The notes under the pieces are model-generated. The model had not been told where the DNA came from. It saw nothing but the letters and a program-made list of their open reading frames with translations, and made no database searches. Of a stretch of 37,515 nucleotides of DNA, positions 1 to 37,515 are shown piece by piece. The DNA is from Phycisphaerae bacterium. Lineage in GTDB: Bacteria; Planctomycetota; Phycisphaerae; Phycisphaerales; SM1A02. The stretch spans positions 1 through 37,515 of the forward strand of contig NZFX01000071.1 in NCBI GenBank assembly GCA_002689385.1, in the 5' to 3' direction. Positions within the stretch are counted from its first letter, which is position 1. Every line of letters begins with the position of its first letter. The position numbers and the translations under genes are program-made.

Positions 1-191
1 GTTGGTATTGCGTTTTTGTGGATTTGCTGGGGAACATGTTCATCCCAAGCCACAAGTATTTGCGTTAACTGTTTGTTTGTTTTTTTAAGCGATTTTCGAA
101 ACGCAAGAATAGTTGAAGCAATACTTGTGTCTCTATGGTTGGGTTTTCTCCAAGACCGTATTTGTTCAAGTTGATCAGTTAATCGTGCCAT
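1..191 (-). CDS. DciA-like (DUF721) protein, N-terminal part only
   Basis: Reads leftward off the window edge; 63 codons are visible. The peptide begins MARLTDQLEQIRSWRK and reaches VAWDEHVPQQIHKNAIP, which resembles the W-x-x-x-V-x-x-x-I-x-x-x-x-x-P pattern of DUF721/DciA proteins, the ancestral loaders of the replicative helicase DnaB. The ATG at 191-189 is preceded in frame by a TGA only one codon upstream, so the start is firm. No Shine-Dalgarno is seen; a TACGAT hexamer sits 7 nt upstream. It diverges from the ABC ATPase gene across about 116 bp. Family assignment rests on a short fragment, so it is moderate; the C-terminal half is outside the window. Confidence 0.6.
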   Translation of the reverse strand, partial: MARLTDQLEQIRSWRKPNHRDTSIASTILAFRKSLKKTNKQLTQILVAWDEHVPQQIHKNAIP

Positions 192-307
192 AGCTCATAT
201 CGTACTCTGATGTGTTTGTTTTTCTAGTAATAAATCGCAAACTACTGAAGGTAATAAACTCCCCTGCTCCGTGCAGTAATCTGCTTGTGCTGTTATTGTT
301 TCGACTT

Positions 308-1345
308 ATGACAGCAATACACCTCAAAGGATTAACAAAAAAGTTTGGCGAAACTACTGCCGTAAACGGCATAGACTTAAACATCGAGGCTGGTGATTTA
401 TTTTTTCTACTTGGCCCTTCGGGTTGCGGTAAAACCACCCTTCTTAGAATGCTCGCTGGTTTTATTGAACCAACGGCAGGTTGTGTTTATTTTGGCGAAA
501 AAGAGGTTACACATACACCTCCAAATAAGAGGAATACTGGCATGGTCTTTCAAAGCTATGCGCTTTGGCCACACATGTCAGTCGTAGAAAACGTTGCGTA
601 TGGGCTGAAAATCCGTAAGATTGCGCCCGACGAACGGTTAAAACAGGCCTTGCACGCTCTAGAAGTAGTACAAATGAGGCATTTGGCCAACAGAAAGCCG
701 AATGAATTGTCTGGCGGTCAACAGCAACGCGTTGCACTTGCGCGTGCAATAGTTGTGGAACCGGACGTCCTTTTGTTGGATGAGCCCCTCTCTAACTTAG
801 ACGCAAAGCTCCGGCTTGAGATGCGCTGCGAGATTAGGCGTATTTGCACAACCCTCGGAATAACAACTGTTTACGTTACACATGACCAAAAGGAAGCACT
901 CTCCATTGCAGATAAAATGGCTATTTTGAAGGACGGTCAAGTACATCAAGTTGGAACTCCAAGTGAAATTTATCGCCGCCCTAATTCAACATTTGTTGCC
1001 GAGTTTATTGGTGAAACAAACTTTGTACCTGCATCTGTTGTCCAGGGTGGTCTTGAAACGCCGCTTGGAATTCTTGCTTGCAGTGCTACTATTGAGGCCT
1101 CCACATCAACTTGTTCCTTGCGCCCAGAAGCGCTCACTGTTCACGATTCCCCTGTTACTACAAATGGTTTTTCTGGAACCTGCGTTGAAACCATCTATTT
1201 AGGCGAAGTTGCACAACACCAGGTTAAAATGACTGAAGACCTTATTCTTCGAGTAACAGAAGTGAACCCCAGCCACCAAGGAAAATTAGGTGACACAATG
1301 CATCTCTCAATTGACCCAAGAGATGTCGTCCCGTTAACAAAATAG
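308..1345 (+). CDS. ABC transporter ATP-binding protein, iron/polyamine type (FbpC/PotA-like)
   Basis: Cytoplasmic ATPase that would energise an importer of the Fe3+/spermidine/putrescine class. With the ATG at 308 it is 345 residues. Visible motifs in order: Walker A GPSGCGKTT, Q-loop region VFQSYALWPHM, signature LSGGQQQR, Walker B LLLDEPLSNLD and switch His in THDQKEA, then a C-terminal TOBE-like region (CSLRPEALTVHD). A longer frame opens at 212, but its first 32 residues have no family match and the ATG at 308 fits the family start. There is no SD; a TATTGT hexamer lies 8 nt upstream. No permease or binding protein adjoins it. The fused iron-type permease at 24.8-26.5 kb is a possible partner, by inference only. 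Confidence 0.9.
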   Translation: MTAIHLKGLTKKFGETTAVNGIDLNIEAGDLFFLLGPSGCGKTTLLRMLAGFIEPTAGCVYFGEKEVTHTPPNKRNTGMVFQSYALWPHMSVVENVAYGLKIRKIAPDERLKQALHALEVVQMRHLANRKPNELSGGQQQRVALARAIVVEPDVLLLDEPLSNLDAKLRLEMRCEIRRICTTLGITTVYVTHDQKEALSIADKMAILKDGQVHQVGTPSEIYRRPNSTFVAEFIGETNFVPASVVQGGLETPLGILACSATIEASTSTCSLRPEALTVHDSPVTTNGFSGTCVETIYLGEVAQHQVKMTEDLILRVTEVNPSHQGKLGDTMHLSIDPRDVVPLTK

Positions 1346-1474
1346 CCGTACTTACGCGAAAAACATTCTAAATCCGCTTAAATTTCGCAATCATGCGTAG
1401 TCTTTGGGTCAATCTATGTGTTATCGGACTCTTTATTTTGTTTTTTCTTTTGCTTTTTCGCCTCTTTGGGGTTG

Positions 1475-1492
1475 ATGTTCCACGTGGAACAT
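1475..1492. promoter_or_regulatory. parS: parS-like centromere site 1
   Basis: A perfect 18-bp palindrome with core TGTTCCACGTGGAACA, very close to the conserved bacterial parS consensus (TGTTTCACGTGAAACA type). It lies 96 bp upstream of the parB start, the usual kind of place for the ParB-CTP clamp to load on the chromosome near the origin. The sequence match is direct; function is inferred from the family. Confidence 0.9.
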
Positions 1493-1522
1493 GGGATAAC
1501 GTGTTTCTTGATCGACACAACG

Positions 1523-1542
1523 AATGTTCCGCGTGGAACATT
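1523..1542. promoter_or_regulatory. parS: parS-like centromere site 2
   Basis: A second near-palindrome, core TGTTCCGCGTGGAACA, differing from site 1 by one base in the centre (A to G) but with flanking AA/TT that extend the symmetry to 20 bp. Its centre is 49 bp from that of site 1, and it lies 45 bp before parB. Paired parS sites beside parB would nucleate ParB spreading and may also autoregulate parB. Confidence 0.85.
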
Positions 1543-1587
1543 CTGGGTTGATTGTGTTCTTGTGTTTCGGTTAAAGGAGTAACCAGT

Positions 1588-2562
1588 ATGGCTGTACCAG
1601 GGAAAAAACCAAAAGAGAAAAAACGCCGGCTTGGCAAGGGCTTAGAAAGCTTGCTTTCCAAAGCGGTAGAAGTTACAGCGCCCGAACCAGCCAGCGCGGA
1701 CACTATTCCTGCCCAGGCAGAAGTAGTCAGTAAAGAAACTCCTGCCGAGGCGGCATCTGCTGGTCTTGTGTATCTACATGTGGAGAATATCCGGCCCAAT
1801 GCGCGACAGCCTAGACAGGTGTTTGATGATGAGGCATTGACCGCATTAGCAGACTCAATAAAAACTGCTGGTCTTATGCAACCCATTGTTGTGCGACCCT
1901 CAGCATCGAGCGGAGAATATGAACTCGTTGCTGGCGAGCGCCGATGGCGCGCAGCGCAGATTGCAGGACTGAAACAAATTCCATCGATAGTAAAGGAGAT
2001 AGATGACAAAACTTCAGCTGAGTGGGCGCTGGTTGAAAACCTTCAGAGGGAGGATCTGAATCCAATCGACAGGGCAGAGGCCTTCGACAGACTAGTTGTA
2101 GATTTCAATGCAACACAGAAAGAAATCGCTACACAGCTTGGAATCAACCGGTCAAGTGTTGCTAACTTCTTGCGATTAAACGACTTAGAGCCAACCGTAA
2201 AGGATGCGGTGCGCGACGGTCGTCTTTCGATGGGTCATGCGAAGGTGCTATTAGGGATTCCAGATGTTTCTACAACAAAAGCGATCGCACGTAGATGTGC
2301 TCAGGAGCAATGGTCAGTGCGCGAGCTCGAAACACAGCTTAAGAAACTTGGGCAAGTGAAATCTGGTAAACAAACTGCTGACCCTTCAGCACTAACAATG
2401 TACATGCGTAATCTAGCTGAGCAACTCGGAGAACACTTGGGTACCAAAGTGAGTATCTCGGCAGGCAAAAAGAAGGGGAGCGGAAAGTTAAATATTGATT
2501 TCTACTCAAATGACCAGTTCGAGGGCATTTTAGATCAACTAAAGTTTAAACCTAAATCGTGA
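1588..2562 (+). CDS. parB: Chromosome-partitioning protein ParB
   Basis: DNA-binding CTPase clamp that loads at parS and works with ParA in chromosome segregation. With the ATG at 1588 it is 324 residues. The start is set by a good SD (AAAGGAGT, 1573-1580); an upstream ATG at 1552 lacks one. Seen: Lys/Arg-rich N-terminus with RLGKGLESLL (a ParA-stimulating peptide is typical here), N-terminal ParB/Srx domain with NARQPRQVF, CTP-site motif GERRWRAA, ENLQREDLNP, a helix-turn-helix (KEIATQLGINRSSVANFLRL) and a C-terminal dimerisation region ending QFEGILDQLKF. Two parS-like sites lie just upstream. No parA is adjacent, which is unusual because parA normally precedes parB. Confidence 0.95.
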   Translation: MAVPGKKPKEKKRRLGKGLESLLSKAVEVTAPEPASADTIPAQAEVVSKETPAEAASAGLVYLHVENIRPNARQPRQVFDDEALTALADSIKTAGLMQPIVVRPSASSGEYELVAGERRWRAAQIAGLKQIPSIVKEIDDKTSAEWALVENLQREDLNPIDRAEAFDRLVVDFNATQKEIATQLGINRSSVANFLRLNDLEPTVKDAVRDGRLSMGHAKVLLGIPDVSTTKAIARRCAQEQWSVRELETQLKKLGQVKSGKQTADPSALTMYMRNLAEQLGEHLGTKVSISAGKKKGSGKLNIDFYSNDQFEGILDQLKFKPKS

Positions 2563-2603
2563 CAAGTTTGCAGTTTTAGGAAACTCCCCGCAAGATATAC
2601 ACG

Positions 2604-2645
2604 ATGAGAGGGCATGCAAACAGACATGCCCTCTCATTTTTTATT
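2604..2645 (+). terminator. Rho-independent terminator after parB
   Basis: A perfect 13-bp stem (ATGAGAGGGCATG at 2604-2616 pairing with 2625-2637), an 8-nt loop, then a run of T. It is 42 bp past the parB stop and is the clearest intrinsic terminator in the window. Confidence 0.93.
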
Positions 2646-2814
2646 AAACCTACCGTCTGCCGCTACCGCGAAAAATGCTGAAACATGGAGCAAACGTGCA
2701 TTCCAACGAGTCCTCGCTAGCTGGGCACAAGACCTTCTTGAAAAAGAACGAGGCGATCGGCGCAACAGTCAATTCCCCATCCAGAAAAAAGCAGCATAGG
2801 TGCAAATTCCCACT
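2646..2814. other. Non-coding stretch between parB terminator and mqnE
   Basis: No convincing gene. A 61-codon frame running 2614-2799 would have to start inside the terminator loop, has no SD or -10 signal, and is not recognised. The mqnE stop faces it from the right. Confidence 0.5.
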
Positions 2815-4026
2815 CTATATATTTGATGTTATCGGACGTGTTTCAATTGACCACGCAGTCCCTTTGCGGTGGACCCTTCGGTACAAAGTATCGCGCTCGA
2901 CTGGAGTACATCCAGCATCTCGAATTGCTCGTTTTAAATCTTCTGTCGTACATTCTTGATGCGTCGTTTCGGTCGTAACTTTTGTAATGTCGTACCACAC
3001 AACTGTTCCATCAATATCGTTGGCACCACACTGCAACATGTGTTGCGCCATTTGAATTGTTTGCATAATCCAAAAAGCTTTTATATGTGGAACATTATCA
3101 AGCATCAATCTTGAAACAGCAATTGTTCTTAAATTTTCTACGCCGCTAGGTCCGGGCAAGTGCGCAAGTTCGCTTACGCCCGGAATGAATGGCAGGGGAA
3201 TCATGGTTTGAAATCTACCGTCAGTACTACTTTGCTCTGCACGATCCTGTTCTTCGCGTAACACCATCATGTGCTTAATACGGTCGGCTCGACTTTCGAC
3301 GTGACCATACAACATTGTAGCGTTTGAATTAATTCCTAACTCATGCGCACAACGGTGGACATCAAGCCATTTCTCGCCGCCTATTTTTCCTTTAAACACT
3401 TCGTCGTGCACACGTTCGTCAAACACTTCTGCACCGCCTCCTGGCAATGAACCTAAACCGCTTGCAATTAAATCCTCTAAAACAGAGGAAATTCCTGCTT
3501 TTCCGTCACGTCCACGTTTTGATATTTTTGCAAAGTGAACAATTTCAACTGCAGTAAATGCTTTAAGATGAATATCAGGAGCAATTGCACGGATGGTTTG
3601 CAACATGTCGGTGTAGTATTCGAATGGCAACCATGGGTGTAAGCCGCCAACAATATGTATTTCAGTCGCACCAGACTCGAGTGCTGTATGCGCTTCTTTT
3701 TCTATATCATCAAGTGAGTGCTGATATGCGCCTTCTTGATTTTTCTTTCTGTGGAAATCGCAAAATTTACAACTAAGCGCGCAAACGTTTGAATAATTAA
3801 TGTGCCTGTTAATGTTGTAGTATGCAATGTCACCATGCATTCGCTTCCGCACGGAATCTGCAAGTGAACACACTGTCCACAAGTCTTGCGTCTCGAATAA
3901 TAACATTCCATCTTCTTTTGTGAGGCGTTGCTGATTTGCAACCTTCTCAACAATGGACTCTAGGGACGTATCGTTTAATTGAATTTGTAGAGTGTCTGAC
4001 ATAGAGCGACACATCGTACTACACAT
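2815..4026 (-). CDS. mqnE: Aminofutalosine synthase MqnE (radical SAM)
   Basis: Radical-SAM enzyme of the futalosine route to menaquinone; it joins 3-[(1-carboxyvinyl)oxy]benzoate to SAM to give aminofutalosine. The cluster motif is CALSCKFCDF (CxxxCxxC), preceded by NRHINYSNV as in MqnE. Other family blocks visible: HIVGGLHPWLPFEYY, HLKAFTAVEI, SLPGGGAEVF, NATMLYGHVE, AHLPGPSGVENLRTIAVSRL and the C-terminal GANDIDGTV. Length (403 aa) is normal. It differs from MqnC/CofH by its GGLHP and GGGAE context. Starts at 4026, 4014 and 4002 are all possible; 4026 has a TAGTAT hexamer 10 nt upstream and no gene has an SD here. It stands alone, diverging from the small gene at 4142. Confidence 0.93.
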   Translation of the reverse strand: MCSTMCRSMSDTLQIQLNDTSLESIVEKVANQQRLTKEDGMLLFETQDLWTVCSLADSVRKRMHGDIAYYNINRHINYSNVCALSCKFCDFHRKKNQEGAYQHSLDDIEKEAHTALESGATEIHIVGGLHPWLPFEYYTDMLQTIRAIAPDIHLKAFTAVEIVHFAKISKRGRDGKAGISSVLEDLIASGLGSLPGGGAEVFDERVHDEVFKGKIGGEKWLDVHRCAHELGINSNATMLYGHVESRADRIKHMMVLREEQDRAEQSSTDGRFQTMIPLPFIPGVSELAHLPGPSGVENLRTIAVSRLMLDNVPHIKAFWIMQTIQMAQHMLQCGANDIDGTVVWYDITKVTTETTHQECTTEDLKRAIRDAGCTPVERDTLYRRVHRKGTAWSIETRPITSNI

Positions 4027-4141
4027 TTCAATTTTAATACTATTGCGAACTTAGATAATCTATACGGTTTGGCTTTTGCTATAACTGACCTACATACTTT
4101 ATTTTCGAAACTAGATTCCAAACATCACCGATAGCGTATAC

Positions 4142-4399
4142 ATGATGAATTTAACCCCAGATGGCAGTTTGCAACACAACGGATATGTATTCATTACTGA
4201 CCCATTGCAATTATCCAAAGAGGAGTCGCTTCCATTTCCGGCACATGCTGCTGCTCGTCTTGCCGAACAACGTAGCAAGCGATATGACGAAGTTTTTTTA
4301 GCACTTGAAGATGTTGAAAAACAACTTCGTGCTGCCGCATCGATAATGGGCATGATTCCTGAATCTAATGATGCCCATTCTTTTACACTTGCTGCCTAG
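4142..4399 (+). CDS. Small protein of unknown function (85 aa)
   Basis: Not recognised. The product has a polar N-terminal third (residues 1-30) followed by a charged helical stretch (AARLAEQRSKRYDEVFLALEDVEKQLRAAASIMGMI, quoted here only as a region of residues 37-72) that could form a coiled coil. No signal peptide or membrane segment is seen. The reverse strand also has an 80-codon frame, but its composition (Ser/Ala/Arg/Cys-rich) looks like an antisense shadow. No SD; start could be either ATG at 4142 or 4145. It sits alone between two minus-strand genes. Confidence 0.5.
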   Translation: MMNLTPDGSLQHNGYVFITDPLQLSKEESLPFPAHAAARLAEQRSKRYDEVFLALEDVEKQLRAAASIMGMIPESNDAHSFTLAA

Positions 4400-4517
4400 A
4401 CCTCCATGAAATTTCCTCTGTGCCCCACATAATGACGACTAAAGGGCCATTAAAGTGGATATCACTTTGAAAAATTACAGGTGCGTTGATGCATTAGGCA
4501 AGACGCCAAAGGTTGTT

Positions 4518-5066
4518 TTATTGTTCAGCAAGGACAATTTTTAGGACCAGTAAGGCCAATTTCTGCCGGCGGTAAGGCTCATCTTCAAGAAATCGAACGC
4601 CATCTGTTGACATAGGAGTGAATTGGCCAGTGAATGTCGCCCTGGGCTGGCTTTGCAGCGCAAAGCCATCGACTTCATTATGAACTAAGGAATCTGACTC
4701 AACGGGGCTGGCAAGCGTATCCAACTGTCCAAGCATTTCTGATTGAATCGCCCCAATGCTGTACACCGTCCCAGCAGGGACGGTTGGAATTGATCCCCAT
4801 CGAGTATCGATATAGGTTGGGTTTTTGAAAACCGCATACAAGCCACCTGACCTTCGAACATAGACGCCGTCTTGACCCGCCACTCTATACAGTTGTTCAA
4901 AAGATTGGTCCTGCCGTAAATCAACCGGGGCTGAACGAAAAGAGCTACTAAGGGCACCGCGATCTTCAACGCCCGCTTCAACTGGAATCAACTCAAGCGA
5001 GGTTGAGGGTTGCCAAACAACAACAAAATAAGCAATGAAACATATCATTGAAGAGTGGTAAAACAT
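4518..5066 (-). CDS. Unknown exported or membrane-anchored protein (182 aa)
   Basis: Not recognised. From the ATG at 5066 the product begins MFYHSSMICFIAYFVVVWQP, a hydrophobic segment that may be a signal anchor, followed by a soluble region without Cys or obvious motif and a hydrophobic C-terminus (KLALLVLKIVLAEQ). The ATG at 5087 is in frame, but it precedes the predicted -10 hexamer TATACT (5076-5081) used to choose 5066. The gene is divergent from the MOSC gene with only 24 bp between start codons. Placement beside molybdenum-cofactor genes does not by itself say what it does. Confidence 0.6.
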   Translation of the reverse strand: MFYHSSMICFIAYFVVVWQPSTSLELIPVEAGVEDRGALSSSFRSAPVDLRQDQSFEQLYRVAGQDGVYVRRSGGLYAVFKNPTYIDTRWGSIPTVPAGTVYSIGAIQSEMLGQLDTLASPVESDSLVHNEVDGFALQSQPRATFTGQFTPMSTDGVRFLEDEPYRRQKLALLVLKIVLAEQ

Positions 5067-5075
5067 AGTGAATTC

Positions 5076-5083
5076 AGTATAGT
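5076..5083. promoter_or_regulatory. Overlapping divergent -10 elements
   Basis: The octamer AGTATAGT contains TATACT read leftward (9 nt before the 5066 start) and TATAGT read rightward (7 nt before the 5091 start). Both flanking genes lack an SD. If both are real, transcripts would be leaderless and RNA polymerase could not occupy both promoters at once. Confidence 0.5.
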
Positions 5084-5090
5084 CCACTTC

Positions 5091-5540
5091 ATGGCTAAAG
5101 TACTTTCTATTAACGTATCACCAGGGGGAATTCCAAAACTTCCTGTGGGTTCATGTGCATTAACCGTCAATGGTTTTGAGGGTGATGGACGAGATCATGA
5201 TAAACATAGAACCCCAGACCGAGCTGTCAGCTTGATTGATCAAGAAATCCTTGATCAGTTAACCGCAGAAGGGTATGAAGTGCCGTGGGGTGCTGTTGGT
5301 GAAAATTTAACAGTCAAGCAACTCGACGTGCAATCGCTTGAGCCCAATGACCGTCTCGTTTTTTCTGGAGGTGCTGTCATCGAACTCTTCGAAGGGCGAC
5401 GTCCATGTTTTGTTCTTGACCCACTTGGCGTAAACCTCAAAAAAGATATTGTTGGTCGTTGTGGTTACTTGGCGCGAGTGCTCACTGAAGGCGTGATCAC
5501 AACGGGCGAAACCATCGAAGTGCAAAAAGCCGATACGTAA
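5091..5540 (+). CDS. MOSC-domain protein
   Basis: A stand-alone MOSC domain (149 aa), the module found at the C-terminus of molybdenum-cofactor sulfurases and in YiiM-like proteins; such proteins bind Moco or move sulfur through a conserved Cys. Seen: VNGFEGDGRDHDKHRTPDRAVSLI (split over residues 27-50), the GAVGENLTV block typical of MOSC, and the conserved Cys in RRPCFVLDP. Start at 5091 was preferred over the longer frame from 5055, because it begins at the family's usual MAKVLSIN strand and has a TATAGT hexamer 7 nt upstream. The stop overlaps the mobA start (TAATG), so the two are probably co-translated. Confidence 0.88.
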   Translation: MAKVLSINVSPGGIPKLPVGSCALTVNGFEGDGRDHDKHRTPDRAVSLIDQEILDQLTAEGYEVPWGAVGENLTVKQLDVQSLEPNDRLVFSGGAVIELFEGRRPCFVLDPLGVNLKKDIVGRCGYLARVLTEGVITTGETIEVQKADT

Positions 5541-6085
5541 TGTGGCAACATACTGTTGCAATTCTTATTGGGGGGCAAAGCAAACGCATGGGGTCACCGA
5601 AACACCGAGTTAAACTTTCTAATGGACGCACAATGCTCGAGATGATGTTGCTTTTTGCAAATTCGTTTGCAAACCACACAGTCATTCTTGGTGGTGACAT
5701 TGAAGGTCAGCATTGCATACATGATTTACGAAAACAACTCGGCCCAGTAGGCGGTATTGAAGCGTTGTTGCATTCAAACATAGACACGAACTATCTTGTT
5801 GTTGGTTGTGACATGCCAGCCATTTCTGAAAAAGAAATCCAGCCATTACTGAACAGCACTAATAATGCAGTGTTTTCATTTGGAAACAGACTTATTGGCC
5901 TTCCATTGCGCATTAATAACGCAGCACGTGCAACGTGTACCGCGTATCTTGATTCTGGAGGCCGTTCTATCAAAGGCCTCGTTTCGGAAATTCCGCACGA
6001 AACTATTGTGCTAACCGAAGATCAATCAATCACGCTACAAAGTGTGAACTGCAGAGAGGATCTCGACTCGCTCACCTTTGAATAA
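5540..6085 (+). CDS. mobA: Molybdenum cofactor guanylyltransferase MobA
   Basis: Transfers GMP from GTP to molybdopterin to make the guanine dinucleotide cofactor used by DMSO-reductase-family enzymes. The nucleotide-binding signature is ILIGGQSKRMGSPKHRV (the usual LAGGxSxRMGxxK with Ile-Gly at the start); GPVGGIEALL and the metal-binding GCDMPAI block follow, and NCREDLDSL matches the usual C-terminal N-x-x-D-L motif. Length 181 aa is normal. It shares one base with the MOSC stop. The last 51 bp overlap the 3' end of the convergent formate-dehydrogenase-like gene, a molybdoenzyme that would need this cofactor. Confidence 0.92.
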   Translation: MWQHTVAILIGGQSKRMGSPKHRVKLSNGRTMLEMMLLFANSFANHTVILGGDIEGQHCIHDLRKQLGPVGGIEALLHSNIDTNYLVVGCDMPAISEKEIQPLLNSTNNAVFSFGNRLIGLPLRINNAARATCTAYLDSGGRSIKGLVSEIPHETIVLTEDQSITLQSVNCREDLDSLTFE

Positions 6086-8176
6086 CGGTGTGCGAGATTC
6101 AATATCAACAGATGTAGAAAGTATTTGATTCACTTCTGGATAATACATTGCGCAGTTTCCTTTTGTTATATCAATGCAACGTACAACAACGCGCATATCC
6201 CCAGATGGGCCCCGCACAATAACTTCATCGTTTTGCTTAACTCCGAGATCTTGCGCGTCTTCTTCATGCATCATGACAATGTCTCGGCGAGTCTGTCCCC
6301 GATAAATATCCTGTTCTTCATACACCACTGTATTAAACTGCCCCTCGCTTCGTATTGTCATTAGACTAAACAAACCATCATTCGGTAATTCTTGTAGCTC
6401 GATTCGATGTGCTTTTGCTTTACCGTTAGGTGTTGAGAACAGGGGAGTATGGAATGTCCGTCCTGCTATCTGATGTTCACGAGTTGCATCGAAACCTTGC
6501 AAGCAAGTGGCTATCAAGGCACGAATTGAATCGTTGTCTTTGTACGGTTCCCAATCAATTTTCCCAACGCCTTTTTTTGCAAGAGAAACTATGACTTCTA
6601 TCTCGCTCTTAGGTCCACTGTGCCGCGGCGAACCACCTGAACTTCGTCGAACATAGTTGAACATCGATTCTTGCGTGGTTACTTGAGGTTCTTCATCTCG
6701 AGCAAGAACCGGAAAGATGATCGTTTGAGCACCTCTTCCAATAAAGTGCCCTTGGTTTAAGGTCGTTGAAAGATATGCCACTTGGTTTACCTGTGACATT
6801 GCTTCCATAGCAAACCGAGTATCTGGGTTTGAGCCAGCCAAGTTACCGCCCAAACATAAAACTAAATCTACGTCCCCGCCGTGCGCTGCTTTCATACCCG
6901 CCATCGTGTCAAAACCGCTAGTTGTTGGCAAGGTGATACCAAGTTCCTTTTCAATTGCACGAGCCATCTCGCCCTTAAGGGTTGGAACTACGCCAACCGA
7001 TCCCATGCCTTGGACATTGGAATGTCCGCGAAGTGGCAATAATCCAGCACCTTCTTTGCCTAGCATCCCGCGCGCCATCGCAACGTTAGCAATCATGCGC
7101 ACGCTATCCACTCCACCCTTTACATGTGTTATCCCCATTGCCCAACAAAAGATTGCGTTCTTAGATGCTTTATACATTCTTGAAATGTGCGCAATTGTTT
7201 CAAGTGGAACTCCGCTTTGCGCTTCAATTTTCGCCCATGTGTTTTCGTTGGCTTGTGCGAGTACTTCATAAAACCCTTCGACATGGGTTTGCACAAATGT
7301 TTTATCTATACCTTCGTTTTCTATTAGCCACTTAATAACACCAAGCAATAAAAAAGCATCACCCCCAATATGTGGTTGAACATAAACATCTGCTATTTTT
7401 GAGCCGAACAGTAAACTTCTCCAATCACTTGGAACGTTAAAGTTACACAGCCCTTTTTCTCGTAGTGGATTTATAACAATAACTTTTCCGCCGCGGCGGC
7501 GAAGGTCAATTAACGATTTCAATAACCGCGGGTGATTCGAAGCTGGATTACACCCAATAAGAAAAATCAAATCGCATTTTTCTAAATCATCTAAAACAAC
7601 CGTAGCTGTTCCAGAACCTGTGACGCTTGATAATCCTACACCGCTAGCTTGGTGGCAATAATAAGAACAATTATTTATGTTGTTAGTTCCACGTATTCGT
7701 GCGAGTAATTGCAGCATAAAGCCAGCCTCGTTACTTGAACGGCCGCTGAAATAATAAAATGATTTGTTCGGTTCAACTTCTTTTATGGATATTGAAACTT
7801 TTTGAATTGCTTCTTCCCAATCAATTGGCTTGTAGTGTAAATCCAAAGGTCCAGCAATCACAGGAAAAGTTAGTCGACCACATGATTCTAACTCGCGAGG
7901 AGTCATTGCTGATAACTGAGCAATCGTATATGTTTCAAAAAACTCTGGCGTAATTGCTCCTTGCATATCCGCAACCATCGCTTGCACTGATTTTTTGCAG
8001 AACTCCAAATGCGAACCACGCTCGTTCACCATGCCGCCTTTTTGGCCGCCCATGCCAAGGGCACATGTTTTGCATGCGTTCTTCGTGCGCATCGCTCGTA
8101 TAAGCGCACGAATACCTCCGGCATTTCGTGCGTTTTTTAGTACATACGCAATGGAATGGAAGCCACCAAGCGCCAT
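6035..8176 (-). CDS. Formate-dehydrogenase-like molybdopterin oxidoreductase (FdhF/YdeP type)
   Basis: 713-residue member of the bis-MGD oxidoreductases, closest in style to the Fdh-alpha-like/YdeP group rather than classical formate dehydrogenase; the true substrate cannot be told. The N-terminal iron-sulfur region shows C35-x2-C38 and C60. The likely Mo ligand is the Cys of NNCSYYCHQASGVGL, so no selenocysteine is used. Further blocks: LIFLIGCNPASNHPR, CWAMGITHVKGGVDSV, LLPLRGHSNVQGMGSVGV, CLGGNLAGSNPDT and a C-terminal molydopterin-dinucleotide domain (residues about 600-705). It is third in an operon behind ispE and an M3 peptidase (3-nt gap), and faces mobA tail to tail with 51 bp overlap. 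Confidence 0.9.
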   Translation of the reverse strand: MALGGFHSIAYVLKNARNAGGIRALIRAMRTKNACKTCALGMGGQKGGMVNERGSHLEFCKKSVQAMVADMQGAITPEFFETYTIAQLSAMTPRELESCGRLTFPVIAGPLDLHYKPIDWEEAIQKVSISIKEVEPNKSFYYFSGRSSNEAGFMLQLLARIRGTNNINNCSYYCHQASGVGLSSVTGSGTATVVLDDLEKCDLIFLIGCNPASNHPRLLKSLIDLRRRGGKVIVINPLREKGLCNFNVPSDWRSLLFGSKIADVYVQPHIGGDAFLLLGVIKWLIENEGIDKTFVQTHVEGFYEVLAQANENTWAKIEAQSGVPLETIAHISRMYKASKNAIFCWAMGITHVKGGVDSVRMIANVAMARGMLGKEGAGLLPLRGHSNVQGMGSVGVVPTLKGEMARAIEKELGITLPTTSGFDTMAGMKAAHGGDVDLVLCLGGNLAGSNPDTRFAMEAMSQVNQVAYLSTTLNQGHFIGRGAQTIIFPVLARDEEPQVTTQESMFNYVRRSSGGSPRHSGPKSEIEVIVSLAKKGVGKIDWEPYKDNDSIRALIATCLQGFDATREHQIAGRTFHTPLFSTPNGKAKAHRIELQELPNDGLFSLMTIRSEGQFNTVVYEEQDIYRGQTRRDIVMMHEEDAQDLGVKQNDEVIVRGPSGDMRVVVRCIDITKGNCAMYYPEVNQILSTSVDIESRTPLFKGERVEILSAVHTL

Positions 8177-8179
8177 GAA

Positions 8180-9904
8180 TTATGCGTGGTTATCAAGTTC
8201 TTCTGAAACTGTTTTCATAAGCTTTGCCATCATGTCTGCAGAAAAGTCAAAACGTAAACCAGCACCTTCGAACAATTCTGGCAAAGTTTTACTCGAGCCA
8301 AGGGATAACCCGTTTTTATAGTCTTCGAGAGCTTGTTTTGGGTTCTCTCTGTATTTCAACCACATCTGCAGTGCGCCCAACTGTGCAATTCCGTATTCAA
8401 CATAATAAAACGGCACTTCAAACGGATGCAATTGCCTATGCCAAACTGCTTCTTGTTCTGCTTCGAGTCCAGACCAATCGACTCCTCCGCCAAAACGTTT
8501 GCCAAGATCAAGCCACTGCGCCGTTCGCTCTTCCTGTGAGTGTTCGGGGTTTAGGTAAATCCAATGTTGGAATGCATCTATTGTTGCAACCCAAGGCAGC
8601 ACGCTTACGATGCCCTCAAGATGTTTACGAATAGCGCGTTTAATTTCATCTTCTGAATAAAACTCATCAAGAAACGGGTATGCAAGAGATTCCATGCTCA
8701 TCGATGCAACTTCTGCAAATTCAAGTGGAGCACTTCGGTACCAAACTAAGTCGTCATGACGACAGAGCATGTAATGAAAAGCGTGTCCGGCTTCGTGGAC
8801 CATGGTATCCAAATCGCGAGGCAAACATGCAGCATTCATAAAAATAAATGGTTTGCGCTGACGATCGCGGCTTGCTTGATATCCGCCAGGTGCTTTTCCC
8901 TTACGAGAGTCAAGGTCGAGTGAGACTCCGCCATCTCGCATAGTGTCGAACATGTCGCCAAGTCCTGCGCCCATTCGGTGAAAGAGCTTCGATGTTTTTT
9001 CAATCAAATCATCTGCAGAGTCAAATGGTTTTAGTGGTGCGTTACCGTGAGGGTCAACCGAAAGATCCCATGGTCGCAATGTGTCAACGCCGAGTGCTTC
9101 TTTTCGTTCCCACGCAAGTTTTCGTACAATCGGCATACACTCTTTTTCTATGGCCTCGTGGAATGCGATGCAATCGTCCGGTGTGTAATCGAAACGATGC
9201 TTCACTGCGAACATATACCCTCGGTATTCTTCGAAGCCAGCGTTGTTTGCTGTTTTATTTCGATTCACAACCATTTTGTCAAAAATGCCATCTATAGTTG
9301 CACGGTCTTGCAATCGTCTTTCTGCAACCGCGCGCCATGAAGCCTCGCGAACACTTCTGTCTTGGTCTTGCTGGTATACACCCATTTGTGGCATGGTTCG
9401 TGCTTCGCCATCAAAGTCAACCATCATCGCGCCGCAAAGTTCTGCATACTCTTGGCCCAATTTGGTATCTTCCGTTTGCAGGGGAACATTTTCTTCGCGA
9501 AAGATTTCAACATCCGCAAACCAGTCACGAAGCAAAACGCTATATCGGTCTTTATCTAAATCGCCAACGTGTTCACAACGTACAACTTTTTTGTTCAGTT
9601 CAAAGCCTACTTTTTTCAGTTCAGGTTCAACCGTTTCTACGAATGCTAAAAATGCATTTTTGATAGATTCATCTTCCGTACTGCAAGTCATTGCAATGTA
9701 TAAATTAGAGCCCGCTTCTGCTGCTGCTGCGTCAAGTTCACTTCGGTCAAGTAAAAATTTCTCGATGCATCCAGAACATTTAAATGTACGGTCGAGAAGC
9801 TGTTGGTAGTAAGGTTGTATATTTTCCCACTTTGTTGCATCAATATCTGCAGGAACAAAATCAGTCATCATCATGGTTGTTGCAAAGGTCATTTGGGGCT
9901 CCAT
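8180..9904 (-). CDS. M3-family oligoendopeptidase (zinc metallopeptidase)
   Basis: Cytoplasmic peptidase of family M3, non-PepF type, 574 aa, which is normal for that group. The zinc motif is HEAGHAFH (HExxH) with the downstream acidic ligand in PLEFAEVASMSMESL. Also seen are GEARTMPQMGV, the KAPGGYQ block and a C-terminal PFYYVEYGIAQLGALQMW helix typical of the family. No signal peptide. Several Met codons cluster at the N-terminus (positions 1, 5, 11-13), so the exact start is uncertain. It lies 5 nt downstream of ispE and 3 nt upstream of the molybdoenzyme gene. A second, very different M3 peptidase is at 35.0-37.5 kb. Confidence 0.92.
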   Translation of the reverse strand: MEPQMTFATTMMMTDFVPADIDATKWENIQPYYQQLLDRTFKCSGCIEKFLLDRSELDAAAAEAGSNLYIAMTCSTEDESIKNAFLAFVETVEPELKKVGFELNKKVVRCEHVGDLDKDRYSVLLRDWFADVEIFREENVPLQTEDTKLGQEYAELCGAMMVDFDGEARTMPQMGVYQQDQDRSVREASWRAVAERRLQDRATIDGIFDKMVVNRNKTANNAGFEEYRGYMFAVKHRFDYTPDDCIAFHEAIEKECMPIVRKLAWERKEALGVDTLRPWDLSVDPHGNAPLKPFDSADDLIEKTSKLFHRMGAGLGDMFDTMRDGGVSLDLDSRKGKAPGGYQASRDRQRKPFIFMNAACLPRDLDTMVHEAGHAFHYMLCRHDDLVWYRSAPLEFAEVASMSMESLAYPFLDEFYSEDEIKRAIRKHLEGIVSVLPWVATIDAFQHWIYLNPEHSQEERTAQWLDLGKRFGGGVDWSGLEAEQEAVWHRQLHPFEVPFYYVEYGIAQLGALQMWLKYRENPKQALEDYKNGLSLGSSKTLPELFEGAGLRFDFSADMMAKLMKTVSEELDNHA

Positions 9905-9909
9905 TTGTA

Positions 9910-10731
9910 CTAAGGGCTTGTTTGTGTTGCAAGTGCAACAAGTGTTGTTTGCATTCGTATCTTCTCTGCTAACTCTGCAGCTTGCTCTGCATTATCGCAG
10001 ATTACAAACATAGTTGAGCCACTCCCTGAAAGGTGTATGCCCTTCCCCGTAACTTTTGAGAGTGTTTGCATGTCTTCTTTCAATCGTGGGTGTACGCTGC
10101 AAGCAGCACCAAGAAGTTCATTGGGTCCTGTTTCTATACCGTGCGTTGCTGAATCAAAAACGCGAAAGACGTCTGCTGTTGAGCAACTGTACTCTGGAAT
10201 AGCGAGAACAATGTGCCTTGCTGGATATGAAACAGGTACAACTTTATTGCCGATGCCACTCACCTCGCACGCACCTCCATGAAACATAAATGGAACATCT
10301 GACCCCAACTTGAGCGCTATATCAGCACAATCGATGTCTAGGTCAAACAGGGCGACTGTTGCACGCAACATTGCGCCAGCGTCTGCGCTTCCTCCACCTA
10401 GGCCCCCGCCGACTGGAATTCGCTTTACCAACTTCATTTGGACAGGCAAAACGTGGCCAACCGACTGTTCGAGCGCTCTATGAGCGCGAACAGCGAGATC
10501 TGCCGTGATTGGCCAATCTATCTCGGTTGGTTTTGGGGCGTCTTCATGCCACAAAACAGCATATCTTGAGAGTGCGTGGTCGTCTAATTGTGTTAACTCA
10601 AGGTCATCACAAAAGTCCAATGTGACCATTTTAGATGAAATGGGGTGCATCCCATCTTGATTGACGGGTGAAACCTCGAGTGTAAGATTGATTTTTGCCC
10701 TTGCTTCTTCAAATACAGTTACCTTTGACAT
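9910..10731 (-). CDS. ispE: 4-diphosphocytidyl-2-C-methyl-D-erythritol kinase IspE
   Basis: GHMP kinase that phosphorylates CDP-methylerythritol in the MEP route to isoprenoids. N-terminal ARAKINLTLEV is the substrate-site hallmark, the ATP loop is IPVGGGLGGGSADAG, and the third GHMP motif is LSGSGSTMF. The usual DGYH motif is DGMH here. 273 aa, normal length. No SD; TATCCT lies 7 nt before the ATG. It heads a three-gene minus operon and diverges from the AsmA-like gene with 37 bp between starts. Confidence 0.95.
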   Translation of the reverse strand: MSKVTVFEEARAKINLTLEVSPVNQDGMHPISSKMVTLDFCDDLELTQLDDHALSRYAVLWHEDAPKPTEIDWPITADLAVRAHRALEQSVGHVLPVQMKLVKRIPVGGGLGGGSADAGAMLRATVALFDLDIDCADIALKLGSDVPFMFHGGACEVSGIGNKVVPVSYPARHIVLAIPEYSCSTADVFRVFDSATHGIETGPNELLGAACSVHPRLKEDMQTLSKVTGKGIHLSGSGSTMFVICDNAEQAAELAEKIRMQTTLVALATQTSP

Positions 10732-10738
10732 TTCGACA

Positions 10739-10759
10739 AGGATACCAGACGAGTATCAT
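10739..10759. promoter_or_regulatory. Back-to-back -10-like elements for ispE and the AsmA-like gene
   Basis: TATCCT (minus, 10744-10739) ends 7 nt before the ispE ATG and TATCAT (plus, 10754-10759) ends 9 nt before the ATG at 10769. Neither gene has an SD. Each -35 region would fall near or within the opposite promoter. Confidence 0.4.
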
Positions 10760-10768
10760 GCGAGTCCT

Positions 10769-13504
10769 ATGAAGACGAAGAAGGTGTTTGTTAGTATTTT
10801 GGCTGTTCTGGGAATCCTTGCCATCGGTTTTTATATAGCCGTACCAATCATTGCGCGAGGTGTCATTACCAAGCAACTATTGGTGAATCCAGCAAATACG
10901 TTTGGGGACATTAAAATTTCATGGGGGGGTCCACAAATCATCTCTGACCTCCATATTGAAGATGCCCTAGGAACTGGCGATGTAGAAGTCACTATACACA
11001 ACAGTTTATTTTCTCTTGCGCTTGGAAACATGCCCATTGAAGTTGTCGTCACAGGTGATGCGACAGTACATACCGGTGCAACAGATCGCATTGCAGTCGA
11101 CACCGATTCTACCGACGCAAAGGCAGATGAAAGCAACAAAGCACCCGAAAGTAATCCCGTTTCAATACCTGCAGTGCACGCAACTATTTCGTTGGACTCC
11201 CTGACTATTACCGGCGACGAAGCAATCGTCTTGCACGAGGTACAAACTGAAATCGATGTCGACCCAGGCATGCACTTTGTTGCGTCGATAGTTGCTTCAA
11301 CGGGAACAGATGGCAGTATCGACATTTCATTAAACGCACCAAGCTTAGTTTCACAAAACGGGTTGCTTAATGTAAACACGAGTGCAACTTGTAGATACTC
11401 TTTTGTCAACACGCCGATCCCATCCATACAAGGATTTGGTGGCTGGTCAATAGTAAAACTTGGCGGAGAAATTTCTTCGCCAAATCTACAAGAATCTGTC
11501 AGTATTCGCATGGGTGGAACACTTGCTGAATACGACATAACCCGTGGGGAAATTTGGGTCAAAGCACAATTGTTACAAGTAGATAAAAACACAGAACCGT
11601 TTGTGTTTAACTACAACCAAATAGATGGAGTTGGCAGTCTTACGGATGTGCCGACATCTATCTTGTCGCCGCTAATAAGCATTTCTGACATTCGGATTAA
11701 TCGCGACATTGGTCCTGTTGTGGACATTCACGTTCAACAGAACAAAGAAGATTCTACTATAGGATTCAGCGTAGAAACAGAACATCTCTTCGCAAGCGGA
11801 CATTACAGTTCAGAAAATAATGCACTAAGAGAGATTACACTGCGTGCTGATTTACACAGCGAATTGGTGAATACACTTACAGTCGGTGAACTTACCGGCA
11901 CGGGTAAGGCGATCTTGAATATTGATCAATATGTTCTTGGGGGGACAAGTAAAGACGACCGTCCAGAATGCAGTGGCAATTTTTCATTTAATGGGAAACT
12001 ACTTCATGTTCCCTCGCAAACTCAGATCGAACATATGCAAACTGATTTTTTAGCCACGATGCGAACCGGAACAATTGGTGCTTCTGGAAGTGCTTCATTA
12101 AATGGAATTGATTCTGCATTCGAAATCACTTTATCATCTTCAACAAAAAACAAACTGCACTCTGTTGAAGACCTTTGGAAAACAATAACCAAAAGATTGC
12201 CAAAGGGGACTGGGCAACTAAGCGTTTCGGGCGTTCCTTCGTCAGTCCTTCGCGGTTTTTTAACGGAAAAACAATTTGAACACGTAAAGCATTTTGGAAA
12301 CCCACTCTCCGCCAATGTTGCTTTAACCACTACCGGTTTTATTGTTTCGTGCAACAGCCCAACGAGTAAAGCAAGTGGAAACATAGAAATTTTGGGCAGC
12401 GAAATCGTTGGCATTAAGGGTGCAGAAATACGTGTAAAACTAAACAAACAATCTGCGAGTGATTTGTTCGATATCACGTTTAATGCACCTTCTACATTGT
12501 TTGCGACTGTTGCCACTGCAGACATGGTTGGCAACAGTGCCTTTGCTCTAACGTACGACGTTGGTAAACAGCACATGTACTTGGAAGGAAAAACAACTAA
12601 ACAAAAAAGCGGTGCGCTCGATCTTCATGTTGCGACCACTGGCGTGGACACCAAGCTTCTTGATGCTCTTTGTAAGAGCAACGGTTTACTCGCTGACTCA
12701 CTTGGCACGCCGCTGGCGGCAGAAGTCATTGCGACCAACATTCTTGATGAGCCAACCCTGCAAATTGGGGGAAACTCGCCAAACGCGATCTTTGAAACAG
12801 TATTGAATATTCGTGATGGCGTGATTAGCACGGCAAAGGAAACTCCCACTACTGTTGAGTTACTGCTGTCTCCAGAACTTACCCAACATCTATTGAAAGA
12901 TTTGGGGCCTGTGCTTTCGGACATTCGCTCTGTATCGCAACCAATTCAGATGACTATTTTGAATGCCTCTTCTTCACTCGATAACGATGTTTCCAAACTG
13001 CAAGCAACGGTACAAATTGATATCGGCGAGGTCGAACTCGATAGCGGTTCAATCACCATGAGGATACTCCCCATGTTCAACTCAACTCACGTGAATTCTA
13101 TTCCTGCAACATTCGACCCCATTCACATGGAGATTACAAATGGAGTTATTCGCTATAAAGAGTTTCATTTAACATTGGACAATAAATATTCAATCCCTTA
13201 TTCTGGCGCCATTAACTTGGTAAACAGAAAACTGCACTTGCAGTCTGCGGTTCCACTTACTGGCCTTGGTTACTCAATAAAAGAACTTCGCGGGTTGGCG
13301 ACAGACATCGACGTACCTATTCTTATCACAGGAACAATCGACAAACCCATAGCAAAAGTAGATCCTAATTTTGACCTTGGAAAACTATTGCAGAGTGCTG
13401 CACTCTCTAGCCTTGGCGATGCAATTGGCGGGTTGCTCGGAGACAATCAAAAAGATGAAGCGCCTAACCCACTTGACCTTTTAGATGAATTGTTTGGAGA
13501 TTAA
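10769..13504 (+). CDS. Large AsmA/TamB-like envelope protein
   Basis: 911 residues from the ATG at 10769. Begins MKTKKVFVSILAVLGILAIG, a single N-terminal membrane anchor (residues about 5-25), followed by a long, mostly beta-strand, Thr/Ser/Ile-rich region with no Cys-based sites. The C-terminal 200 residues (from about IRYKEFHLTLDNKYSI to LITGTIDKPIAKVDPNFDL) resemble the AsmA C-terminal pattern, in which the 'v.ItGTl.kP...' strand is typical. AsmA-like proteins bridge the periplasm and are thought to move phospholipid. Family-level assignment is by pattern only, so moderate. A longer frame opens at 10661 but would run through the ispE promoter. The Tag gene follows 2 nt after the stop. Confidence 0.7.
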   Translation: MKTKKVFVSILAVLGILAIGFYIAVPIIARGVITKQLLVNPANTFGDIKISWGGPQIISDLHIEDALGTGDVEVTIHNSLFSLALGNMPIEVVVTGDATVHTGATDRIAVDTDSTDAKADESNKAPESNPVSIPAVHATISLDSLTITGDEAIVLHEVQTEIDVDPGMHFVASIVASTGTDGSIDISLNAPSLVSQNGLLNVNTSATCRYSFVNTPIPSIQGFGGWSIVKLGGEISSPNLQESVSIRMGGTLAEYDITRGEIWVKAQLLQVDKNTEPFVFNYNQIDGVGSLTDVPTSILSPLISISDIRINRDIGPVVDIHVQQNKEDSTIGFSVETEHLFASGHYSSENNALREITLRADLHSELVNTLTVGELTGTGKAILNIDQYVLGGTSKDDRPECSGNFSFNGKLLHVPSQTQIEHMQTDFLATMRTGTIGASGSASLNGIDSAFEITLSSSTKNKLHSVEDLWKTITKRLPKGTGQLSVSGVPSSVLRGFLTEKQFEHVKHFGNPLSANVALTTTGFIVSCNSPTSKASGNIEILGSEIVGIKGAEIRVKLNKQSASDLFDITFNAPSTLFATVATADMVGNSAFALTYDVGKQHMYLEGKTTKQKSGALDLHVATTGVDTKLLDALCKSNGLLADSLGTPLAAEVIATNILDEPTLQIGGNSPNAIFETVLNIRDGVISTAKETPTTVELLLSPELTQHLLKDLGPVLSDIRSVSQPIQMTILNASSSLDNDVSKLQATVQIDIGEVELDSGSITMRILPMFNSTHVNSIPATFDPIHMEITNGVIRYKEFHLTLDNKYSIPYSGAINLVNRKLHLQSAVPLTGLGYSIKELRGLATDIDVPILITGTIDKPIAKVDPNFDLGKLLQSAALSSLGDAIGGLLGDNQKDEAPNPLDLLDELFGD

Positions 13505-13506
13505 CT

Positions 13507-14073
13507 ATGGGACGATGCGCATGGTGTGGAGATGACCCCGTTTACGTAGCTTACCATGATGATGAATGGGGAGTTCCTGAACATGATGACCAAGCGCTCT
13601 ATGAAAAACTTTGTCTCGATGGATTTCAAGCAGGGCTTTCGTGGATTATCGTGCTAAAAAAACGAGACAACTTTCGTAATGCGTTTGATAACTTCGACCC
13701 AGAAAAAATTGCAAGGTATGGCAAGCAACAAGTAAACCGGTTGCTCAAAGACTCGAGCATCATCAGAAGCCAAGCAAAGATACATGGCGCAATTGCAAAC
13801 GCAAAAGCATGGCTTGCAATTATGGAAAGTGGAACTGGATCATTTGACGAATTTTTATGGAAACACGTCAACCACAAAACCATCATCAACAAATGGAAAA
13901 CTGATTCACAAATCCGTGCATCAACCCCTGCAAGTGAGGCGATGACAAAAGATTTAAAAAAACATAACTTTTCATTTGTTGGGTCGAAAATTTGTTACGC
14001 CTTCATGCAGGCTGTCGGCATGGTGAATGACCACGTCGTCAGTTGTCCGCAATATAAACTGCTTAATAAATAA
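13507..14073 (+). CDS. tag: DNA-3-methyladenine glycosylase I (Tag)
   Basis: Base-excision repair enzyme that removes 3-methyladenine. Opens MGRCAWCG (zinc Cys), then YHDDEWG (zinc His and the substrate pocket), QAGLSWIIVLKKRDNFR, and ends with NDHVVSCP (last zinc His and Cys). FSFVGSKICYAFMQAVGMVNDH is the family's C-terminal block. 188 aa is typical. The start codon is 2 nt after the AsmA-like stop, so the two are likely co-transcribed, although the functions are unrelated. Confidence 0.95.
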   Translation: MGRCAWCGDDPVYVAYHDDEWGVPEHDDQALYEKLCLDGFQAGLSWIIVLKKRDNFRNAFDNFDPEKIARYGKQQVNRLLKDSSIIRSQAKIHGAIANAKAWLAIMESGTGSFDEFLWKHVNHKTIINKWKTDSQIRASTPASEAMTKDLKKHNFSFVGSKICYAFMQAVGMVNDHVVSCPQYKLLNK

Positions 14074-14094
14074 ACAACCCCACGAGTCGTTTGT

Positions 14095-15219
14095 TTAAAA
14101 GTATGTCCAGACTGGTGCGTCTGCTTTGCTTACATGTATATTCGCTTTTGGCAGTAATTCCAAAAGTTGTTCCTTTAATTTTGGCAAATACCCTCGTTCG
14201 CTGTTGGTGTGCCCTGTCAACATAACGGTGCAACCGCGCGCAGTTGCGGCAACCACATTGTGATGCGTCATCTCTCCAGTGATAAACACTTCGCATCCAT
14301 CATCAATTGCAAGTTCACAAACAGAACCGCCCGCTCCAGCACATAGACCAATCGTTTGCACTTCGGCTCGATCATCTGAACCCGCTGCCGGTGCAACACG
14401 CACATAGCCAATGCCTAAATGTTTTTTCAATTTTCGTGCAAGTTCATCAAGTTGCATAGATTGATCTAAATGAATTCGCCTACCAACGCCCATTTCTCTT
14501 CGTGGACGTTCACCAAGTTCATGGACTTCAAGTGCTGGCTCTTCATAAGGGTGAAATTGTCGAAGTGCCTGGACAGCAAGCGAAAGGGAAGCTTTCGACA
14601 CAACCATTTCAAACTTGCACTCAATGACGCGCTGCAATTCGCCCGCCTCGCCACGAGTTGGGTTTGTGCCTTCTCCGCCCACGAATGTGCCTGTTCCTGA
14701 TGTAGTGAAGGAACACTGCTCATAATGACCAATTCGACCGCAACTTACACTCGAGAGTGCAAACCGTAGTGCTTCTATTTTGTCTTCTGGGCAAAAGGTA
14801 ACAAGCTTGCATTCTTCATCGGGGGGCAAATTGCCAAACGGTCGAAGCGCTCGAACATCGCCTTTGCCAATTCCATCGACGATCCAATCGTTCACTCCAC
14901 CAGTTGCAACGTCCAGGGATGTGTGTGGAGAGTAAATTGCAATTTTGTGCAAAATGGCATCAAGGACAACACGTTCTTTAAACGAGCCATCTGTTACAGA
15001 TTTCAATGGATGGAATATCGGAGGGTGATAAGAAACAATTGCATTCACCTTCATCGCTATCGCTTCTTGCAATACCGCTTCTGTTAAATCAATTGTGAGC
15101 AAAATAGAATCTGCAGACCATTCTTTCGACCCTACAAGAAGACCGACATTGTCCCAGTCGTTTGCCAGATATGCAGGGGCAAAGGATTCAAAAGCCGATA
15201 TGAGTTCTTGTGTTTTCAT
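14095..15219 (-). CDS. Nif3/YbgI-family dinuclear metal protein with inserted PII/CutA-like domain
   Basis: Nif3-family protein, 374 aa, the long form in which a ferredoxin-like domain (residues about 135-240) interrupts the two Nif3 halves. Metal ligands: VSYHPPIF (His), SPHTSLDVATGGVND (His, Asp), ITGEMTHHNVVAA (His) and GHTNSERGY (His, Glu). The inserted domain carries the hallmark HPYEEPA. The annotation 'GTP cyclohydrolase I type 2' is often attached to this family but the physiological role is unsettled. It diverges from the YccA-like gene over 48 bp and faces tag tail to tail with a 21-bp gap. Confidence 0.9.
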   Translation of the reverse strand: MKTQELISAFESFAPAYLANDWDNVGLLVGSKEWSADSILLTIDLTEAVLQEAIAMKVNAIVSYHPPIFHPLKSVTDGSFKERVVLDAILHKIAIYSPHTSLDVATGGVNDWIVDGIGKGDVRALRPFGNLPPDEECKLVTFCPEDKIEALRFALSSVSCGRIGHYEQCSFTTSGTGTFVGGEGTNPTRGEAGELQRVIECKFEMVVSKASLSLAVQALRQFHPYEEPALEVHELGERPRREMGVGRRIHLDQSMQLDELARKLKKHLGIGYVRVAPAAGSDDRAEVQTIGLCAGAGGSVCELAIDDGCEVFITGEMTHHNVVAATARGCTVMLTGHTNSERGYLPKLKEQLLELLPKANIHVSKADAPVWTYF

Positions 15220-15267
15220 AGTGAATACGAGTAGAATACAATAGTCCGTAGAAATAAGGAGACACAG

Positions 15268-16092
15268 ATGAGACTCAGAAAAAACATGCTAGAAACAACT
15301 AATCCTGCCCTTAAGAACCACGATGCGTGGCGCGAAGGGGTACACGATTGCTCAGGAGTCCAAACCGCGACCATTGGGGGAGTCGTCAATAAAACCGGTA
15401 TGTTGACTTCAGTTGCAGTTGCTGGTGGCATGTTTGGTATTTGGTTGACACAAAACCAACCTGGACTCGCATGGCCCCTTGGGATTGCTGGTTTCATAGC
15501 GACAATTGTTGTCTACTTCATGATTATACGTAATCCTGCAAGAGCAAAGCAAACCGCTTGGATATACGCTGCAATTCAGGGTGCATTCTTGGGCGTTCTC
15601 ACACACGCACTTGATAGTGCGCTTGCGAACATGGGCTATGCCGCAATGGGCGGGCTTGCGCTGCAAGCGTTTGTCATTACCATCAGTGTGCTCATTTCAA
15701 TGCTCGCCTTGTATTATTTTAGAGTTTTGCAGCCAACAAAAAAGTTTACTGCAGCGGTGCAAGTTCTTACCCTTGGTATTTTTGTTACATACATGATTTC
15801 ATTTGTCATGTCGATGTTTGGTGCACAGATGCCATTTCTATCACTTGGTTCTGCAATGGAAGGCGGTAATACCGCCCTGATTGGTATCGGTCTTAATGTT
15901 TTGATACTAGGCGTTGCTTCGCTCTGGTTGATTATCGACTTTGGCATGATCGAACAACAAATAAAATCAAATGCACCCAAACAGATGGAATGGTTTTGTG
16001 CATTCATCTTAATGGTTACGCTCGTGTGGATTTATCTTGAAGCCGTAAAACTTTGCTTTCGTTTAGCCGTTTTATTCAATAATCGAGATTAA
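15268..16092 (+). CDS. Bax inhibitor-1/YccA-family membrane protein
   Basis: 274 residues; a soluble N-terminal 45 residues then seven hydrophobic helices (roughly 47-66, 70-90, 99-118, 126-150, 160-182, 196-222, 236-262). The pattern, including FLGVLTHALDSALANMG and the acidic end of helix 6 (WLIIDFGMIEQQI), fits the YccA/BI-1 family, which act as pH-sensitive calcium leak channels or interact with FtsH. A good SD (AAGGAG, 15258-15263) decides the start. Its last 4 bp overlap the convergent RibB-like stop. Confidence 0.88.
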   Translation: MRLRKNMLETTNPALKNHDAWREGVHDCSGVQTATIGGVVNKTGMLTSVAVAGGMFGIWLTQNQPGLAWPLGIAGFIATIVVYFMIIRNPARAKQTAWIYAAIQGAFLGVLTHALDSALANMGYAAMGGLALQAFVITISVLISMLALYYFRVLQPTKKFTAAVQVLTLGIFVTYMISFVMSMFGAQMPFLSLGSAMEGGNTALIGIGLNVLILGVASLWLIIDFGMIEQQIKSNAPKQMEWFCAFILMVTLVWIYLEAVKLCFRLAVLFNNRD

Positions 16093-17273
16093 CGGTCACC
16101 GTTAGTTTCGATAGGAATTTCCTCAGCGATATCGATACCGAAACCGTGTAATGCGGTAAGATGTTTTGGATGGTTTGTCAGAAGTTTTAAATTCTTCAAA
16201 CCTAGGTCGCGAATAATTTGCACGCCGGTTCCATAATCACGCCTGTCCATAGGTTTTTCTGCAACGGTTAAATCGGGCACGTTGACATCTGAATCTGGCC
16301 GTTGAATTTTTTGCAAGCGATCAACAAACTCGTCGCCGTACTGTTCCGGCCGGAGATATACCAATGCGCCACTACCCGCCTCTGCAATCATGCGAAGCGA
16401 TGCGCGAAGTTCTTTCCCAGAAGGGTGGTCTGTGACATCAAAGATATCACCAAGTAAATTGCGACGATGTACGCGCACAAGAGTCGGCTCTTCGATTAAT
16501 TTTGCCGCACCGTACTGGTCAAGCTCACCCACACCGCCAACGGTTAACGCAAGGTGCGGAACAGCATCAATCGCACTGTGGTACGCTATCAAGTTAAACG
16601 TGCCATATGGCGTTTCAATCGGTGTGCCACCACTTGGTTCTATTCGTTTTACAAGACTCTCGCGCGCAAGTCTATACTCAATGATTTGTTCGACTGAACA
16701 CATCTTAAGGTTGTGATCTTCGCATATTTTTTCAAGGTCTGGGACCCGTGCCATTTCTCCGTCTTCTTTAACGATTTCAATAATGACTGCAGATGGTTTC
16801 AACCCAGCAAGTTTACATAGATCAACCGAGCCCTCGGTTTGACCTGTTCGAGCAAGCACACCGCCAACACGGGCACGAAGAGGATTAATATGACCAGGGC
16901 GAACAAAATCGTCTGGCCTTGAATTTTCATCAACAAGCAATTCAAGTGTCTTTACTCGGTCCCATGCTGATATACCAGTCGTCACATTGTGCCGCGGATG
17001 CCCGTCAACACTAATTGTAAATGGTGTTCCGCGAACACTTGTATTGTCGGCAACTTGTGGCCCAAGTTCAAGCCGATCACAATCCTCGCCTGTCATCGCA
17101 ACGCAGAGATACCCGCCGCCAATTCGTGTGAAGAAATTGATGAGTTCAATGTTTATGTGCTCTGTTGCAACAACAAAATCACCCTCGTTCTCTCTATCTT
17201 CATCGTCAATCAAGACTATTACCTTGCCTTGCCGTAAGTCTTCCAATACTTCTTCTATGTTCGCTAATGCCAT
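16089..17273 (-). CDS. RibB-type DHBP synthase fused to a degenerate RibA-like domain (RibBX-like)
   Basis: 394 aa. Residues 1-205 match 3,4-dihydroxy-2-butanone 4-phosphate synthase (riboflavin route): DDEDRENEGD, RGTPFTISVDG, RPGHINPLRA. The block normally G-H-T-E-A, whose His binds metal in E. coli RibB, reads GQTEG here. Residues 206-394 align with GTP cyclohydrolase II, but the three zinc Cys are gone (RVHRRNLLGDIFDVTD in place of the usual HSECLTGD...RCDCG region) and the catalytic QEGRG block reads RPEQYGD. The end (DYGTGVQIIRDLGLKNLKLL) is conserved. So GTP cyclohydrolase II activity is unlikely; it resembles the monofunctional RibBX type. TAGAAT lies 6 nt before the ATG and repeat cluster A begins 3 bp further up. 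Confidence 0.88.
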   Translation of the reverse strand: MALANIEEVLEDLRQGKVIVLIDDEDRENEGDFVVATEHINIELINFFTRIGGGYLCVAMTGEDCDRLELGPQVADNTSVRGTPFTISVDGHPRHNVTTGISAWDRVKTLELLVDENSRPDDFVRPGHINPLRARVGGVLARTGQTEGSVDLCKLAGLKPSAVIIEIVKEDGEMARVPDLEKICEDHNLKMCSVEQIIEYRLARESLVKRIEPSGGTPIETPYGTFNLIAYHSAIDAVPHLALTVGGVGELDQYGAAKLIEEPTLVRVHRRNLLGDIFDVTDHPSGKELRASLRMIAEAGSGALVYLRPEQYGDEFVDRLQKIQRPDSDVNVPDLTVAEKPMDRRDYGTGVQIIRDLGLKNLKLLTNHPKHLTALHGFGIDIAEEIPIETNGDR

Positions 17274-17279
17274 TTGCGT

Positions 17280-17285
17280 ATTCTA
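17280..17285 (-). promoter_or_regulatory. -10-like TAGAAT for the RibB-like gene
   Basis: TAGAAT followed by six bases and the ATG puts the expected transcript start at or next to the start codon (leaderless). The -35 region is entirely occupied by repeat cluster A, and no TTGACA-like hexamer is present at 17 bp. Confidence 0.5.
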
Positions 17286-17288
17286 CAT

Positions 17289-17345
17289 GGGGTCTGACCC
17301 CAGGTGTCTGACCCCAGGTGTCTGACCCCAGGGGTCAGCCACCCC
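17289..17345. repeat. Dispersed 14-bp repeat, cluster A
   Basis: Three tandem units, GGGGTCTGACCCCA (17289-17302), GGTGTCTGACCCCA (17303-17316) and GGTGTCTGACCCCA (17317-17330), then an inverted partial unit GGGGTCAGCCACC. The third unit and the inverted unit pair as an 8-bp stem around one base. A degenerate copy, TGTCTGACCCTA, is at 17375-17386 near the M42 promoter. Related to clusters B, C and D. Confidence 0.93.
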
Positions 17346-17413
17346 TAAAAAAAGTTGTTTTCACGGTTTTTGACTGTCTGACCCTAAGTGCGGACTCTAT
17401 GTAAAATGCGTGG

Positions 17414-18517
17414 ATGAAAAAACATCTGAAATGGTTGATGGAACTTACAGCGATACCCACAGCTGCGGGGCAAGAAGCGCGGGTCATCGAGTGGGTTGAG
17501 CAATGGGTCAAGAAGCAGAGTGGTATCGCACTGAAACGAGACAAATTTGGGAATTTGATACTTACGCAAACGCGAAAATCCTCTAAGAAACCTGTTTTCA
17601 TTACTGCGCACCTAGATCACCCTGCATTTGTCGTACGTAAACAAATTGATGACCAGCACCTTGAAATGGAATTTCGCGGTGGTGTAAATGATGCGTATTT
17701 CGTAGGCGCAAAAGTTGAAGTGTTTGACAACGATGACAATGGGTACATTGGCACGATTCAGTCACTGGAGGCAAAAGCTAAGCCATTCAAACGAGTCGTT
17801 GTAAAACTTAAAAAAGGTGTGGCGGGGATTTTGCTCAAAGATGATATTGCACGGTGGAAATTCAATTCACCAGTTGTAAAAAACGGTTTGCTTCATGCAC
17901 CCGCTTGCGATGATTTAGCTGGAGTCGCTGCCGCACTATGCGCCCTCGATACAATTAAAAAATTATCCGCGCTCGGGCACGTTGGTGTTTTACTTACACG
18001 CGCAGAAGAGATTGGTTTTGTTGGTGCGATTGCCGCTGCAAAAAACAAATCAGTTCCAAAAACATCTCGTTTACTTTGTCTTGAAACATCAAGAAGTTTT
18101 CCGGAGTCGCCGATTGGCGGGGGACCCATTCTTCGGGTCGGCGATAAGACAAGTGTTTTTGGACCTGACATTACAAATGCCGCTTCAGAAATAATGAACG
18201 CACAGAAAAATTTTATGTGGCAACGGAAATTAATGCCAGGCGGCACCTGCGAGTCAACCGCCTTTTGTGAATATGGGTACCTTTCAACCTGTTTGTGTTT
18301 GGCACTTGGTAATTATCACAACATGAAGGATATCGACGGAGTGTTGCAAAAAAACAAACCCGCGAAAGTCGCACCTGAAGTAATATCAGTAAACGATTTT
18401 CACGGGCTTGTTGATATGTTAAAAATTATCTGCCGCGATTTAGATAAGCCAAGAAAATCTTCCCTTCGCAAAGGTCTTGAAACTCGCTTAAAAATGTATC
18501 GCAAAATCCTTAGTTAG
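17414..18517 (+). CDS. M42/M20-like metallo-aminopeptidase
   Basis: 367 aa co-catalytic zinc peptidase fold. Metal-site blocks: TAHLDHPAFV (His, Asp), PACDDLAGVAAAL (bridging Asp), TRAEEIGFVGA (catalytic Glu pair), LCLETSRS (Glu/Asp position) and GNYHNMKDI (last His). The intermediate 'beta-barrel' region (residues about 75-150) is as in M42 enzymes. No signal peptide. No SD; TAAAAT at 17402-17407 is 6 nt before the ATG. It shares an intergenic region with the RibB-like gene and overlaps the convergent lipoprotein gene by 8 bp. Confidence 0.85.
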   Translation: MKKHLKWLMELTAIPTAAGQEARVIEWVEQWVKKQSGIALKRDKFGNLILTQTRKSSKKPVFITAHLDHPAFVVRKQIDDQHLEMEFRGGVNDAYFVGAKVEVFDNDDNGYIGTIQSLEAKAKPFKRVVVKLKKGVAGILLKDDIARWKFNSPVVKNGLLHAPACDDLAGVAAALCALDTIKKLSALGHVGVLLTRAEEIGFVGAIAAAKNKSVPKTSRLLCLETSRSFPESPIGGGPILRVGDKTSVFGPDITNAASEIMNAQKNFMWQRKLMPGGTCESTAFCEYGYLSTCLCLALGNYHNMKDIDGVLQKNKPAKVAPEVISVNDFHGLVDMLKIICRDLDKPRKSSLRKGLETRLKMYRKILS

Positions 18518-19436
18518 AAAGCACCAGCTCGACCATATAATCAGCGGCCGCTTCTTCATCACCTTCTTCTAGCATGGTTTGAATTGCTACTAGAAGCGCT
18601 GCGTTTCGTGCTATTGGACCAGAATCATCAATGATTGCTTCAAGGGCATCCATTCGAATCTCGCCTTCGAGCTCGTCACGAATTATATGAATACCCATGA
18701 GTGCCACTGCCTCTCTGTCGTCAAGCCGAGCTGCCACCTGGCCAAGCATGTCAAGCTCTTGCACAAATTGCATTTCCTCTGGCATGCCGCCCGCGTGGTA
18801 CTGGCCTTTGTCATGCATTTGATGGGGTGATTGTGATCGCCATTCGCCACTGAACTGTTGATGCGGTCCGCCGTATTCACCGCCATGCATCATGTGTTCT
18901 CGCATGCCTTCTGGTTGCCCGCCATGTTCAGAGCAAATCATTTGCATAACGTGTCCCATCATGTCCCTCGACATATCACCGGACATGCCTTCAACCTCTT
19001 TGCCATTAAGAGTAACAAACATTTGTACGTTTTCGCCATCTGCCTGGAACTTGTGCATTGCATGTTCTTCGTCATCGCCAAAAGCCATAACTTCGATGTT
19101 TACTTCACCATCCATGCCTGCCAAATCCATACCACTCAATAACTCTTGCAGGTCAATAGCTTGCTCTTGGCCATCTACCATGACAATGATTTCGCCGCCA
19201 TCATTACCGATCATTTGCATAATGTCTATCATCATGCCATCAGGCAACTCTTCAACTTCTTCGCCGTTTATTGTTATCGTCGTCGCATCACCTTCGACAA
19301 AAAGTTCGACTTCCATATCCATTGAACCTGTCGAACTCACCGTTGAGCCGGAAGTGGTTGTTATCTTTTCAGCTTTATCACACGCAGTAAAAATCAGTGT
19401 CGATATTATTGCAAGTGTGGGTAGTATATTTCTCAC
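18510..19436 (-). CDS. Met/His/acid-rich lipoprotein of unknown function
   Basis: 308 aa with a GTG start, supported by a strong SD (AAAGGAG, 19451-19445). Signal peptide with lipobox LIFTAC gives a lipid-modified Cys at about residue 19. The mature part contains repeated strand-turn units, ITINGEEVEELPDGMMIDIM and VTLNGKEVEGMSGDMSRDMM, with a looser copy (VMVDGQEQAIDL) between. The middle (residues about 155-230) is very rich in Met, His, Gly and acidic residues, as in metal-binding loops. The C-terminal 80 residues are helical and resemble HEAT/armadillo-type repeats. No named family is recognised. A metal-binding or metal-sensing envelope role is only a guess from composition. Confidence 0.8.
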   Translation of the reverse strand: MRNILPTLAIISTLIFTACDKAEKITTTSGSTVSSTGSMDMEVELFVEGDATTITINGEEVEELPDGMMIDIMQMIGNDGGEIIVMVDGQEQAIDLQELLSGMDLAGMDGEVNIEVMAFGDDEEHAMHKFQADGENVQMFVTLNGKEVEGMSGDMSRDMMGHVMQMICSEHGGQPEGMREHMMHGGEYGGPHQQFSGEWRSQSPHQMHDKGQYHAGGMPEEMQFVQELDMLGQVAARLDDREAVALMGIHIIRDELEGEIRMDALEAIIDDSGPIARNAALLVAIQTMLEEGDEEAAADYMVELVLSN

Positions 19437-19500
19437 GCCTATCTCCTTTGTTTGTAGGGAACAGGCAGGATAACGAAATAAAAGTGTATGAATTGCAGTA

Positions 19501-20769
19501 TTACTCTTGATTCTCAGAAAACTCTATTGAAACTCGTTCAATTTGGGTTTCGGTTGCTTGTATGGTCGTAAAAACAAGATCTTGTATTTCAACCACTTCG
19601 CCAACTTCTGGGACATGTCCAAGGTTCGCAAGAATAAAACCAGCGATGGTGTCGTATTCTTCATCTTCTGGAAGTTCAACACCAAGTTCATCATTCAAGT
19701 CATCAAGGTTGTATCGACCGTCAACTTCTACTAACGTTTCGCCGAGTTTCTTCAATGCTGGCTCGTCCGATTCTGAGTCATCGTGTTCATCCCGAATCTC
19801 TCCAACAATTTCTTCGAGCACGTCTTCAATAGTAACAAGCCCTGCGGTACCGCCGTACTCATCGATAACAACCGCCATATGCACTTCACTTGTTTGAAAA
19901 TCAGCTAGTAGTTCTTGTACGGGTTTCGTGTCTGGCACAACAATTGGTTTTCGTAAAATGTTTGTAAGTTCAAAGCCGTTTGCTTCTGACCCCAAAAACC
20001 CAACTAAATCCTTTACATACAGTATGCCAATAATCTGATCAAGGTTTTCTTCAAAAATTGGAATGCGCGATCTGCCCGACTCTAAAACAAATTTTCGAAT
20101 CTCAGAGATGTCATTTGTCATTTCTATACCTTCGATGTCTGTTCTAGGAGTCATAATTTCGCCAACGTCCGTGTCGCGCAAATCCACCACATTTTCCAAC
20201 ATCTCAGCGGCTTCAGCAGGAATACCGCCTTCGCGCTGCGAATGCTCGATAGAACGAAGCAACTGTTCTTCAACAGTATTCAACCCATCATTTTGTTTTA
20301 AATTCGCACCAGTTAGACGACGAACGATCTCATTTACACCCTCGATCCACCAACAGATCAGTGGATTTATCAACGAGGCAGTTCGTATAACCAACCAACT
20401 TTTCGTGATCGAGCCAACCGTTACTGCCTTAGCAATCGAACCAGCAATAACAGATGCAAAAACCCAAATGATAATCCAACCAACAGTAGAACCATATACA
20501 AAGGCTTCTAATGTAATTGGATGCGTTCCGAACATCCGTATGAAGCAATACAGAATTGCCAAGAACAAAAGCGTTTTTAAAAATGTAATTGACTGCAAAA
20601 TAGATTCATATTGTTTTTCAATCCAAAGCCCTCGTCCTGGCTTTCCATTTATCTCAAGTTCATGGCGCAATACTAGTGGCGTCGTCATCATCAATGCTCG
20701 TTCTACTACAGCAAACCAAGTGCAAAGAAACACCGATAGAAGCAAACTGATCCAAATCACACCTAACAT
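19501..20769 (-). CDS. CNNM/CorC-type membrane protein with CBS pair
   Basis: 422 aa. N-terminal DUF21/CNNM membrane region (helices about 2-24, 63-82, 92-116), then a CBS pair starting VGEIMTPRTDIEGIEM and ending VVIDEYGGTAGLVTIEDVLEEIVGEI, and a C-terminal CorC_HlyC (transporter-associated) domain with YNLDDLNDELGVELPEDEEYDTIAGFIL. Family members are linked to Mg2+/Co2+ efflux or homeostasis; older annotations call them hemolysins. The start overlaps the ybeY stop by 7 bp, and ybeY-corC linkage is common across bacteria. Confidence 0.92.
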   Translation of the reverse strand: MLGVIWISLLLSVFLCTWFAVVERALMMTTPLVLRHELEINGKPGRGLWIEKQYESILQSITFLKTLLFLAILYCFIRMFGTHPITLEAFVYGSTVGWIIIWVFASVIAGSIAKAVTVGSITKSWLVIRTASLINPLICWWIEGVNEIVRRLTGANLKQNDGLNTVEEQLLRSIEHSQREGGIPAEAAEMLENVVDLRDTDVGEIMTPRTDIEGIEMTNDISEIRKFVLESGRSRIPIFEENLDQIIGILYVKDLVGFLGSEANGFELTNILRKPIVVPDTKPVQELLADFQTSEVHMAVVIDEYGGTAGLVTIEDVLEEIVGEIRDEHDDSESDEPALKKLGETLVEVDGRYNLDDLNDELGVELPEDEEYDTIAGFILANLGHVPEVGEVVEIQDLVFTTIQATETQIERVSIEFSENQE

Positions 20770-21239
20770 GATTCATTACTCCAAACTGCTCCAACACCAA
20801 TAGAAGACAATACTCTATCTTCTTCATCGTGCATTAATGCATGCGACTTTTCATCATGATCGTCAAAACCGCAGCAATGCAAAATGCCGTGCACAATATA
20901 AAGAAGCAACTCGTTTTGTAAAGCATGCCCGCGTTTTTCTGCTTCACGTTTTGCAACATCTACACAAATCGCAATATCTGCACGGACCGAATGTTCATCG
21001 CCTCCGTGATCGAACGTTAGCACGTCAGTCGTACCCTCAACACCAGAATGTTTCACATGCAACTGCGACATTTCATCATTGCCAATAACCCGAACTGAAA
21101 CTTCGGAATAGTTGAGATGTAAAAAGCCAAGTGCGTTGCACGTTTGTATTTGAAGCCAGTTGTAATCGATATCAGCATCACCTTGAACGGTGATGCTTGT
21201 CGGTGGAGGTTGGTCTACTTGGTCTTTGGACTCTTCCAT
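20763..21239 (-). CDS. ybeY: Endoribonuclease YbeY
   Basis: Zinc endoribonuclease of 16S rRNA maturation and ribosome quality control. The metal motif is HGILHCCGFDDHDE, with one extra Asp relative to the common HGxLHLxGYDH form. EVSVRVIGNDEMSQLHVKH and TDVLTFDH are the other family blocks. The longer frame to 21272 would use a TTG; the ATG at 21239 gives 158 aa, the normal size, and has TATATT 10 nt upstream. Overlaps the downstream CorC-type gene by 7 bp. Confidence 0.92.
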   Translation of the reverse strand: MEESKDQVDQPPPTSITVQGDADIDYNWLQIQTCNALGFLHLNYSEVSVRVIGNDEMSQLHVKHSGVEGTTDVLTFDHGGDEHSVRADIAICVDVAKREAEKRGHALQNELLLYIVHGILHCCGFDDHDEKSHALMHDEEDRVLSSIGVGAVWSNESC

Positions 21240-21260
21240 TGCACTACACAATATACAGGC

Positions 21261-21282
21261 AAAACTTGCCAAAACAAGTTTT
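21261..21282 (-). terminator. Weak hairpin between nuoF and ybeY
   Basis: AAAACTTG and CAAGTTTT form an 8-bp AT-rich stem with a 6-nt loop just after the nuoF stop. There is no clean T-tract on the minus strand, so it may attenuate rather than terminate, or be fortuitous. Confidence 0.25.
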
Positions 21283-21287
21283 TATGA

Positions 21288-22616
21288 TTATTTTGCCTCA
21301 ATTGGAGTTATTGGAACTAGTGACGGCTTGCAACGGGCCTCAAACTCACTCATGTACTTATTAATGATTGTGCGTGTTGCCCAACTATTGCCATCTGCAA
21401 GGCCACAAATTGTCGTTCCTGGCATGATGCCCATTGAGTTTGACACCTCAATAACTTGATCAAGGTCTTTCATTGTTCCATCGCCCGATTCAATTCGGCA
21501 AAGCAATTGGTAAATCCAGTCAGCGCCCTCACGGCAAGGTGTGCATTGCCCACATGATTCGTTTTTATAAAACCGTGCAATGTTTCGTGCAACAGCAACC
21601 ATGTCTGTATCTTCATCAAACACGGTTGGGCACGCAGTGCCGAGGCCCATCACACTGTATTTGTGACCAATGTCAAAATCCATTTCTGCATCAAATTGAT
21701 CAGGTCCAAGAATGCCCATACTCACCCCGCCAGCGATTGCGCCTTTAAACTTTCGGCCGTTTTTCATTCCACCTGAATGTTCTTCAACAAGTGTGCGAAG
21801 TGTAATACCTAATTCAGCTTCAAAGACATCGGGGTTGTTTACGTGTCCCGAAACGCCCATTAGTTTTACGCCGTAACTTGCTGGTCCGCCGATGGTGGAT
21901 TCACAACCAAGTGACTTCCACCAGTCTGCGCCTTTTTCAACGATGAGGGGAACCGCTGCAAGCGTTTCCACATTATTAATAATCGTTGGTCTTCCGAACA
22001 AACCACTAACTGCGGGAAACGGTGGTTTAATTCTTGGCCAGCCACGTTTTCCTTCAACAGCTTCGAGCAACGCCGTTTCTTCGCCACATATATAAGCACC
22101 TGCACCTCGATGCAATGTACATTCAACTGCAAAACTGCTTGCTCCGTTCATGAGCCCTTGCGAACCAAAAATCCCATTCGCGTATGCTTCATCTATTGCC
22201 GTTTGCATAATTTTGGCTTGTTCAACCCACTCGCCACGTATAAAGAAGTAAGAAATATCTAACTTGCATGCATAACATGCAATTGCAATACCTTCGATTA
22301 CAGAGTGCGGGTCAAAATCAACAAGTAGACGGTCTTTAAATGTTCCCGGCTCTGCTTCATCGCAATTGATACACAGGTATCGTTCTTTACCATCTGGTTC
22401 AGGCAGAAACGTCCACTTTACACCGCACGGAAATCCTGCCCCACCACGACCACGAAGTTCTGCATCTTTCACGATGCTTACTACCTCGTCCGGTGGCATA
22501 AGTAAAACTTTTTTCAGAGTGGCATACCCGCCAGCTGCAACATATTCATCAAACGAAAGCGTTTTTCGGTGCGCGCGGTCTGCAGGAATATTTCTTGTGA
22601 GGAATCGCTCAGTCAC
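21288..22616 (-). CDS. nuoF: NADH-quinone oxidoreductase subunit F
   Basis: Complex I subunit carrying the NADH site, FMN and the N3 cluster. 442 aa with a GTG start. FMN/NADH-binding GRGGAGFPCGVKW, CINCDEAEPGTFKDR, GAGAYICGEETALLE, and the [4Fe-4S] ligands ESCGQCTPCREG plus TICGLAD are all intact. Its first 8 bp overlap the stop of the 66-codon gene, so translation is probably coupled. Confidence 0.97.
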   Translation of the reverse strand: MTERFLTRNIPADRAHRKTLSFDEYVAAGGYATLKKVLLMPPDEVVSIVKDAELRGRGGAGFPCGVKWTFLPEPDGKERYLCINCDEAEPGTFKDRLLVDFDPHSVIEGIAIACYACKLDISYFFIRGEWVEQAKIMQTAIDEAYANGIFGSQGLMNGASSFAVECTLHRGAGAYICGEETALLEAVEGKRGWPRIKPPFPAVSGLFGRPTIINNVETLAAVPLIVEKGADWWKSLGCESTIGGPASYGVKLMGVSGHVNNPDVFEAELGITLRTLVEEHSGGMKNGRKFKGAIAGGVSMGILGPDQFDAEMDFDIGHKYSVMGLGTACPTVFDEDTDMVAVARNIARFYKNESCGQCTPCREGADWIYQLLCRIESGDGTMKDLDQVIEVSNSMGIMPGTTICGLADGNSWATRTIINKYMSEFEARCKPSLVPITPIEAK

Positions 22617-22809
22617 TTTTTATGTCCTCTTGTGTAATTTCAATTTCTTCAATTGTTGTTCGACGAAGCGTCACGTTACCTTCTGTTTTTTCTTCAACAG
22701 TTCTGTTTACTTCGCGAGTTGGTTTGTCGGTTTTAATTGCATGCACAATGTGGCCAACAAACTCACCGAGGCATCGCGACAAAGGTTTTTTATTGTTCGT
22801 TGCCATCAT
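22609..22809 (-). CDS. Small protein between nuoE and nuoF (66 aa)
   Basis: Not recognised. The product is MMATNNKKPLSRCLGEFVGH followed by a mostly charged, Glu/Thr/Arg-rich tail that ends in EEIEITQEDIKSD. No membrane segment. It is linked on both sides: its ATG overlaps the nuoE stop by 4 nt (ATGA) and its stop overlaps the nuoF GTG by 8 nt (GTGACTGA). Such double overlap argues strongly that it is translated. It could be an accessory or assembly factor of the complex I NADH module, but that is inference from position alone. Confidence 0.75.
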   Translation of the reverse strand: MMATNNKKPLSRCLGEFVGHIVHAIKTDKPTREVNRTVEEKTEGNVTLRRTTIEEIEITQEDIKSD

Positions 22810-23339
22810 GATTCTTCACTCAGCCGGTCAACGAGGTCATCTACCTTAGAGATTGAAAGATTGTTGTATTGTTTGCCATTCACCAGGGCGCAGGGTGCGT
22901 TATCGCACGAGCCAATGCACTCCATGCCCAGCAAGGTAAACTTGCCATCAGCAGATGTTTCATGCACATCAACACCGAGCCGATTTTTTAAATGATCAAT
23001 CAAAGCCTGGTGTCCACACACTTCACACGCGATTGATTGGCAAATGCCAACAATATTTTTCCCAAGAGGTTCACTTGAATAGTCTTCATAAAACGAAACC
23101 ACGTCTGCAACTTGTGCTGGAGTAATGCCGAGCACTTTTGCAACTTCGACCATGGCTTCCCATGGAATATATCCGTATGTATGTTGCACTTCGTGCAGCG
23201 TAGTCATCAATGCCCCCTTGCCGGTTGCATACCGGGGCATGAAATCCTTCGTGATTTTTTCCATCAACACAGGCGTAAGATAGGGTTCATCTCGTTTTTC
23301 AAGTTTCGTATTCGCTGATTGTTTTGCAATCCAAGCCAT
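22806..23339 (-). CDS. nuoE: NADH-quinone oxidoreductase subunit E
   Basis: Complex I subunit with the N1a [2Fe-2S] cluster in a thioredoxin-like fold. 177 aa. Ligands are CQSIAC and CIGSCDNAP. Helical N-terminal HEVQHTYGYIPWEAMVEVAKVLGI and VSFYEDY (usually SFY) are family blocks. SD AAGGAAG, partly within the nuoD stop, sets the start; gap to nuoD is 9 bp. Confidence 0.96.
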   Translation of the reverse strand: MAWIAKQSANTKLEKRDEPYLTPVLMEKITKDFMPRYATGKGALMTTLHEVQHTYGYIPWEAMVEVAKVLGITPAQVADVVSFYEDYSSEPLGKNIVGICQSIACEVCGHQALIDHLKNRLGVDVHETSADGKFTLLGMECIGSCDNAPCALVNGKQYNNLSISKVDDLVDRLSEES

Positions 23340-23348
23340 TGTTCTTCC

Positions 23349-24641
23349 TTACCGATCTAATTCTGCAGCAATAATATTTAACGAACCCAAAATAGCCACG
23401 AGGTCTGAGAGTTGATGACCCTCAAACATTTTTGCAAATGTTTGGAAGTTAATAAATGAACAAGGTCTTGGCGCAACTCGCCATGAATTTGGCCCACTGT
23501 CTGAAACAACAAAGAAACCATACTCGCCATTTGGGCCTTCTATTGCTGCATAACACTCGCCAACTGGTGACTCCCAACCACGATTTGGCATAACTATTTC
23601 AAACTGTTGAATTGTGCCTTGAATCGAATCGTACACGTCTTGCTTCGGTGGCATTTTTACACCGCCACTCGGATGCACATCCAATGGTCCCTGAGGGATA
23701 TTATCAATGAGTTGACGAATGATGTGACACGATTGTTTAATTTCTTCAAGTCGAACGTGGTATCGCGCAAGGCAATCGCCTGTTGTTGCAATAGGTACAT
23801 CAAACTCAACCGCTTTAGCGCCTTGTCCATCCCAGTTATCTGCATAACAAAGGTATGGTTCGTCCTTGCGAAGGTCGCGCGTAACACCGCAAGCTCGTGC
23901 AAGCGGCCCTGTTAAAGACCAAGCGGTTGCTTCTTCTTTTGTAATCGTTCCAACGCCTTCAACACGGTCTATAAAAATACGATTTGTATTAAGCAGTGTT
24001 TCAATGTCATCAATTGCTTTTGGCATGCGCACATCAATAAAGTTGTGCACCATTTTTTGGAATGTTGCTTCACAAGGTAAATCGTTTTTTAGACCACCAA
24101 CACGGGTGTAATCTGGGTGGAACCGTTGACCAGAAACAAAGTCCATGATGTCGTATACGTGTTCGCGTTCGTTGAAGCCATATAAGAACCCTGTAAACGC
24201 GCCAAGGTCCAACGCAGCAGCGCCAACGCACAACAGGTGGTTTTGAATTCGGCCGAGTTCACAAAGAATAGTTCGCAGCACTTTGCAACGTGGCGTTAAA
24301 TCTATGTCAAGTAATTTTTCAACAGCGTGGTGCCAAGCAATGTCGTTAACAATCGGGCTGATGTAATCCATCCTACTTACAGTGCAAACATATTGGTCAA
24401 AGTTATGATGTTCACCAAGTTTTTCAAAACCACTATGCAAGTAGCCAATGTGAGGTGTTGCATTAACCACGCGCTCGCCGTCAAGTTCGAGAACCAGGCG
24501 AAGCGTGGTGTGGGTGGCGGGGTGCTGTGGACCGAAATTCAAAATCCATCGATCTTCGCATTCAGCGCGTCCCTGAAGTTCATCAAGCGTCTCGATATCA
24601 AGATCGTACGCTTCCTGCATTGGTGTAAGTGTGTAAGGCAT
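23349..24641 (-). CDS. nuoD: NADH-quinone oxidoreductase subunit D
   Basis: 49-kDa subunit that lines the quinone site. 430 aa. LNFGPQHPATHTTLRL, HIGYLHSGFEKLGEH, VCTVSRMDYISP and GECYAAIEGPNGEYGFFVVSDSG are hallmark segments. First gene of the nuoD-E-small-F run; nuoA, B, C and H-N are not in the window and nuoG is 7 kb away. No SD; a consensus TATAAT at 24653-24658 ends 11 nt before the ATG. Confidence 0.97.
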   Translation of the reverse strand: MPYTLTPMQEAYDLDIETLDELQGRAECEDRWILNFGPQHPATHTTLRLVLELDGERVVNATPHIGYLHSGFEKLGEHHNFDQYVCTVSRMDYISPIVNDIAWHHAVEKLLDIDLTPRCKVLRTILCELGRIQNHLLCVGAAALDLGAFTGFLYGFNEREHVYDIMDFVSGQRFHPDYTRVGGLKNDLPCEATFQKMVHNFIDVRMPKAIDDIETLLNTNRIFIDRVEGVGTITKEEATAWSLTGPLARACGVTRDLRKDEPYLCYADNWDGQGAKAVEFDVPIATTGDCLARYHVRLEEIKQSCHIIRQLIDNIPQGPLDVHPSGGVKMPPKQDVYDSIQGTIQQFEIVMPNRGWESPVGECYAAIEGPNGEYGFFVVSDSGPNSWRVAPRPCSFINFQTFAKMFEGHQLSDLVAILGSLNIIAAELDR

Positions 24642-24652
24642 TGGAACGAGGC

Positions 24653-24658
24653 ATTATA
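24653..24658 (-). promoter_or_regulatory. -10 element for nuoD
   Basis: Perfect TATAAT, 11 nt before the nuoD ATG; the 5' leader would be about 5 nt. No good -35 at 17 bp is seen. Confidence 0.5.
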
Positions 24659-24705
24659 GTGCCCCTCGCCCTACATTTGGCTCAATCTATGCACAAGTGA
24701 GGCTA

Positions 24706-24733
24706 GAGGGGGTCTAGTGGGGGTCTGGCCCCA
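24706..24733. repeat. Dispersed 14-bp repeat, cluster B
   Basis: One degraded unit (GGGGGTCTAGT) followed by GGGGGTCTGGCCCCA. Sits between the ABC permease stop (24752) and the nuoD -10, about 48 bp from the latter, so it does not share the tight phasing of clusters A, C and D. Confidence 0.75.
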
Positions 24734-24751
24734 TAAAGAAAAAACCCAAAA

Positions 24752-26479
24752 TCAAACGCGGAAAATGGCGCCCATTTTCTTACCCATAAGGACGCTTGCA
24801 CCAATAAGCGTGACCGCCAAGAGTGCCATGCCCCAAACGCCCATTGCACTCGCGATATACGGGCCATCGCCAAGCCGTTCAAAAAGGGTGTAAATCGCTT
24901 TTGTAATCGGATAATGCGACTCTCGTTGCGCCAAAATGAGAGAATCCGAAACTTCGAGCATCGCAAAACTGAATGCGAGCAAACCGCCCGCGATGAGATT
25001 TGCCATAATCAGGGGGATAATAATTGTGCGTACTGCACGAACTCTTCCTGCACCCAGGTTCATCGCGGCTTCTTCAAGTTCGCCACTTGTTTGTTCAAGC
25101 CCGGCGACAGTTGAACGAACTACATACGGAAGCCGCCGAACGCCGTAAGCGATCACAAGTAACAATGTTGGGTTTGGGTTCGCACCCAACACATCAATCC
25201 AACCCTCAAAGGGATCGCCTTCTCCAAATGGCCAACGCAATGTCATCGCAACGTATCCGAATGCCATAACTAACCCAGGCACAGCAAGTGGCAACATAGA
25301 AAGTGCGTCAAGTATTGAACGTCCTTTAATTTTTGTTCGAACAATAATGTAGCCAATCAAAATACCAATGATTAGATCCATCACAACCGCAAGAGTTGAA
25401 TACAACAAACTATTACGGATTGAACCAACCGCAAGTTCGTGACTGAGTGCGCCCTCGAAGTGATCCGTCGTCCAACTTCCAGGCAACACCGTTTTGTACC
25501 AAGAACCTTCAACAGCAAGCGATGTAAACAGCACAGATATATGCGGCAAAACAGCAAGTCCGATGACTATAGTGAATGCCGCCATTGCTAACCATCCGCG
25601 TAATTTTGAAAGTTTTTCTGGTGTTGATTGCACGGATGCTTTTGAATACATTGCGTACGCTTTTCCGCCAAACACCATTTTTCCAAGAAGGTAAAACATG
25701 ATCGCTGCGAACAACATGACTGCTGTCAATGCATAAGGTTCTTGCGACGTGTTCATTTCTTTGATGCCATTGAAAATTTGCACGGGCGTTACAACTTGGT
25801 AGTCGAACATCAACGGAGTACCAAGTTCTGTAAACGACCAGATAAACACAATGGTTGCACCAGCAAACAAACCCGGTCGAATCAACGGCATTATTATTTG
25901 TCTAAACCGTTGCCAAGGTGATGCGCCCATGTTTTCTGCGGCTTCTTCAAGTGCTGGGTCTAGGTTTGCAAGCGCAGCGGTCGCATTTAAATATAAAATG
26001 GGATACAGATGCAAGGCCTCGATAAACACGATTGCCCAAAAACCCCCGTTGCCAATAAAGTCGTACCCCTCAGTAAACAAACCCATATCAACGAGCAAGG
26101 TGTTGACTGCGCCGTATTTTCCAAGAAGGTGGTGCAGGCCGATTGCCCCAACAAAGGGTGGGAGGATAAGGGGCACCAGAACGAGTGCAGAAAACACGCC
26201 TTTAAGCGGAAAGGTATACCGGGCTGCTAGGGTTGCCAGCGGAAGCGCGATAATCAGGCAAACAAGCGTTGTACCAACCGCTATACCAAGGGCATTAAGA
26301 AAACCATCAAGCAGAACTGGGTCGCAAAAAACTGTCAGGATATGGTGAAGGGTAAAGACGCCATCGCGGCCCTCGAAACCACCTTGCACCGTCAACCAAA
26401 TTGGATAAAGCAAAAATGCGCCAAAAAACGCAAACAATCCAACCATAATCGCTCTGGGCGCAAAATTCCTCTTCCGCAT
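24752..26479 (-). CDS. Iron-type ABC transporter permease, two fused permease domains (FbpB-like)
   Basis: 575 aa from the ATG at 26479, with about 12 membrane helices in two homologous halves. Each half has the cytoplasmic EAA loop: EEAAENMGASPWQRFRQI and EEAAMNLGAGRVRAVRTI. This duplicated form is typical of Fe3+ importers. The frame extends to 26545, but those extra residues are translated repeat cluster C. TACAAT (26486-26491) lies 6 nt before the 26479 ATG. No ATPase or binding-protein gene adjoins; the ATPase at 308-1345 is the right type. Confidence 0.9.
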   Translation of the reverse strand: MRKRNFAPRAIMVGLFAFFGAFLLYPIWLTVQGGFEGRDGVFTLHHILTVFCDPVLLDGFLNALGIAVGTTLVCLIIALPLATLAARYTFPLKGVFSALVLVPLILPPFVGAIGLHHLLGKYGAVNTLLVDMGLFTEGYDFIGNGGFWAIVFIEALHLYPILYLNATAALANLDPALEEAAENMGASPWQRFRQIIMPLIRPGLFAGATIVFIWSFTELGTPLMFDYQVVTPVQIFNGIKEMNTSQEPYALTAVMLFAAIMFYLLGKMVFGGKAYAMYSKASVQSTPEKLSKLRGWLAMAAFTIVIGLAVLPHISVLFTSLAVEGSWYKTVLPGSWTTDHFEGALSHELAVGSIRNSLLYSTLAVVMDLIIGILIGYIIVRTKIKGRSILDALSMLPLAVPGLVMAFGYVAMTLRWPFGEGDPFEGWIDVLGANPNPTLLLVIAYGVRRLPYVVRSTVAGLEQTSGELEEAAMNLGAGRVRAVRTIIIPLIMANLIAGGLLAFSFAMLEVSDSLILAQRESHYPITKAIYTLFERLGDGPYIASAMGVWGMALLAVTLIGASVLMGKKMGAIFRV

Positions 26480-26485
26480 GCCTGC

Positions 26486-26491
26486 ATTGTA
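26486..26491 (-). promoter_or_regulatory. -10 element (TGTACAAT) for the ABC permease
   Basis: Extended -10 TGTACAAT with six bases to the ATG at 26479, implying a leaderless transcript. Repeat cluster C begins 4 bp upstream. Confidence 0.5.
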
Positions 26492-26495
26492 CATT

Positions 26496-26537
26496 GGTGT
26501 CAGTACATCGGTGTCTGACCCCCAAGGTCTGACCCCA
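26496..26537. repeat. Dispersed 14-bp repeat, cluster C
   Basis: GGTGTCAGTACATC, GGTGTCTGACCCCC and GGTCTGACCCCA in the same orientation, filling most of the space between the permease -10 and the stop of the dockerin protein gene. Confidence 0.88.
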
Positions 26538-26560
26538 TACACCACGAAGAAAAACTTCTG

Positions 26561-28096
26561 CTACCAATAAGAGATGAGTTGAATAAGATCGGAAACATTT
26601 ACCGAGCCACTACCGTCGAGGTCCTCAGGGCAACCATTGCATGGTCCCCAAGCAACAATAAGTGCCAAGATGTCGTTCACATCAATGACGCCATCGCCAT
26701 TCACATCTCCGGGCACGGTAGTTTGCTCTGGAAATAGCCAGCCAACACTAAACGCCCGTGAGCTTCCAAGCGAATCAATGCGTTTTACTTCCAAAACATA
26801 TTCACCTATTGCCAAGTCCTCAATATAGAGATGCTCAACATTATCAACAGCACTTTCACTAACGACGTTGCCTGCGCTAAACACGTCAAGACCAGCGTCT
26901 CCAGTTATGTCGACAAGTGTACCGCCAACTTCTTTCCATAAAATCAAATCAAGATTTGCAAGGGAATAACTCCCAAAGCCACTATTAGCTAGTTGATGCC
27001 AGGTCAGCACAATCGAAACTTCATCTGCTAATGAAGCCACGTCGAATTTGATAAATCGACTTTGGTTGTGCCCAATCGTCCACGTTTCCCAAGCAGCATT
27101 CGGCGCAATCGAAAGCCCGCTGCTTGATCCACTCGAAGCATGTTGCCCACCAGTAAGCACTCGGTGCGCGCGATCAACATTTGCCGTTCCAACACCATAG
27201 ACCTCATCAATCGGCTGAGTCGTGCGGCCACGATTCGCGCCACTTATGGGTGTATTGTTCGTCCAACCAGCAAGGTGATTTCCGCCAGTGAGCAAACACG
27301 ACTTCATCGTTTCAGATAGCCCTGCAAAATAGTTACTCGATGTATTAGGGTGTGTTTCACGTGTTTCAACAAGAAGGGCAACTATTGCAGAAACCACACC
27401 TGCTGCATTACTTGTCGAACCTTGCGATGCAACAATCAAGGGCAACTGACGTCCTGGCAAATCGTATCCCGAAGGTATTGTTCCTGAAACGTGTTCTCCG
27501 TTTTGTTTTCCAACACTTACACAATTAAAACCAAATGACATCAGCGGGGCGTGTGCTCCAGTGTTTGCAACCCCGCTCAACATCATCACATCGTGTTGAT
27601 CAATCGACCAATCGGCGCGGCGTAGTGCTTGCGTATCCGTTGCAACGCTCCCAAACGTTGCCGTCCAACTATTGTTAATCAATACCGTATCTCCCGGTGG
27701 TGATGATGGGTTACTTCCAGTGCCAACACGCAAATATTCTGTTGTTGCCCAACCCTCCGCGTTGTATACGTTTATTAGATCGATGTCTTGTGCAATGCCC
27801 GAAGCACTTGTGCCGTAAAGTCGCATGCCAACTTGCGTGGCATGATTTGAAATGACTGAACTTCCACTTCGCAGAACAAATGTTTTTCCCAAGAACAATG
27901 GATTGTTTTCATCTGGTGCATAGCCACCTGAAGCAGCAACTGCCTCGACCTGTGCGACTTCAATGCCTACACCCGTTGGCTCATTGCCTGCACCAAGGCG
28001 TTCTGTTAAATCAAAATAGCCATGCTCGGTTGACACGTCGCCAAAAGCCGTTGCACAGCAAAGGGCGCAAGTTGTAAAACATATATATAGACGCAT
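26561..28096 (-). CDS. Secreted subtilase-like protein with C-terminal dockerin
   Basis: 511 aa from the ATG at 28096; signal peptide MRLYICFTTCALCCATAFG with cleavage probably before Asp20. The body looks like a divergent subtilisin fold: GVGIEVAQVEA (position of the catalytic Asp, here Glu), SNHATQVGMRLYG (catalytic His), LINNSW (oxyanion Asn) and GSTSNAAGVVSAIVAL (catalytic Ser). A beta-sandwich region (residues about 320-440) follows, with sequence like pre-peptidase C-terminal domains. The end is a planctomycete dockerin type I with two Ca loops (DVNGDGVIDVND and DLDGSGSVNVSD) and a CNGC pair. Either an atypical peptidase or an inactive relative. Minus strand, alone between cluster C and a 73-bp gap. 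Confidence 0.75.
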   Translation of the reverse strand: MRLYICFTTCALCCATAFGDVSTEHGYFDLTERLGAGNEPTGVGIEVAQVEAVAASGGYAPDENNPLFLGKTFVLRSGSSVISNHATQVGMRLYGTSASGIAQDIDLINVYNAEGWATTEYLRVGTGSNPSSPPGDTVLINNSWTATFGSVATDTQALRRADWSIDQHDVMMLSGVANTGAHAPLMSFGFNCVSVGKQNGEHVSGTIPSGYDLPGRQLPLIVASQGSTSNAAGVVSAIVALLVETRETHPNTSSNYFAGLSETMKSCLLTGGNHLAGWTNNTPISGANRGRTTQPIDEVYGVGTANVDRAHRVLTGGQHASSGSSSGLSIAPNAAWETWTIGHNQSRFIKFDVASLADEVSIVLTWHQLANSGFGSYSLANLDLILWKEVGGTLVDITGDAGLDVFSAGNVVSESAVDNVEHLYIEDLAIGEYVLEVKRIDSLGSSRAFSVGWLFPEQTTVPGDVNGDGVIDVNDILALIVAWGPCNGCPEDLDGSGSVNVSDLIQLISYW

Positions 28097-28193
28097 ATTA
28101 GAGCATTCTTTTTCAACCAAAGAATACCAACTATCTATATAGATTCAACGTCCAATATGAAATTATGGAAAAGTTGCCCGAATAATCGAACTA

Positions 28194-28820
28194 TTATTGC
28201 GTTAGGCGTGATTCCACGCTTGCAAGCAGGTCGCGTTCGCGTGCGACATCGCGAGAAACTGGCATCCAAAAAGTGCCGGGCACTTGTTCCCATGGTTCTT
28301 CGGCGGGCAATACCTTGGTCTTTGATTCTTGACGAAGTGTCCATGTTCCACGCTGAATACCTTGTGTGTATTTACGGTCAACATACACCCAAACGCGCAA
28401 TTCCATCGGACCTTCATATGTTGTTAAATCAAAACCTGTTGATGAAAGCAGGTCGGGACCATCTAGCGAACCAGTTTGTTTTTCAGAAAAAACATGTGCA
28501 CTTACGGGTACAAATTCAAACCGCGCTGTTCTGCGTTGCACAGCAAGCGTGTTTTCAAGTCCCTGCCTGGCTGTTGAGGGGTGCGGTTTCCATGGCTCTA
28601 AAAAACTTCCTGCTACTGCGGGGTCGGTTGTTATAACGCCACTTCGGCGATCAACAAGTACGGGGTGCATACCATCTGCGTTCGCGGATGCAATTGCTGC
28701 ATCAAACACTTTCGCATACTGTTGCGAATCAAGAGTGACAACTTCGGGGCCTGCCACCTTACTTGAACAGCCAATTGCCAAAGATAAGCTAAGGCACAAT
28801 GTTAAAAGAGCGTACTTCAC
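28194..28820 (-). CDS. Unknown lipoprotein (208 aa)
   Basis: Not recognised. GTG start; signal peptide with lipobox SLAIGC (lipid Cys at residue 18). The mature part has an AAIASANADGMHPVLVDRRS segment and GVITTDPAVAGSFLEPW, followed by beta-rich sequence. The 'D-x-x-x-G-x-I-x-T-x-P' stretch resembles domains of other small envelope lipoproteins of the NlpE/DUF4136-like style, but I cannot place it. No SD; TAGAAT is 6 nt before the GTG. Confidence 0.75.
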   Translation of the reverse strand: MKYALLTLCLSLSLAIGCSSKVAGPEVVTLDSQQYAKVFDAAIASANADGMHPVLVDRRSGVITTDPAVAGSFLEPWKPHPSTARQGLENTLAVQRRTARFEFVPVSAHVFSEKQTGSLDGPDLLSSTGFDLTTYEGPMELRVWVYVDRKYTQGIQRGTWTLRQESKTKVLPAEEPWEQVPGTFWMPVSRDVARERDLLASVESRLTQ

Positions 28821-28826
28821 GCGTGC

Positions 28827-28832
28827 ATTCTA
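28827..28832 (-). promoter_or_regulatory. -10-like TAGAAT for the 28.8-kb lipoprotein
   Basis: TGTGTAGAAT with six bases to the GTG; the same geometry as at the RibB-like gene, and squeezed between a terminator hairpin and the start codon. Confidence 0.45.
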
Positions 28833-28867
28833 CACAAAAAAACACCTCGGCAATTGCCGGGGTGTTT
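28833..28867 (-). terminator. Terminator on the minus strand, upstream of the lipoprotein
   Basis: AAACACCCCGGC and GCCGAGGTGTTT (minus-strand reading) form a 12-bp stem with one G-T pair and a 4-nt AATT loop, followed by a T-run (TTTTTTTGTG). It faces away from pyrB, so it must end a minus-strand transcript starting in 28870-29100; this supports the small gene at 28879-29013. Confidence 0.85.
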
Positions 28868-28878
28868 AGCATAATTAA

Positions 28879-29013
28879 TCACTTGAATGTGGCGGCAGAG
28901 GCTAAGCAAATCCAAAAGAAAAATGACACCACCATAGCATCTGAAAAATGTATGATTTCTTGCAAAGACAAATCACGTTCGTGCTCAAGCGTGGCAAAAG
29001 AAAAGAAAAACAT
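28879..29013 (-). CDS. Candidate small membrane protein (44 aa, perhaps a broken 57-aa gene)
   Basis: Begins MFFFSFATLEHERDLSLQEI and ends in a hydrophobic segment SFFFWICLASAATFK, 12 bp before a strong minus-strand terminator. The frame stays open upstream to an in-frame TAG near 29076 but without an in-frame ATG. At 29051 an ATG lies 6 nt after TACAAT; one extra A in the six-A run (29045-29050 region) would make it MKKILFLIAFVFQMFFF..., giving a 57-aa protein with two hydrophobic helices around a charged loop. So it is either a genuine short gene, a frameshifted gene, or a sequencing slip. It does not look like an RNA gene. The plus-strand frame over the same DNA is Lys/Ser-rich and has no start signal. 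Confidence 0.45.
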   Translation of the reverse strand: MFFFSFATLEHERDLSLQEIIHFSDAMVVSFFFWICLASAATFK

Positions 29014-29106
29014 TTGAAACACGAAAGCGATTAGAAATAGTATTTTTTCATGCTTTAATTGTATGGCGAAAGTACGCTAAGTCCTAATTGCCCTTTTTAC
29101 TTTTGG

Positions 29107-29112
29107 TACAAT
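29107..29112 (+). promoter_or_regulatory. -10 element (TACAAT) for pyrB
   Basis: TACAAT, preceded by TTTTGG, is 9 nt before the pyrB ATG, so the transcript would have a leader of about 2-3 nt. No SD. No pyrimidine attenuator or PyrR-like hairpin can fit upstream of the start. Confidence 0.5.
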
Positions 29113-29121
29113 GTATAAGCT

Positions 29122-30021
29122 ATGGCTTGGAGTGGACAACATTTTTTGAGTTTGGATGATTTAGACCGCGAGGACATGATTGTCTTGATGCAACGCGCGT
29201 CGCACTTCCTCGGCGCCGGTAATCGATACGATCTTGACGCGCCGCTTGCTGGAAAAATTATTGCGAACCTTTTTATGGAAAACTCAACGCGAACGCGGTG
29301 CAGTTTTACCATCGCAACCAAACGGCTCGGCGGAGATTCTATTGACTTACTCGGCTCAACTTCGAGCGCATCCAAAGGTGAAACGCTTGTTGACACTGCG
29401 CTCAACTTAGAAGCAATGGGCGTCGCCGGAATCGTCATTCGTTGTTCTCAAGAAAACGGCACAAGAGAAATTGCTGAACACGTTGGTGTACCTGTTATCA
29501 ACGCTGGCTCTGGTACAACTTCACATCCAACACAAGCATTGCTCGATGCTGTAACGCTAACAAGACACTTTGGCAAAGACGACCTTTCGGGGGAGCACAT
29601 TGCAATCGTAGGCGACATTACACACAGCAGAGTAGCTCGATCAAACGTTATTGGTTTAACAAAACTTGGTGCGAACGTTACGCTCGTGGGGCCACCTGAG
29701 TTACTCCCGAGTGATGTGGGTTGTGAAACATCTTCCGATTTTGACAGTGTGCTTTCAAGTGTTTCTGCGACGATGATGCTGCGCGTGCAATTTGAACGCG
29801 ACGCAAAAGTAGGCGAAGATTACCGAGAAAGGTTTGGGCTTACTGAAGATCGCGCAAGAAATTACTCTGGCGCAATACTCCACCCAGGACCGATAAACCG
29901 CGGATTAGAAATTGATGACAGTGTTGCAAATATTGAAAGTTCACCGCATAATTTAATTCTTTCACAAGTAACAAGTGGTGTTGCAACTCGCATGGCGATT
30001 CTTGAACACCTCATTGGATAA
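29122..30021 (+). CDS. pyrB: Aspartate carbamoyltransferase catalytic subunit PyrB
   Basis: Condenses carbamoyl phosphate and aspartate in pyrimidine synthesis. 299 aa. Carbamoyl-phosphate site ENSTRTRCSF (S-T-R-T-R), IVIRCSQENG, SHPTQALLDA, IVGDITHSRVARSN, and LHPGPINRGLEI are intact. No regulatory subunit (pyrI) or other pyr gene adjoins; a tryptophanase gene follows after 21 bp in the same direction. Confidence 0.97.
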   Translation: MAWSGQHFLSLDDLDREDMIVLMQRASHFLGAGNRYDLDAPLAGKIIANLFMENSTRTRCSFTIATKRLGGDSIDLLGSTSSASKGETLVDTALNLEAMGVAGIVIRCSQENGTREIAEHVGVPVINAGSGTTSHPTQALLDAVTLTRHFGKDDLSGEHIAIVGDITHSRVARSNVIGLTKLGANVTLVGPPELLPSDVGCETSSDFDSVLSSVSATMMLRVQFERDAKVGEDYRERFGLTEDRARNYSGAILHPGPINRGLEIDDSVANIESSPHNLILSQVTSGVATRMAILEHLIG

Positions 30022-30042
30022 GAAAAGAACAAGAAGAGACAC

Positions 30043-31416
30043 ATGGAATTCAAAACAATTATTGAGCCCTTTCGTATTAGGCAAGTGCAGCCGATTCGGT
30101 CAACCACCCCCGAAGAGCGCGCTCTTGCACTCGAAGCTGCGGGTAACAACGTATTCCTGCTAAAAGCAAAGGATGTCTTAATTGATTTGTTGACCGACTC
30201 TGGCACAGGCGCTATGTCCAACGAGCAATGGGCGGGCATGATGCGAAGCGACGAAAGTTATGCGGGTGCTGATTCCTATTACCGTTTTGAAAATGCTGTC
30301 AAAGACATCACTGGTTTTAAACACATTATTCCAACGCACCAAGGTCGTGCTGCAGAACGCATTTTGTTTGGCGCGGCAGTTCAAGAGGGTCAAGTTGTTC
30401 CGAACAACACACACTTTGATACAACGCGCGCAAACATCGAAGTGCGGGGTGCAACCGCAGTCGACATTCCAAACCCAGATGCAAATGATACGCAATCTAT
30501 TTTGCCATTCAAAGGGAACATGGACATCGACGAGCTGAAGTTAATTTTGGATCAGTGGACAGATAAAGTGCCAATGGTCATGATGACCATTACGAACAAT
30601 TCCAATGGCGGGCAACCTGTAAGTTTAGAAAACATTCGTGCGGCAAGTAAACTTTGCAAAGAACGCGGTGTTCCATTCTTTATTGATGCTTGCAGGTTCG
30701 CTGAAAACTCTTGGTTTATAAAGTTACGCGAAGAGGGCAATGAAGACAGAACACCTATTGATATTGCACGCGAAATTTTCTCCCTTGCAGATGGCGCAAC
30801 CATGAGTGCAAAAAAAGACGGCATGGCGAACATGGGTGGTTTCCTTGCACTCAATGATGACGCGCTAGCCGAACAGTGCCGGTCAATGTTAATATTGACC
30901 GAAGGTTTTCCAACGTATGGTGGCCTTGCTGGATATGACTTAGAATCGGTTGCAATCGGCTTGTACGAAGCGCTACGAGAAGATTATTTAGCGTACCGCG
31001 TACGTACTGTTGCGTACGTTGGCGAACGAATGACTCGTGCAGGCATCCCAATTCTACAGCCGCCAGGTGGTCACGCAATTTATCTTGACGCAAAGGCATG
31101 GATGTCGCACATTCCGCAAGAACAATATCCAGGATGGGCACTGGCAAATACCCTGTACCTTGAAGGTGGTATTCGTGCGAGTGAAATTGGCAGTGTTATG
31201 TTTGGTCAACAGCCAGATGGAAGCGAAAAATTTTCGGACAAAGAATTGGTTCGATTGGCGTTCCCGCGAAGAGTCTATACCCAGAGCCACATTGATTACG
31301 TTGTAGAAGTTTTAGAATACATCAACACAATGAAAAATTCCATCAAGGGCGTTCGTATTACAAAACAACCCGCCGCACTTCGGCATTTCACTGCTGAGTT
31401 TGCAACTGTCGAATAA
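30043..31416 (+). CDS. tnaA: Tryptophanase / beta-eliminating lyase (PLP)
   Basis: 457 aa, homologous to tryptophanase and tyrosine phenol-lyase, which split L-Trp or L-Tyr into pyruvate, ammonia and indole or phenol. PLP lysine is in SAKKDGM; LLTDSGTGAMS, PTHQGRAAE and EGFPTYGGLAGYD are family blocks. At positions that separate the two enzymes it follows tryptophanase: FDTTR (Asp rather than Thr), RFAEN, and EIGSVMFG (hydrophobic/Ile where TPL has Arg). The N-terminal NEQWAGMM is more like tyrosine phenol-lyase. A moderate SD-like GAAGAG precedes the ATG. Ends directly against nuoG's stop with no spacer. Confidence 0.9.
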   Translation: MEFKTIIEPFRIRQVQPIRSTTPEERALALEAAGNNVFLLKAKDVLIDLLTDSGTGAMSNEQWAGMMRSDESYAGADSYYRFENAVKDITGFKHIIPTHQGRAAERILFGAAVQEGQVVPNNTHFDTTRANIEVRGATAVDIPNPDANDTQSILPFKGNMDIDELKLILDQWTDKVPMVMMTITNNSNGGQPVSLENIRAASKLCKERGVPFFIDACRFAENSWFIKLREEGNEDRTPIDIAREIFSLADGATMSAKKDGMANMGGFLALNDDALAEQCRSMLILTEGFPTYGGLAGYDLESVAIGLYEALREDYLAYRVRTVAYVGERMTRAGIPILQPPGGHAIYLDAKAWMSHIPQEQYPGWALANTLYLEGGIRASEIGSVMFGQQPDGSEKFSDKELVRLAFPRRVYTQSHIDYVVEVLEYINTMKNSIKGVRITKQPAALRHFTAEFATVE

Positions 31417-32976
31417 TCACACCTCAGACAGCGGCATGTCGGTGTCAATACGGTTTGTGTTTTGCGGAAGTTCAACATCGAGCATACCCGCGATTCCTGC
31501 ATCAGCCATTCTTCTTCGCACAGTTGCTGCGTTAAACACAGTCGCTTCCATGTCGTTCACAAGCGCTTGCAAATTCATCGCAAATTGTCCTTCGGCTTGC
31601 GAGTCACCAACTGGGTGAATTGCGCGATCAAACAACTGCAATTTGTTATCGTAATTTTCAAACGTGCCAGCTTTTTCTGCCCACGTTGCTGCAGAAAGGA
31701 ACGCATCTGCACGTTCAGTTAAGCCATTTGCAAGCGTGTCTATCAAAACAAGCGTTTGGTTTTCAGAAATTTCGGGGGTGTCCCAGGCCTCTGGATAGTT
31801 GCCAGTTACAACAACGGTATCCGCGCTTGTCATCTGTTTTTTCCACTCGTCGTACTCAAAGACATCACCAAGCGCCCTTCGTACTCCCCTTGCATTTGGT
31901 GCTTTTTCGCTTCTGATTGTGAATCCGCTTTTAAATGTTTTATCATCGCCATCAATCGGTACGGGGCCTACGCCAACGATAGCCTCCTTATCAATAGAGC
32001 GAACGAGGTTGCCAAGCAGCCAAGCGTCTTCGCAACTAAGCATCGGGCTCACGAGCAACGCAATGGTACTTGCTTGTTGGAGTTTGTCTGCAGCGATTAA
32101 CTCTGCGTCTTCATCCATATCCACAACGCGAGTTTTATCGTGCACAAATTTCCAGCCGTACCGAACTTCATCCGTAATCCAATATTGATTTACTTCAAGG
32201 TTGGTGCGTGGCTTAACGCGGTATACCTGATTGTTATTGTGTTCAATAACAATGTTGTCGCCACTGCTTGTAAGCGGATCAATCGAAGGTACTGTTTTTA
32301 AAAACCAAACGCGTTGTTGGAACATAAAATCTTTGTCAAGCAGAGCGCCAACTGGGCAAATGTCAATAACATTACCGCTCAGTTCGTTGTTAATGCCAAT
32401 CCCAGGAAACACATCAATGCATTCTTTTGCACCACGACCTTCAATATAAAGTTCGCTCGTGCCAGTAATTTCATCTGCAAAACGAACACAGCGAGTACAC
32501 ATAATGCAACGGTCGCCGTACAACATGATGTTGTCGCCAATATCTTTTTTCGATTGTGTTATTTTTTCTGTGTCACACCGGCGTTCGCCACGACCATATT
32601 CGTAGGCATAATCTTGAAGGTCACACTCACCTGCTTGATCGCATGTTGGGCAATCGATTGGGTGATGGTTCAACAACATTTCCATAACTGCTTTTTGGTT
32701 TGCTGTTGCCTTCGGAGATGATGTGTAGACTATTTGCCCATCGCCCGCAGGCGTTTGGCAAGTCGGCAACAACTTTGGCATTGGTTCAAGCTTGTTGTCA
32801 TTTCGTGGGTTTGGTGCCCACACCTCTGCAAGGCAGATTCGACAACTCGCAACGACACTTAACGATGGGTGGTAACAGTAATGCGGAATCTCCATCTCGT
32901 TGTTATGTGCAACATCGAGGATCGATTGACCTAGTTCAAATTCAAGTGCTTTTCCATCTATCGTAATCGTGGGCAT
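31417..32976 (-). CDS. nuoG: NADH-quinone oxidoreductase subunit G (short form)
   Basis: 519 aa from the ATG at 32976; the frame runs to 33021 only because it reads into repeat cluster D. N-terminal ferredoxin domain with HYCYHPSLSVVASCRICLAE and PTCQTPAG ([2Fe-2S]), then HHPIDCPTCDQAGECDLQ (His/Cys N5-type ligands), DRCIMCTRCVRF and DICPVGAL ([4Fe-4S]). The C-terminal molybdopterin-like domain is short and degenerate (about residues 250-519), as in mitochondrial-type 75-kDa subunits; E. coli NuoG is about 900 aa. Separated from nuoDEF by 6.8 kb and unrelated genes. TACAAT lies 9 nt before the ATG. Confidence 0.95.
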   Translation of the reverse strand: MPTITIDGKALEFELGQSILDVAHNNEMEIPHYCYHPSLSVVASCRICLAEVWAPNPRNDNKLEPMPKLLPTCQTPAGDGQIVYTSSPKATANQKAVMEMLLNHHPIDCPTCDQAGECDLQDYAYEYGRGERRCDTEKITQSKKDIGDNIMLYGDRCIMCTRCVRFADEITGTSELYIEGRGAKECIDVFPGIGINNELSGNVIDICPVGALLDKDFMFQQRVWFLKTVPSIDPLTSSGDNIVIEHNNNQVYRVKPRTNLEVNQYWITDEVRYGWKFVHDKTRVVDMDEDAELIAADKLQQASTIALLVSPMLSCEDAWLLGNLVRSIDKEAIVGVGPVPIDGDDKTFKSGFTIRSEKAPNARGVRRALGDVFEYDEWKKQMTSADTVVVTGNYPEAWDTPEISENQTLVLIDTLANGLTERADAFLSAATWAEKAGTFENYDNKLQLFDRAIHPVGDSQAEGQFAMNLQALVNDMEATVFNAATVRRRMADAGIAGMLDVELPQNTNRIDTDMPLSEV

Positions 32977-32985
32977 AGTTTGGAT

Positions 32986-32991
32986 ATTGTA
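32986..32991 (-). promoter_or_regulatory. -10 element (TACAAT) for nuoG
   Basis: TACAAT with nine bases to the nuoG ATG and no SD. Repeat cluster D begins 4 bp upstream, the same spacing as at the ABC permease. Confidence 0.5.
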
Positions 32992-32995
32992 GCTT

Positions 32996-33048
32996 GGTGT
33001 CTGACCCCTGGGGTCTGACACCGGGGGTCAGACACCATGGGTCAGACA
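32996..33048. repeat. Dispersed 14-bp repeat, cluster D
   Basis: Four units: GGTGTCTGACCCCT, GGGGTCTGACACC, GGGGGTCAGACACC and ATGGGTCAGACA. GGTGTCTGACCCC (32996-33008) and GGGGTCAGACACC (33024-33036) are a perfect 13-bp inverted repeat with a 15-bp spacer that is itself a unit. It fills the gap between nuoG's -10 and the next gene. Confidence 0.95.
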
Positions 33049-33055
33049 TACTCCT

Positions 33056-33724
33056 TTACTGTGGTAGATACGTTTGGCAAGTCAGCACTAAAGCGCCCTC
33101 TTCAAATGTAATCTCCTGAATTTGCACTTCTCTGTCATCCATGAGCGGGACAATCGAAGGAATATCCCCTGCCCTCTCTTGGGTGTCCTGAACTATTTGC
33201 TCAAAGACAGACATTGGTATCGGCATCTTTCCTAATCGTATCGCCACTGGCAAAATAGTTGCAACGCCATCAACAATTTGTATCGAAAGTTGTAAGGCAA
33301 CTGGTCTTGGGGAATCGTCCTGAATTTCAACCATGGCAGCGACCCAAACACCGCTCGGTGTGATGTGCACCTGCGGATTCTGAATTTCTTTAGGAATCCT
33401 TACCTCTTGGTCATGGGTAAGCCACCCCTCAAGCCGCCCAGAGAGCCAAGCGTTCATGGCTTCATCTGTGATTCGAAGACGCCAAACATCCGTCGCTGGC
33501 CTTACTTTGTGAAACTCTTCGTTTAATCTATATTCTGCGCGGTCTGCCAGTGTCTTGATCTCCTGACTCGAATAATCGAGGGGAGCGTACCACGATTGGG
33601 GTTGCCAGCTCAGCCAAAACGTAAGGCCGGCGCAGGCAAAAATAAGAACCGTTCCACTTACAAGAATGATGAGAAGCTTCTTCACTAGAGCAAGGTTACC
33701 GTTTTGCCATGTTTCTAAGGGCAA
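33056..33724 (-). CDS. Unknown membrane-anchored protein (222 aa)
   Basis: Not recognised. One N-terminal membrane helix (LLIILVSGTVLIFACAGLTF), then a soluble region with conserved-looking WRLRITDEAMNAWLSGRLEGWL and beta-rich sequence to the end. The look is of a periplasmic domain tethered to the membrane. The ATG at 33724 overlaps the MFS stop by 29 bp; a GTG at 33685 (MKKLLIIL) just after the MFS stop is an equally good start and would fit a signal-anchor better. It is probably co-transcribed with the MFS gene. Confidence 0.75.
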   Translation of the reverse strand: MPLETWQNGNLALVKKLLIILVSGTVLIFACAGLTFWLSWQPQSWYAPLDYSSQEIKTLADRAEYRLNEEFHKVRPATDVWRLRITDEAMNAWLSGRLEGWLTHDQEVRIPKEIQNPQVHITPSGVWVAAMVEIQDDSPRPVALQLSIQIVDGVATILPVAIRLGKMPIPMSVFEQIVQDTQERAGDIPSIVPLMDDREVQIQEITFEEGALVLTCQTYLPQ

Positions 33725-34898
33725 TCAAGAGCAACAAATTGCACAAAATAAAGAGGAGCCCAGCAATTGGAAACATTCGAGAGAGCATCAGGTCTGGTGG
33801 CAATGCAACCACTGTAATTAGTAAGCCACTGCCGAGCACGCCCACTGCATATCCCGCCTGACCGGCTGCCTGCAAAGAACTAAAGACAAGATTAGAAGCA
33901 TCTTGCCGAACAGCGACTAAAAATGCAGAGGGCATCAAACCGGAGGCACCTGCGCCGTACATCAATAAACAAGGGACCAAAATAACTTCTGGCGGTAGCC
34001 ATATCATCAAGCCCAAGCCAGAAAGTGATAATCCACACATCAAAGAGGCAATCAGTCTAATCTTGCCGCCGCCGAACCGATCTGCGAGTATTCCAGCAGG
34101 TGCCGAAAACGCCGCCAAGGAAAGAAACATGCCTACCAAGGCAACACCTAGCATCATTTTAGTTACGTTAAAGCCAGAAGCCAGCAATATCGGCAACGAT
34201 GTCGACACAATCGCCGTAAGACCACGATCAATCGCGTAAAAACCAGCACCAACCCATTCCCGAGGTATCAATGGAGAAGCGCTAGAACTGGGTAATGGAG
34301 GTGGTGGTGTTTTGTCGACAGCTCGTCGTAACATCAAAGCAATTACTGAAAGAATAGCCATTAAAAGGGCGCCTGCCCACAAGACTGATTCTGCGGAGTC
34401 CTTTCCAATCGCACTTCCTGAACCCACGCCAATGGCGAGGGCAACCATCATCGTAGTAAAACCACCGCCAATGCGCCCTGCGTATCGTTCTTGTTTACCA
34501 GCCCCAGCAATCAGCCGAAATGGAATGGAAAGCAAAAGCAAATCTGCTCCGCCTTCAAGGCACCGAAGCGCTAAAAACACGGCCCATGATTCCGTAATCG
34601 CCATACAAGCCATGAATACTGCTGAAACAACTGCGGCAGCAACAAACAAAACCAATGATGAAAAGCGTCGTTTAAGGGCTGCCAAGATGCCGATAGCAAA
34701 AAGGGCACCAAGCAGGTTGATCGCCATAAAATAATGCGCCGTGCCCTCGGATACTCCAAATCGCTCGACGGTCAAGCCGTGTAAAACCGGTATAACCATT
34801 GCGTCTGGAATAGCAGCAAGACCCAAAAGCAAACACCCGACAATTAACGGGTGTTTGCTTCGTATATGCTTTGTATTGTCGCTAACTGCTGTGAACAT
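33696..34898 (-). CDS. MFS transporter
   Basis: 400 aa with about 12 hydrophobic helices and a hydrophilic proline/serine-rich central loop (residues about 196-210). N-terminal half has LGLAAIPDAMVIPVLHGLTV, and the loop after helix 2 (ALKRRF) and loop 8-9 (GILADRFGGGK) carry the major-facilitator pattern. Substrate unknown; the general layout fits a drug or small-molecule exporter. SD AGAGGA, seven nt before the ATG, sets the start. Upstream lies the three-palindrome array. Confidence 0.85.
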   Translation of the reverse strand: MFTAVSDNTKHIRSKHPLIVGCLLLGLAAIPDAMVIPVLHGLTVERFGVSEGTAHYFMAINLLGALFAIGILAALKRRFSSLVLFVAAAVVSAVFMACMAITESWAVFLALRCLEGGADLLLLSIPFRLIAGAGKQERYAGRIGGGFTTMMVALAIGVGSGSAIGKDSAESVLWAGALLMAILSVIALMLRRAVDKTPPPPLPSSSASPLIPREWVGAGFYAIDRGLTAIVSTSLPILLASGFNVTKMMLGVALVGMFLSLAAFSAPAGILADRFGGGKIRLIASLMCGLSLSGLGLMIWLPPEVILVPCLLMYGAGASGLMPSAFLVAVRQDASNLVFSSLQAAGQAGYAVGVLGSGLLITVVALPPDLMLSRMFPIAGLLFILCNLLLLIALRNMAKR

Positions 34899-34916
34899 GC
34901 CTTGTTCCTCTGCGTC

Positions 34917-34943
34917 ATTTAATCTACCCGCGGTAGATTAAAT
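34917..34943. repeat. Palindrome 1 (candidate operator before the MFS gene)
   Basis: ATTTAATCTACC and GGTAGATTAAAT around CGC; 12-bp arms, fully matched. Lies 19-45 bp upstream of the MFS ATG, right beside its SD, where a repressor would block transcription or translation. Confidence 0.7.
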
Positions 34944-34951
34944 GCGCAAAT

Positions 34952-34983
34952 TCACTCATTGTCCCCATAGGGACAATGAGTGA
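34952..34983. repeat. Palindrome 2 (strong hairpin)
   Basis: TCACTCATTGTCCC pairs perfectly with GGGACAATGAGTGA (14 bp) around a CATA loop. There is no T-tract on either strand, so it is not a typical intrinsic terminator. Confidence 0.75.
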
Positions 34984-34997
34984 TTGTTGGCGGTTTA

Positions 34998-35012
34998 TCT
35001 ACCGCGGGTAGA
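34998..35012. repeat. Palindrome 3, inverted copy of palindrome 1's core
   Basis: TCTACCGCGGGTAGA, the exact reverse complement of the core (TCTACCCGCGGTAGA) of palindrome 1. It sits 1 bp past the stop of the M3-FKBP gene. Confidence 0.7.
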
Positions 35013-35013
35013 G

Positions 35014-37515
35014 TTATTTTGTGGAGACCAGTTCGACATCGAAGATGAGGGTTGCGCCACCAGGAATCACGCCACCAGCACCAGCGGCGCCGTAACCGAG
35101 ATCCGCAGGAATGATAAGTTTACGCTTACCGCCGACTTTCATCGAACCAACACCTTCTGTCCAACCAGCAATCACTCCGTTTAGGGGGAATTCGATGGTT
35201 TGGCCGCGATCAACGCTTGAATCAAATTTTGTGCCATCTGTAAGCCAGCCCGTGTAATGCACTTCAACAGTGCTCGCTGCACTTGCTGGTGTTGCACCTT
35301 CACCTTCTGTGATGTCATACCACTGAAGTCCTGAATCGCTTGTTGAAATATCGCCTGTTACTGAATCACCTGGTAGTTGTTCCATTGGGGGTACCTTTGC
35401 ATAGTCAATTGGTTTAAAGATGTCGAACAATTCGACGTCGAAGATAAGAGTTGCATTCGCAGGAATACTTGGTCTTCCTCGCGAGCCATACGCTAAATGA
35501 GCCGGAATTCTGAATTTTCGTTTTTCGCCAACAACCATGTCGCTGACACCTTCTGTCCACCCTTTGATTACTCGGTTAAGAGGAAATACTGCAGGTTGCC
35601 CTCGGTCAACGCTTGAATCAAACTTGGTACCGTCTTCCAGCCAGCCTGTGTAGTGAACTTTTACTTCCCAGTTGGTTTCCGGTGAATCACCGCCGGCATC
35701 ACCTTCGTTTATTACCCACCATTCCAAGCCACTTGTGGATTGTTCTGGTTCGCCAGTCACTGCATCGCCTGGCAAAGCAAGTGCATCAACTTCTAAACCA
35801 AGCGATTCCAAAAATGCATTCATCGATGGTTCGCGACCAAGATACGCTCGAACCAGGTCAATGCTGTCTTCTGTGCCGCCCTTGGATAAAATCTTTTCGC
35901 GGTAATACGCACCGGCTTCAGGGCTAAGCATGCCAAGTTCTTTAAATCGTTGGAACATGTCTTGTGCATATACAAGAGACCACATGTAACCGTAGTACCC
36001 AGCTTGATAGCCCGTCAAATGACCAAAACTTCCTTGAAAATGGGAACCAGGTGTATGCGTATACATTCGTACCTCGTCGTGGATGTCGTACCCAACCTGG
36101 GTAGTGTCAACAACACCATCGGTATCGGTGTGGTACGCCTGGTCAACCATGCCTAAGAAAATTTGCCCTTCGGTTTTAACACCGCTCTGTAAATTTTTCG
36201 CAGCAATCATCCCCTGGATAAGTTCGTCTGGCATTGGTTCATTCGTTTCGTAATGACGAGCAAACAGTTTCAACGTTTCGGGTGTCCATACCCACTCTTC
36301 GAACATTTGCGATGGCGCTTCAACGAAGTCGCGCTCAACGCTTGTTCCAGCAAATCCAGCGATTTCTGCTTCACTTAAAATCGTGTGCAAACAGTGACCA
36401 AACTCATGGAAGAATGTTTCCACTTCGTCATGAGTCATAAGCGAGGGCTTATCTGCAGTAGGTTTTGTAAAGTTACAAACAAGTGCTGCAACAGGAAGTT
36501 GCACGGTGCCGTCTGCCCAAATTTTATGTTGCACCAATCCCCATTGTGCAGCGTGAGAATATTTATTGTCCCGCGGGTGCAGGTCAATATAAAATTCGCC
36601 GAGTTGGTTTCCAGATTTTGTATCCCAAACCTCAAACAAGCGAACATCGTCGTGCCAAAGCGGTGTGCCGCGCTCCATTGCAATACTCGTTACTTCGCGA
36701 TACTCAATGCCGTACAACAGTTGTGTAATCTCGAACAAACCATCCATGACGTTTTGCAAGGGTAAGTATTCTTGTACTTTCTGTGAATCAACTGCGTACT
36801 TTTTATTTTTAATTTTTTCGTAGTAATAACCAAAATCGTACGGATAGAACTCTGCTGTTGGGTCGCCAGTATCTTTTCTTTTTGCCTCAAGAAGTTCTTC
36901 CCAGTCTTTTTCTGCTTTTTTGCGAACGACGGGGCGGAGTTTTTTATAAAAATCCGCAACTGTTTTAGCGTTCTTGGACATCTTTGTTTCAGTTTCGTAA
37001 TCAGCCGCCGTTGCGTAGCCAAGCAAATCAGATGCTTCATCGCGCAACTTAAGAATGCGCTCAAGAAGCAATACATTTTCTTGACCGGCACGCTTTGAAT
37101 AGGCAAAACGAACTGCTTTTCGCGTTGCTGAATTGGAACAATAATCAAGTACTGGGCCAAACGTAGGGTAGTCAAGTGTAACCTGATAGTTGCCGTCAAC
37201 AACATCGAGTCTATCTACAACGTCTTGTGGAACACCTTCAAGACCACCAAGTGGAATTGGAACAACCGTTTTGTCTTCGCGAATATTCGTGTCAAATTCA
37301 ATTGTTAATGTGCCGAGTTCTTTTTGGATTGTTTTTAATTTTTCGCGGTCTTCTTTTGAAAGGGACATTCCACTTCGTCGATAGTCACGCATTGTGTATT
37401 CAAGCATCCGTGCTTGTTCGCCTGACAAATTTGGTTTTGTATCTGCGTAGGTTTTTATTGCGTTGTATAAATCTTCGTTGGTAGCAAAATCAATCGACCA
37501 GTCAGACCAAAGTTG
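35014..37515 (-). CDS. M3-family metallopeptidase fused to two FKBP-type prolyl isomerase domains (N-terminus cut off)
   Basis: 833 codons visible, open to the right window edge, so the true start and any signal peptide are outside. The first ~565 residues are a thimet/Dcp-type M3 peptidase: zinc motif HEFGHCLH, GYYGYMWSLVYAQDMFQRF, YREKILSKGGTEDS and a C-terminal DLVRAYLGREPSMNAFL. Then two FKBP modules, each with a near-identical linker (LPGDAVTGE and LPGDSVTGD), the binding strand VHYTGWLxDGTKFDSSVDRG, VIxGWTEGV and LAYG/LGYG loop. Both end in LIFDVEL. The duplicated FKBP-plus-linker unit argues for a tandem duplication. Prolyl isomerases joined to an oligopeptidase are unusual. Likely envelope-located, by analogy with secreted FKBPs only. 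Confidence 0.9.
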   Translation of the reverse strand, partial: QLWSDWSIDFATNEDLYNAIKTYADTKPNLSGEQARMLEYTMRDYRRSGMSLSKEDREKLKTIQKELGTLTIEFDTNIREDKTVVPIPLGGLEGVPQDVVDRLDVVDGNYQVTLDYPTFGPVLDYCSNSATRKAVRFAYSKRAGQENVLLLERILKLRDEASDLLGYATAADYETETKMSKNAKTVADFYKKLRPVVRKKAEKDWEELLEAKRKDTGDPTAEFYPYDFGYYYEKIKNKKYAVDSQKVQEYLPLQNVMDGLFEITQLLYGIEYREVTSIAMERGTPLWHDDVRLFEVWDTKSGNQLGEFYIDLHPRDNKYSHAAQWGLVQHKIWADGTVQLPVAALVCNFTKPTADKPSLMTHDEVETFFHEFGHCLHTILSEAEIAGFAGTSVERDFVEAPSQMFEEWVWTPETLKLFARHYETNEPMPDELIQGMIAAKNLQSGVKTEGQIFLGMVDQAYHTDTDGVVDTTQVGYDIHDEVRMYTHTPGSHFQGSFGHLTGYQAGYYGYMWSLVYAQDMFQRFKELGMLSPEAGAYYREKILSKGGTEDSIDLVRAYLGREPSMNAFLESLGLEVDALALPGDAVTGEPEQSTSGLEWWVINEGDAGGDSPETNWEVKVHYTGWLEDGTKFDSSVDRGQPAVFPLNRVIKGWTEGVSDMVVGEKRKFRIPAHLAYGSRGRPSIPANATLIFDVELFDIFKPIDYAKVPPMEQLPGDSVTGDISTSDSGLQWYDITEGEGATPASAASTVEVHYTGWLTDGTKFDSSVDRGQTIEFPLNGVIAGWTEGVGSMKVGGKRKLIIPADLGYGAAGAGGVIPGGATLIFDVELVSTK

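Follow-up and report, generated by a model that had tools for sequence, protein, structure and literature searches.

A 66-residue protein encoded between nuoE and nuoF in a planctomycete lineage: a probable accessory protein of the NADH module of complex I

The 66-codon gene and its neighbours

The window, by which we mean the whole stretch of 37,515 nucleotides that was analysed, comes from a genome of 1.94 Mb in 87 contigs, and carries the following complex I genes and overlaps.

23349–24641, minus strand: nuoD, 430 residues (PF00346), directly upstream of nuoE
22806–23339, minus strand: nuoE, 177 residues, 2Fe-2S thioredoxin-like (PF01257, E = 2.9e-46; TIGR01958, 137 bits against a cut-off of 142)
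22806–22809, minus strand: ATGA overlap of 4 nt, read from the sequence, joining the nuoE stop and the start of the 66-residue gene
22609–22809, minus strand: the 66-residue gene, an open reading frame of 66 codons with its ATG at 22809 and a second in-frame ATG directly after it
22609–22616, minus strand: GTGACTGA overlap of 8 nt, read from the sequence, joining the nuoF start and the stop of the 66-residue gene
21288–22616, minus strand: nuoF, 442 residues, FMN subunit (PF01512, E = 5.2e-44; PF10589)
31417–33021, minus strand: nuoG, 534 residues, short and apart from the nuoDEF cluster (TIGR01973, 352 bits against a cut-off of 470)

A sequence-only reading of the window had placed a gene at 22606–22811; the gene is there, but that span is a few bases too wide and was given without a strand. 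The overlaps with nuoE and nuoF at its two ends, of 4 nt and 8 nt, are as that reading described them. With the first ATG taken as the start, 11 of the 13 genomes of the genus share the 4-nt overlap with nuoE and two have 1 nt; at the nuoF end, 12 show 8 nt and one shows 4 nt. The overlap with nuoF is not constant beyond the genus, a gap standing in its place at, for example, L016, L022, L024 and L028.

NuoF scored 507 bits against TIGR01959, for which the cut-off is 559, and passed NF010120 (444 bits, cut-off 389); it is 68–70% identical to its closest named relatives, which come from Planctomycetota or Phycisphaerales metagenome-assembled genomes. The nuoG gene lies approximately 7 kb from the nuoDEF cluster on the same strand, and its product matches positions 1–333 of the 606 in the TIGR01973 model; NuoE, NuoF and NuoG all fall under the TIGR01958, TIGR01959 and TIGR01973 cut-offs. 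The available text of a survey reports that nuoF and nuoG annotations are missing in most Phycisphaerales (PMC11266412), which could result from the short NuoG together with scores of this kind below the cut-offs.

Coding potential, selection and distribution

Measured against the codon usage of the neighbouring nuo genes, the 66-codon frame scored 0.44 bits per codon, compared with −0.74 to 0.04 for the other five frames and a best value of 0.17 in 2000 shuffles. When the 13 genus genomes were compared with the overlapping ends excluded, pN was lower than pS in 78 of 78 genome pairs. Codon position 3 was more variable than positions 1 and 2, a difference that was reached in none of 10 000 label shuffles. 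The median dN/dS among the genus genomes was 0.19 (53 pairs with dS below 2), compared with 0.080 for NuoE (19 pairs) and 0.061 for NuoF (30 pairs) in the same test; the frame is a protein-coding gene under constraint, and it evolves faster than the adjoining core subunits. The sequence-only reading had named a neutral substitution pattern and a lack of conservation as the results that would speak against it, and the data went the other way in both cases, with purifying selection (dN/dS of about 0.19) and with the frame found in 13 of 13 genus genomes and in 67 of the 73 from the order. A spurious open reading frame, in favour of which only the short length can be cited, is refuted by this selection and by the conservation across the order, and we give it practically no chance of being the explanation.

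With the window protein as query, 54 of 61 relatives matched, including every genome of the genus. A first profile (A1) matched 47 of the 198 genomes of the class and a broader profile (A2) matched 51, made up of 31 of the 34 in the order, 18 in f11, which is another family of the same class, and two marginal matches, G062 (E = 0.005) and G127 (E = 0.0013), that were left out of the counts. The figure of 67 in 73 for the order, which is very probably Phycisphaerales, combines both samples. In the sample of the phylum at least 28 of 392 genomes matched A2 at E of 0.001 or less, all 28 of them in the order, the best 14 candidates per genome having been scored, so that weak members could escape. 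Within f11, seven of the 25 genomes with a listed nuoD gave no match. The breadth of the profile mattered at the edges of the family: the single-protein search overlooked G029 and G049, and A1 overlooked G232, all three being found with A2 as diverged copies directly behind nuoE. Several weak matches to A1 were dropped, G269, G463 and G272 because their stretches contain no nuoD, nuoE or nuoF and the frames are dissimilar, and G138 (E = 0.0076) and G215 (E = 0.0033) because they are absent from the A2 matches.

The suggestion that complex I operons rarely carry an extra gene at this point held up in a wider comparison. The family occurs in four of 80 named nuoF loci drawn from a wide range of phyla, all four titled planctomycete or Phycisphaerales, and six of the 71 other named loci with a readable nuoE–nuoF gap leave 150 nt or more. 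In f9, f13, f14, f21 and one f22 locus nuoE and nuoF are separated by a short gap alone, and L230 (f22) and L228 (f19) hold other, unrelated-looking frames between the two genes; nuoE was not seen at the three f8 loci examined.

The gene had also been called unrecognised, and our searches bear this out, there being no convincing match in Pfam, NCBIfam, PHROGs or the PDB. The window protein matched no Pfam family at E of 1 or less and one NCBIfam model at E = 0.087, under the cut-off of that model. For 32 members of the family the best results were single-member matches (E = 0.0046 in Pfam and 0.029 in NCBIfam), none of them to a complex I family, and by these Pfam and NCBIfam results the protein lies outside the 14 core subunits. 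The Pfam match, to chorismate synthase and from one member of the 32, was unconvincing, as was that of 30 residues of one f11 member to a PHROG of unknown function (E = 0.0011), and matches in the PDB to a bromodomain, RNA polymerase and Maf were at E = 0.2 or worse. Profiles A1 and A2 matched no complex I chain among the PDB sequences at E up to 10, a search with little power at this protein length; plasmids and viral contigs yielded no matches. Foldseek with the predicted model returned nothing at E of 0.001 or less (best E = 0.69), and two VIA-align rows (Z = 2.7 and 2.0) were treated as noise. No description of the gene was found in the literature covered, which includes few subscription papers, on NADH dehydrogenase or nuoE/nuoF of Phycisphaerae and planctomycetes or on accessory subunits, and the statement that unidentified frames occur in the nuo operons of alphaproteobacteria found no support there. 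The protein family would be new relative to the libraries searched; lineage-limited extra subunits of complex I are already known as a class.

Linkage to complex I genes and co-occurrence

Linkage was mapped to nuoD, nuoE, nuoF and nuoG among the nuo genes. Its link to complex I genes holds in many species: 77 of the 85 positive genomes carry nuoE, nuoF or both on the strand of the gene within the stretch read (1.7–19.5 kb), and in 47 of the 85 it stands between the two, within 400 nt on each side. Other arrangements are characteristic of particular families. All six f4 genomes have the gene following nuoE with nuoF absent from the stretch, and nuoF was located 24–27 kb away on the same contig in the two of them that were tested; G224 and G228 (f2) have nuoF about 1.5 kb downstream of the gene and nuoE elsewhere. 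In f11, nuoE lies 0.46–1.5 kb upstream of the gene in 13 of 18 genomes. A PTP/DSP-like phosphatase gene occurs between nuoE and the homologue in f11 (L171, 2121–2753; L238, 3588–4271; also L181 and L237); the two loci tested matched the Pfam family PTP-NADK (E = 6.6e-19 and 1.1e-20), and L181 and L237 were judged by eye. The phosphatase-like protein has a hydrophobic stretch at its N-terminus and a PTP/DSP signature.

The eight positives with no nuoD, nuoE, nuoF or nuoG nearby are five f2 genomes, two f11 genomes and G038, in which the gene lies close to the end of a contig; the other seven have enough flanking sequence for this absence to be read. In the f2 genus g26 (G037, G042, G046 and G050; loci L150–L153), nuoD, nuoE, nuoF and the small gene are all apart from one another, on different contigs or, in G042 and G046, hundreds of kilobases apart. 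Such a scatter of complex I genes is unusual. On the single contig of G046, nuoE lies at 0.37, nuoD at 1.55, the small gene at 1.91 and nuoF at 3.35 Mb, and the copy of the small gene retains the motifs LMRSLG and LRRTTTTIDEVR. The gene has therefore been kept in g26, with the same motifs, without the help of the operon. Its neighbours in the f2 genus are pfkB kinase and M32 peptidase genes, a setting not expected of a gene bound purely to the operon.

A close nuoD (E below 1e-170) was present in all 49 clear positives among the 198 class genomes, so that the gene was found only together with complex I, with G038 as a caveat. This genome (92% complete) has the gene and has nuoE as distant paralogues alone, but the gene lies 209 nt from the contig end on the upstream side, and a nuoE may have been cut off there. 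As presence of the gene follows phylogeny, these counts of co-occurrence are not independent events.

Absences within the order point in the same direction for the most part. Six genomes of the order lack the gene by A2 (G158, G020, G022, G023, G041 and G045), and four of the six lack a canonical nuoE. G158, which is 96% complete, has no nuoD, nuoE, nuoF or small gene; nuoD is absent from G020 and G022, where nuoE and nuoF occur as distant paralogues alone, and G023 has nuoD, no nuoE, and nuoF as a distant paralogue alone, although the absences in G020, G022 and G023 may reflect incompleteness, these genomes being 88, 74 and 82% complete, respectively. G041 and G045, which are 98% complete and belong to f6, are the main result against an essential role: both have nuoD and closely spaced nuoE and nuoF, and no copy was found by the A2 profile. 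The copy has been either lost or has become too diverged to be detected. These two genomes have complex I without the gene, which is therefore not universally needed.

Predicted fold and possible role in the NADH module

The 69 sequences of the A2 alignment contain two conserved segments and a variable middle. Segment 1 is helix-forming and reads K-x-L-M-R-C-L-G-E-F-V-G-H-I in f1, W-F-x-x-L-C-R-x-x-G-L-x-I-H in f5 and f6 and G-W-L-G-R-Q-V-G-H-V in f11; segment 2 is a C-terminal strand, V-T-L-R-R-T-T-I-D-E-V-E. Arg49 and Glu55 are conserved in 69 of 69 sequences, Gly15 and Thr51 in 67 and Gly19 in 58, and residues 49, 51, 53, 55 and 57 (Arg, Thr, Ile, Glu and Glu) alternate as for one face of a strand. 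In G102 the frame reaches 160 residues, its middle being lengthened by an Ala/Pro-rich insert. The helix is strongly amphipathic, with a moment of 1.97 that was matched by one of 2000 shuffles, and the net charge is +3 over residues 1–30 and −4 over residues 31–66. AlphaFold2 predicted, for the isolated chain, a helix at residues 10–26 followed by a hairpin of strands 31–43 and 46–57 (mean pLDDT 80, pTM only 0.37); a second run on 18 sequences from f5, f6 and f11 yielded helix and strands in the same order, with low confidence (pLDDT 61). The description of the protein as charged and helix-forming thus appears to be half right, as the helix is predicted but is followed by a predicted β-hairpin. 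A small chain with two conserved patches and a variable middle looks like a binder of other proteins.

The linkage to nuoE and nuoF, the overlapping frames in the genus, the retention after dispersal and the co-absence all point to the NADH module, and the proposal that the protein may be a factor of this module agrees with the linkage and co-occurrence as a candidate role. We consider that the protein in all likelihood serves complex I, and that it is probably an accessory protein of the NADH module that is specific to this lineage; we put at about 0.6 the probability that it is a stoichiometric subunit, which would clasp NuoE and NuoF in a role comparable to that of mammalian NDUFV3. In the genus, the overlapping frames would allow the protein to be made in step with NuoE and NuoF. 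The amphipathic helix, with Gly15 and Gly19, might pack on one of these two partners and the C-terminal β-hairpin, with the invariant Arg49 and Glu55 on one strand face, on the other, and the variable linker would span the distance between them. The resulting clasp would bridge NuoE and NuoF either permanently, as a subunit, or during assembly.

NDUFV3 is the known subunit that such a protein would most resemble. The available text of PMC8762328 describes this 10-kDa subunit of animal complex I as a coil, a helix and a coil in the cleft between NDUFV1 and NDUFV2, and that of PMC11522691 calls it animal-specific. Both proteins are small, and NDUFV3 is tied to the NuoE and NuoF homologues NDUFV2 and NDUFV1 as the 66-residue protein is linked to NuoE and NuoF by gene position. 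In contrast, a helix and a β-hairpin are predicted for the isolated chain of the 66-residue protein, with a pTM of only 0.37, and A1 and A2 detected no NDUFV3 sequence homology among PDB chains at E up to 10, within the weak power of that search for a short protein. The C-terminus of Paracoccus NDUFV2 partly overlays the position of NDUFV3, as far as the accessible part of PMC11522691 describes it, and the peptide that fills the site could therefore differ between lineages. The same portion of that paper states that NDUFS4, NDUFS6 and NDUFA12 stabilize the NADH module in Paracoccus and that Nqo15 and Nqo16 replace two of them in Thermus. These five proteins and the Paracoccus PIMT are, as the 66-residue protein would be, lineage-limited additions to a bacterial complex I of 14 subunits; the PDB profile searches returned no chain of Nqo15, Nqo16, NDUFS4, NDUFS6 or NDUFA12 at E up to 10. 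That an independent, NDUFV3-like clasp has arisen in planctomycetes of this order, as a bacterial subunit lying in the NuoE/NuoF cleft and supporting a diverged NADH module with a NuoG of only 534 residues, is a tentative suggestion that we find doubtful as a whole; a diverged, shortened NADH module that gained a small stabilizer would make a coherent, if unproven, story.

The lengths of NuoE were compared for an exchange of the gene against a C-terminal extension of NuoE. NuoE has 184–226 residues at seven loci without the gene (f9, f19, f21 and f22, with 226 in L231 of f22) and 174–181 residues at 16 of 17 f1, f4 and f6 loci with it. The exchange is not clean, since NuoE has 172 residues in f13 and f14, and 188 and 174 in two f6 genomes, all without the gene, and reaches 189–195 residues in f11, 179–209 in f2 and 190 at one f5 locus, all with it.

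The same linkage and co-occurrence would fit a dedicated assembly factor or chaperone of NuoE and NuoF that departs once the complex is complete, having acted for example in the loading of FMN or Fe-S clusters or in the docking of the module. The small size and the opposite charges of the two halves (+3 N-terminal, −4 C-terminal) are in keeping with such a factor, and G041 and G045 manage without the gene, but the family has no conserved set of cysteines, position 13 being Cys in 25 of 69 sequences, and translation interleaved in the genus with that of its two neighbours would suit, without proving, equimolar amounts. We regard an assembly factor as rather unlikely. The near-invariance of Arg49 and Thr51 raises instead the idea that the protein regulates complex I and may be phosphorylated at RRTT(I); the phosphatase encoded between nuoE and the small gene in f11 (two genomes tested) would then act on it. 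RRxT resembles the sites of basophilic kinases. Four f4 sequences of A2, however, read RETR or RETV in place of RRTT, and the alternation of conserved residues from 49 to 57 fits a strand face without any phosphorylation, which leaves a regulatory role improbable.

A passenger of the operon, conserved for some unrelated function, would account for the pfkB and M32 peptidase neighbours in the f2 genus and for the copy in G038 found without a canonical nuoE, albeit at a contig end. Such a passenger is hard to reconcile with the presence of nuoE, nuoF or both alongside the gene in 77 of 85 genomes and with a close nuoD in 49 of 49 clear positives of the class, and we consider it highly improbable. 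The subunit of the NADH module remains our preferred reading, in which binding to NuoE and NuoF and the geometry of the clasp are what we infer from gene order, conservation and the predicted fold.

According to the available text of PMC8762328, complex I of bacteria is commonly regarded as a machine of 14 subunits; few extra bacterial subunits have been documented. If our reading is correct, this conserved additional protein, fixed in a single order, would provide a new example of the gain of an accessory part by the NADH module, and the 66-residue protein is a direct candidate to be sought in purified planctomycete complex I.

Two further loci of the window were noted. An 804-residue frame at 35014–37428 combines an M3 peptidase domain with two C-terminal FKBP-type prolyl isomerase domains, and a 713-residue molybdopterin oxidoreductase-like protein (Pfam) is encoded at 6035–8176, adjoined by a frame at 5540–6085 that by eye resembles a molybdenum-cofactor nucleotidyltransferase.
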